Assembly (NCBI GenBank): GCA_948099385.1
Contig: CANUEZ040000156.1
Span: forward strand, 1,426,001 to 1,490,000
Direction: 5' to 3'
DNA: 64,000 bases
DNA from: Fasciola hepatica
Lineage: Eukaryota > Platyhelminthes > Trematoda > Plagiorchiida > Fasciolidae
In this document: positions 1 to 64,000 of the stretch, piece after piece
Numbering within the stretch: the stretch's first letter is position 1
How the letters are laid out: each line of letters opens with the position of its first letter
Made by a program: the position numbers and the translations under genes
The notes under the pieces: model-generated
Database searches by the model: none
What the model saw: the letters and a program-made list of their open reading frames with translations, nothing else
Told to the model about the DNA's origin: nothing

Positions 1-2010
1 TAACGAGACAGTGTCAGAAATGATCACTTGACGAAAGCAGTGCCACCAAACGTGACCTGGGCTGATCACTCCACCAATCAACACAGAGAGAGATGCAATG
101 CGATGACGATTTAATTAGGAAATTTATTACAAAATGTGAAGTGAACTACTTTATAATATGACTGGATTGATAGCAGAAGCACTTGTAATTGGTGGAAGGA
201 TATTCTGTGTCAGCGGTGGATTGTCTTTTGCGGCATAGAGTTCTAGAGGTCAGCTGAGGATTTCGGTACCGCCAGTGCTAACGAGCTTCACCTCTAATCA
301 AAAACGATTAATTCCGCTCATTCCACTGATTTTCTTAATGCTGGATATACAGTTATTGTTTGGCGCTGATTACAGGAATCGTAACTTGGGAAGCCATATA
401 TTGCGAAATTTTATACTCCAAATATGTTACTGTTGCAACTTGCACATGAAAAGAAATCCGAAATGATTTGGAATGGAATACAAAATAAATATCATTTGCA
501 TCGTCCCATCTGTACTTATTCGGAAGAACACCGGTGTTTTCTTTTACATTATTAAAACATTATTTGTAAATCATGTATCGGTATGGTTGTAAATAATCCT
601 CAATGCGATTGTGTGCTGCCAGCCTTAAATGGTTTCTACTGAGTAATCTATTTCTTTAGGAATCAGTAAACATTCATCCACTGGAAACCTAACCTCGAGT
701 TCCCAGCAACGTAATCGGTCAACACCTGTGTGTACCATCGCACGAAAGCTTCCGCTTGTCAACGTTGCCAACGATCACAGACTTTTTGAACCGTTTTTCC
801 ACACATTTTATATAGCGACTGAATCGTAGTAATGAATTTCAAATCCTAGAATTTTGAAGTTGTTCAGGCATTTTGTTAAATGACTATGCCAAGTGGTACG
901 CCACAGTGGTGTTTTTCAGTGGTGTTTACAGTTGGTTGAATTGATTTCGCCTTTTGTGATTTTTTTTCATAAATGCTTATTGCTCCGTTCGTGTAGTAGG
1001 AAAAGCCGCAGCTGAATATATTTGGCAACAAAGTACTTCAGTTGGTAAAACTTCCGAAATACAATAGTGCTACCACTGGGAATTTCCTGCTTCAAAAAAG
1101 GGATTATTCATTTTCTAAGATGCAATCCTAAACTAATCAAGATTTTGAAATTTATTCGGAAAACGAGAATCTGAACAGTGACGGCAGAGCTCTTTTCACA
1201 TATCGCGTCGATTTTTCACGATAACCAGCAAGTCTGCACCATGAGTCTTCTCGTACACGAGGCAAATTATTTTTTCGTGAGAGCAACTGGTATTCGTTAC
1301 GATTTGTCCTGCCGGAGCCTACTCCTAGGAGCGACTTCATCAATATCTGGGCCCTTTTCATGATGCATCCAAAAAGATGCTGCAATCAATTGATGATAAA
1401 GGATTGATAACAATAAACAAATTATAGTGTCATTTGCTGCAAGGGATTTTCGTTCAATAATTTCTTCTGCTGGTCCAACTCCGCTGATCAAATAGAAGCA
1501 GCTTTTGGGGTTGGCAGAAAACGACTTATTCCCAAGTTAACAGTAAAACCTAACAGTTTTAGGCCAAAGGGGATGAAACGTTACTACATACAGAGGCCAG
1601 TCGAAAGCAAAACTGATTAGTTCGTCAACAAAAATAAAGGATTTAATCACGGAATAAAACATACCAATGACCGTTGGTAGGGTGTTTCCTGCATTTGTTA
1701 ACAGAAAGTCTCGTTTTGATTGAACCAAATAAGGCATGTCTTTACTGATAACTACAATTCTGACTATTTGAAACAGATGCACTTTTACATGACGAAACAT
1801 GATTACACGACTTTTTATTTGCACTTTAGTCACAGTATTATGAATCTGCATGGAAACATTCGTAGGATAGCTCTAATTGACTACAATTCGACGGTGGATA
1901 CTTACTTCGGATAACAGATGGCACAACTGTAAAAGGATCAGAAAATAAGGATTAGAATCACGATATGCATAAATTAGAATTGTTCACAACGAAAATCGCG
2001 ATAATAACAA
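1..2010. other. Intergenic, nothing recognised
   Basis: No recognisable coding domain, RNA gene or repeat was seen. Short open frames on both strands around 1.15-1.85 kb overlap each other in several frames, have no splice-site support and match chance expectation for this base composition. Confidence 0.5.
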
Positions 2011-3254
2011 GCACGTGTATGCTAGCAACAACCACTTGATTAGGGTGCACATCGAAGACCAATACGACGTCATTTGAGTATCGAAGATCTACTTCGATCC
2101 AGTCTGGAGTGCTGACATTAGCCTGATATCCGTGCTGAAGTTATATTAAATTCACTCATCCATCTGATAGTGCACTACTTTAGCCGCAGCCCCTGTGTCA
2201 GCTCTATCACGTAATGGAGTCCTACTAGACCAGTAGTTAACAAATACTACTCTATTTGAGGAAGGCGGCTACCAACCAATTTGTATTCTCAAAATAGTAC
2301 CGAGTAACCTCGCACGGCCTCTTTTAACGCAAAATAGAGGATTAACGTACATAACAAATCACGTCAATTTCACTTGGGAATTGGGACAGCAGGAGCCGCT
2401 AGCTTTTTTCGATGCTTTAATAACTCGAAGAGGAAACGGATCTACTCTGCGATCCATTTTTTTTTAAGAAGACTTGGTCTTGGCAGTATCTCCAATTCAA
2501 CAGCTTCTCACCAGTAGAGCATAAGAGAGCCTCAGTCCGAACCCCACAATTCAGGGCACGACAAATCTGTACGTAAGACACTTTGCAAATCGATGATCAA
2601 ATATAAATATGCCACATTACGTGATAACGGGTACCCTGATTCATTCATTCGTTTTTATTATCAGACAAGAAATCAGACCCTGTCACCTGTCTCTGGAGTG
2701 TACAATAATGGTATCTACATATTTATCAGATACAAAAATGAGAGTCAGTAACACGGCCTATTACACAAAGTACTACGCATGAATTACATAGAACATAATA
2801 TGCAGCTGCAGTACGCTTTAAGGCACTCATAATGCACATCCCTACGCCCCCATTCAAGGATCACCATTTGGTCGAATCTACCTCACACTGCATCTAAGCC
2901 TTCATTTGCAGCTGCAAGGAAGCAAATCTCGGTAGAACCAACCGGTCACCTTGAACTAGAATGGCCGAACCCATTGCAAAGTACGCACGTGATGTGACGA
3001 CTCATTTTAGACTACAAAAACGAATGCATCACGTAGGTCGACCTCGGTGATCGATCGACACTTAATGGAAAGTGATCATACGGTACTTCCGGCAAACACG
3101 TTCTCGGTCTCGGTACATCATCGAAACAGATACCGACTAAGGATACTAGAGGCATTATCGATCACTCACACCAAACCAGCCCTGTGTCCAAAAGCGTATG
3201 ACCCCCATCATTAACCTACCATGGCATCAGACAACCACATGCAGTCACAAGCAC

Positions 3255-3318
3255 CGACACACACGCACGCACACTCACACGCACACACACAAACACACAC
3301 ACAAACACATATATACAT
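3255..3318. repeat. CA-rich microsatellite in copy 1
   Basis: An imperfect (CA)n tract with CG and AA interruptions; the same interruptions occur in copy 2, which shows that the copies share a recent source. Confidence 0.95.
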
Positions 3319-3396
3319 AAAACTTTGAGTCCCATAGAATTGGTTCAATTACATGTCATTTTATGTTGTAGTTTTCTTTCTTGCTAGGTTTTATAC

Positions 3397-3860
3397 GTAC
3401 GCAACCTATGAGAGTATACGAGAAGAATTCATCTCCCAGTGTTTGTCTTCTGAAGTGTTTCTTCAGATTCGTCGCAGGATCTGAATGTCACTGGTTTTGT
3501 TTCCGTGTCGAAAACATGTCGATATGCATTGTGTTCAAGCTCAAGAGACGTAGAAATGTTTTTTCATCTCAAAATTTACGAAAGATCATTTTGATTACTA
3601 CAAGCAGATTCTCACCTGAATGACGAGACCTGAAATCCACTGAACTTCCTGAAAGTAAATGCATCATGTAAAATAGATCCGGTCTGTTTTTTTGATGTCC
3701 GAACAAACAAGTCTTGGAAATATAACAGTAGTGGTTTTTGTTGTTGTTGTTGTTGTTGTGGTAGTAATAGATGTTGAGGTAGTAGTAGTAGCATTATTTG
3801 CAGTTGCAGGTGAACACATTGATTGGCCTGACAAAAATATTAGTAGCCGCGATGGAATGG
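3397..3860 (+). repeat. Diverged member of the 610-bp repeat family, inside copy 1
   Basis: This segment aligns by eye with the repeat at 15297 and 18228. Both begin with TACGCAA. Both share a stretch around 3560-3690 that includes AGATTCTCAC, TGAATGACGAG, CTGAAA and ATAGATCCGG (ATGGATCCGA in the 15-kb copy), with similar spacing. A later stretch (agtagt, then ATTG, GG and TGACAAA) also lines up. Similarity is moderate, with insertions such as the TTG tract, so this is an older relative rather than a recent copy. The nature of the family is unknown; no protein domain was recognised. Confidence 0.6.
3737..3795. repeat. TTG/GTA trinucleotide tract, copy 1
   Basis: A run of TTG units followed by GTA-rich sequence. 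It creates meaningless poly-Thr, poly-Gln and poly-Val open frames in several reading frames. Copy 2 (8520-8581) has one extra TTG unit. Confidence 0.9.
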
Positions 3861-4692
3861 ACGCATTTACACAACGGCCAGCAACTGAAATGCATACTTT
3901 CCTTGCACTCAATCCAAAATAGATGATTGGAACCAATGGTTTGAATGATATATTACCTGGTGGTGTGGGCCCAAAAATTTCTGTGGTCCTTTTCCGAATC
4001 AAAATAAACCCTTGGATTGGTCTAATGCTAAACCAGATTTCCCGAGGTATATCTGGCACGTGCACCAACGGTGACATTTTCAAACCAGGTGTTGATAACC
4101 TGTCTCTGTGTGTGAATACGACATAGGATTCTCCTTCACCGAGAATGGTTCACAATTCTGTGCAAACAGATTATATCGGACATTTATTACTGTCAAACGT
4201 ACCATGCCACCCAAGATCTAACGGTACGGCGGAGAACCGCACTAGGTTTCCCAGTGTGATTAGGCATCGAATTTAGCAAATTGTTTAGTGAATATAGACA
4301 CATCCGTGCTCCGAGATGTAAATAAAAATCGGAATTATACCATGAACGTAAGGTCAGTGAATAAAGCTCGGTTTGGTTAAATGTAATCCAATAAAGACGC
4401 ACTCTTCCGAGGCATGGTGTTTTACCTTGTGATGTCTGATATTACAGACTGAGACGACCGATACATGTACAGTCACCATCATCATCGTACAGCGGTATAC
4501 AGAAGAGCTAGCCCCACTGACCACTGCCTTTCTCATCATGTTACACAGAGAAATAGAAAGAATGAATATACAAGATGGACAGGGAGTGGACCTACACGGG
4601 AGGGAAAGGGAAAGAACGTCCTAATGGCCTACAAACAGAATACACAATCTAATCGTAGAAACAAGCGTTGATCAATCAATCATTCGGATTCG

Positions 4693-5090
4693 ACTAAAAG
4701 TGACAACGCGATCGCCACTGTCTACAGTTCACTGACACATCCTTCAGTGTCTCCAGCCGAATGGTTCAGAGACATTTCAGACCTCAACCACAAAGACGTG
4801 AGGCATCTACTTTTCCTAAGTTCGACGCACATATTCTCATTCCCACTGCCACATCATCTGTTGACCTTTACGTGGCTTTTGCACTCCCGAGCAGGAACGG
4901 AAAACAGTGCACGGTATGGTAGACGTGTGTTTGTCATACCTAACAGGTGCCCGAACTGACGAAGTCTACTAAGCTGGATACACTGTGATAGAACATTCTC
5001 TGAACTAGAACCTAATACACTATATCTGACATCCGTACTACTCACCTAGTCATTCCATCGAATCCTGTTTCCCGAACGTTGCGTACTATA
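4693..5090 (-). mobile_element. RTE/SR2-like LINE, 3' coding end (copy 1, 5'-truncated)
   Basis: On the minus strand this encodes the C-terminal region that follows the reverse transcriptase in SR2/RTE-type LINEs of flukes. Visible pieces are VRYSVLGSSSENV, then RLRQFGHLLGMTNTRLPYR (family pattern RLRWLGHVLRMP-RLPYR), then LETLKD and a terminal RQWRSRCHF before a stop at 4693-4695. Upstream of 5033 the pattern continues as IRWND-VSSTD, but here it has lost nucleotide identity with copy 2, and nothing LINE-like is seen above about 5090. Frameshifts and a stop make it a relic. This is a recognition of motifs, not a database match. Confidence 0.75.
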
Positions 5091-6779
5091 CTACAGTACA
5101 ATAATGAATTCCGAAATTCTGTGTGGAATTCCATTTCAGTCACTTCAGTTTCACTGTGATCAGCCGTCGATACAAATTTTGTGATCTTGGTCACCATGAC
5201 AAGTGTGTTTGGAATTTAGAAGTACGAAACTGGGTAAACGTTGGAAAAGGCTTTTGGTTAATCCAATGATGAAGACTTATATTGAAAGTGCTCCATGTCA
5301 ATGATGGACAAATGCTCATTGCTCTATAAACATTTTGTTCCCAATTTTCTATCATGTATCTTCCTAACAAAAAGAATAATAAACAAGGAGAACATAACTG
5401 CGGATACTATTATGTCGTGTAACAGCTGGACAGTAAATCCACGGCGAATCACAATAAGCTTTCCCGCATTATTTATGCAAAATGTAGTGGCATACCAAAG
5501 TGTGGTCTGCTAAACTTGACATATCTATGAGGGAAAATTATATTATCTGCAACAAGATACAAACTAACACCCAATTGACAATAATACAATAACCAAGAAG
5601 AACGTCTGATAATAAATTCCATACTAGATCGATGGAGCCTTCGGTCTCCGGCCAACTGGAATCTTGTGGTAAACAAACAACGAAAGTAGCCGTGTGCTGG
5701 CACCGCGAAAATATCCGAATCACATCCGAAGTCGTATGTCATTGATTTTCGATCCGTGGTGCAATTTGAGGAGCACACAATTAGATAAGTTTAAAAAAGA
5801 AACTTCCAAAAGTAATCTTTTTGGTGGCTTTGAGGTTGCAACTGTCACCAGGCTGGTTGATAATTCTTGTAAGATATTACGACCATCTAGTTAGTGGAGC
5901 TTTATCAAAGATACCCTCAACAAAGTAGATTTCACCAAGCTCAAAAGTATAACTCCTCCGTCGGTCAGACCACAGTTGCGTCTATGAAACTGACGTGCTG
6001 TAGAATAATGCTAGAGATAATTTGTCATGTGAGGCTATGCGTATAATTACTCTGGACACACCCACCAAAATGTTGTCAGTTTTTACAATAATCAAACCAG
6101 TGAAAAATGCCATGGCTCAAAGTTCCGAGCTTCCTGATAACAGTTTGGTTCGAATAAGACCGAGAACCGACTCACAGCATTTAGAGAAGATTGCAATACA
6201 ATTACCCCAGTGGACGTTACCGGGGTTGAACATTTCATGTAGAACATGGACTAATTCGAAAAACCACAACGTCTAAGGTTTCAGTAATCAACTGATGTCA
6301 TAGGTTAACTATTCAGCTGAAAAGACATTGGTAATGGCAATTGGTTTTAACGATTTTCATGATCTACTGATCGCTGAACTTGCTGATTTGGGTGATAAAT
6401 TCCATACCTAAGAGCGAATCAAAACCAGGAACCAGTTTGATTTAAATGTAGGCCACTACACCAATCATAACCTGGCTACTAATAAGAACCAGACGATACG
6501 TTCACTTATTCCTATTCGTGGATGCTGCAAATCTTTGACGGCCAAACATACAGTATTCACTCATTTCACATTTCCGCAATTAGTGCAAAGGTCAAATAGG
6601 AGATGTACAAAGAACATTCATAAGATTATTTCCTGAAATACATGAGTGGAAGAGTACGGATGCAACCGCTTTCTGTTCCTCGTTGGGTTCCCGAAATCCT
6701 GACTACCTATCATGATGCATATTCAAAGTTACTTTCATGAGATCCAAATTTAACTTGACCATCAGTATCACCACGAATA
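5091..6779. other. Spacer between the 3-kb copies
   Basis: A single-copy stretch of 1.7 kb. No domain, RNA or repeat was recognised. An 84-codon plus-strand frame at 6022-6276 has no supporting splice signals or recognisable motif. Confidence 0.5.
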
Positions 6780-6790
6780 ATACTACGCAA
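6780..6790. repeat. 11-bp direct repeat, left of copy 2
   Basis: The sequence atactacgcaa lies 3 bp outside the left identity boundary of copy 2 and recurs exactly at 9857-9867 on the right side. It may be a target-site duplication; see findings for the competing explanation. Confidence 0.6.
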
Positions 6791-8037
6791 CACGCACGTG
6801 TATGCTAGCAACAACCACTTGATTAGGGTGCACATCGAAGACCAATACGACGTCATTTGAGTATCGAAGATCTACTTCGATCCAGTCTGGAGTGCTGACA
6901 TTAGCCTGATATCCGTGCTGAAGTTATATTAAATTCACTCATCCATCTGATAGTGCACTACTTTAGCCGCAGCCCCTGTGTCAGCTCTATCACGTAATGG
7001 AGTCCTACTAGACCAGTAGTTAACAAATACTACTCTATTTGAGGAAGGCGGCTACCAACCAATTTGTATTCTCAAAATAGTACCGAGTAACCTCGCACGG
7101 CCTCTTTTAACGCAAAATAGAGGATTAACGTACATAACAAATCACGTCAATTTCACTTGGGAATTGGGACAGCAGGAGCCGCTAGCTTTTTTCGATGCTT
7201 TAATAACTCGAAGAGGAAACGGATCTACTCTGCGATCCATTTTTTTTTAAGAAGACTTGGTCTTGGCAGTATCTCCAATTCAACAGCTTCTCACCAGTAG
7301 AGCATAAGAGAGCCTCAGTCCGAACCCCACAATTCAGGGCACGACAAATCTGTACGTAAGACACTTTGCAAATCGATGATCAAATATAAATATGCCACAT
7401 TACGTGATAACGGGTACCCTGATTCATTCATTCGTTTTTATTATCAGACAAGAAATCAGACCCTGTCACCTGTCTCTGGAGTGTACAATAATGGTATCTA
7501 CATATTTATCAGATACAAAAATGAGAGTCAGTAACACGGCCTATTACACAAAGTACTACGCATGAATTACATAGAACATAATATGCAGCTGCAGTACGCT
7601 TTAAGGCACTCATAATGCACATCCCTACGCCCCCATTCAAGGATCACCATTTGGTCGAATCTACCTCACACTGCATCTAAGCCTTCATTTGCAGCTGCAA
7701 GGAAGCAAATCTCGGTAGAACCAACCGGTCACCTTGAACTAGAATGGCCGAACCCATTGCAAAGTACGCACGTGATGTGACGACTCATTTTAGACTACAA
7801 AAACGAATGCATCACGTAGGTCGACCTCGGTGATCGATCGACACTTAATGGAAAGTGATCATACGGTACTTCCGGCAAACACGTTCTCGGTCTCGGTACA
7901 TCATCGAAACAGATACCGACTAAGGATACTAGAGGCATTATCGATCACTCACACCAAACCAGCCCTGTGTCCAAAAGCGTATGACCCCCATCATTAACCT
8001 ACCATGGCATCAGACAACCACATGCAGTCACAAGCAC

Positions 8038-8101
8038 CGACACACACGCACGCACACTCACACGCACACACACAAACACACACACAAACACATATATACA
8101 T
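8038..8101. repeat. CA-rich microsatellite in copy 2
   Basis: Same interrupted (CA)n tract as at 3255-3318, with identical interruptions by eye. Confidence 0.95.
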
Positions 8102-8179
8102 AAAACTTTGAGTCCCATAGAATTGGTTCAATTACATGTCATTTTATGTTGTAGTTTTCTTTCTTGCTAGGTTTTATAC

Positions 8180-8646
8180 GTACGCAACCTATGAGAGTAT
8201 ACGAGAAGAATTCATCTCCCAGTGTTTGTCTTCTGAAGTGTTTCTTCAGATTCGTCGCAGGATCTGAATGTCACTGGTTTTGTTTCCGTGTCGAAAACAT
8301 GTCGATATGCATTGTGTTCAAGCTCAAGAGACGTAGAAATGTTTTTTCATCTCAAAATTTACGAAAGATCATTTTGATTACTACAAGCAGATTCTCACCT
8401 GAATGACGAGACCTGAAATCCACTGAACTTCCTGAAAGTAAATGCATCATGTAAAATAGATCCGGTCTGTTTTTTTGATGTCCGAACAAACAAGTCTTGG
8501 AAATATAACAGTAGTAGTTTTTGTTGTTGTTGTTGTTGTTGTTGTGGTAGTAATAGATGTTGAGGTAGTAGTAGTGGCATTATTTGCAGTTGCAGGTGAA
8601 CACATTGATTGGCCTGACAAAAATATTAGTAGCCGCGATGGAATGG
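8180..8646 (+). repeat. Diverged member of the 610-bp repeat family, inside copy 2
   Basis: Copy 2 counterpart of 3397-3860; it differs from it only by the microsatellite changes noted above. Confidence 0.6.
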
Positions 8647-9478
8647 ACGCATTTACACAACGGCCAGCAACTGAAATGCATACTTTCCTTGCACTCAATC
8701 CAAAATAGATGATTGGAACCAATGGTTTGAATGATATATTACCTGGTGGTGTGGGCCCAAAAATTTCTGTGGTCCTTTTCCGAATCAAAATAAACCCTTG
8801 GATTGGTCTAATGCTAAACCAGATTTCCCGAGGTATATCTGGCACGTGCACCAACGGTGACATTTTCAAACCAGGTGTTGATAACCTGTCTCTGTGTGTG
8901 AATACGACATAGGATTCTCCTTCACCGAGAATGGTTCACAATTCTGTGCAAACAGATTATATCGGACATTTATTACTGTCAAACGTACCATGCCACCCAA
9001 GATCTAACGGTACGGCGGAGAACCGCACTAGGTTTCCCAGTGTGATTAGGCATCGAATTTAGCAAATTGTTTAGTGAATATAGACACATCCGTGCTCCGA
9101 GATGTAAATAAAAATCGGAATTATACCATGAACGTAAGGTCAGTGAATAAAGCTCGGTTTGGTTAAATGTAATCCAATAAAGACGCACTCTTCCGAGGCA
9201 TGGTGTTTTACCTTGTGATGTCTGATATTACAGACTGAGACGACCGATACATGTACAGTCACCATCATCATCGTACAGCGGTATACAGAAGAGCTAGCCC
9301 CACTGACCACTGCCTTTCTCATCATGTTACACAGAGAAATAGAAAGAATGAATATACAAGATGGACAGGGAGTGGACCTACACGGGAGGGAAAGGGAAAG
9401 AACGTCCTAATGGCCTACAAACAGAATACACAATCTAATCGTAGAAACAAGCGTTGATCAATCAATCATTCGGATTCG

Positions 9479-11700
9479 ACTAAAAGTGACAACGCGATCG
9501 CCACTGTCTACAGTTCACTGACACATCCTTCAGTGTCTCCAGCCGAATGGTTCAGAGACATTTCAGACCTCAACCACAAAGACGTGAGGCATCTACTTTT
9601 CCTAAGTTCGACGCACATATTCTCATTCCCACTGCCACATCATCTGTTGACCTTTACGTGGCTTTTGCACTCCCGAGCAGGAACGGAAAACAGTGCACGG
9701 TATGGTAGACGTGTGTTTGTCATACCTAACAGGTGCCCGAACTGACGAAGTCTACTAAGCTGGATACACTGTGATAGAACATTCTCTGAACTAGAACCTA
9801 ATTCACCATATCTGGCATCAACACTGATTATCCGGTTATTCTTCTCAATCCTACTGATACTACGCAAGCATCGGTGATTGAAATCCCTGAGACTGCGAAT
9901 ATCTTATACAAGCAGTCTCCTTGTCTCGCGCCCTTAGAGTAACCGGAGTTCTTCGTGGCACAGTGTACACTATCTTTCAGCTTCAGACAAATATCATAGT
10001 GGTAATACATATGCTTCAGTCAAGCATACTTCGTTCCAGCCTTCAATGTACGCGTCCGCATCTCTACTACAGTACTCTCATCTGTCCTCAAGCTGCTCCC
10101 GAAATAAGTGAAACGGTCGACAATTATCAGCACCCCGCATCGCACACCACATTTGGAATCGTTGCTTCGCTTCCCGCAACATCACTTTACACTTTGAAGA
10201 TGCAAAGTGCATGCCGAATAGATCTTCAGCTCTCGCAAGTCTATCTATTGCCCTTTGCTTGTGTTCCGTGCAATTGAACAAACAGACAAGGTCTCCCGCG
10301 TAATCTAGGTCACACGGCTTTTTACCATGTCCTAGTTCGATGCCCACATTTTGGACATTAAGCAAAGCTTTCCCTATTATCCCGTCCATTACCAAGTTGA
10401 ACAGAAATGTAGAAATCGGACATCCCTGTCGATCATGGCTGATTGTTTCGAACAGACTCGATAGTTCACCGTAAACCCTCACACTACCATAAGTATGAGA
10501 ATACAATGACTTCAGTAGATTCACGATCTTCTGCAACATAGCTTTCCGATGAAGAGCAGTGAAGAGCGATGTTCGATGAACTGAATCAAAGGCGCTCTTC
10601 AAGCCATGGAAAAAAGTTATTGTTGGTCAACTGTATGTGTGGCACGCTTCAAGTGGTTGTTGAAGAGTAAAATTTGGTGGCGACATCCTTGACCTGGGCC
10701 TGTTGTTAGCGGGCTTTCCTCTCGCAAGCCGGTGTCAGGCGACGTAGCAAAATAAAAGCTAATATCTTGGTCACTATTAGAACTAGGCTGATCCTACGAT
10801 GGTTACTGCAGTCCATGCATATTTCCTTCTTGAATGTGGGTAGAATCAATGACTAGCTCCATAATAACGGAATACGCTCCTCCTCTCAAATGTCACGGAG
10901 CGAGGTGGAAAGTGATTTATTCAATTCCAGTTCCGATGGGGGTACAATTTATGCTTCCCAAGATATCGCTGTTATTAATGACGGACTAACTACACCAGAT
11001 GAACTGCTCCTTGAAGTATTCGGCCCAAAGGTCCAGCCTTTGTTCATTACCATGAATGGGCTCTCCAATTCGATCGCGTATCTTTTCACTGTCCGGAGTC
11101 CGCCGTCCACCGGTTTTGCGAATATGTTTGAACAATCTTTGACTGTTACCTGAAGCAGCTGCTATTTTCTCTTTATTGGCTGCCTTGACCGACTGGTTTT
11201 CGCAACCATTCCTAGGGCTTTTTGTAACTTGCTTGTGTAGACTTCTCCGTATCTTATTCATCTCCTCACAGTTGTGGAGCTGACGTTTTCGCTCCACTAG
11301 ACTGAACGACTTTTGAGAAATCTAGTGTCATTGATGGACGTCGGATCTACGACCACATGTGAAACCTGCTGCCACGTGCATTGCCTGCTGGAAATGAACC
11401 CAATGCTCATTTACATTACTGTTCTTTGTAGATCCTAGCTCATGTGCTAATTTCTGTTCGTAACTGGTGTGAACTTCTGAATCACTTAAACATAGTACTG
11501 CTAAATGTGTTTGCAGTATGCTTCAATGATCATAAAGCTCAAGCGATAAATGCATGAAAACTAATGCATGGTGCATCAATGAGACACCGGGAGCGGTTAG
11601 TAGATTCAAAATTGCTCGAATCCTGGATACGCGTTTTACGTACGCTGCAGACATCAATCTTCAAAGAGTCCATTTTGCGTCCCAGGCACGCCAGCTGAAT
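9479..11700 (-). mobile_element. RTE/SR2-like LINE relic with endonuclease, RT and C-terminal pieces
   Basis: Read on the minus strand from 11.7 kb downwards, the order is that of an SR2/RTE-type LINE. First comes an endonuclease start (DVCSVRKTRIQDSSN, family CCVSETRIQDSS), then a connector (NEHWVHFQQAMHVAA at about 11.4 kb; RLFKHIRKTGGRR and RLDLWAEYFKEQF at 11.0-11.15 kb). Next is the RT: SAFDSVHRTSL near 10.6 kb, RQGCPISTFLFNLVMD, and CDLDYAGDLVCLF, where the catalytic YADD has become YAGD; FGMHFASSKCKVM follows at about 10.2 kb. The tail is LRSISRIEKNNR, then RLPYRALFS, ending in RQWRSRCHF. Much of the endonuclease is missing between about 11.6 and 11.5 kb, and several stops and frameshifts break the frame. 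It cannot encode an active protein as written. It acts, or acted, by target-primed reverse transcription. Confidence 0.85.
9857..9867. repeat. 11-bp direct repeat, right of copy 2
   Basis: Exact match of 6780-6790. On the minus strand it is also the LINE codons for Leu-Arg-Ser-Ile, so it lies within coding sequence of the RTE-like relic. Confidence 0.6.
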
Positions 11701-12355
11701 GAAATACATGAGTGTACGCTGGTTAATGAGGCGAGATTCAAAGGCTGAAAAGGCTTCAGAAGATGTGAGTTACAAGATAGAGGATTATTCCCAAAACTAT
11801 TTGACGATGAGCGATTGTGCGTATGAGGTGCGTTATCAGTGGGATCATTATGGGTGGATAGAGGGGGCAAAGAGAGGTGGTTGGGGACAGAAGAAAAAGG
11901 TTGAATAAAGGAGGGGAAACTCTGGGAACAGTCGCAGTTTTAGTAATACTTTTTTGAGTGACACTTGAAATAGCCACTCTAAGCGAGCCTGAATTGCAGC
12001 TAGCCGAATTAAGTGATCTGTTTGTTGATCAATCAAACCAAAATGAAGAGGACCCAGAGTGGAAGAAAGTTTCCCCTTCTCTCTGAAAGCTCGTGTGCGC
12101 GACTCGGTACACTATTATTTCCTGTTCCAGATTCGACCAATAGATTGGGCTGATACAACAGGATCGCTTTATGCTTAAATGTGAAATTGTACAGACTGAA
12201 CTGTATATGAACAAAATCTCACCCGATCCAAGCCGAACGGAACCACCTAAATTGTTATCAATCGTTGTGTATTGCATAAAACGAGAGGGAGAATAATTAT
12301 TGTATAATTATGCAATAATTGCCAGCAAATCAGGAGAGAGACAAAAGTGCGAATT
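11701..12355. other. Intergenic, nothing recognised
   Basis: Purine-rich stretch at 11.85-11.92 kb and AT-rich sequence near 12.3 kb. No gene, RNA or repeat was recognised. Confidence 0.4.
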
Positions 12356-12735
12356 TTATGATGATGCATAACTAGAATTACAGATAAACTGGAAATAACA
12401 AAAATGGTCAAACCAAATAACATGTCCGACACAGCCAACAACAGTTCCAATAATCACGAAGCTGTGATCTACTGATCTTATTGGCCCTTTCTCACGTTCG
12501 TTTATAGAGAATACCACTACATCATCTTTGTTATGAACCCATTCAGATATTGGATTGAGAGATCCAGAAAACAATGGAGACCACTGAACCTTGTAATCGG
12601 TTTCGCCAACGTAAATTCCTAGCATAAAGCTTCCTCGTACGCTTAGCCATTCTGCGTATGGGGCAAGCTTTGTCTTGATGTCCTTGCTGTTGCGCGCAAA
12701 AGGTTGGATTTTTGTTGGTTTTTCTTGCTGTAGTC
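12356..12735 (-). CDS. Candidate coding exon, unknown product
   Basis: A minus-strand open frame of about 126 codons follows directly on an AG acceptor-like sequence (ttgactacag). It reads QEKPTKIQPFARNSKDI, then AEWLSVRGSFMLGIYVGET and FSGSLNPISEW, and ends with a hydrophobic segment (FVIIGTVVGCVGHVIWF) before a stop. The mixed, non-repetitive composition looks like real protein, but no family was recognised and no partner exon was found. A frame of this length can arise by chance in this window, so the call rests on composition and one possible splice site only. The hydrophobic end may be intron read-through. Confidence 0.28.
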
Positions 12736-15296
12736 AAGGTTATCAAGGATTTTATCTCTAGAGATCGTGGTAATTGTCAATCGGAAAATCTCATACTCAA
12801 ATATTTTTGAATCCAGCGTAGAGTTATTGAATGGCTCTCGTCCACAACGTTCCGTAGCTTAGCCGCAGCATGATTCGAAAAATTTCCTTAGCCTAGTTTC
12901 CTGATCTCTATTTCCAATGCCACTGGATGTGTTAATGTTTATTCCCAGATGTTGAAATATCAGCTTCAAATCATCACTCTTTCTGACACCGTGTACCATG
13001 CACCTGCGAACTTCATTGTTGATAATTGTTTTCTTATGCGTACATGATTTTCGTTCTCTGTTATTCTGTAGACATCTTTATCCTGCCATGTTCGTTTTAC
13101 GAGTTACAGTTACAAATGCTCACTGTTTTATAGGACGTTCAAACTGACTGAATGAATAAGACCTGTCCAAAACCAATAGCTGGTTGTCACTCTCATGCAC
13201 CGTTCAAAGTGGTGCTTAAATCGCATCAACTCACTAAGTCATTTGTGCACTTCAAGCCTACTTGATCATGTCGTACTTCGCGTAAACTGATTTCTGTATC
13301 TCGTGTTCTGATGACATTCTCACTTCTCCTACTTATGAGTAGCGTCTACACGTATCATGAAGTTCGAGTGCTTATGACCTGGTTCTCCCTTTCTAATGCA
13401 CCGGTTCAGTTCAGATCTACATTTTGTGATCTATGGTGCATGAACATCCTACTTTTATATTCCTGACTCTGTTGTCCTATTACTGTACATTTCCTTTGCA
13501 AGAAAATTTTACTGGGCTTTTTACCGACGGTTAAGAACTACTCACTAGAGATCCGATCCCCTAACCGCAGACCCACTGCCATGGTGCTGTACAGGTAGAC
13601 GACAGGGGACATCTGTGGAACGAACAAATCTATTGCCAGGTTCATCCATCCACGTTGACACATATCACTTCGGTCATTTTACAACTGCCACTATTGGTGC
13701 TTTCTCATTGGTAACTCCTTGGAAAATACAAATTTGTACATTCTAACTAAAGATTATTTTCTTATTCTCTGACCGAAGCTATCATTTCATGTTAACTAGA
13801 AAGCTTCTTGATTTGCCATCTGTACTGTGACAGTGCTGCACCGCAGTTTCGTTTGACTCCTTGCTGAGTGGACCGTTTATGACTGCGCTGTCCCGACTTA
13901 CCGGATAAATTTCTTTACTGTTGTTCTTGGTTGCTCACCTGGCTGTAAGTTATTTACTTTTGTATACTTATGTGTATTCCACTATGTAGAACCACGAAAT
14001 TACGATAAACACCTGTGTTCAATTGGAATTTGTTCTCTTGTCCGTAACCATGTACAGCCCATATCCTGTGTAAAGATAACGAGACTAGGTTTCTGTTAGA
14101 TTACCAGCCCAATTATTCGGCTTTGTTGCCTCACTCCCATAGGGTAGAAATACGTGCCTCGGCTTTACGTACATTGGTAAACGGAAACCACATATATCAA
14201 AACATTTGAACGTTTCTGTATCCCCATGCCGTACCTTTGATGTTACAGTGTTTTAATGTCTTGAGGTGCCCTCAAGTTGTCGTTGAAACGAAAATCTTTT
14301 TGCACCACTTTCTGGAATTCCGATCACCGATAAAACATATGCTCACATGTTTCATAAAAAATATACAATGTTCCACTGCTTACATAAGATGTGGGACAGT
14401 CAGTCCAAGAGGTGCTGATAAAAGACTCTCAAACTGTAGTACAAGGCTCCTGCTTCGTGGTATTCGGCTCCTAAACTACGGGGAATTCCGCTGTACATCA
14501 ACAACCAGACAAAGTCTGAATGTTACGCAAAGCTTCTGAGGATAGATCACGATACGGGTGCGATAATAGGACGTATTGATTCCTGAATTGAAAATTCTAG
14601 ATTACAGTGAGTTTCTTTCCCACCACAATATTATATGAAGGAGATATTCAGCCACGGAAATCTAATTGAAAGAAGACCTTTGAGAGTTCAATAGCACGCA
14701 AAAAGGTATCGAAATTCTCACCTGACGGCAGTTGCTCAGAACTCACTGAGCATGTGCATTGCATAGAATACGAATGAAACAAATTGTTTGTCAAAGTAGA
14801 AAAGAACACAAGCAGGAACAACGAACGAAATTGCTCTCTAGTTTGAGCTCCAAAAATGGATGAGCCTGTATGGCAAATACTGATTAGCATTAGAGAAAGA
14901 CTTGTCATAATATCATCTACTCAAGAGAGAACATAACACAATCATTTCAACATATTTTGGTGTGCATGCAAAGGCGCATTTCGATTCAACAACAAAGTGA
15001 GCACCCAACAATCAGTGTTTGACACTTAGCAAACCGCCTCATATTTCCACAGAGTGAAGCTGAGCCATTCTATCAGCCCAACAACCCGTCTGAAGCACTA
15101 TATTCGACCTACAGATGTGAATAACATGACCTAACTGTATCTGCCTGAAGAATCTGACAAATACATATTCATACCGAACACCGTCACAAAACGGTTGCTT
15201 TGAACTTCATGACGAGAAGATCATGACCGTAAAAATAATCCCTCCAGAGACGATTAAAAATAAACCGTAATCAAATTATTTCCCACGACATTAACA
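12736..15296. other. Intergenic, nothing recognised
   Basis: About 2.5 kb without recognisable genes, RNAs or element domains. The 100-codon frame at 14237-14539 is within chance expectation and lacks splice support. Confidence 0.45.
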
Positions 15297-15906
15297 TACG
15301 CAAAATACGAGAATTACATGCAGCACAATCCACTGTCATTCATTGGTTTCCGCATCACACGTAGACCGGTTTGCACCAATTTTAAGCTGAACAACACAAA
15401 TCCAAAACAATTTGCATCTCAGGATTGGTAAATGATATTTTGGTTATCACGAACAGATTCTCACTTGAATGACGAGGACTGAAACGCGCTAGACATTTTG
15501 CAAAATATTTATGTCAACTAAAATGGATCCGACATAAAATGTTCAATAAAGTGAACGAGAATAGGAACGGAGACAACGAACTTCGTTTACCAAAACTTAT
15601 AACTGGATTCACGGATGGACGAGGATTGAGAGATTTGATCATGCTCAAACAAGAGTTTGTATTGGTAACAGAATTCGTATCACGGTTCCTAATATTTATT
15701 CAGAAAACATTTAAAACAAGTCGGTGCTCATGCTACTCCAAATGCCTAAATCTGGGAGGAAATGCAATTTCTTGTATTTGAATCCCTCATGCCAGCTGTT
15801 GCAGTAGTATCAGCTGCTTTGTTTCGTGAGTAGCGTAGACGAATCCATTGGGTTGACAAATGTGTTGGTATTGTGAACTCTCTGTTCACATGCTTGCGTA
15901 TGAGTT
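15297..15906 (+). repeat. 610-bp repeat, copy 1
   Basis: This segment is repeated 2931 bp downstream with no difference seen by eye over about 600 bp. It starts with TACGCAAAATACGAG and ends near TGCTTGCGTATG. The outermost bases catacgcaa and ttgcgtatg form a 9-bp inverted repeat in this copy. The open frame of 80 codons inside it starts in sequence shared by both copies and has no recognised domain. A diverged relative lies inside the 3-kb block. It could be a non-autonomous DNA element or a piece of a larger repeat. Confidence 0.9.
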
Positions 15907-16417
15907 CGTTATCGATATCCTAAGACATCCCCTCATAGAACAATTGAACCATTATGGCCAACCAGCAATCTGACCTAGAGTATACGAGAGTAGTATCACA
16001 TAGTTTTCCAGTGTCAAGCGTGGTAACGAGTCGACTACAGCAGATTCTTTTCTACTACCAAATGCATCTTTGGCGGTCGGTTTCGAATCACTGATCTCTG
16101 AGGTTTTCAGCTATGGCTTTAGGCATCCGACCACCAGCAAATACATGCATAAATACGACTGTTACTCACTGTGGAGCACACTTCCGTTAAAATGAAATGT
16201 GAGTAAATAAATGGATCCCGCAACTTAACCATGATTTTTCTATGCTTCAAATGGATGACGTTTTACGCGGTCCTTTTGAGAATTGAAAAATGCAGTTGGA
16301 CTGATCCATTCACGCACCAAATTTCCCGGCAAATTACTAACGTGTCCACTCATTGCGTCTCTTTGATCCAAATAATAAAATTTGTTTTTATTCGTGAGGA
16401 TTTTACGCGTGTACTAG
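15907..16417. other. Intergenic, nothing recognised
   Basis: No gene, RNA or repeat seen; the sequence differs completely from that following the second 610-bp copy. Confidence 0.4.
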
Positions 16418-16592
16418 TCAATGACAAGGGTTCAAAATTCTGAGGAATCTAACAACATGTTTTGTGGGATTAAATTGGAATACAAATTCTTGGAGCAGTA
16501 CTTCATCACCGATGTTATGCTGATATCGCGGAAATCTTGATACATTTTCCGGAAGTGCACTCTCTCCAGGAACGTAACTAATGTAACAGAAT
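16418..16592 (-). CDS. Candidate terminal exon, unknown product
   Basis: The minus strand shows a good acceptor (taatgttttcag) followed by 57 open codons and a TGA stop. The frame includes YISYVPGESALPENVSRF and HNIGDEVLLQEFVFQF, with protein-like composition. No upstream exon with matching phase could be fixed, although an open frame lies just upstream to 16809. No family was recognised. It may equally be chance. Confidence 0.22.
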
Positions 16593-17289
16593 CTGAAAAC
16601 ATTACCACCAAACAGTAACACACACCACGAAACATTTCTACCAAGAATGGAACTTCAGCTATGTTGTTTAAGTCGGTTAGACCCAGAGCATCCCTGAGAT
16701 TCAATGATTTCACTGACGCGATATCCTTACAAGGGTACGACATCTCAACGCAACATTGTTCCTCCATGCACCGTTGCCCTCTTATCCAAAAATTACTTCC
16801 AAGGGACATTTGAAAGTGTCGTTTTAACCCACATCTTTAATGATCATCATCCTACTTCATTCGAGATTAATACAGCTGCAGCACACTGTCTGAATTCAGT
16901 GGTCTGTTCATCAAACAAACTGAGTCGAGTGAGAATCGTTATCAGATGCGCACCTTCGTGGTCTATTTGCTTCTGCGCACCATGTTGCGTAAGACTGGTT
17001 CTTTTTTTGAATCTTTAACCAGTAAGATGCAGCAAGAAATTGTTAATCCAATCATCCGTGTGTGACTAAGTCACTTTACGCTTTCATGTTATTCTTTGTG
17101 CAGATAACTGAGAATTTTAACAGTCTCACCTGGTTGACTCGGAAATGTATTTTCTAGAAAATTATCAACGATTGTGTGTTTTATAGAACAAGTCAGGAGA
17201 TGACTATGGAATCAATTGGGAGAGTACAGACATCCAAACAAGGGTAAATCAATTGAGGAATCACAACTGAAATAACCCACATCTGATTT
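16593..17289. other. Intergenic, nothing recognised
   Basis: Overlapping frames on both strands (16432-16809 minus, 16704-17018 plus) are not individually supported. No repeat was recognised. Confidence 0.35.
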
Positions 17290-17550
17290 TCCCGATGTTT
17301 AACCATGTGCGACTAAACTTTCACTTTGCTTGAGTGACTACCTTCCAGATTCCACCCTTCCCGCACAAACCTCAAGTCATCCAACCAACCTGCACTCAGA
17401 AGCACCAGACTCGAGTTTTGCTCTTCTTTGAGCTCATCAGTGATGCATATCCTAGGCCGCCTCCAGGGTTTGAACCCGGGCCTTTTCACCTCGAAGGCGA
17501 GTGAAGTACCACGGCGTCATCCAGCTCACGCCCAGGCTGATCCGATTCAC
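17290..17550 (-). mobile_element. tRNA-derived SINE with hammerhead motif, minus orientation
   Basis: On the minus strand the order is a leader (GAATCGGATCAGCC), an A-box-like TGACGCCGTGGTAC, a B box (GGGTTCAAACCC), a hammerhead-like fold at 17446-17402, then a tail with TTGGTTGGATGACTTGAGG and GTTTGTGCG. The same order and sequence recur at 54.25-54.8 kb. The A and B boxes are the internal RNA polymerase III promoter of tRNA-derived SINEs. The 3' boundary is uncertain. A plus-oriented piece of the same family follows at 17595, so the two form an inverted pair. Confidence 0.8.
17402..17446 (-). ncRNA. Hammerhead-ribozyme-like fold, core G12 changed to A
   Basis: On the minus strand: stem I GCATCA pairs with TGGTGC at the other end (one G-U); core CTGATGA; stem II GCTC/GAGC around a short loop; then AAA where GAA is conserved; stem III ACTC/GAGT with no loop; cleavage triplet GTC. 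All elements are in hammerhead order and spacing. Position 12 is A instead of G, which should abolish or strongly reduce cleavage. A loopless palindromic stem III is typical of minimal hammerheads that work as dimers. Confidence 0.7.
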
Positions 17551-17594
17551 TGAGTTCAGTTTGTTCAAAGGCCGTCCTCTATATTCTCAGTGTT

Positions 17595-17690
17595 GGATTT
17601 TTGTGCGTGAAAGGTGGAGTCCGAAGGTTAAGCAGCCAAGCAAATTGTCATCCATCTGAGATACTACTTGCGATATGCGTATGAAATCTT
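17595..17690 (+). mobile_element. SINE 3' fragment, plus orientation
   Basis: The sequence TTTGTGCGTGAAAGGTGGAG, then AAGG and AGC, then TTGCGATATGCGTATG matches the tail of the plus-oriented SINE at 54.70-54.79 kb. It lacks the tRNA-like head and the ribozyme, so it is a 5'-truncated fragment facing the SINE at 17290-17550. Confidence 0.65.
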
Positions 17691-18227
17691 GTAACTCTTC
17701 ACCCCCGTGCGCCCGTAATACTTATGCGTATTCAAACATGCTCTTATGTTAATGCAAATACCCTTCATTCTGTATTATCACTGCAAATAAGTGGATTCGT
17801 AATCATATCAACGGCCTTATAAATAGCATAAGTAGTTCGTTTCTGCGTATAACAACAGCTGAGGCAGACAACCTGACAAATGTTATGATGGCTGAAAGGA
17901 ACTCAGACGTCCACACAACTGCCGAACACGGTGGAGCATGCCTGTGAAAAACAAACGTAGAACAAATAAATGGAACCTGTTTCTTTTTCTTCTTCCTTGT
18001 TTTTCTTGTTGTCCATATTGCGTCGGTTGCACAAATAGTACTGTATCATGCAATTCGTAGTTCGATCACATCAACTTCAGTGCAGCATTTTGAAAATGAC
18101 ACGAATCAAATGTTTTCCTCTAAAAGCTTCCCAACCAAATATTCACCACTCTTCAAATGAGACCACTTGTTTCCTGCTCAACTTTTCATTCCAAAATGCA
18201 AACAAATGAGTTCTCACGTCTTTATCC
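17691..18227. other. Intergenic, nothing recognised
   Basis: No gene or repeat seen up to the second 610-bp copy. No polypurine tract precedes the repeat at 18228. Confidence 0.4.
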
Positions 18228-18837
18228 TACGCAAAATACGAGAATTACATGCAGCACAATCCACTGTCATTCATTGGTTTCCGCATCACACGTAGACCGG
18301 TTTGCACCAATTTTAAGCTGAACAACACAAATCCAAAACAATTTGCATCTCAGGATTGGTAAATGATATTTTGGTTATCACGAACAGATTCTCACTTGAA
18401 TGACGAGGACTGAAACGCGCTAGACATTTTGCAAAATATTTATGTCAACTAAAATGGATCCGACATAAAATGTTCAATAAAGTGAACGAGAATAGGAACG
18501 GAGACAACGAACTTCGTTTACCAAAACTTATAACTGGATTCACGGATGGACGAGGATTGAGAGATTTGATCATGCTCAAACAAGAGTTTGTATTGGTAAC
18601 AGAATTCGTATCACGGTTCCTAATATTTATTCAGAAAACATTTAAAACAAGTCGGTGCTCATGCTACTCCAAATGCCTAAATCTGGGAGGAAATGCAATT
18701 TCTTGTATTTGAATCCCTCATGCCAGCTGTTGCAGTAGTATCAGCTGCTTTGTTTCGTGAGTAGCGTAGACGAATCCATTGGGTTGACAAATGTGTTGGT
18801 ATTGTGAACTCTCTGTTCACATGCTTGCTTATGAGCT
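18228..18837 (+). repeat. 610-bp repeat, copy 2
   Basis: Near-perfect copy of 15297-15906. Flanks on both sides differ from those of copy 1. In this copy the outer bases are ctacgcaa and ttgcttatg, so the 9-bp inverted repeat of copy 1 is imperfect. Confidence 0.9.
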
Positions 18838-18959
18838 CAGACCAATTCTCACTTGAGGTATTCCAACGTTGTTGTAGGATGAATCGCAGTGACTCCTGTA
18901 TACATCGTAATATCAGCGTAGCCTAGCTTTTGGTATGAGATTTTGATCCTCTTTGTCAT

Positions 18960-19209
18960 TCATTGCCCAGGTCTCCCTTTTTTGTGAATACGTTTTGCGG
19001 CCTCTCCTCCCCAGTATTTGATGTTGATGCCGGAAGGCGCATGAGAGCTTGTCCATGCTATCAGTCCGCTGTCGTGTCACTCCTCGTTCTAGTGCCTGGA
19101 ATCTCACCTCGATGTTGGACAGCCTCAGCTCGCTCATTCTATGATTCACCCTGATGGCTCTGTCTGCTAGGGAGCACAGGCTACGTCGATGTTGTTCAAC
19201 TACCATCAT
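18960..19209 (-). mobile_element. Possible RTE-like LINE C-terminal fragment
   Basis: The minus strand reads VEQHRRSLCSLADRAIRV, NHRMSELRLSNIEVRF, then TDSMDKL. The pattern resembles the SR2/RTE tail (DHRCLRSIA-I-W-HRVSN-EVR), also seen at 9.8 kb and 5.0 kb. Similarity is weak and short, and the following residues do not show the expected RLRWLGH segment. Confidence 0.35.
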
Positions 19210-20519
19210 TCTAACCCGAATGATTCTACTAATTCAAATAAAAGGTTTAAGTCCCTTGTTTACATACTTCCGGGGTCCCATTTTTGTAACCCCTGGGTTC
19301 GTACTGCTGATGAATCTGTGAAACTTTTGGTGGCAATATTTTGAGAACAATCAGTGCTTGTAGTGGTAAATGTAAATGTATCAGTATTTTGTTAATTTTT
19401 GTCCGTTTTATTGCTTGTTTCATTAGTTGTCCTTATAGAAGCCTGGATTTATTTACTTGGATGAACACTACTGGCGTTTGTAGTATTTTGTTAATACATG
19501 GAATATATACACATCTATTCTGCCCCGTGCCTCCGTACATACAGCAAATGAATATCGCAACTTTGGACACTTTCATCCTCGGCCCGTTCCACATGATGAA
19601 ACGTTATTTATCCTCATGTAATAACCCATGGAAGTGTATTGAATTTAAGAAAAATTCACTCACCATTGACGTACTGCTTTTGGTTATATTCAAGTAGGTA
19701 GCTCATGTGTGCAAAAAACTTTGTCCGCAAGCAGAAATCAATGTTTTGTGTCCTCTACTTTGTATCCCCAATCAATCGCAATTCGAGGGAGCCGAATAAC
19801 TCACCAAAACTATGTGAAATTAGATGGAAACTGCTCTAAAGTGTCTTACAAATGCAAACTATTATCTTCGTTTTATTACGTTGCGTATTGTGTTGAGATC
19901 CGTTAGTTAACAACTCTCGTCTCAGTCATAAAATGGCCAAAACCGATAACTGTCAGTTAAAAAATATTCCAAAATAATGGGCAGAAAAAACGAGAAAAAT
20001 TGGAACCCGGCTCATCCAAAGACGGTGATGCAAATTTCACCTACGTCTTTTACTTTTTTGACAAAACGCTTGGTGTATAAGGCACTGCTGTTTTGCTTCA
20101 GATACCTTTCAGGGGACTCGATGTGTCTAAACTCAGAATGTGTAGAAGGATGTGGATGGCAAACAGATTCGCCTTGGTGAAGAGAATCAGAAGGGTCCGC
20201 AAAGAATCTTTATAGCGAACTGTTCACAGGCAAAAATGTGTCCATCACATATTTTATTTGAGAGAAAGGTTACTGGGAATTAGAGAAACCTAACTGCTGA
20301 CAGACAAACTATGGTGTAGTGAGTGGAAATTCTTTTTATGTATGCTGGGGAAGCTTACAGGAGAGTAGCAAAGTAAGAACCGTTGAACACATTAGTGGAC
20401 AAAAGTAATAATGAAAGCTTGTTTGGCACTAAACGGCCTTAGTCTGCGGACTTGAAAAGAGAGTGGACACAATTTCCTTGTACCCTCTGAAATATGAGAT
20501 CACTGAAAATTCGTATTTA
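19210..20519. other. Intergenic, possibly decayed LINE downstream part
   Basis: No firm feature. Several plus-strand frames (19341-19697 and others) lack support. The part nearest 20.1-20.5 kb could be the decayed 3' portion of the minus-strand LINE that starts at 21.7 kb, but no motif proves it. Confidence 0.3.
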
Positions 20520-21740
20520 AAGTATCATCTAAGTACATGATTGAGTTAGCTTTGGAAACAAAGTCCGATTTATTGACCGCTGGCTTATTGGAATAAGGAG
20601 AACCAGAGATGAGGAATATGAACTCGAAACATTTGGGAGGGTGAAGCTGCAAGCTGGAAACGTACAAACATTTCTGAATATTACAAAATTTCTCAGAAAA
20701 AAAGGTAGAGTAGAGTTTAGGTACAATGGACTGACAAAGCGCCTCAATGCCAGCACATATTATTTGTCGTGGATAAGTCACCAATATATGTGGTGAAAAT
20801 ATAGGGGCAAGAATAGCAACCTATGTTGTACTTTAAGTCATTCTACAAAATGTGGCCAACTTTGGTACTCTGGGTTCTGTTGGAAATGTAGTCTTTTATT
20901 CACGCACGCAGAGAAGCCGGACAGCCAAATTAGTCAGCTTTTGGAGGAGAGCACGGGGAACCGCATTAAAAACCGAAGAATTTTCGAGAAAGGAAACCGA
21001 TTGATTTCGCCACACTATCCGAGCTTTTGAAATTCAAACGGCCAACAGAAGCAACTTTGTTTAGAGTGCACCTGCTGGGATTGTGTGCAAACTGATAAGG
21101 GCTAAAGGGAGCAACAAAATAGAAAGACAGTGAGCTGCGAGTCAAGTTATTGGCAGAGAATGTGTTATCTCAGAGCGAAAACCGTTCGAGTCTTTTGGAA
21201 TAGGAGCAACTGTAACGGGCTTCCGGGACGCAGACACAGCACCGGTATCAAGGGATTTATTGATGAGTCAAATCATGATTTTCGCTAGCGGACTTGCTCC
21301 GAACGTATGGAGCACGGAGGATAAACCATCGGAGCCAACAGCCGAAGCCTCTTTTGAGTTCTGTATAAGCCGAACGGCTTCTTCTAAAGAAAAACCTTCC
21401 GATTCTGGAGGAAAGGAGAAAGTATAAAGCGATAGTATTTCCGTGGCTGGGTGAGTAAGTGGGGCCTTCAGACTATTGGCATCTGTATTAGAGTTGTTTG
21501 ACCGGACCGGCAGCAGAGAAGCTTGATTCTGTGTAGGAGAGTTTTACTATTTTGTTGTACTGAAAAACTGGGTGACGAGATTTATGCTGAGCTCCATCAT
21601 AGCATAGATTTATTCGCCGTTGTATCAAGATAGAGTAGTGTTTCACAAAATCCCGGACATGAAGTTTGTAGGCGTATTCTTTCTGCCTCCTTAGCGACTT
21701 AAACAGCTTACAATCTCGTTTAATTACCGGGAACAATAAC
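20520..21740 (-). mobile_element. Jockey-like LINE relic (connector and RT)
   Basis: On the minus strand from 21.74 kb the translation shows the connector upstream of RT (KLFKSLRRQKEYAYKLHVRD). It is followed by the RT entry region: SLEEAVRLIQNSKEA, SAVGSDGLSSVLHTFGA (family GPDGL-S--L), and VTVAPIPKDSN (family V-PIPK). Then comes a damaged LLQKLTNLA region and ISNRTQSTKVG (family NRTQ-V-VG). Near 20.6 kb KCLYVSSLQLHPPKCFEF matches the segment after the catalytic box. The YADD region itself is not recognisable, and stops and frameshifts are frequent. It is a different family from the Jockey-like element at 52 kb. Confidence 0.75.
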
Positions 21741-22600
21741 TACATTGGGTACTGGTCCGTGTACCCAGTACACATAGGGCACTATTCAGAAGAGGTTAAA
21801 ACCCACTATTTTCTATGTTCAAACGAGAACAATCCAAAAGTGGAGTACTGTAAACGATTCGATTCGAAAATCAAGTGAGGTAGGATGACGCATTTTTGCA
21901 GCTTTCCGCCGGTCAGATAGCTCACTTCGCTAAGCATCACCCTCTAATGTTGTTTTATAAAATTGAAAGAACAGTAGTAATAAACACCGCGGATATCCCT
22001 AAACTGGACCGTAACTTGACAGGTAGAATGCGGATAGATTGAATGATGAGGGAAAAAATCATGTAGATCTTATCCACGGAATACGTAGGAGGTGTTTCAA
22101 GCATGGCTGAACACAATCACTTTTTGTATCCATAAGAGGTGTGTACATTTTGTAGACAGGTCTAAGCTTGAGTTTACCAGCCTCCGGTACTAATGGTTTG
22201 CCTGTTTGAATCGTGTTATTTGAAGAAGACGCTAAATCCTTGAAGGGTTGACAGTAGGAAGACCAATGCGAACTCAACTGAACACATTCTTCAGCAAAGC
22301 ATTTGATTAAAAACATATATCTGCTTATTAAACTCAGGAAAATATAGATAAAAACTCACAAAACGTGGTTTGGCTGAAATTTGATGTGAACTTTTTCAAC
22401 TTTTGAATGGACTATGGTAAACATCCAGTAACTTATTTTATACAAAACCACTACTTCTAATATTAACAACAACAAGAAAAACATCTGAAGCATTTTCTCA
22501 TGATCAACACCTGCCGAAAGAGATATGCACGAACTAGACCTTCCGACTGAATCGCAATATTTTGTGGCTGTTCCTGTTGCTATTACTACTTCACCTACTA
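21741..22600. other. Intergenic, nothing recognised
   Basis: Could contain the decayed endonuclease region of the LINE at 20.5-21.7 kb, but no motif was recognised. Confidence 0.3.
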
Positions 22601-22668
22601 CTACTTCTACTATTATTATTATTAATATTATTATTATCATTATTATTATTATTGTTATTATTATTACT
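22601..22668. repeat. ATT/ACT trinucleotide microsatellite
   Basis: A run of ATT units preceded by ACT/TCT-rich sequence. It generates the poly-Ile/Val minus-strand frame at 22356-22640, which is not a gene. Confidence 0.9.
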
Positions 22669-22926
22669 TACCTTTTGCTATCCTGTCATTAACGGAACGG
22701 AATTCCGATGCTGCCCATGGGTGGCGGAATAAAGCAGAACAGCATCTGCACATTATCAGGGTGACTCACATGAAGCCGCAACGAGCCGAAACTCCAGGTG
22801 ACCACGGCTGCAATAATACTCAAGTCCCCTTTCCATCTCGTTTATGCTTTCGTGAGTTAAAAAATGAAAGCTAGTCACCGGTTTACCATATACAAACCAA
22901 ATGCTTTGTAAAAATTATCCATCAGC

Positions 22927-22929
<3 letters not shown>

Positions 22930-22969
<40 letters not shown>
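22930..22969. repeat. (TA)n microsatellite
   Basis: Uninterrupted alternating T and A of about 40 bp. Confidence 0.97.
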
Positions 22970-22971
<2 letters not shown>

Positions 22972-25900
22972 GTAAACGACAGGTCAAAATTCTCCTGTAG
23001 ACGGACGGGTTTTGTAAAGTTAAGAACTTCCAGATAAAACAGTTCTGAAGCTACTCTTTTCGCAATCTAAATGCAATCACATTGTCATGCTCCGGTAGTG
23101 TTTTGGTGATAAGCCCAGGCGTGATGTGATGAATCTCTCTTCAGAGGTGAACGAAGACCAAGAGATCATGCGAGAGAGTTTCAGGTAATGAGTAGGTCCA
23201 TCTAATGAAACGAGCATCTTGATCTCTGGAAATAGTAATTTCGGCGAACCAAAGTTTGGTACAGCTAGTGCCTTCACTGAAGGCTCCATGAATCCTAAGT
23301 CTACTGAATACGAATGAGCAGTTACATTCTAGAAGAATGTCAGTTCGGAAAGAAGTGGAGGAAAAGTGAGTCTAGAATTTTCCAGAACGACTCAATAGAT
23401 GACCAAAATGAAAAGCCTTAAGGTTTTAGAGATGCAGGTCTCAAGAGATTCAGCTAAACAGAAATATTTATCGCAGGGCCCGAAGAGATATACAGAAGCT
23501 AAAAGTGAGTGTTTAAGAGAATGCTAAAAGTTTATATGAACCAGGGAGATCCCAAAGCACCGGTGTTTATCAAAGAAGGGATAACGTGAGGGCATGCGCT
23601 GACTCGTTGTTGATTGATAGCCAAGTTTTGTCAGCAGTCAGAACGCTAACGCCTGTCCAAAATCCAGGTCAAGTTTTAGATGAACGGAATCACGAACTAC
23701 AGTGCAACGGATTGTGATGGCTAGAAAAGATTTCCGTCGAGTGTTGGCTGGCCGTATCATCAATCAGCCAATGACAGTAGATGTTGCCCGATGCCGGTTT
23801 CAATCAAATAGTTTGTAGTGTGACGATTGGTGACAATGATTTTTGCTTCCTATATAAACAGCCTGTTTTCTATTAATAAAAAAGATAGATTGAAACCAGA
23901 AGAGTCTTCCCACTGAAATCGATGGATTAAGAGAGGTGATAGTTTTATTGGAAACCCAGTTTGAACTGCCACTACCAAAAAACGAGCCAATTCAGGAATA
24001 ACCATAGCTTTATACACTGCGAGAAACAGGTTTTATAATTGAAAACTAACTGCTAGGTAGATTTATGCATGTATGCAACACTCCCATCAGGTGACTCACG
24101 TCGCAGCTCATCGTCATCAAATGCTGTATGTGTTGTTAGGGTTAGGACAATATTTATATTACAAGCCGACGTACAACTTTGTAAGTGCAATGCGGGCTGC
24201 TCAAGTCACGTAAACGGCAATCTAAAAATCGACTACATTTAAGGATGAGAAAGAGGATATTGTTGAAACAGGAAAAAGTCTATTAAGTGATTGATCCTCA
24301 TAATCTCTGCCCATTAAATCTTTCCGGGAGTCCTCCCCAACACGTACAATGACCCGCACATGTACCTGAACCCTTGCACTGTTTTCATGAAACACAAGGT
24401 GGTGTATGGCTTTCTTTTCAAGTAAGATAATACCGTAAATGTAGTTATTCCCCACAGCTCACGCTAAGCGACCAAGCGTTTTAACCTAGGTTGTTAGCCC
24501 AAGAAGTTCGAAATCCATGGCTTTCGTGGATGTGAGAAAAATCAGGCTTTCTCAGGTGTGGGATGATGTGAGTTTAAGCAGCAATCATCGAGAAACAAAG
24601 AAATCTTTATCATAAAACTTTTGAAAACAAATACTGCTCAACTCACTAAATAACTGTTCTGTTTCGTCTACAAAATGAATGAAAGGCTTTTGAAATCTGA
24701 GTCTCACATGAGAAAGTATCACTTGGTTTGCTTGCTTTACTGATTTGTAAATGCTGGATGAAGTATGAACGAGTCTGATCGTTTTGATGTCTGCTGTGTT
24801 TCAGCTATGTAATAACTCTCATCTAGAAAACGTGAACACGTTGACCTTTTTATTGGTTATCACTTATAGGATTTCTTTACCTTCGTTCATGATTGGCCTG
24901 CACCACTTCACTTGCTTTGCTATGGTTGTCGTTATGCTTCTTGAGTACTTCATGATAAAACATCATAGCTACCCACTTCTCCAGAATCACGTGTTTATTC
25001 TAGGATCATAATATCACCGTCGTATTTTTATTGGATAAAAGAATATGCAAAAGATCATACTTAGAGACACCAGTCTTCTGCTGATTGCTTATTTTTGTTC
25101 CACTCCAATCGCGAACACCTTTCATCCCCTCCTTGAAATCACTTGTTGCATGACCAGCTGACACGTTTTTTTCACTTATCTTAGCAAAGCTTACATTTCA
25201 CGCACTCTTCAGCTCTGAGTCTGAGAACTTACCAACGGGTTCTGCTTCTGGGGAAGAAAGAAGGGGTGGATACGACTCATGACGATTGCAAAAAGAAGCA
25301 AGTCTATATTAGTGGAGCTATGCTAAAGGAATTAACTGAACACTGTTCTGTATGGGGTTAAAAAATGATGGAGCAAAATCAACTCGGCAGTGTGTTGCGC
25401 TGATAAATTCCCGCCGATAAGCCAAGGGTTCGCCTGGTTCCTTCCAATTATGGCCCTAAACATTACGAAACGAAGCCTACATTTTGCTAGTGTGATCTTC
25501 AGAAAGTATTGTATGCACAGCGGTTGGCATTGGGTAAAAGAAGTATATCATCATCTATAGTTTCATGAGTTCATTGAAATGTTCTAAAGATTCAACCACT
25601 GTAACCCTGAAATATGTGGTTGAGCACCATACAGGCCAATTTCTTTGCTTCAGGTTTAAAAGAGGATCGATCGACAGTGGAACTCTTTACAGCTATCTAA
25701 AGCTAATGCTGCTAAGATTATTTATTTATTTACATAATAACGTCTTCGAGTGTGATTTAGGGATTCTAGAATCTAAGCTTGCACCGTTTTTCAATGTGTA
25801 TCCTGTATGAAATTTCTGATGAAGTAGCGTACATGTTCTCACGTCAGTTCCCATGTGATATCACATCTGTGCTGATGAATATCATATTTAGTGTTGATCA

Positions 25901-28900
25901 CGCAACATCGTACTAGGCGGGCAGTGCTTGAAAAGTAAACTACGCGTACAAAGTTGTTGTAGTCTAATTGGGGAAAAAAGCCTTTTCATGTTCATAGCAT
26001 TGTGTCTACCAAGCACACACACCTAGATCTTGCACAGAGTTGCCAAATGAATAAGTGAAACAGTTTGTTTGAATAAAGCACAATGTGTGGTATATGCGCG
26101 TGTTCGCTTTAGATGGGACTCAATCATATGCGGTCTACTTGTTCAAGATCCATTCTCAAGCTTCATACGATGCCAACAGAAGCAGTGAATTACATATTTT
26201 CCCAATTGACACAATTACTTGAAACGTAGCACAATGTGAATAACTGTAGCTGAAAACCCATGATGAACTTCAGAGCGCTGATATTTAGGCTGAGATGAAT
26301 AGTGCACACTCAGTCAGAATTCGTCCACAGCCGGGCTTAGTATCGAACTTATTCCCTGCTGTATTATTCGTTAGTCTGACTCAAAAGAACAGGTAAGCAG
26401 AATCAATAAACAAAAATTTGCCAAAAGGTGAATGTTTTCAGCATCAGTGTGGTACTGGTCCTCTCTCGATCATTTCTCTAATCAATCTCCTACTTAGTGA
26501 TTAGCTCAGGGTCCCATCATTCATGAACAAATTCCCACGGTTCTGGTATATCGTAAAAAAACTTCAAACCTTAAATACGGGACGAATTTTTTTCAGTAAT
26601 TCGCTTATCAGTCGTTCCGTAGAGACTGCCTGCTGCATTATCATGGGATCACCCGTCGAAAATTTTGATAGCCACTGAACTTGTTTTCTAGTTTCACCTG
26701 GGAGTCATTGAAACTAATGACGATATTATTCCTTCAGTAACTCAGATTTCCAAGCAGTCATTTGAAAATAAAGAACTTCTGTTTGGTTTGCTACAGTCTA
26801 TTGGATAACGCATTGTCTGCAAAAATGCACACTTGAAGATTACCTATAAACGACTCACTCTTGATGCCTTTCTGATATCTCTTTGGGGATACTAGAGACA
26901 CAAATAGCAACAGATCAGTAGAAAGTAAGTAGTTAGGTACTCCTAACCACAGATCACAGTGTTTTATGTCTGTTATTGCAAAATATTCACCCTTGTCCAT
27001 ATAAATTATTCCCAACAGGAATAGGTGGCAACCGTCACCATTGATCTCTTGTTCTAACGTAAAAAATATGACGCTTTTATAGTTAAAAAACATTGTTAGA
27101 AGGCCTTCTACTGGAAAGTGTTACATTATAAGAAAGAGGATGCAAATGAGCCAAATTTGACAAAATTTGGTTCAAGTGACAAATAGTTGATCACAAATCC
27201 CCTGAGAATGTATTGCTTTTCCATGGACGTCAATTTTAACAGTAACCTTGCTGAATAGCTCATGAAATGAATAAATTTATAGTATTACCGCCCAAATTAT
27301 TATCAGAATCTCCAAGGGCACTGTAGAATTTTTTCGCCTAGAGAGATGGGGTCATTAGAAGCGTGATTTTAGTGGATCTTTACGAGGGCTCACAGTAGAT
27401 GTGAAGGGTTCCGAGTTCAAAGCATCAGTGATGCGTTGATTTAGACCAGCTCCCACCGGTCATTCACATGTCCACGGTTTGCAGTATATCATTCAAAGGC
27501 TACTGGACTGAAACGCCGACAGCACCTCACACGTAATGTCAATGATTCACAAGATGAATGCAAATGATATTGAGGCAAAGTGAGCGAGGATAGTTATAGG
27601 TCATAGGTTATTCAACATTCTCCACGTGTACCGTTACACCAAAAAATGAGAAACAAAAAGCTCTTCGTATTCAGAAGTTTCCAAGTGTTCTCGGAAAACT
27701 GAAGTGTATAGACGCAGCAACTACAAATAAGACTAAGCCTTCAGGAAACGGTTAACCGATAACTAGATAAACCAGCCGCCACAAATTGAAAAAAGAAAGT
27801 TCTACGTTAGAATAATAAGATTACCGTCAGTCCGACTCGTGTGATGAGCAAGCATCAACTGAAAAGCCAATCGACAGAATGACAGTCCGCGAAAGTATGC
27901 CACTGATCCATACTTCCAGAAAGGACACTCTTCAAGTAGCAGTTGAACACAATAGGACTCAGTCTAAAGAGAGGATCGATAATCTAATCAGGGCAATGAG
28001 AAGCTGGGCCCAAATAGGGTACGGCCGTTTAATGTATTGTGTGTTACTGAACTGTGATAGTTAGACAGCAGAAATATCGGTTTCTGTGAATTAGTTCATC
28101 AATTCAGAAAGCCAAAGATCTATGAAAGAGCCATACGGGCTGAATATAACGAGTTAGAAGCAAGCGAGCGAATGGGTCCATTGGCAGTGAAAGAGCTCGA
28201 TCAAACAAACAATTTTTCGAGTATACTATTACTGCGTATTGCGGATTCAGTGCTAACTAAGCACAGAAGATTCACGAAGGAACTCATTGAGACTCCCGTG
28301 CGGGAGAACTCCGTGTTTCGAAATAGTTCATATAAGCCACCAGTGCTGTCTCATCAACTCTTCTTTTGAAATAAGTCATACTCCGGAGCATTCAGACATA
28401 AAAGAGTTTGAACACTTAGCAGCCAGGTTCACACTGAACTGTAGGTAGGCATCAGAAATGTAATCATGGTCGGATTAGTTTCAAAAGCCGTCAAACAGAT
28501 AGAAGGGAATCAAGAAACACACCTTGGCTCCGTGTCGCTGTATTTGGATAGAATTAAATTAACTTAGAATTTTTCATCACATTTCAACACCAACACATTA
28601 GCAAGCTCTATATTCGACCGGAAACGTTAGACAGCACCACTGACTGAGTCCCTATGCTGAACCTTTTTTTTCAATGAAGCTACTTGGGATCAAATATCGG
28701 AACGGATAACGGACCAGGGTGTACCTAAACACAATGTGTCAAATGATTTTTGTTAGGAATATGTTCCACATTCAGTATCACGGCGTCCATTTCATTGTAA
28801 ACCTGTTTTGTGAAGGTTTTTTCGCAGTGATTGAAAAGTCGACTGATTTCAGACACATTTGATAGTGCGGTGGTCAAACAATTGTTACAGTGGGATTTTG

Positions 28901-31900
28901 ACCTTTCCGTTTTGGGCTGCATTTTGCCGTCATCAGCGGCCCTTTTCCCCTATTGGCCTTATAGAATTTGCTGTGACCCCTTCCCATAAATATTGGGTCA
29001 TTGCTATTTGTGTGAGAAGGAGGTAATCAAAAGAATAGTAAGTGGGAAAATTGTAGCCACATGGCGTGAAAAGAAAGGTGTGAAAAGCGAAGGTGTGGAA
29101 ACAGTAGAGGACAGGGGAGAATTTGTACATGGGAACCATAAGAGAACCATTTTCTGCGGCCATGATAACAATAACGGTTGCATGACGTTGCCTTACGTGA
29201 GTGATTCCAGCTTCGATAATCGAACTGCCAGGGCTTTTGACGTCATCAGCAGCCACCTGCGTAATCGTTTCTCGTGAACTTTGGATTTGAAAGCTGTCAC
29301 TGTATTGAACTCATGTCCACTACCCGCCAGATGAAATATAAAATTCTATCCTTTGAATTCCACCAGTTGGCGAGCTGTGCAATTATGGGCCCGAATAACT
29401 AAACCAAGTGATTTAAAACAAGATGAAGCATGCAACCGATCAAATATTACATTTCTTCACCCGTGATCGATCTAGACTGATCCACAAGTCTCAGGAACAA
29501 TCCGGCTAACTTTGGACCTTGGTGGAAGCGGATATTGACCTGGGAATCTTTTCAATCAGTGATTCTCGGTGATCATCCCAATGTGAAACTTTCCATTTAG
29601 GACATTCTACTTATTACATGGTCCCGGTTATGACTCACTTGTCTATGGGCAGAGTCAGCTTTGTTTGCCACAGCTTTCCTCAGTGGAAATCACTTATTCT
29701 GGTTCTTCTTCAGTCTGAGGCCATCGATTGATTCACGTGATCATCATCGCTGTTGCGTAATTTTTCTCACTCTACTACTTCTACTATAAAATACATTCGG
29801 AAAAGATAATGGTTCGACTAGAAAGCTGCTTATTTTTGACAAATATGGTTGGCCTGCCAATCTAGAAAAATTATTCGGACGATTCTGGCTTTAGGTAGAA
29901 GTTTGGGTTGAAATAATGGTACATTTCAGAAACCTATAGGAAGGCAGTAAATGCTCTCCGTTATCTCTTTTTTGGAAGGTTTTATGTGTCAAATGTTCAA
30001 AGGTATGGATTTTTGCGCATGGTTCAATCGGTTCTACACTGTGTCGTAGAAAAATTTTGAAATATTTAAACGTTATTCTATTTGTTCCACAAATTGTAGC
30101 ACAAGTGAACCGAAACCGATTATCATATCTTCTGTTGGTGGCTCTGCTGGTGGAAGAATAGTTCCAATTTCAATGTTTAAAGGATTTCAAAGAAAGGGTT
30201 TTTTGGTACACAAGAGTAGATTTTCTCAATTTTTCCCACTAAGTCAGGCTACATTTTCTCAACTCCAGTCACGTCCCCTGTACCATCACTCACCATCCCT
30301 TTGACTGCCAAAGCAAAATGAAACAACAAGGTGTCTTCAGAGAATCCAAATTTCGTCCCTCAAGTCCTTCGCGTAAGCATGAGCATGAACAAGGAAGTTG
30401 GCGATATTCAGGCAGGAATTCCCCGCGAAGTCCCCATCTATTGGCACTCACAACAATGACTATGCAAATAAACTGGAGTAGAGAGGCATATCACATTCTT
30501 TTGCATCCTATTTTGAGAAGAAGCTGTGTCACCATGCTTGGATATTTTCACACGTTTTTCACGAGTATTTCCATTCTTTTTGCGTTGCTAGTCCGTGGTA
30601 TTCTTTTTTCATCTCGGAATGGCACAAGCTGTATTTTTACCGTCTTACAAATACTACGGTGATCAAGTCAGCATCGGTGTCCTCAGAATGGACTAGCCTT
30701 ATTGTAGCCGGAGTGCTTCGGAAGAAAATGTACTTATGTTTCCACATTTTCATACTTTTTGTACCCCGTTCAATCGTGCATAGCGGCTAGACCGTACATA
30801 TAGGGCTTCAGAAGCCGTTTAATTATTGGGCTTTAAGTGACCTAGTAGTACTAATTCGAAGATGCCGAAGACAGACAGTTTAAGTACTACGTTTTGTGAC
30901 TTTCGCAGGATAAGAAGCAGTTATCGAAAATGGTAATTCCATCTCCATCGTTCAGGGAAAGCCATCACAGGTTTTTATACCCACATGTTTCTTTCTCATG
31001 GGTCGTTTTCTATCAAAATCGCATCATTTTGTTCAATAAACCGACCATGGATGGCAATCTCTACCCAGACTGAACTAAATGCACTCAGAAAGACAAACAG
31101 TTTTACGCAGTGTAATAAAAATGGAGGATTAGCTCTCTCATATATCAAGACTAACTATGATAAGACAATCCACCCGATGATAAACCGAAGGGCTGGCAGT
31201 GGTTGATCATCATCACAAGTGCATGTTATTGAAAGATCACATTCCGAAGCAATTTCGCCGAGTAAGAGAATTTCCCAGCTGGCTCGGAATGATTATTCCA
31301 GAAGAATCGAATAAGAATTCAAAGGAAGGAACCTGTCTTGCTATGAGGACATCAAAATTGGTTGGACAATTGCTGACTCAGAGGAATTTCCGATAAGAAA
31401 GCAAACATCTGATACGCTTCCATGTTTTTGAAACATACCATTTCCATACCATCGTCATAATGTGCATTAGTGTTGGTCTACCCAAACGTATGTTATCAAA
31501 ACACAATAGCAAGTAGGTTGTTTCCCCAAACCAATTCGTCGGAAATCATTTAGTCCACCAACGAACCTGTGGCCCTCAACACTGTCAGTCTGACGTTAAA
31601 GTTGAGTCAGTCATAGGGGCAATAAAAATGACTCTTATACTGGCAAAATTATGACAATGATTCAGACGTCACATCCCCTGAACAAGGATAATATCAAGCA
31701 GCTGTATTTGTTCTCCGTGAAACTTATCAAACATTTTCAACTGTTATCTTACTATGGGCTGGTTTCTTGAATATTCCTGAGAGATTTTGATGTAAAACAA
31801 CACAACGAATTGATAGACAGAATAAAGGTTTCCTGTTCTCTTGGAAAAATGTTAACTCCTATCGTCACTGTATTCATGTTCCCAAAATAATCCAAGGATC

Positions 31901-33914
31901 TATCCCCAAGTGAATCGTTGAAGTTGTCATCTGCCAACCATTTCTCGTTAGTCACAAAGAAAGGGAGAAATAGGCTTTTTTCATGAAAACTGTGAAGTTG
32001 GTTTTTTATTTCTACTGAGCTATTTTCATTCATTAATTAACACGTCCATCGTTCTATCATTTAAACTTGGATTTTCGGCTACTGCACTATCCCAGTTAGT
32101 TTGAGTACTGAACTTAAGGAGTGAAAAATATCGTACAACATCCCAATACATTTATGCCTACGTGAATAAATTCGCTGATTATGAAGTTCAGCCATTCATG
32201 GAAACGATATACAATGAACTGAGGGGGAAGCCACGTGTTATGAATGAGGTCATAAATCGTGTGCACAAAGTCAACTTCGGAATTTTAAAAAGAAATGGTT
32301 CTTTGTAAACAAATCATAGATTATGTGCTATTCCGAAAAATTTCACTCAACTACAGTCTGAATTGAATTGCCTAATACTTTTTCCCTCATATCTCACTCT
32401 CTTGGCATCTTTTCTCGACGACGGAAATTCGCTCGTTTCTACTTTGAGAAAGCTGTGGTCCGTCCAACCCCAGTGACCACCGTCGTATCATCATCACTTC
32501 AAACATCCGAAGTAGTATGATGCTATTGAAACTGAAATAGGTTTGCTTTTACCTGTAATACAAAAAGGAATTAGTTGGAGGACGTATAACAGTAAATTCA
32601 TGTCCCACTTGTCCCAATTAGGTACTACAGCAGTGGAAATGCGACATCTTGGTGTGGAAGATTTTTTGTCCTCCGGAAGTGGTAATTTCCATCATCCTGT
32701 CTTTCATCTCCGTCTCTCTCTTTTTTGGTCACACTAAGTGAGAACAATGCTCATTCAAAGACAAACCCACCAAACCATATGGGGTTTGAAAGCTCCTGCC
32801 TATCACTTTTAATCATCTCACGATGATGTTGCGATGAGTGCTCAAATGAACTAAAGCTAGAAGTCCGTCGCTTTTGAATAAGAGCTGTTATCTCGTTTGA
32901 AAAGTGCATAGAGTGTACGAACGCATATTCCATTTTTTAAATCACAAGGTGATTCTTCCAACAACCGCAAAATCAGTCATTTGCTTCCGGGGAAGTTTTG
33001 TCTTATTATCCGGGTGCTATAAGATACTGCTTATATTGTCGTTCGAATTAGCCGAATGAAGCCAGTTCCAACTACTTCATGATGGAAAACATTGAGCTGA
33101 TGCGAAATTCTGTAACTGTTTGACAGATTTTTTTGTGAGAAGCAAAAATAAAATCCGGGTTCGTTCTCCGCGCCTGCGGCGTTAGGCATCTACTTAATGC
33201 CCGCATGGTTTCGAACAAAGACGTGGTCGGGGATGTGTCGAATTAGATCTCTTTACCGTCTGTCCAAATCTGTCGAACCTTGATTTTGTATTACTTGAAA
33301 GTTTGTTCAGACAATATACGTTGCGTGAATGTGTGAGGATTGACAAGAGTACAATCACTACTATTAATAAAACTAAAGGAATAATACTAGTTGTTTTTCA
33401 TTTGTATTTGAGTGCCAGCGAATAAGTGACGTTTATTTGTTTTGTCGCTTATTGCCTTACAAAATATAAAACTTCTAGAACTGTCTTCACTCTTGCCCGA
33501 TGATCGAGACGATGTCATTGCGTAGTGTGAAGCAAAAAGTGATCTGATAAAGCAATTGTTATTTTTTTGTCCCTGAGTTACATTGTTTTTGAGCAAATAG
33601 TAATCCTTAAATCCACTGCTTCTTTTATTTGAGAGGTTAGGACAAGGTGGGGTTTCAGACAGTAACCCATGCAATTATACGACTGCACCAAATGGATGCT
33701 TTATATTTTATATCACACTATCTATAATTATAACCTACATACTCAACTCACTACATGACCAGCTGTATCGAACAACATAATCGAAATTCGTGATAGGGAA
33801 ACTAACCTTGTAATACACTTTCTGTAAGAGGATGGAATTCATTCAAAGTTCAGTATTGTTCATCATATATCAGACTCCTCGTAAGGAATTACACTACTAC
33901 AACGTAATTATGAA
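22970..33914. other. Long gene-poor stretch
   Basis: About 11 kb without a feature I can support. Items seen but not promoted: a 34-codon ATG frame at 23717-23818 with coding-like composition (MARKDFRRVLAGRI); plus-strand frames at 24784-25011 (after the acceptor-like gctgtgtttcag) and 28993-29277; and minus-strand frames at 26791-27093, 28725-28922 (contains NVSEISRLF, loosely Penelope-like) and 31752-32033. None has both a recognisable domain and matching splice partners. More decayed retroelements are likely here. Confidence 0.4.
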
Positions 33915-33915
33915 T

Positions 33916-33947
<32 letters not shown>

Positions 33948-33948
33948 A
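33915..33948. repeat. (AT)n microsatellite with one GT interruption
   Basis: Alternating A and T, about 34 bp, broken once by TG. Confidence 0.95.
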
Positions 33949-36855
33949 ACTTGCTTCGGGCTTAACACGTGGTCAGTAAATTACCTGACTTAGGAAATGT
34001 ACATAAAATGCTGGCACACAATTTATTTGTTCTGTCCACCCGCGCGTCTTTTACCAGAAGCGTTTGCACCCCTAAACCAGGTCGCTCAAAATTTCCCCTT
34101 CAACCCAAATTTCTTTGGTTTGTTTCTGTTTGATACTGTGTCTACTGAGCAGATGTTTCCCTTCAGATACCCTAAAATGGCAAAGGAATTTCAAGTTTGT
34201 CAATTTAGTAATTTATTGGAAATGTATCATCATTCTATAATGTATGATTTGGTTTCAAAATATACTGATCCGAATCCCTTACCATGAAACATACCACTAA
34301 TCCTGGATATTTTCTTGTCTTTTGCAATGCTGCGCGTTTATTTCAAGCTTTGTTTCTTTCTAGTGAGTCTACATTTTCCATAATTTTGCACACGAATGCC
34401 ATAAGGCTACGGGGCATCAATACAATTTCAACGATATTACATAGCAAGTTCCATCACAGCTATCCAAATCCGCTTATAAGAAATTTGATTGCTGCGGTCA
34501 GGCAAAATGATGCGACGTGCATCTACCATTTGCTTTCAGTAAACAAAGTAACCCGCTGACGTGAATGTCTGACAGTCAATGTCCGAAGACTTCTTATGAA
34601 AGGGGTTCGTAGTTTATAATTAAAACAAATTACTCGCTTATGGGATGTGAATGAGATTTCAGAAAATGAAAACCAGCATACCGATCAGGTCTGTAAAATA
34701 GGAGAAATATTGAAATGAGTAAAAATGCGGCCGATTTGCAACCCAGTATCATAAAAGGAATCATTTACATTCACAACGATCTAGTTTATGCCTGAAGAGT
34801 GCGAGTGTAAGCTGCTCTTAGAAGAGTCTGTTGAGGAATAAAAGCTGTGTGACCTTGTCCATACATATATACAGATGATGACTGCATCAAAACATTCTAA
34901 TTAGCCACAGCGATTTCGTCGTTCCAAGGTTAGCTGCAACTAAAGCATACAGAATCATCAGTGTATCACTATTTGTGATTTCCTAGCGAACTCTGCTCTG
35001 AAGGAGTAGCCCCACAAGATTGGTGCACAGATCCGATTGTCATGAATAAAACATCTACGGATTGAACAAGATGTATGGATGAATGGACATAACAGCATCG
35101 CACACGCATATGTGATGAACGGTATTAAACGTGAAGTCGGCTGCATACCTTCGAGAACCATTGTCACCACAAGTGTAGATACTACTTACAACAAAAGGTA
35201 ACATATTCACTGAAAACGATAACACTGTTATGCAAACAGTCTCTTTATCTTGCTTCTCAAAAGGCAGAGTTTGAAGTGTAAAATATCGAACTTACCCTTT
35301 ACTTTTCCTTTTTTCAAATAAAACAGAAATATAACTATTGATAACAAGGCAATAGAAAACACTTTGACATTTATGAACATTACTTTTGTTCACGTAAGAA
35401 AGGGAGAAAACAAACACAAAATGTTTCTCTGTTCCTGTGGCAGTAAACGACGTTGGCCATAGCCTGAAGCTCTCATGCTGAATGCGTAGTCCGAATAAGC
35501 AGTCTAATTAAACAAGGACCCCATCAGTGACTGGTAAATTCATTACCGTATGTCCATTCCATCATTGAGTTATACATATTCACTTTTTTATTTTGGTGAT
35601 ATGAACAACCATTTTGGAAGGTATGCTTCCAAAATAGGAGAAAAATCGGAAAACGAGGTTCCATTCGGATAATGAATAAATATTTTTACAATAAGTTTAT
35701 CTTTTGGCTATAAAAGAACAATCGAAATATATTATTTTAGTGGGCGCGATACATCTAAAAACGTCACCCAGGTGAATGCTAATCATTGGAGTAACCTGAC
35801 CGGGTCGTTCAATCACTCACGGCCTAGGCACATTGTGACACTTTGCCTCCATGTCCGATCGTGCTTCATAGGTTTCGCTGACCAAATTAACGAAACTTTT
35901 TCACGACTGAGTAGGCGGTGACTTTGGAGACAGCGTGGTTCACATAAATGCGTTTACAGATAGTGTCATCAGCTGTTTAGCCATGAATTTACTGCCGACC
36001 ATTGGTGCCATACGCACAGCGTGCCACAACAACATAACGATCCTATATAAAAAAAATCCCTTTCCTTTTTGAACAATTTTTACGTAGATTTACTGGTTTA
36101 GATTGTCTTTCCGCAACAGAAATCAATACGTCAAATTTCGACTTTTTATAGTACACACCGAACCTTTCCCCCGGTGATCAGTTGAAAAAACTGATGATAA
36201 TCGGGAGCATTATTCATTCCAACAGAAACACCTTTGGAAGTTAAGAACCAAGAAGACATTTTTGTCAAATACAATTTCATTGAGCGTGTAAAACATGCGA
36301 CCAGTTCATCCTCTAATAAGTTGTATTTCTAACACAGATCTCAGTAAGTAACTCATATAACCCTTCGAAGATCCTACATCTAATATAATTTCGGCTTTCT
36401 CAATGCATAACTATAGAACTGTTTACAATGACAGACCTATTGTCGAAATGTCGTTTATTTCTTTTGCTGAGAATGTTTTACGCTGAAGACTGTTTCATTA
36501 TCCATTTGGAAAAGTTTTCTCAAGGAGTAGGTTTCATCGTCCCATATGAGTATACAGGTGACCCTCTACAGTAAAGCAACCAATTAAGTAAAGCTGAAAG
36601 AGCTCAAAGTTTTATTCGCAGGATTCCTTTTCATTTGACTTTTTCTTGTGCACTCCCTAAAATAAAAATGCTCGTTCTGTTATTATTGAACTGTACATTA
36701 TTTTACAATAATATCCACGGTGATTGCGTCCAAAAGTTCTCCCCGAAATGTCATAATCATTGGTAGCCTCTTCTCTTCTAAGTATAACAACCCCATAATC
36801 ACATTCTCCCGCTTTTTAAAAGATATTAGTTCGCTCGTTATCGCGTAAGTCTTAC
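33949..36855. other. Gene-poor stretch, may hold further exons of the gene at 36.9 kb
   Basis: If the minus-strand gene at 36856-37847 continues, its third exon must lie here. One candidate is an open minus-strand run from about 36338 down to 36148 after the acceptor-like gatctgtgttag. It includes YNLLEDELVACFTRSMK and GMNNAPDYHQFFQLITGG, but its phase does not fit directly after exon 2. Confidence 0.3.
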
Positions 36856-37847
36856 TGACAAGAACAGTTGCTTAGATTATTTCTTCCTACTTTCGGTCCA
36901 AATAAGAGGCCAATTTCGTTCTCAAAATCAACCTGACGGACAAACCGAGGAAAAGTTGAGGACAAGCGGTGTTCCTGTAAAATAACTCTGAATACTTGTA
37001 TTCCGTTGTTAAGCTGTATCAATTTCCTTTGTGATGTCCATTCTGCTATTTCAAAGAATGAACCCCGTACGGTTGATGTCACTCCGAGTTATTTATATTA
37101 GCAATGCAGTGAAATACCGGCACTTGCAAACTGATTTTCTGTGTTGATGGGAATATCGGTTTAGTATGGTTCTTTATTTGGAACCAGTAATTAATAAATA
37201 CACAATGCGGTTCGCCCTGTGTCATCATCGGTCAACCGACTACCTTCACCCCCCTCTCAACTCCCCGCGCTAATGGAAATCGTGGAAACAATATACACCT
37301 GTTTGGAGTCATCAACAGTGCACATCCACCAAGATATTATTAGGACCGGAACCCGGGTGTAACAATTTTGAATCGCACATCTAGATACCACTCTATTCCG
37401 GTAGGCTGTCAATAGTTTATCTGAACATCCAAACTGCAGTCTGTCAGATGGATTTTCATTGTACGGAAATTCTTCTCAGAGATAAGCATCACAGTAAGTG
37501 ATAACCCAAATCACTACCGATAATTTTTGTATCCTTTACCATAACCACGTGGGGCTCTAATGAAAACAGAGTAGACGAAAGCAAAATAATGTTTACTCTA
37601 CAAACCACGTTCAATTATACCTAAATGATGTCTAACCGAAATGAAAGCCACGTGATTAGTTGAGAAGTAATTGTATCCGATAAACTGAAAACTCTGATTT
37701 TTCATATCAACATAAAAGTAACTGTACTACGCATATTATTAAAGTAGAAAAAATATTGACTTTTCGTACAGGCTTATTACACAACTTACCTTGGGCATTC
37801 GCTGAAGTAAACAGTAGAACGACGAACAAAAGGAAAGTGTAGCGCAT
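36856..37847 (-). CDS. Secreted or membrane protein, first two exons (product unknown)
   Basis: Exon 1 (37847-37790) starts with ATG in a good context (A at -3) and encodes MRYTFLLFVVLLFTSANAQ. This is a textbook signal peptide with one Arg, a Leu/Val/Phe core and a small-residue cleavage site. The exon ends at a near-perfect donor, CAAG|GTAAGT, after one base of the next codon. Exon 2 (37045-36856) follows an acceptor (ctttgaaatag). It completes that codon as Ala and stays open for 63 codons (EWTSQRKLIQLNNGIQVFRV, later FPRFVRQVDFENEIGLLFG and NNLSNCSC). It ends at the donor CA|GTAAGA. The intron is 744 bp. The matching phase and four good splice features support a real gene; the product should enter the secretory pathway. 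No family was recognised and later exons were not found, so this model is partial. Confidence 0.55.
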
Positions 37848-39705
37848 TCTGTTCGTCTCTAAGTTTTTCTTCAAAAGACCAACAATGTGGTGCTTCGCTT
37901 TTTGTGACCACCACTTGCATTCACGTTTATATTCCGTCAAACTGGTCAACAGAATCTACGTAGAAAGATGCTGGTTCAGTGCTCTCATACTATTGGTTCT
38001 TCGTTATCGGATTCAATAAGTCACTCAAAAAACGTGACCTGAGCCTTTCTAAATCACGTTTTACAGTCTCGTTTTGGGGGGGGGGAATATAGTCATTCAG
38101 ATAAAATACTGTTGCACGAAAAACGATACATTATTCAACTGCTTCTCCGCTATGTAGCCGGTCCGACATGAACTTTTGAAACATGAGACGGAAGTGTTCA
38201 GGTCGAAATCGATAAAGTACCAGACAGACAGATTGAAATAACCTAGAACAAACTTGAAATTGTGTACTAAAACATAAGTTGAACAAAGAGGGCCGCAAGT
38301 GTGAAATTTGAGGTGGCTCTCAGTCCCGTATAAAAAGATGAGCACTTAATATAGAGCAGTTATCAGTATTTTCGGAATAATAACAGCAGCAACAGTAAGT
38401 GCGTTCAAAGAATCTCAAAAACTCGCTAGTGCCGTTAGATTCGCTTTTCGAGTTATCGTATTGTTTGTCTTAAAGCCCATCGTATCGAACTTTCATCTTT
38501 CTCGCGTTAGCGGCAGCACTGTAAGCTCAGCGTCCATTCCGATCTTACTTGTACTTGGTGAAAGCTTTTCACTGACCAACTGCTTCTTTCGGGGTCCATT
38601 TACTAGAGTATCTCCTTCACAAATGTTGTGTCTGTTCATAAAAACTGGATGCTGTCCATAGACCGAACTTCATCTGACCTCTCTCTCTTGGTCAGTCAGG
38701 TGTAATTGCATCTTCGGTTTATGAAGGTCATCCTGCGTACTTCATTAGTTCTTTAGTCACACCAGCCCTCGCACAACACCAAAGTGTAACCTCGCCGTCA
38801 TCAAGGAGCACTTTCAACCGGAAGGCGCATTTACAATGACAAATTAAAGTGCACCCTAAAGAGAAAACACCGACTCTCATTAGTACTTCCCTTTTTCCTT
38901 TACGGAGTGGTTGAATCATACTTTAGGCGAGTAACATCGGGCAAAAATGCAAAACTGTATTCTCTGAACTGGTCTTCTACCCATTGTATTATCTATTTCA
39001 ATAATTATCATGCTTCGGGCTTTCAAAAGAAGAGGTGTGACCTACAATAATATTAGTTAAACTGGAAAGCTCACTCATCAGTTTGTACTTGAGTGAGGTC
39101 GACTAACGGAATATCACGATTCAATCCCAAGCAGTCAGCCATCGTGATGACAGCACAGTTTGAACTGTACACAAATGATCATGCTGATTAATAATTCCTT
39201 CAAACCTGCAAACTTTGATTTTACTCCGAATAAGAATATGCACAACAGGTTTAATATTCAACATGGAATCCGCCATCTTTTGTGAACCGTTGTGTTATTA
39301 TTGAGAAACATTTGAGCCAAAGGCCGGTAAAATACTGCGTTTGGTCCTGAATTCTCTGAATCGTTCAGTCGTCATGCAGTACCCAAAAGTTCTTCGAAAA
39401 ACCTCATGGTAACGTCATTCAAATGACTGAGTCCTTCTAGATTTCCAATATTAGCAGTTAGGTGACCTCTATCAAATGATATCCTCGGCTCCTCTTATCA
39501 TCTCCACCTAACAAGCCCGAACAAATACCCGTAAAATTCACATATCCTGAGAAGAAACTTCTCTCAAGTAAGGCGAGGTACTAACAGACCGACTTCAAGC
39601 AAACACAAGATTCCACTGCTTTTCACATCGTATCCGTAATATGAATTGTTCCTATCAGTCAGAATGATGAGAGCACCACAGCTTTTCCACCATCAACAAT
39701 TTTGT
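37848..39705. other. Intergenic; upstream region of the signal-peptide gene
   Basis: A TATA-like element (ggaatataaacg, minus strand, about 37.93 kb) lies about 80 bp upstream of the ATG and could be a core promoter, but nothing else supports it. A run of nine G at about 38.08 kb. No other feature seen. Confidence 0.3.
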
Positions 39706-39775
39706 CAGTTGGTGGTCAAATGGTGATCGTCGTGAATTCTGGACAATGACGATCTGGGTTCAATTCCCTCCACCT
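39706..39775 (+). other. tRNA-like relic (Glu/Asp-like) or SINE head
   Basis: The segment has an A-box-like GGTGGTCAAATGGTGATC, resembling the D arm of eukaryotic tRNA-Glu (GGTGGTC-AGTGGT). A correctly spaced B box, GGGTTCAATTCCC, follows, then CTCCACC. The acceptor and anticodon stems do not pair well, so it is not a functional tRNA gene. It is more likely a tRNA pseudogene or the promoter head of another SINE family. Confidence 0.45.
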
Positions 39776-42625
39776 CCGGGCCAATTTCCCACTTGCCAGG
39801 ATTTTGTTGGCGGCGGACCCTTCCTAAACTATTGCACGTTGTTAGACAACAAATATAAAAAGGAAACTGAAGAGAGTATTTCTATCATATTTGGCGCTCA
39901 TTGTATCCTAGACTGTCTACTTTGGATGGGAACCAAGCTGGACGATATGGTTATATGCCCAAACGATCTTCACAACAAAAACTATGACAGCACGATCACC
40001 GAATTGTGACCCGAACGCAACTGTAGCCATATTGACCGAATACCCAAAAGCTGTTGCAAACCCGATTTAATAGATTCAGCTCCTTTATGTCTATTCATAT
40101 ACTCATCATACGAATCATTAATCCTGTCATTTGTTATCTTATGGGGTCAGAAAGTGGAAAGCTATTAGGCGGTAATCATGACATATGAATAGGAAAAGCA
40201 TGAGTATCTTTGATGGTGGATAAGTTAAAATGTGTTTAGATTACTGTGCGTGCACCGACCGACTTTTCTCATTGCTTGTGTTTGATATTTTAAGTGAAAT
40301 TTTTACAATATTCGACGACAATATCGTAACAAGTAAATGGGAACAAACCTAGGTGAGTTTTGAGGACAAAACCAACAGCAACTAGTGGTTTTCTCCTGAC
40401 ACCTTGGTGTATATTTAGCAAATTATTTCTTTTACAAAAAATGCTAAATATTGATCGGGTAGAAGTGCGGTTCACGCCACGTCGATCAAATCAATGTTGG
40501 CCAATTTATCAAAAAGTAATGCATGTGCGAAGTATCGAACAGAACACAACTTTTGAACTTCTGTTTTGTTCTGTAAAATTTGGTTTGTCCATGACCTAGA
40601 TAAAACGAGACCTATTGTTCTAGAGAATTTGTCTCAACAAAAGTGAGGTAAATCGGAGTCTACGCCGAAATATACTTCTCACACTCCATTGATTCCATCA
40701 GCTTGGAGTTCACAGTCGCAACTTGAATTATAGATAAAACACTATAAAGTATACGATATACAATAGTAAAATTTACTTTCTGTCAGCTATGCAGAGTCAT
40801 CATTTTGAGCACGTTTCTCATCAAAATATACAGTTTTGTAGATTAATAATAAAGTCTTTACTGATAAAATACGAAATTCGACCACCTGTCACTGATTAGC
40901 AAGTGATATTATTAATTAAAATAATATTTGTAAATTATGTCGATAAATTTACTGGTTGATACGGGTAACTCAGATAGTTCTTTTCTTGATCTTCTTATCT
41001 CCCGAATGGCATTTGGGTTCCGTCTTCAGAATTTAAATTCCAACCATCTCGAAAGTAAGACATCAATGGTCATTTCAGTGAGAAAACCAATGAAAGAGAC
41101 GCTCGTATCTTTGAATTCAAGATAAAAAAAAATCTAGAGATTGTGAACAAACCACAAAGCATTGCATAAATCTGAAAATACATCAGTCATGCAAACACCT
41201 CGCCCAAACTTCCTCCTTAGGAATGCTCTGATACAGCTGTGAGAAAGCTCCTAGTTGTCATATAAAAATGAGGGAGAATTTTCGTGAAAGCCCGCACACG
41301 GCTTCATCCGAGGTGATCAAAAGTCGCAGGTTTTAGCTTGTAGTGACGTTGCACATTAACTAGGGATAAACGTTATTCTGCTTGTTGAATTCATGAGTCA
41401 ATAATTCATCAGAGGATTTCTATATTCAGTACTTCTTAGAAACCACCGATTCAGTTTACAACAAAGGTACTCTGCAATATATGAAGTTTTCTGCAGCACT
41501 TTCTCCTGTGCGAACCTTGCTAAAACGTTCATACCATTTCCCTGTCCCTTGTTCTACCTCTATCTACGTAAATAAATTGTCGATAAGAAAGTATCCAAGC
41601 CACTAGAATGCAAATCTACCGACGGGATCTTCAGTTGGTTGCTTAATTTGTGAATCAATAAATCAGTCAAAGCTCAGTCAGCATCCAAACACTCCGGAAA
41701 TTTGAAAAATTGTCTTTTTGCAATCATATCTCACAGACAAACATACATCGACCCTCAATCACTCAGAAATAATGGTACAAATACATTACTATATTCTTAA
41801 AATGACTTCTGACAAGCATGACCAACGACAATAGTGGTGGTACATACTTCCAAAAATTGCAGTATGGTATCTCATACCAGAACACCTGTGTGCATAGCAC
41901 ATCAGATTCTTCACAAAGCTGTACTTTATACCGGTAGATACTCTTCCTAAAATACTGTCACGTTTTCCTCAGGTCACAGATGAAACAGATTTATGGTGCA
42001 AAATGGATAAGGAAAAATCGTATGCCTTCAAAACACTCGTCCACTAGGGAACCTTTACGAGATTAACAAAGGGGTTAGGTGGAAAAGCTGGATGTTCAAT
42101 ACTGTAAGGAAGAGAAAACAGTACGTAAAGTCTGGAATTGAAAATCCAAAACGTATGCCTTTTTCCTTTGCCCTGTCAAGTCGTGTTTATGAAAGTTGGG
42201 TGTAATGAAGATAAACTGTGACGCAAAACCGCCGGTAAGACCCAACTGAAATTATCCTTCAGTTTTCGCAAGAGTGAGACAATTATCAACGAATTTCATC
42301 AGCAAACATTATTTAAGCCCAGTGGTCTGGGCATTGGCTTCAGAAATCATTGTGCAGGTGAGATCTCTGGAAAAGATTGCCGTACTCTTAATTTTAGCTA
42401 ACTGGGAGCATTGTCTCATGCTGATTGAAACGATCACTTCTGGTTCGTGGCTTGAATCACAGACCAGCTTCCTCGTCTACCTGGATTTCAGTGGCACAAG
42501 AAAAAATCTCTGTCCCAGAGATTTGTAATCGATAGACGTTGTGATTATCGCGTGCAAGTTTCCTCATGACTTAATACTAGTTGATAGTAAAATTTATTTA
42601 CGGTCAGCTTGCTTACGTATCTCAG
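39776..42625. other. Intergenic, nothing recognised
   Basis: The 87-codon frame at 39746-40009 starts inside the tRNA-like relic and has no recognised domain. Nothing else could be supported. Confidence 0.4.
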
Positions 42626-42889
42626 GTACACATTAGGCATAGAAACCTGTTTGGAGTTATCGTTGCCGCTTGTTGTCCGCGTAAAATCAGAGTTGGAAAA
42701 AATGACTCAGTGAGAGTAGTCTGTGATTACACTGACGCATGGTCGTTTGAGAGTCTTCTTCAGTTTTGGGGGTTCACCATCTGCCTTTTTTTGATGGGTT
42801 CTTGTTTCTTCGGAAAAATTCTGCTTACGGATTCAATCGAATATTTCGGTACCTTCGTATTTGGATCCGCAACTGAAGCATCTAAATGA
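42626..42889 (+). CDS. Candidate terminal exon with one membrane segment
   Basis: After an acceptor (cttacgtatctcag) the plus strand stays open for 87 codons to a TGA. It reads VHIRHRNLFGVIVAACC, then RVGKNDSVRVVCDYTDAW, then a hydrophobic stretch (FWGFTICLFLMGSCFF) that could span a membrane. Composition is protein-like, but no family and no upstream partner exon were found. Chance is a real alternative. Confidence 0.22.
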   Translation, partial: VHIRHRNLFGVIVAACCPRKIRVGKNDSVRVVCDYTDAWSFESLLQFWGFTICLFLMGSCFFGKILLTDSIEYFGTFVFGSATEASK

Positions 42890-43639
42890 GATTCAACAAA
42901 ATATCTATTTTTCCGCCCTGGTCATTCTCGATTAGAATCTCCAAATCCGTTATTGCTTGTTGGGCCAAAAACGCGAACGAATGTGCATGGTAAAGCAGAA
43001 CTCACAGCACTAGACACAAAATCTTTAACAGAAACATCTTAAAGCGATTCTGGTCATGAGTCACTCGTGATGGAGTTTGCTGTGAAGCATTAACCCCACA
43101 CGCTTTGAAGTGAATAAACAACTTCTCGTCTGTATTGAGCACGATCCTCTCTCTTGGTTCGGTCCGAACAAACTACAACGATTCACCACGAGAGCTCCAC
43201 TATTCCGTTTCTGTCATCCAGTTTTATGAAGGATGTCACCTATGTTTAAATATATACTGCTTCACTTTTCAAAAATAACTCAAAGAACATAGTACTGGAT
43301 AGCAGCAGACTTCTCAGAGATAACAATTACATTCGACTAGGTGTTTTTCAAATAAGAACGTGACTTCAAGCTGCCCTTATTTGACTTTCTGCTCTACAGG
43401 TATCCAAGCGGTAACTCGGAGACACCGTTAACAGAATATCGAACAAAATGGATAGAGTTTTAAAATATAAAGACAGCAATCCAACTTGTCAATTACAGAG
43501 TTATGAGCGAAATTTATTTCATGGAGCTAACGTACCCTGTAGAACAGCTAAAATTCGGAAACAAGAAAGATCCCAACCGTTGTAGGTGTTCTCTACTAAG
43601 GTGTAACCACAAAGTTCCACCATCTGTCGTATTTGGAGC
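42890..43639. other. Intergenic, possibly upstream part of the Penelope relic
   Basis: No motif recognised; the RT part of the Penelope relic that begins near 43.64 kb could lie here in decayed form. Confidence 0.3.
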
Positions 43640-44110
43640 TAAAATAGGTCGAACATGAAGAACCGTTAATCTATCCGCATACGGTCATCTGTAGGTGGGG
43701 CTTCCAATGCTCTCGAAAACTTCCTGAAACCACCGGGCGTTAAAGTTGCACACAAGTTGATCAGTATCCTGAGGGCCACTCTATTCAGTGGCGGAAACCA
43801 CGTAGACGAGCCTGACCAAACGAGTGTAGTTTAAGTGTGTAGTTTACGCCATACCATGCCTGAGTTTTGCAAAAGAATAGTTACATTGGCGAGACAGGCA
43901 AACAGCGAAACATTCACCTGAACGCACTCGCTGATCCCAATTCGCAGACAACCATGGTTCGTGTATAGGAGACACCTTGCGCCATGCGATATATGTGAAT
44001 GTTTGCTGTTCAGATAATTGGCATCATCGCAAATGCGTATCGCCATAACACGAAAGTGATCTAAATAAGACCCTTCCAGCAAAGTCGTGTTACTGAATAC
44101 TAGTCATCCA
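43640..44110 (+). mobile_element. Penelope-like element relic (C-terminal, GIY-YIG)
   Basis: On the plus strand the region reads GASNALENFLKPPGVKVAHK followed by LISILRATLF. This fits the conserved Penelope segment between RT and endonuclease (VSE-L-RILKPLGVKVAHKP---LRS-L). After a frameshift comes VVYAIPCLSF, then NSYIGETGKQRNIHLNAL, the GIY-YIG endonuclease core (VYKIPC...YIGETGRQ). A weak ANAYRHNTKVI follows. Three frames are needed, so it is dead. The reverse transcriptase part was not recognised. It is a different subfamily from the element at 51-56 kb. Confidence 0.75.
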
Positions 44111-47032
44111 TCGTAAGTTAAAAACCAGCTCCACCTCAAGGCGTTCAGTAGCATCCAATTGCATCCAATTTATCATGATGTTTTGAGCTTATTCGCATTC
44201 CGGAAGCTTCAAATGGATTGTGTCTCTATGCACTATCAGACACGAACTATATTTCACACCTGGTCACACATAGCCTACATCAGCGGTGAACAATACATAA
44301 TTCAAATTTGAAGGCTTTCACCAAGTGGTAAATGTCTTTGTGGAAGCGAAACTTGCAAGCCAGAGAGAAAATATTTTTCTTTTGTTACCTTATTTATCCT
44401 GGTAGGAGCGGAAGCAAATATCTCCCTGGGACATTAGTCGCTGCCTAACAGCTACATGTGCACCCCAAAAATCCAAACAATCAGTCCTTCGACGAACAGA
44501 AGTTGGCTCAGATACCCCCATAAAAAAATTCGGATCTTGCCCTACGCGATCCTCCACAGAACACGTTTGTCAGTCAGAAGTACAAAAGTCGCAAAATTTA
44601 GGTACGAATACAAGCACGTTTACTTCAGGCGCCCTCATCTGCCCAATTTCCTGTAAGGAAGCCCAGTGTTTGGTTCAAGCAAACTCTTGAATTTGCCACC
44701 AATTTCATATTGGATGGAACTAGCCTGACCGAATTTGTTTTGAAGAGGAAGAGAAGAATAACGAAATCCTGTCTGGTGGTAAAAGAATGTTCAGCTAGGA
44801 TTACTCAGCTAATCCAGTGAAGCTTACATTCTAAAAACATAGTAACACTAAGCCTCACAACTTAGTCATATGAAACAGAGGATAATGATTCACCAGAGAG
44901 TATCATCTTTAACCTAAGCGAAGACACTAAAATAAAAGAACATACTGGTCAAATAAAAACAGCTAAGATGAAAGTGCTTGAAGAGAATTTAACTACCAAA
45001 ATGTGGTCCGCAGCTCGCGGTTGGGAGAAGAAGACTGGCGGTGTTACGGTGGTCAAATGAATTCCAGTGATTTTCGTAATGCACTTCAATACGATACTAT
45101 TTTTACCACGGTCATTAGAGGAGGTGCATTAGGTCAGCACTCAGGGTGGTCGAGGGAAGTTATGAGAAAGTATAGCTTTCTAATTAAGTCACTGATGTGT
45201 TCATCGTTTAGTAACAGTAGTTCAAATTCTGAAGTAGTTCTTTCTACTCTAGTTTATGCTGGAAGTTTTGTCAGTTTATCAGAACATTTTTCTACTGACC
45301 TATAGTTTGATCTATTCATCGTGAAGGCCTCTGTCGTGTAGCAATATCACAATATGATACTTATTTATCACTTCTGAAGCTGATTCTGTTTAAAAAGCGC
45401 CTTTTCTAAGATGTGGATGAGTAACCTGCGCTTAGGCGCTAGATTACTCCAGTGGGTGCCTTGAAGCCGTAAATAGTTGGAAGGGCCTTGCCGGTTGAAT
45501 CAGTACCGTGGCATTGTTGATGTTTATGTGGATGCTGAATGGTCCCATCGCTTCATGGAGAACAAAACTATTGTACTCAAATGACAGTAATTATATTCGA
45601 GAGAAAAAAAAGACTGATTACAACCTCCGTACCGCACACCGGCGGTAATCGGCTATTTCTCATCTCTTACTGGGCTATCATTTGTTTTCATGAATAGCAG
45701 CTGGAATGTGAATTTTGGTTTCTGGATAGATTTAGATTTCTGAGGACCAACCCAGTATCTTCAGCAGCTACCTTGACAGAATTGCAATAGTTTCAGGATA
45801 TATCTCCATCGTACTGAAGGCACAACGGCACGCAATTAAACCTGAATCGTTGTGCATCCCTCAATCCTGACACGAACACATTAACCGCTCCTACGTTTGC
45901 AGGCTTTCATGGCTACTCCATTCATTTCCCTGTGCTTATTTTCGTTCACGACAACGTGCCACAAAATATTAAATATGACATAGCCTTTCATTCATCCGAA
46001 GGAAATTCCTAAGCTCCAGCTACCTTGCGCTCTTCAGTCACGGCTTTTTCACGCATGATGTGTTTCATCAAGGTAAAAAATGAGACTATTTTGAGAGTCA
46101 CTAGAGACTGTAGCTTCCCCATCGCTTCAACTGAGTTGCTCGTAGAACCCAAGCGAACCCATTCAATAACGAAGTCAGATTGAGAAAAAAAGTGGTCCCC
46201 AACTGTAACCCCGTTGGAATCGTGCGTGAATGAGAAGACCATTTTTACAATCACATGGTGATCCTTCCAAAGGTGAGACAGATAAAAGTGCGTTCCTAGG
46301 CAGTCATGAATTACGGAGTCAAAGAAAAAGGGCAGGGTCGACCGTCCGGAAATTTCTCAAGTTGGACGGGGGCGCGTCACATGATAATGAACAAGGTAAA
46401 TCCGGGAGGCAAGGCCACGATGGCACGCTAAAACAAACAATCGCCGAAGCGTATGTGACAGTGACATGATATGAACCAACCGTGTTATGGGTAAAGGAAG
46501 CTATACCTTTAGTGCCTAAACCAGAGAAACACAGAGAAGCAAAGATACGTCTTCATGCGTTCAGTGGATGCTTCACAGATGATCAATTGCACCGAATTTC
46601 AGAAATTTTATACAACTTATGGACGGGTTAATCATTGAACCATCGTCGGCTGAAGTTGGCTGACTATTTTTAGGATAATTTTGAGACCCCCTGTGAAGAG
46701 TAACCTCATTCCAAGAACCACACGGATCTAGGGCTAATACGGAATAAATCCATTATGATAAACTTAGCTGTATGCATTGTTCATTCACAACTTTTCTGAA
46801 GATGTACGACTGCTAGAGGGTCATTGAAATCAATACGCTAGCTTTTTCATATGAACTTATCTTTCAGCAAGAAAACATCGTACGCCTTGACTTTTGAATA
46901 TTTTTCACCGGATACGTTCAAAGATGGTTTCGCAGGTTTAGACTTCATGGGTTGACGTTTGGATGATAAGGTAAAAAATGCATTGTGAAGGAACCAGTTA
47001 CAATCGAGAATCTGCCAATATACATTATACGT
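44111..47032. other. Intergenic, weak coding-like fragments only
   Basis: A plus-strand frame at 46470-46631 reads EAIPLVPKPEKHREAKIRL and FTDDQLHRISEILYNLW before a stop; it looks protein-like but is only 53 codons. A 100-codon frame at 45003-45305 has no supporting signal. No repeat was recognised. Confidence 0.3.
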
Positions 47033-47090
47033 GCATGCATATGTATATGTTTACATATATTATGTATTTATATGTATATATATGCATATG
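47033..47090. repeat. ATGTATAT-rich simple repeat
   Basis: Imperfect alternating TA/TG sequence. It seeds the open frame at 46985-47293, whose second half follows a very strong acceptor (ttccccgtttttttccag, ending at 47179) and stays open 37 codons to a stop. That half could be a small terminal exon. Confidence 0.8.
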
Positions 47091-47293
47091 GTAGTTTGCC
47101 AATCTTTCCGAGAGAAGCAAATTCCCAACTATTAACTAAAATTTGGAATACATCGCTGATTTCCCCGTTTTTTTCCAGTACGGTGGCTTTTAAAAACATT
47201 GTCTCATTGTATCATCAGTTTAGTTCTCACTTGCTTGGCTTGTCCGACAGATCTAATGTGCATATTGCACTCACAGAACCGCTGACGATATAG

Positions 47294-48577
47294 TGATTCC
47301 CATATATTTGGCAAAGCCAGTCCCTTTTTGGAAAAGCCACGTTAGCATCGATCATTCCTCGGCTAGAGCTATTCAACACCATCGGCCATTCACCGAGCCT
47401 TTACTGCACATTGACCCATCACACTGGTTGGTAAACCGCTTCATGAGCACAATCCAATGGTCTTCATGATGTTTGTCATAAGAGGCCATGTCGGTCGGAT
47501 CGACCAAATCTTCAAAAAAAGACCTCATATACCAACACATGAACTTTTATTCACTGGAGTAGCTTCCATACGTTTCGAGTAAAATTTACGTGCCTAGCAG
47601 ACTTTCAGTCATTCTATGGCCGTCTAAAATTTGGTAAGCACGCTTGATCCCTGGTTCCATCACTACTCTGGCCGTGCAGAGCGTATCCAGGTCAGTTTAA
47701 ACCAAGCCCAGCGTAACGGGAGTAGAGCATCGACTAACAGTGCTAGCCATCAAGCTTTCTTTTTTTTCATTATAGTATAAGGCTCGGCAGACTATGCACT
47801 ATTTCCATGTGAAAATTATGATACTGTAGGTGTTAGATCCAACCCGTTTAAATGTGTAAACGAATAATTGACCACATAACTGGAATCAAAAGTCATTTAA
47901 TAAAGGAGAATAATAAAATCTATCAAGGGTCGCATGAAGCAGTGATGAATCTGATTTGTTTCTGTTTAGTTTAAATACTCCAAAGTATCTCATAACGTTT
48001 TAAATAAAGTCACCTGGATGTAAGATATAGACCCATGAGATTGGTTTGCAATGAGCACATTTTAGCGAGATGCCAAACAACTTTAGGATAACCTTCGCTC
48101 TCTTCAGGGCACAATAGATCATACTGGAAACTCCGTGGTTTGAAAATCAGCTAAACTCACCATCATCATGTAGAATGAAAGAATCCATAATAGGAGGCCA
48201 GTTCTTTCCAAACTGCTCAAAGCCTCCTGCTGGAGGAAGCCAGGATATTTCATAGACCACTTCTGAAGTACAATTATTCAAATTAGCATCATTGATCAAT
48301 TCCATAGAATCGTAAACCGCGTCAGCGGACTGTTTGGTTCGCCGTCTGCTTAGGCAATAGTTGTATCACTATATTCCGTGACACCATCCTGCCCACAGAT
48401 CCAGTTCTGGTCGATTTAATAATGAACACTCAAACTGGTCTATGTGTACTGCTGACCCGGTAAGATCTGAACAATTTTCGCCAAATTTCATCCAGGAATA
48501 AACAACCGCAGACCACGTCTAATACCCTCTGCCTTACACATTTAGTGAGCATCACAATAAGTAACAAATTGACTTAC
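47294..48577. other. Intergenic, nothing recognised
   Basis: No gene, RNA or repeat seen. Further 3' exons of the minus-strand model at 48.6-50.0 kb would lie here. Confidence 0.4.
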
Positions 48578-49980
48578 ATCTAAAAGGCACACATTATCAT
48601 CGGCTTCTGTGAAATCTATTGGGCAAACAGCTTCCGATGGTTGAGCAGCCGCAAGAGTTATTGTGGCAGAAATTGGGGTATAAACATAATGGATGGTGGT
48701 TTTCAGGTAAATGCTCTCGGGTCCGAAAATGGCAATTAACAAATGTGTCCAGGGGAAAATCTTTATCCACAAGTAGTTTTGATCGGTAGATCTAAAATAG
48801 AAACAGACCAAGCTGATTGGTGAGCAACGTGGTAATACGCGTCCTGTACTGCTGGTTGTGATCAGGGAAATTTGACAGAAAAGTCCTGACCTTACATTTG
48901 TTCGTGCTGTGCTATGTAAAATCTGTCGATAAGGAATAACTCTTCGTTGAGGCTCTCGTGACACAAAATATTCAATTTTTCCCTAATCTTTCCATATAAT
49001 GTCTTTCTCAGTAGTATTAGGGACACGAGTAGATCAATTTTTAGATTACAACCTCCATACATCAGTACTTCAAAACTACGGTCTTATAGTTACTTGTACA
49101 AACGTTGATAATGATGCCGATTATTAGCCAATCCGGAGCCCGTCTCTTAAAAATTCTGACATCAAAAACAAAAATAATAACCGAACGAAATTCAGACAAG
49201 GAGAAGCGAAACTGACGGTATCAACTAGGTAAGTGAACTGTGCGTATCACGACCTGCCCAGAAATTCAGTTGTTGTTACATGGACTGGACTTCAATCATT
49301 TCGCCAATATGGATCGGCCATACCTAGTCATTGTTTCCCTGTCCCAAGCCACAGTGACCAACGCATGCTGAAAGAATATACCTGAGGTAATAAGAAACGC
49401 ACATCCAAGCTATCGCTGTTAAATGAGGTTCGCTAAATTCCGTGATATTTTTAATACTGTGAGCAATACTATTTGCCTGCATTCACTGTCGATATTCATT
49501 TATTCCTACCAGGTCTAAGCCATTCTTCGACTCAAACAGGCCAGTATTCTGAGTAGCTCAAACTGGCTGAGTCGAGGCCACCTATATAGAACCTGTGATG
49601 AGAAACCTAATATCATTCAAGTGATAACGATGACTAAGCCTGGCGAAGGTGGCAAACTCAAAATATATCCCAGTACATTTTATCATGTCAGCCTGGTAAA
49701 ATGAATGTTTACGTAGATGCATTATTTCTTTCAAGTAATCCGAATCTGGCATTGTACCATCTAATCCAGATCACATGCCAAGTGTTTACCTGAGCAACAG
49801 ATGTCCTCTGGGATCACATCTGTAATGAAAACAGATATAACAAGAGAAAAAGAGGGCTTTCCCAGTTTACGTCGAAGAAATTGTTGAATTTGGATGAACC
49901 TTTACGGCAAAAATGTTCGTCTTCCGCGTTAGAATCGGTGATGGGGGAAATGTCTTTGGTACATCCTTTGAAGGAGAACT
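48578..49980 (-). CDS. Three phase-compatible candidate exons, unknown product
   Basis: Reading the minus strand, exon a is 49980-49871 (110 nt), ending CGAC|GTAAAC. A 51-nt intron ends gttttcattacag. Exon b is 49819-49790 (30 nt), ending CAG|GTAAAC. An intron of 998 nt ends tgtttctattttag. Exon c is 48791-48578 (214 nt), ending GAT|GTAAGT. All junctions use GT-AG and the frame stays open through all three (118 codons). It reads KTFPPSPILTRKTNIFAVKV, then HPNSTISSTCDPRGHLLLR, STDQNYLWIKIFPWTH, and AAAQPSEAVCPIDFTEADDN. The agreement of phase over three exons is better support than open-frame length. No family was recognised. The start of exon a is uncertain, and upstream and downstream exons are missing. 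Other frames also open across parts of these exons, so the choice is not certain. Confidence 0.42.
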
Positions 49981-51059
49981 CTACCAACGAACTTTGCGTT
50001 CGAATGAGCCGAACAGTCATCTCAGATGCAAACAGAATGATCTGATCTGCCGACCGTGTAATTATTTTCCTATGTTTCTCAAGTAGTGAGTTATTAACCA
50101 GCCAAGATAATCTCGAACTGTTCCAAAGCCACATCGGCTATCACGCGGACAGAGTTTTCGGGCGTTAGACAAACAACAAAGAACAAGGTAAGCGGGCAAT
50201 TCGATTATGATTTATTCGAGCTCATTCGTTTGTGATGTTGAAATGAATACTTCTATCTTGCTTTCATAAGGCCGTACGGAATCCGACACTTTCCTTGATA
50301 GCTGCTTCTGCAATTATAACAAAGCAACAATGTTTGCCAAATTCAATATTGACGGAGCACCTCCATCCTCCTGAAAGCTGAGCCCATCCAGTACAACAGT
50401 TTTAGTTCATTTTGGTTGGATGATTACAGGTAGGTCTTCGGGCCCTGCGGCGATTTTAGTACATAACTTTACCAGGGTATCCTTTTTGTTCTTCACCAGA
50501 ACTGCCCTTAATGAACGCAATGCCACCCATACTAAGTGCTGCTGACACATGCAACTTCTTTAATGGTGCTTGGTTATTTAACTCTTTGATTATTTTAGTT
50601 CTGGCCAACTCGACTCTGAGCATTTAGATCAAATACGATGGATTAAAAAATAAGCACTACGCTCACGTGACCGTAGTACTAAAGTTTACAAATAGTAAAT
50701 AAATGACTTGGCTGTGGTATGCGGCTGTATGTTCAATCTGTGTCACATAGCACAGTGTTTGCATAGCTCTTTTAAGAAATGGAGTGAAACGGAAATTGCT
50801 ACTCTTGAACTCCTCATTTGTTTTACCCAAATTGCTTGAACCTATGATCATCGAAACTCTTCCGCTCGGCGCGAGCTTTTGTAGCCCACGCAGTGAAATG
50901 TCAATTAAAAACAGAAATTCCACTCCAGAATCCTCTATCACTAACAGGCCGTCTAGTACCCAGTTCGCCAGATGAACTCGAATAATTTGAAGCCATTCTT
51001 GGAGATTGTTGCTACCTTTATCGTACAAGCACCCGTTCAACTAAGGGTCAATAATCCAA
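49981..51059. other. Possible upstream exons of the minus-strand model
   Basis: Minus-strand frames of 106 and 125 codons (49814-50134 and 50663-51040) have protein-like composition (for example LQEWLQIIRVHLANWVLDG and SLLEKHRKIITRSADQI). The first conflicts with the frame of exon a, and neither has clear splice signals on both sides. Both remain unproven. Confidence 0.25.
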
Positions 51060-51960
51060 ATGAATCTAGAATAGCTAGAGGATGTACAACGATGTAATAA
51101 AATTATAAAAAGCAGACCCAACAAGGGCTCCACAGTGATGATCATGAATAAGACTAACTGTAGCAGAAAAATGGCCGATCTACTCACAGACAAAACAAAA
51201 TTCACAAATTTGCTGGCAGAACGAGAAAAGATAGCCGAAGCTTAGAAACAGATTAAGACAATACTGAAGTTCATGAAATATCGAGGCTATTTAGACCAAT
51301 TCAGGTTTGAAATAATCAAGCCAAGCTGGTTCACCATTCCACAGTTATCCACATTACCCAGGATTCACGGAGTAGGTATACCCTTGAGAATAATTCTCCC
51401 TATGACAAACTCGTTTTACCATAAAACAGCCAAATTATACAGCGCTGGAATCTCATCAAGCATATTCATAAGGATACCTTTGAACTTTTCAATGCCATCG
51501 ACAACGAAACATAAAAAACGAACGTTTTCTTCGGAAATTTTACGCTTTTAGCCAAAGTATCCATTTAGAGAGCATTCATTTCATTTTTGGCTGAATAGAA
51601 GTTAGGCCGTTGCCAATAAACACACTGCGGAAAGACATAAAAGAACTCTTTCTCCAATATACTTTTGATGTTTAACTTAGGTTTAACGGAAAGCTTCATC
51701 TTCAGCAAGATAGCGTATCCAAAGAATCACCATTAGGTTCCATATCAGTAGACATTCTTGGCAAAAACTAAACAGCACAATCTGGTGATCACCCTTTGAC
51801 TAACTGCGCTACATTTCTGTATTGGTCACCATCTCATCGAAATAAAGGATTTTTACTCGTACTGTATGCCGCTATACGCGGTCAGAAATACTTCTACTCA
51901 AACAGAATATTAGATGTTCTGCTCAATCTGATTTAACCCATCATTTATATCAAGGAATTC
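51060..51960 (+). mobile_element. Penelope-like element, 5' part of RT (split by a LINE)
   Basis: The plus strand gives the N-terminal half of a Penelope-type RT. It reads NKGSTVMIMNKTNCSRKMAD (family DKG-TVVIMNK-DY--KM) and LLTDKTKFTNLLAEREKIAE, followed by a stop. Then come YRGYLDQF, PQLSTLPRIHGVGIPLR and ILPMTNSFYHKTAK (family P-LYGLPKTHK-G-PLRPI-S--NSPYHK-AK). After a frameshift, FNGKLHLQQDSVSKESPLGS corresponds to the FNG--F-Q-DGVAMGSPLG motif. Similarity fades before about 51.9 kb, where a Jockey-like LINE begins; the Penelope reading resumes at about 55.2 kb. Stops and frameshifts make it a relic. Confidence 0.85.
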
Positions 51961-54250
51961 CATGGAGACACAAAAAACCGCAGCCGTGCTGGTTGGCAGG
52001 CTGCTTTAACTGCACTCCACTAACAAAGATGTCCGTCCCGTCTCTGTCCAGTACCAACATTCGTTCTCTTTTCGCGAAAATATCGGATCTAACCCTCGTT
52101 CTTCGTTCTCGCAACCGTGTTCGTAAGCGTGTGGCTCGTATACAAGAATCGTGGTTAAACGTACATATTGCTGACTCAATGATGTCAATAAATGGCTTCA
52201 AACTGTTCCAGCAGGAGAGGACTTTCACCAACAAGAAGGCTGCAGGTGAAAGGGTCACACGTGTCAACTCCAACTGGTGTGGAAGTCTGAAGTCGTTTAT
52301 TCATACTCGATGAAAGGTGTTGATTGTTTAGTGATACAGGGCCATCCTAAATTTTCTCGCCATAGGAGCACCATCATAACTAGCATATACGTGGCTCTGT
52401 TTTTCACAGAGAACGCTATTTCACCTTTCTATGACTCTTTTTCACCTTCCCTTGTTTCCTCGTTAGATGACAATTTGCACATCCTAGTAGGCGATTTTAC
52501 TCAGGCTTCCACTCAACCCCTCTTTGCTTTCGAAATAACTGGTCTTTGTGTTTCTCCAACCAGAGGCAACTCTGTTTTGGACATGGTTATCACCAATCAT
52601 CCTGAATTATTCTTCCTAAAGCTGCGCGCACCTGCCTCAACCAGTGACTATTGTCAGTTTCTGTTAAGGCCTAAGATATAATCCCGGTCTGTTTTTCATT
52701 CTTTCACACAAACCAGTCAAATCAAAATCCGTCTCCGAATTGTTTCACGTGACGACGTTGTTCTCCTGCAGAAATCCTTTTCTCATGCATCTTTCTGGTT
52801 TTCTTCTGAATCATCGCTCACAGAAGCGGTCAATTTCGACATGAGCTGCCTCTTAGAAACCCCCTTTATCTGTAACGGTCGTGCCACTTCTCCGACGTTG
52901 AAATCCTTAAGAAGACGGGAGGAATATTTCTACAAAGTCCGGGATAATTCTAAAGTAAGATACATATCGCTTTTATCAAAGAAAGAAATTTAACGCACTG
53001 ACTCACTGTATGCTAGTCAACTCCTGTGTAGCCTTAACACTAACCGACTATGGCAAGGCATTCGGCTGCTGAGTGGAAAGAAAACGAAACAAGTGAAACT
53101 GGCTGCGGACGTTGACAGTATCAACAGTGCATTTATGCACCCATCAAATGACTCTTCGATTTCATTCATTCCAGAAGATGGTCCGCACATAACCCCGTTC
53201 TCTACGGAAAAAGAATTTGAGCTTCTTCGTACTTCCAAGATAACCTCATGTATTGGTCCTGATGGCCTATCGTCATCACATTTGGGACACGGTTCTGTTG
53301 CTATGACCGATATATTTACTTCTCTTTAAAACAAATATTTGTGCCCATTTTCTATTCAAGACTGCAGGAGACCAGTCACCGTTGTTTCTATACCCAAACC
53401 TTATAATTTTGGTGTCGCAGCTAAACGCTTTTGTTCCATTTCTCTCACTTCATGTGGTCTTGAACCTGCAGTGTGCCATTCTTAGGCGTTGAAATTCTTC
53501 TATAAACTCTCCCTACGATTCCTTACAGTTTGCCTATAAATTGAACAGGTCCACTGTAGATGTCATCGCTCCCTTATTCCACCAAATAACAAAATCCTTG
53601 GATGGTTCAGTGAAGACTGTTTGATGCTCTTCTACAGACTACTCAGCCGCTTTTGATCCTACTCAATGGTCTCTCCTCCTCTGTAAACTGGAAGCTTTCG
53701 GCTGTCCCACACCTGTACTAGCATGTTTGTCTGATTATTTTATCATCAGAACTCAGTGTACACGACTGGATTTAAAAATATCCAAGCCCTTGGAGAACAA
53801 CTCAGGAGTGCTTCAGGGAGCTGTGCTTTTCCCTATTTATCTTCCACCTATATTAGCTATCTTTCATCTAGTTCTCCTGCACATTTACTTAAATATACCA
53901 ATGATGTGGCTCTTTGCCAAACCTTTTGCGTAACCTAGGACTTCCTTAACTTATCCAGTAATCTGTCCCTTATTTATGATTCCTCTGTTCGATCCGGGTT
54001 AATTTTACACTTATCCCAATGCTTTGACTGCGTATTTACTCTTCCTCGATCGGCTCATCCTTTTGATCCATTTGGCATTTCCACAGAACCACTAGCTCGA
54101 GTGAGTTTTGTCAACTACTTAGGAGTCACCATCGATGCAAATTTGAAGTGGTCATTTCGTATTTCAAACTGGGTGAAGAAACTACGCCGGCTATCCTACC
54201 AAATCCAAAAGCTTAAACATCTTAACGCTAATCAGAGTCAACTGATTTAC
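51961..54250 (+). mobile_element. Jockey-like LINE relic, endonuclease and RT (inserted in the Penelope element)
   Basis: The order on the plus strand is that of a Jockey-superfamily ORF2. The endonuclease begins with STNIRSLFAKISDLTLVLRS (family TN-RSL--KI--L---L). After a gap come ESWLNVHIADSMMSINGFKL and NLHILVGDFTQAS (family L-GDFN). The domain ends with RGNSVLDMVITNHPELFFLK and TSDYCQFLLRPKI (family SDH). The RT follows: SCIGPDGLSSSHLGHGS near 53.27 kb, DYSAAFDPTQWSLLLCKL at 53.64 kb (F--AFD), GVLQGAVLFPIYLPP (GVPQGSVLGP) at 53.8 kb, LKYTNDVALCQ (YADD changed to YTND) at 53.9 kb, and VNYLGVTIDANLKWSFRI at 54.1 kb. At least five frameshifts or stops are present. The reading is cut at QSQLIYL by the SINE pair and resumes at 54.81 kb. 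Confidence 0.88.
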
Positions 54251-54450
54251 CTGCACTCGGAAGCACCAGCCTCGAGTTTTGCTCTTGTTAGAGCTCATCA
54301 GTGGTGCATATCTTCTGCCACACTCAGGGTTTGTACTCGGATATTTTCACCTCGAAGGCGTGTGAGTTACCACTGTGCATTCCATCCGGTGAAGAAGACC
54401 TGACTCGATGAGAGGCATTCGCTTGGAGTTAACGGGGCTGGTACCGTGTC
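54251..54450 (-). mobile_element. SINE with hammerhead motif, minus orientation (left arm of inverted pair)
   Basis: Reverse-complementing this segment gives CACAGTGGTAACTCACACGCC (A-box region), GAGTACAAACCCTGAG (decayed B box), the hammerhead-like core at 54307-54263, and GCTTCCGAGTGCAG. About 126 bp (54252-54378) pairs with 54551-54676 at roughly 85-90% by eye. It interrupts the LINE codons for QLIYL. The left, head-side boundary of this copy within 54379-54500 is uncertain. Confidence 0.8.
54263..54307 (-). ncRNA. Hammerhead-ribozyme-like fold, G12 to A and cleavage-site change
   Basis: On the minus strand: stem I GCACCA/TGGTGC is perfect, CTGATGA core, stem II GCTCT/AGAGC closed by AACA, then AAA for GAA, then ACTCGAGGC. 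The core G12 is A, and the position that pairs with A15.1 is G instead of U, so the cleavage triplet is GGC instead of GTC. The fold is preserved but should be inactive. Confidence 0.7.
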
Positions 54451-54499
54451 TCCATTCGAAGCTGTCGGGCATCTCTGGCTGTCCTAGAGATCAACATCT

Positions 54500-54805
54500 G
54501 ATCAAGCTTACCTTGGCGATTCGGATCAGCCCGGACGGGAGCAGGGTGGCGCAGTGGTGACACACACGCCTTTGAGGTGAAAGGACCTGAGTTCAAACCC
54601 TGAGTGTGGCAGAGGATATGCACCACTGATGAGCTCTAACAAGAGCAAAACCCAAGTCTGGTGCCTCCGAGTGTAGGTTGGTCGGATGACCTGAGGTTTG
54701 TGCGTGAAAGGTGGAGCCCAAAGGACAGTCAGCTAAACAAAAATTCATCAATATCGCACGCCACTCACAAGTGGTTGCGTGATACATATGCTAAACAGTG
54801 TTATT
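54500..54805 (+). mobile_element. SINE with hammerhead motif, plus orientation (right arm of inverted pair)
   Basis: The order is a leader GCGATTCGGATCAGCCCGG, A box GGTGGCGCAGTGGTGACAC, B box GAGTTCAAACCC, a hammerhead-like fold (54620-54664), and a tail with GGTTGGTCGGATGACCTGAGG and TTTGTGCGTGAAAGGTGGAG, ending near ttgcgtgatacatatgc. It is the most complete copy of the family in the window. It faces away from the copy at 54251-54450. The LINE reading (FVYQCIHLVLLYYSPVIL) resumes just after it. Confidence 0.82.
54620..54664 (+). ncRNA. Hammerhead-ribozyme-like fold, G12 to A, stem III decayed
   Basis: Stem I GCACCA/TGGTGC and stem II GCTCT-AACA-AGAGC are perfect, and the CTGATGA core and GTC cleavage triplet are present. 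G12 is A, and the short stem III is damaged (ACCC opposite AAGT). Expected to be inactive. Confidence 0.7.
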
Positions 54806-55204
54806 TCCTTTTTTGTTTATCAGTGTATTCACCTTGTTTTACTTTACTATTCCCCTGTTATTTTAGCTGGTCTACTGAAGAAAGATTTTAAATTCTTCGC
54901 CGAGGTTTATCCATTATCAGTCGGGTATTTTCATACCCTTAACTGAACCATCTGCTAAGCTGTGCGAACTACATGGCCGCATGTGAAAAGTTTGCTCACA
55001 AATCTTTCCAGACGGTAGTCAACCTTTACACAGTGATTTTTCCAAATGCAACCCTCTCGCTTCCACAAGTTCTTTCTTTCGCTCCATGCCCTCTCGTATT
55101 ACCATCTACAAAAAACTCTACCATTCCATACCTGGCCCGTATCCTCACAAACCGGGCAAGAGTATCGACTGAATTTCTTAGCAATTTCGATACGTGATCG
55201 TTTT
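54806..55204 (+). mobile_element. Jockey-like LINE relic, C-terminal end after the SINE insertion
   Basis: This is the continuation of the LINE at 51961-54250. It reads VLLYYSPVILAGLLKKDFK (family LYCSPV-F-GLLKKDF), then MAACEKFAHKSFQ (A-C--FA-KI), SFFRSMPSRITIYKKLYHSI and IPYLARILTNRARVSTEFL, with a stop at about 55197. Two frameshifts are present. Joined across the SINEs, it gives one LINE whose C-terminal end is present. Confidence 0.8.
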
Positions 55205-56300
55205 TTCATCCTATGGATTCGGTGAGGTTCCAAGTGTAAATCATTTTTGACTGAAATGCGGACTTATGTCGACGCAAAAGTATGATCAAAAGCAAATGCA
55301 AACTGTATAAATAGATCAAACAAATGAGCTCACATGGACAGTACATAGGTGACTTATTCTTTTTCAAAAATAAAAAGACTATCGTATAAGACACAAAACC
55401 AGCGTTCAACAAGGCGCATACAGTCATTCAATTCACATTAGATATCGAAAAAAACGATATACAGACCTTCGCACATGTTTTGATGCATAGGAGCACCAAC
55501 GAATCGGTCGAAATAAGGGTACACAGAAAGCAAACATTAACTGAACAGTGCATCAGCTTTCTCGGTTGTGTACTTAGAAGACATAAGAACCTAGTTCAAT
55601 ACTTGGCTTCATGAGTAGGAAAAATATGCTCTAAGGAAACCACAGAAAAAACCAGGCCCATTTACAATCTTTCTCAGGGAGTACGATCATGCTTAGAGCT
55701 TCATACAGCAAAATCTAAAATATAGACCTAAGTGTGATCCAGGTTCCGAGATCCCAGGAAGAAACTGTCTATGCGTGAACCGTTCAAAGAATACGCCACA
55801 TCGGAATATCCCAGTCGGTCCGTATTTCTTGTATATTGGCAAGCTCTTCATTATTCGATATTCTAATAAGATTGTGGCGCCAAGGTTTGCCACCTCAATG
55901 ATAATCTGTTTGTTCAGGTGTACATATAAAGCAACCCACACTGGCCAAATGGCAAGGCAACTATCTCAGAGGATTAAGGAACACTGTCCACGGTAGCTTC
56001 AACATGGAGAAACAGGAACCACATCAAATGCCATTCTCGGGCACTAGGTGGACTCAGATCATCAAATTCACGTAGATTGGGCGCACCAAGTCATTTATCG
56101 AGTGCACCCTAATCTCCAAGAGCACATTCGTCAGAACACAGTGGCTTTCGCAGTGGTGATTATCATCCATCTTTTCGAGCGTGCTCTGTGTACACAGAAG
56201 AAATTTGTCCAAACCCACCAATCAACCTGGCCGCAAGTGAAGCACACTTACCCAAAAGACTCAGATCTGAACCGTGAGACTGTCTCGATCTAGTCGGACA
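55205..56300 (+). mobile_element. Penelope-like element, 3' part (RT end and GIY-YIG endonuclease)
   Basis: The Penelope reading resumes: HMDST (position of YMDDT, catalytic aspartates altered), then FKNKKTIV, HTVIQFTLDIEKND, HVLMHRSTNESVEIRVHRKQ and TEQCISFLGCVLRRHKNLVQ (family LPFLDVL--R----V---VYRK--WT-QYI-F-S--P--HKRNLV). From 55.86 kb the GIY-YIG domain is visible as CLFRCTYKATHTGQMARQLS and QRIKEHCPR, then VDSDHQIHVD and LFERALCTQKKFVQT. Four frameshifts or stops are present. It completes the element begun at 51060. Confidence 0.87.
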
Positions 56301-57865
56301 GAGCCAATTCTGACTCCCTCCACGAACATTTGTGCAATCCAAATGGTCTTTGGACCTTTCAACACACACAATTCCCATATTATTTATACAGACTAGAAAA
56401 TAAATCATTAAAAACCAATTTTTTTTCTCCGAAAAAGTGTTTCTATGGTTATTCTCAAATTCTGCGTTCATCGTACAAATTATGCTAAACCTACGTCATA
56501 AAGACAGTGCAGCTACTGACGTTGTCACCTATATGTTCCGTTCTATTACTTCACCCACATATCATGGGCCCAAACGTGTTCATTTAAGACTACACACCAT
56601 AGAAACACTGAAGTGCAAAAGTTCACCACTCAAGAAGCAGTAGCTAGGATTGTTTAAATTGTTTCCTGCTGAGAGGTACTGAATTCAGGGAGGGAGATGG
56701 TTGAAGGAAAGTAGCCATATAAGTAATATCAGTTATGACTAAATGTACATTTCAATCACTCAACAAAGTAAATTTAACCAGAACATCCATTTATTGTCTG
56801 GCGTTCTCATTCTTACTACTAAACGGTTTCACGGAATCAGTGTAACAATATCTACACCATATCTGAATGGTGCAGGGGATAAGTAGAGTCCCCGGACATT
56901 TTTTTTCTACTTGCAAGGATGCATCGTCTCTTAAATCAAGCTACTTTCTGTTCACATACATACTATGTATTACAAGCAAAATGATAATAGAGTAACCTAT
57001 ATACAGCTTGATTACACACCCCAGTCACACAGAAAAAAATAAATTTCCGGACAATGGCAGACAACACATTGTTTCACTCTTTAAGCTAGCTCCTCACCAC
57101 CTGAACGCTACTTTTGTTTTTCTTATTTAACTCCAACGTACGGTTGATTTTTGAAATCTCAGATTGATACTTCATCCGATGACTTAGGGTTATATTTTCC
57201 AACGGATTTACTGCAGCGAAACATCACTGTCCATCTGTATTTGTTTTTTTCCTGCATGAACATTTTTCACCTGTGTGAATGAGGCTTCTGTTTGACATGC
57301 CTCAAAACATGGAAACTGTTTCGTCAACATAGAATATTTTGAGCGACTCTTGGAGTTGCAAGGTGTGATCTCCGGATTTTTCTAAAGTTGATGTAAAAGT
57401 GGCTTACTAGCATCAGGATTACTGTTCATTTCATCATCGCCCGGGTCACATTGACAGGCGAACTGTATCGACCTTAGAGCATAAGACGAAATCCTCGCAC
57501 CCCCAAAGGGACTAAAGAGCTTCATATTAATGCTGACTGACCCATACAAGACTCGGACAACATGATTAGAACGCACCAAACTCAGTGTTTTAGTGTTCTA
57601 AATTATTTTGTTACATGATTGCTCATAAGTACAGTAGGGAGGACCCATCCTATAGCGTCAAAGGCCCACTACACTATCAGGGATAATCGGTAACCAAACC
57701 CCTAGATCTGGGGTGGAGAATCACGCACGGTCTCAAAATAATAGGCGTAGTAAGCAACCAGGAAAATAAAATCACATCCTTAGACAAAAGGCATATTCAA
57801 CTTTGTTCGGAAAACAAAATCCTCAAATATAAACTATTTGCCAATCAGAAATGTCACCTCTCCCC
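56301..57865. other. Intergenic, nothing recognised
   Basis: Minus-strand frames near 57.25-57.58 kb show some Cys/His-containing sequence (FPCFEACQ, NVHAGKKQ), but no proper zinc-finger spacing was found. No other feature seen. Confidence 0.35.
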
Positions 57866-57889
57866 CACACACACACACACGCACACACA
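57866..57889. repeat. (CA)n microsatellite
   Basis: A run of CA with one CG interruption. Confidence 0.95.
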
Positions 57890-58019
57890 AAACAATGTAC
57901 ATTAGTTAAATCCTTTAAGGAAATCATAATGTTTTGTTGGTAATAGAAAATTTCAATCGTTTTCAAACATGGCTGAGCAACCTTCGGATGACATGACAGT
58001 TCTTACCCATTGATTCATG

Positions 58020-58965
58020 CTTACTATCAACCATCTGATAACATCTTGTAACTCACCGTACCGTTCCTCCTAGAAAGCAGTGTTCGCCTCCCCCAGAGAT
58101 CTGCACTGCCATCCACTTTCCTTCTAAGCTGATCAAACGAAATTCGATTGGACTAGCATCAGGAGATCGAGCTGGCCAAGGAAGCATCTTTGGACAGCGA
58201 TGCACTTTGAACTAGCGTACGACAAGGGAACAATAAGCAGGCGCGTTGTCTTCCTGAAAAGTCGCTTCAGTGGTTGTGCTCAACAGTGGCATAACGTGTC
58301 CGATCAGGACTTCTAGGTAAACTTGACCACTAACGATGCACTCCGGAAGTACCAGCTTGTCCCTACCAGTCCACCAAATAAATCCCCGGACAAGCTCTCG
58401 GCCTCCACTGCGCTGCATTGTTGCTGTCATCATACCACTTTTACTGGTCCAGTGCGGCGAAACACTTGTTCTTCAAAAGTTCATTCTAAAGTCATTCACA
58501 GATTTCTTAGGATACATCAGACAAAAATCATGCGGCTGGACATGGAATAAACACCAATCGTGAGCTGGAGTTTGTCAGTCAAATCAGCCTAGCCATGACA
58601 AAATTAATTTAATATGTAATCTGTAAAAGGCTTGAAAATTAAATACTGAAAAACAGTTATTTCATCGAATTTAATTTTTGTATGATAAGTTGGTATTTTC
58701 CGGACTAGTATTAGTTTCAGTGATTAGTTTCCAAAAATGACCGTGACAATTACTTTTGAATAACGAATATACTGGCTCTTCGGTCCAAATGAAGGATTTC
58801 CATCTCTGACCTGATCTATTCATCTGCTAACTGTCTTCCTTGAAAGACCAAAATGACTGGCCGTCTGGTGGCTTGTCTTCTCTGGTTCCCACCTTCCGGA
58901 GGCAAGCCGGAGGACCTTTGCCTGTATGAGCATCACTTTACCTCAATAGAAAGGATAGACCCGAG
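58020..58965 (-). mobile_element. Tc1-like transposase relic
   Basis: On the minus strand, a helix-turn-helix region at about 58.89-58.78 kb reads SHQTASHFGLSRKTVSR, a stop, then IDQVRDGNPSFGPKSQYI. After a damaged middle part (58.75-58.45 kb), the catalytic domain reads GGRELVRGFIWWTGRDKL (family WG-FSW-G), CIVSGQVYLEVLIGHVMPLL, TFQEDNAPAY (family QDNAPAH, second Asp), a stop, and LPWPARSPDASPIEF (family WPAQSPDLNPIE, third acidic Glu). Counting the stop as a residue, 34 positions separate the Asp and the Glu: the DD34E spacing of Tc1. The first Asp region is not clear. Terminal inverted repeats were not identified. Several stops show it is dead. Confidence 0.82.
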
Positions 58966-59822
58966 GCCTAGCAGACTAGCTAGTGCATATAGGTGTGTGT
59001 CTGGCCTTCATAACAAAACTCACACAACGGCAGAATATATTATGTAAAAATACAACAGTTTGGGGCTTGTTTGATTTATTCCATACTGGTGGTTTTGAGA
59101 CTCAGTACCATAGTTCATTCACGGGGGATGTCGATCAGTAGTATATATGACTCGAAGATGTTTTTTGTTTTGGGGGTAAAATCCTAGTGAAAGTGTTTCT
59201 TGTTCCGTTCAGGAGGTTCATTGCATGGTGGAATGTTTTCCATGGAGAAGATTTCCTTGAACAGTAAAAATGTTTTTTGCAGTGAGGTTTTTGTATTCAG
59301 AGAGGTTGCAATCTTTTGGGAAGACAACATGTCCACCGTTTTTTCCGAACACTATGTGGATGACCTTTATGCACAGAAACGTCGTTTTTCTCTTATTAGT
59401 ATGCTGACTCCGTGATGCGATGTGCCTTATCGAGACGGAGCAAGAATTTGTCATGTCCACGGTCGAAATGTCAAACAATGGTTTCAACAAGTGATATGAC
59501 TTGGCTCCAACGGAGATCTTGGTGAGTAATGTGCGACCGGCAACTTAAGTATCCGTTCAAAATCGAACGGAAATGACCCAGCATCCTTCCGAATTCATCC
59601 TCTTTTACTTACTGTACCAATGGGACCCACTTAATAGTGCTAGCCCGAAGCCAGGTGGAACCCAAACACTACACACAGCGTTGACCAACACACGATTACC
59701 GAAGTGTGAGATTGAGAGTGTGTACTGTGCGCGGCTTCTGAACACCAAAATTTAAGTCTTTCTTTGCGAATTACAATGACATGTGTGCTTATAATTTGAT
59801 ATTTCCCTCGGTGGTCAGGGTG

Positions 59823-59824
<2 letters not shown>
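58966..59824. other. Intergenic, possibly outer part of the Tc1 element
   Basis: Overlapping frames on both strands at 59.2-59.5 kb have no recognised domain. The inverted terminus of the Tc1 relic, if kept, would lie here or below 58.02 kb. Confidence 0.3.

Positions 59825-59882
<58 letters not shown>
59825..59882. repeat. (TA)n microsatellite
   Basis: About 29 uninterrupted TA units. The poly-Tyr/Ile minus-strand frames at 59640-59900 and 59789-60166 are products of this tract. Confidence 0.98.
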
Positions 59883-59884
<2 letters not shown>

Positions 59885-61600
59885 GTAATTTATTATACAA
59901 CAGTGCCTGTTCAATAAAAGGCTGTTAAATGGGAAAGTGACCTGTCGTGGATTGAATTGAACTAAGGCCTTTACTGCCCAAATTTCCTGACGATAATCTA
60001 TAGAAATATATTGGACGCCAGTAGCGAATGAATGTGACACAGCAACGTTTCGTGAAACAAGGGATGAAAACACGCACGTTGGCAAATCACTCCCAGGCCT
60101 TATTTTTTCCTCATAGATTATCATTGTTGCTCCATGCAACGGTGTCTTCCGTAATATTTCCCTCAAATTTGACGAGTTTACTTGAAATTCAGTGACTGAA
60201 ATTTGTTTCCGCAGTAAAATTGGATTTTGATTGGTTCGAAATGGGACTGGAATTATTTGTCACAGTTTAACTGTCCATCAGTGCAGGCATTCTGTGCTGA
60301 AATGGTATTGGTTGTTTTAGTGTTCAGTGTTACCGTCGTTCTCTTCTTCAACACAGTGACTTCTTCGTTATTAACCTAAATTTACCTACATCTTTCATTT
60401 CAGTATGACTTAACGCCCTCGTTTGACTCGCAGGCACCAATTACCGTTTCATATTTTGTGCGAACATTCACTCGTTTTGTGGCAATTTTATTCCAACTAC
60501 TACGCATTCATTACCATCTTTGACTCCCCATTGGAGATGACTGTTCAAGGTGTGGACCACAAACCACTTCAGTTTCTTTCTCTACCTATGCTTTTCTGTA
60601 ACTTATAAAACCTCCTGTTCATACCTGTTGCCATATTCTCACAAAGGTTAAACAGAAATTTACCATCTACCATCAAACTATACGAACAGCAAAACACAAG
60701 AATTCTCGCTTACCTGATTTTTCAATAATTTATACTTTTTCGCTTGACCCGTCTCTAAAAGCTGCTGATTCATAGTTTTGCTCCCATTGAGTTTCATTTT
60801 TATTTGTCGTAGTCTCTTTACCAGCAATTTGAAAGAAACCTGAGGTCCATGTAACTTTGTGGAGACAACTTTAGCAGAAAACAGCAGCCGAGGCTGTTAT
60901 TTCTGAAATCGTTACGAAGATAGAAAGCAAATGCCCACTAATCCAACGACAGTAGTATGGCCTAGTATTCAGATCCAATCAAACCGGAGGTTAAACGATT
61001 AAATGCTCAGTTGGCCCACCGACGTCAGAGTATTAAGAGTAGAAAATGTCAGCGGATAGACATCAAAGTTCTCTGTGAATAAAAAATGGAAAGCTCCTGC
61101 TTGTATATCAACGCTGACGCAGCCAATACCCGAATGATTCACCCATCAACCGATAACCAAGCTATCTACTCTTTTTATGACCGTAATGCAGATATATGCT
61201 GGCACTTCTGCACAGGAATACATTGTGCCACACCGGAACCGGATGATCTTTCTCCTGTTTACTTTATTATTAATCCAGAATCCCATCTGAAACAATGATC
61301 AGTTATCATTAAAACTATATTATAACATTTTACATCAAATCAGTCCTACGTACCTTTAAGTGGATCAATCGCGTCAAGTTTTGAAATTACTACTAGTGAT
61401 ATAACCGATCCATAGTTCACTTCTTTAGACACAACACGGCCACCAAGTCAGATGCCTGACTGATGAACAATACACTAGGGGCAGATGGATAATTACCAGA
61501 TACGCGCCTTGGTTGAAATTCTGTCCATAGTGGAAAATTAGCAACCGTTCATTGAGAAACAGACTATGGTGTCCGTTGCGTTTGACTTATACAGTCATCT
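59883..61600. other. Intergenic, nothing firmly recognised
   Basis: Frames such as EVKRLNAQLAHRRQSIKSRK near 61.0 kb look faintly like a LINE connector, but no flanking motif confirms it. Confidence 0.3.
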
Positions 61601-61618
61601 ACTCACGCACGCACGCAT
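61601..61618. repeat. Short ACGC tandem
   Basis: Four tandem tetranucleotide units (actcacgcacgcacgcat). Confidence 0.8.
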
Positions 61619-63541
61619 GATCAACATCCCCTGCAATCATGGACGCACGCCTGTAATCTTGCACACACGTACGCGGTTGAAGTTTGTCGTGCTTCGTATC
61701 CGAAAGCACTGACCAATCAGATCGTATCACGAGTTGCACGACCTTGCATGACTTAATCCGATTGTACAGTTGTCTTACGCTTCCGATTACATACATCGCC
61801 GACCCACGTATCTGCATACTTGTCTTCGTTTTCACATGTTCGCTTGTATGTCGCCACGGAATACACTTTTACCCATGCAAGTGCGTCTTTCTTCTGCCTA
61901 CTGAAGTGAGGGATACAACAGTACCAGTGAATGAATGACGTAAATACATATAGTGTCCATCTGTTGACGAGTCGTGTAGTCAGAGAATCACCCGCATGGA
62001 CTAAAATGAGAAAACGATAGCGCCGTATGGGACAAGAGAGCAATAATAAGAAAATAAGTGTTAATGGTAGTGATCACTGTCTGACCTATAAAGTTACAAT
62101 CTTCATTCACGGAAAGGTGCCGAAAGCTATGACTAACTGGAGAGGAAGACACTGGGTTTAATTTCTTGAATAAAACTGCTAAGTGAAATACAGAAAGAGA
62201 AACCGCAAAAGGTGCTAAAATGACAGTGTTGGCGCTCGAGATTCAATTAACTATGTATCGTTGTTTTAGGAATCATGCATGACGGGTAGCAGTCTGCTTT
62301 GTTTCAACTCCACCTGTTGTATCGCCAAACCACTTGAAGATCTTTCAGAAAAGCCAGGAGATGTTTTCAAATCTTGTACGTCCCTGATTTGCGGACTTGA
62401 ACACCTATCAGTCGAAATTTCGACTCATTCATTTCCGAGGTGTTGTGCTTAAGAAGTTCGAAGTTCATGGAAAAAATCACAGGTGAGCCTATAGATAATA
62501 GTCTACGCAAGAACTATTCCTCGTTGACGGCTGTCTTCTTACAAGTCATCCGCAAACTGCAAGTCTGAGTGCAAACTGTGATTTTAACTCTTCAACCTAG
62601 GTTGCGGACGGCACACGTGCCCCTTCAGGCTGTAACCCCACGGCGTTGTTCACATAAACGCTACATAATATAATACCCGTCTGTCAATAATGGTTGATTC
62701 TAAAAATTATTCATCCAGAAGGTGATAGAAATCTCAAAGACGGACATTTTCTGAGTCATTATATGCATCGTACTGTATGTTCGCCGGGTATCGGTACTCC
62801 CCTCGAGGTTTGCACTTCTATTCTCGCTACTTAAAACAGCAGCAGTAGTGATGGTAGCAGTAGTTTGATTTTACTGCTCATGATATTAGGCAAGAAAAAG
62901 TACTTTACATTGTCCGCCTGAGAAGACGGTAGAAGAAATCGTAAGTAACAAGTTAGACCTTCAGAAGGGCTGCATTTTACTGCCGAGTGGGCAAATAAAG
63001 CATCCCATGTAATCCGACAGCACCGTCAGTGGTATATAAAACAAAGTGCGCGTAAACTACTCAATTTGGTCGACTTTGCAGCACCTTGCATGAAACGCGG
63101 AAGTCAAATCACAATGTATGTATCATTTTCCCAGAGTTTGATATCCATCACCCATCTGTTTATGGCTCATTCTTGCCCATTCGTTTGGGTATCCAGAACG
63201 TGAGAAATCAATGAATCTAATTCGGTCGGGACAACCGTTGAAGGTTCACGGAATGCGGAAGTTCTCAGGTTGTTAATTTACAACATCAACATTGGTTGAG
63301 TAAGAACTCTTAGCGACAGCTGGAGAGATAACGGATCATTCTCGAAACACAACTCTTTATTCTCAAAAGTGACTTCAAGACAACTCAAAATAAAGGGACA
63401 CCGAATACTGTGTAATTAGCAATAAAATAGTACCATCTTTTTGTTTTCTGGTAACGTGGCAGGCATTGCCCTTCACTGAGTCAAAGGAATACATCCAATT
63501 TGAACATCTACGAACTTTTAGTTTTACGAGTTTTCACTTAC
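61619..63541. other. Intergenic, nothing recognised
   Basis: No gene, RNA or repeat supported; open frames at 61.6-62.0 kb overlap on both strands without motifs. Confidence 0.4.
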
Positions 63542-63817
63542 TGATTATAAAGCCGAACCAACTGATCACCCAGGACCCCCTTGAATAAACGCTGAACTCG
63601 GGTAACACATGCGTAATCTTCCTAACAAACGCCTTCAATCTGAGAAAGATTGATTCAACTTCTATTGGCGCATTTCGGTTCCATCTGGGGTATGTGCCAT
63701 CAAGCAGTGAATCTATTCTCTCGCACACCATTCTTACTGTTTTGATCTGCCTGTCCGGGAGGACATCCGGGTCTAGAGCTCTTAGCATAAGCCCTTTTTG
63801 TGCTACCTTTCCGTGGT
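63542..63817 (-). CDS. Candidate internal exon, unknown product
   Basis: The minus strand is open for 91 codons from a possible acceptor (aactcctgtaag) to a strong donor, ATCA|GTAAGT. It reads DHGKVAQKGLMLRALDPDVL, PDRQIKTVRMVCERIDSLLD, then NRNAPIEVESIFLRLKAFVR and KITHVLPEFSVYSRG. The first two-thirds is evenly charged and helical in character, much more protein-like than typical noise here. No family was recognised; a cytosolic helical-repeat type protein is only a guess. An earlier weak donor after LPEFS would shorten it. The acceptor is poor (little pyrimidine). Confidence 0.38.
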
Positions 63818-64000
63818 CTTACAGGAGTTTACTTGCACGTTGCTTTAGTGTTTCTCGGCCGACATTTTAAATAGGTACCGATTTTCCTTCTTACTTTTTT
63901 TCTGCTTCTCACTTTTTGTATTCGTTTACCTTTCCTTGTTCTTTTTCAGCTTGTAACCCTTGTTCGATCGCCGCGATCGGAACCGCATCACTCGGATGCC
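63818..64000. other. Window end, pyrimidine-rich plus strand
   Basis: The plus strand has a pyrimidine-rich run ending in a good acceptor (cttgttctttttcag, about 63936-63950) and open sequence to the window edge. A plus-strand exon could start here, but too little is visible to judge. Confidence 0.25.

What the first reader, a model, noticed from the sequence alone, without database searches (positions are those of the whole stretch)
54251..54805. tRNA-derived SINE family carrying a hammerhead-ribozyme fold
Three copies (minus at 17402-17446, minus at 54263-54307, plus at 54620-54664) place the same 45-nt motif just downstream of RNA polymerase III A and B boxes. Stem I (GCACCA/TGGTGC), core CTGATGA, stem II (GCTCT/AGAGC) and a loopless palindromic stem III (ACTC/GAGT) are all in hammerhead order. 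Schistosome SM-alpha is the established precedent for a hammerhead inside a tRNA-derived SINE. This family has different stems and looks like another lineage of the same idea.
Basis: partly seen in the sequence, partly recalled or inferred. Interest (0 to 1): 0.8.

Follow-up and report, generated by a model that had tools for sequence, protein, structure and literature searches.

The report
Hammerhead ribozyme SINEs inserted Penelope-style
The window holds decayed copies of a tRNA-derived repeat with a self-cutting hammerhead RNA, and how its copies sit in the genome suggests that Penelope-type retroelements insert them, which bears on the open question of what moves such elements in animals.

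Summary
The three 45-nt motifs are at the stated places behind A/B boxes, but all three have A at catalytic position G12 and two also have a broken stem III, so these copies look dead. Those at 54263 and 54620 are one compound insertion, 54249-54789. Genome-wide the hammerhead is real: 2,084 exact cores (94 of 100 listed keep G12), Rfam Hammerhead_1 above cut-off in young copies, stems that covary across three families. Family A is a 451-nt unit, often tandem; family C (401 nt) has a tRNA-Val cloverleaf before its hammerhead; family B (300 nt, no boxes) has about 42,000 pattern matches. The surprise is insertion anatomy. All 40 distinct mapped A/C insertions with two opposed arms are head-to-head. 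In 28 of 34 for family A one outer end lies about 87 nt and the other about 127 nt past the ribozyme cut, never both at the first site; 18 mapped compounds carry 11-14-bp target duplications. A resident Penelope-like element (GIY-YIG) shows the same rule in 4 of 4 compounds examined. I conclude: Sm-alpha-like retrozymes inserted by Penelope-type machinery. The exact partner and any RNA activity are untested.

The parts
54249..54378 (-). left arm of one head-to-head family A insertion (unit positions 343-214)
   Evidence: BLAST to the 451-nt unit, 87% identity
54383..54789 (+). right arm of the same insertion (unit positions 47-451), ending at the distal 3' site S2
   Evidence: 86% identity; right end at unit 451
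54263..54307 (-). hammerhead motif, left arm; G12A and stem III broken at its outer pair
   Evidence: sequence; HH9 26.7 bits, E 2e-4
54547..54557 (+). RNA polymerase III A box-like TGGCGCAGTGG
   Evidence: sequence; box scan of the unit
54590..54600 (+). B box-like AGTTCAAACCC
   Evidence: sequence
54620..54664 (+). hammerhead motif, right arm; G12A and stem III disrupted (ACCCAAGT)
   Evidence: sequence; HH9 28.7 bits, E 4.4e-5
17330..17582 (-). older family A copy (unit 402-149, 80% identity)
   Evidence: BLAST
17402..17446 (-). hammerhead motif of that copy; G12A, stem III intact
   Evidence: sequence
17600..17625 (+). weak opposed family A piece (unit 362-387), possibly the right arm of a 17.3-kb compound
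   Evidence: 88% over 26 bases, E 0.005
32959..33002 (+). fragment of family B hammerhead (unit 232-275), core partly lost
   Evidence: 84%, E 2e-7; sequence
37300..37438 (-). decayed family C tRNA-like region (unit 384-246)
   Evidence: 71%, E 8e-13; sequence
55351..56272 (+). decayed Penelope-like coding remnant (weak RT tail 55351-55491, GIY-YIG-like part 55850-56242)
   Evidence: tblastn of Echinostoma caproni protein P0010, E 0.007 and 5e-25; frames with many stops

Best explanation
The motif belongs to a tRNA-derived, hammerhead-bearing SINE (a retrozyme of the Sm-alpha kind) in a trematode-like genome. A Pol III-type internal promoter would read through the ribozyme and, in tandem copies, through several units; self-cleavage after ...GAGUC would release 451-nt monomers that a host ligase could circularise (inferred from published retrozymes; no RNA evidence here). 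A Penelope-like (GIY-YIG) enzyme then cuts both target strands about 12 bp apart and starts reverse transcription on both at two internal sites of the RNA, S1 about 87 nt and S2 about 127 nt past the ribozyme cut, one per strand, giving a head-to-head insert with the 40-nt tail at one end only. Shown: ribozyme fold by covariation, tRNA boxes, divergent architecture, S1/S2 rule, target duplications, the same grammar in a resident Penelope-like element. Inferred: transcription, cleavage, circles, mobilisation in trans.
For: Hammerhead: 2,084 exact cores, reversed-pattern control 0; Hammerhead_1 above gathering for 15 motifs in 6 of 20 loci, 14 of family A in 5 loci and 1 of family C in L024; 94% of pair cells standard, covariation score 0.555 vs 0.191 shuffled and at most 0.108 slid. 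tRNA: A and B boxes in unit A; tRNA-Val(CAC) by ARAGORN in family C, L029 and L033, 2 of 20 loci scanned. Divergence: 44 of 44 mapped compounds head-to-head, 40 distinct; neighbours within 800 bp among 274 listed places: 25 divergent, 36 tandem, 0 convergent. Ends: of 34 distinct family A compounds 28 have one S1 and one S2 end, 2 have two S2, 4 have one end elsewhere, 0 two S1 (28 or more of 30 by coin toss 4e-7). TSD of 11 or more bases in 20 of 86 insertions, 18 of the 20 compounds, vs 2 of 1,698 mismatched flank pairs. Resident Penelope-like element: 90 GIY-YIG matches over cut-off, 7 of them in open frames of 828-829 aa; neighbours within 6 kb 10 divergent, 7 tandem, 0 convergent; the 4 divergent compounds whose ends I fetched each have one end at 276-279 and one at 342-347 of the junction sequence, TSD 12-15 vs at most 6 in mismatched controls. 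Literature: PMC11167929 (parts 1-2 of 4 read) reports a purified PLE protein that cuts and extends both strands and starts at two adjacent internal sites that explain the 30-40 bp tail; from its figures the start lies about 85-92 nt past the hammerhead cut, family A's S1 86-90.
Against: No sequence match between unit A, B or C and the sampled junction of the resident element (BLAST); its S1-S2 spacing is 66-68 nt, against about 40 in A and 32-34 in C, so it need not be the partner. In that copy only the GAAACGTC half of a hammerhead is plain; the CUGANGA half is not canonical. I did not read the RT part of the 828-aa frame; Pfam recognises neither RT nor GIY-YIG in the Echinostoma protein P0010 nor GIY-YIG in the L112 piece, which I placed by eye and by homology. 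66 of 86 insertions have no TSD of 11 bases or more; 2 compounds have two S2 ends; 32 of 70 family A rows are single-orientation (23 ending at S1, 5 at S2, 4 elsewhere). Family C is thin: 2 of 6 compounds follow the rule fully, one of them much decayed (L077). Of the 20 loci scanned, the C array L029 and the B loci do not reach Hammerhead_1's cut-off. In one search two of five measures (pairs with double changes, further pair types) do not exceed shuffles. The sample comes from first-listed places and was mostly chosen by an intact core. No RNA data.
Confidence: 0.78

Rival explanations
1. An ordinary LINE-dependent SINE (Sm-alpha style): an RTE- or L1-like enzyme copies the RNA from its 3' end, and the head-to-head copies are classical twin priming.
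For: LINE-type RT is present (window 10078-10626, RVT_1); twin priming also gives divergent arms and TSDs (established knowledge), and the arms overlap by 1-8 bases at 30 of 45 junctions (no chance control run); Sm-alpha is called SINE-like (PMC2770079 passages).
Against: Twin priming would leave one variable outer end, yet here both outer ends are fixed and pair one S1 with one S2 in 28 of 34; about half of the mapped insertions are compound (44 of 86); the resident Penelope-like element shows the same rule and TSD length.
Confidence: 0.12
2. Satellite DNA: tandem arrays spread by unequal exchange and rolling-circle DNA, with inversions from recombination.
For: Some arrays show alternating shared variants (L038, L068), which fits later block duplication; several loci are segmental duplicates.
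Against: TSDs of 11-14 bp surround whole compounds; no convergent arrangement among the listed places; ends fixed.
Confidence: 0.04
3. The hammerhead fold is a relic without a role; the family spreads only by its tRNA promoter and 3' signals.
For: The window's copies are core-dead; the PLE study reports that ribozyme mutants still insert in vitro (PMC11167929, part 2 read).
Against: Three families keep core and loop while stems differ; G12 and the cleavage-site C are kept in 91 and 98 of 103 copies, a set mostly chosen by the core.
Confidence: 0.06

Closest known systems
Sm-alpha / Sj-alpha hammerhead SINEs of Schistosoma
   Same: tRNA-related sequence followed by a type I hammerhead with loopless stem III (Rfam Hammerhead_1 consensus); tandem and dispersed copies (partly recalled)
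   Different: Different stems; A has a degenerate tRNA-like part and C a tRNA-Val(CAC), against tRNA-Gln for Sm-alpha (PMC2770079 passages); insertion anatomy of Sm-alpha not tested here
Metazoan non-LTR retrozymes (Cervera and de la Pena 2020)
   Same: Tandem units of 300-451 bp (150-450 bp there), type I hammerheads, TSDs longer than 4 bp, co-resident PLEs
   Different: The sections read mention tRNA only for ligation, not as promoter; partner there argued from co-existence, here from insertion ends
Penelope-like elements (Penelope/Poseidon)
   Same: Head-to-head compounds, tail at one end only, short TSD, hammerhead upstream of the start sites (PMC11167929 parts 1-2, PMC3846280 passages)
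   Different: Families A and C are 451- and 401-nt repeats with tRNA-like promoters, too short for such an ORF
Rfam Hammerhead_HH9
   Same: Best-scoring model in permissive searches: 28.7 bits for a window copy, 37.4 for a young copy; near-identical stem II GCUC..GAGC
   Different: Below that family's gathering score of 52; known as a vertebrate intronic motif (recalled)

Membership tests
Hammerhead ribozyme, type I | CUGANGA core, G12-A13-A14, NUH before cleavage | tested here: met
   Family level. NOT met at G12 in the 3 window copies
Hammerhead ribozyme, type I | three helices supported by covariation | tested here: met
   (three of five measures above all shuffles, two not); Hammerhead_1 above gathering in 15 motifs
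Hammerhead ribozyme, type I | self-cleavage | not testable with these tools
   no RNA assay
tRNA-derived SINE | A and B boxes / tRNA head | tested here: met
   family C tRNA-Val; boxes in A and C; family A tRNA-like only weakly; not met by family B
tRNA-derived SINE | 3' tail shared with a partner LINE | not tested
   no search for a LINE sharing the tail was made
Metazoan retrozyme | tandem units of a few hundred bp each with a type I hammerhead | tested here: met
   451 bp, 401 bp, 300 bp
Metazoan retrozyme | expressed as self-cleaved linear and circular RNA | not testable with these tools
   no transcript data
Penelope-style insertion | head-to-head arms with tail at one end only and TSD | tested here: met
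   for A; thin for C (2 of 6); not mapped for B
Penelope-like element | RT plus GIY-YIG ORF | not tested
   A and C units are 451 and 401 nt; no family search was run on them; they are not claimed as PLEs
Sm-alpha family proper | sequence homology to Sm-alpha beyond the ribozyme | not tested
   no Schistosoma genome was searched; only the Rfam consensus compared

The most novel reading that the evidence does not exclude
A class of SINEs that depends on Penelope-like elements rather than LINEs: hammerhead circles serve as templates, and one dimeric PLE complex uses the two adjacent start sites of one template, one per target strand, so a compound insertion gets exactly one tail. Round-the-circle copying then explains homogeneous arrays on both arms.
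Probability: 0.42. Interest if true: 0.86.

Novelty: new variant of a known kind. Interest (0 to 1): 0.72.

Why it matters
A 2020 review (PMC7761336, passages) says metazoan retrozymes show no conserved motif from which to deduce the machinery that moves them, and names Penelope-like elements as likely candidates from shared hammerheads and co-occurrence. Insertion ends give a direct, countable test: paired S1/S2 ends, head-to-head arms and about 12-bp duplications in both the SINE and a resident element. It also offers thousands of natural reaction products for studying how Penelope-like enzymes prime on both strands.

Tried and rejected
Rejected: simple LINE-type twin priming as the full account (both outer ends fixed); satellite origin (TSDs around compounds). 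Family B as the autonomous element: its ATG lies in CTGATGA as in the Anolis PLE, but the one locus fetched at a 7.46-kb repeat showed LINE-like RT by eye, no PLE seen. Circular template: arrays are nearly uniform (L032 3 private differences in 3,578 bases, L029 0 in 2,015) against 3-6 of 455 between L032, L038, L068 and L070; this fits a circle but also a uniform multimeric transcript, and L038 and L068 have variants shared within the array.

Counts to qualify: one search also dropped row L071 as a duplicate of L049 on AT-rich flanks (0.9 match), probably wrongly; L071 is not compound, so the end counts stand. Of the two long matches in the TSD control one is 39 bases and most likely comes from duplicate loci. 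L034 (inside L038) and insertions within 60 bases of a locus edge were left out; one of these, family C in L075 (ends 98 and 63, TSD 13), would have followed the rule. Body-anchored loci outside the core-chosen list gave two further one-S1-one-S2 compounds (L096, L111), one resembling L043/L044 (L121), and three single-orientation pieces (L098, L118, L119).

Full report
Observation. Two of them are the arms of one head-to-head insertion, 54249-54789, of a 451-nt repeat unit. All three read AAAAC after stem II instead of GAAAC, and two have damaged stem III, so these copies are very probably inactive. The change at G12 sits in a CpG (GCGAAAC to GCAAAAC), an ordinary decay path (inference).

Family. 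The window is part of a 1.5-Gb, 656-contig assembly. A generic core pattern, CTGATGA-N14-GAAAC, occurs 32,054 times against 162 for the reversed pattern. The window's own core with any base at G12 occurs 2,084 times, control 0; of the 100 places listed 94 have G, 4 A, 2 T. A body pattern with up to two mismatches finds 6,048 copies, control 0.

Three families share the plan. A: 451-nt unit, A box and B box, hammerhead about 20 nt later. C: 401-nt unit with an ARAGORN tRNA-Val(CAC) followed by the hammerhead. B: 300-nt unit in one array, no boxes by my scan, 41,963 matches of a 34-nt hammerhead pattern with up to two mismatches. A and C share 69% over 68 columns of B box and hammerhead. Rfam Hammerhead_1 passes gathering for 14 family A motifs in 5 loci and one family C motif (L024) out of 20 loci scanned; the C array L029 and the B loci did not pass. 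In a 23-sequence alignment that I chose to span the families and that includes the three window copies, 94% of cells are paired and the covariation score is 0.555 against 0.191 shuffled and at most 0.108 when slid; the number of pairs with double changes (7) and of further pair types (22) did not exceed shuffles. These are in effect three lineages. Loop 2 (mostly YAACAA) stays the same while stem II is replaced, which suggests a kept tertiary contact (inference).

Insertion anatomy. I mapped 80 fetched loci plus the window to units A and C. Of 86 insertions scored, 44 have two opposed arms; all 44 are minus-then-plus, that is head-to-head; 40 remain after duplicates are removed. Among 274 listed places of three pattern searches, neighbours within 800 bp are 25 divergent, 36 tandem, 0 convergent. 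The outer ends are not random. For family A, one lies at unit 388-419 (S1) and the other at 437-451 (S2) in 28 of 34 distinct compounds; 2 have two S2 ends, 4 have one end elsewhere (the window's is one of these), none has two S1 ends. With the cut at 323, young copies place S1 86-90 and S2 126-128 nt downstream. Family C: S1 about 63-67, S2 about 97-99, 2 of 6 compounds with both. Target duplications of 11 or more bases, mostly 12, surround 20 of 86 insertions (18 of them compounds; 2 are duplicate loci) against 2 of 1,698 mismatched pairs. Example: L032, an array of minus units followed by plus units in a single insertion between copies of GATATTGTGATA. Arms overlap by 1-8 bases at 30 of 45 junctions (no chance control).

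Comparison element. GIY-YIG (PF01541) gives 90 matches here over the cut-off, from 302 candidates of which 150 were scored; 7 of the 90 lie in open frames of 828-829 aa, the longest frame is 869 aa. Neighbours within 6 kb are 10 divergent, 7 tandem at about 2,752 bp, 0 convergent. I fetched one tandem junction, the outer ends of 4 of those divergent compounds, and one further end. Each of the 4 has one end at position 276-279 and the other at 342-347 of the junction sequence, 56-59 and 122-127 nt past its GAAACGTC hammerhead-like half (the other half of the core is not canonical in that copy), with 12-15-base duplications against at most 6 in mismatched controls. I did not read the RT part of that frame. 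Similarity to the Echinostoma protein P0010 (RT-like tail plus GIY-YIG-like part by eye; Pfam recognised neither) flanks a family A compound in L039, and a decayed remnant lies at 55351-56272 in the window.

Literature. PMC11167929 (parts 1-2 of 4 read): a Penelope-like protein from Anolis cuts and extends both strands and starts at two adjacent internal sites; the interval is the known 30-40 bp tail. It saw no difference in start site between strands, so the one-per-strand rule is my inference from genomic ends. PMC3846280 (passages): Penelope copies with inverted pLTR, a 31-bp tail optionally at one of them, 9-bp TSD in one case, mostly head-to-head. PMC7229834 (abstract, passages, four sections) and PMC7761336 (passages): metazoan retrozymes, PLEs proposed as partners. 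PMC2770079 (passages): Sm-alpha, tRNA-Gln-derived, over 38,000 hammerhead hits in S. mansoni. PMC4918200, PMC6155905 and PMC8490949: passages. In searches no listed title or abstract start described a PLE-mobilised SINE or a retrozyme partner shown by insertion ends; the lists were capped, subscription journals are mostly not held, and three key papers (Cervera 2014, Ferbeyre 1998, Lunse 2017) could not be read.

Reading. The ribozyme is real at family level and dead in this window. The insertion grammar is that of Penelope-like elements and is shared with one resident in the same genome, so Penelope-type machinery is the best explanation for mobilisation. The particular partner, the circle step and transcription are inferred.

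Noticed in passing
window 3664-4149 and 8447-8935 (minus): Near-identical 161/162-aa frames 4.78 kb apart: probably a local duplication (repeated motifs).
   Followed up: no
window 10078-10626 (minus): LINE-type reverse transcriptase fragment, RVT_1; best named relative Dicrocoelium dendriticum.
   Followed up: partly
window 29160-29333 (minus): Weak second Penelope-like remnant (30% over 63 aa, E 0.001).
   Followed up: no
G000 family B, L125: 300-nt hammerhead tandem unit, about 42,000 pattern matches, no tRNA boxes seen, some copies beside (AT)n; its possible start codon lies in CTGATGA as in the Anolis PLE. Origin unresolved.
   Followed up: partly
L021/L022, L043/L044, L047/L048, L078/L079: Insertions with matching flanks, some mirror-image, about 2.5 to 140 kb apart: segmental or palindromic duplications, or assembly effects.
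   Followed up: no
L068, L038: Alternating shared variants between array units (1 with 3, 2 with 4) suggest later two-unit block duplication.
   Followed up: no
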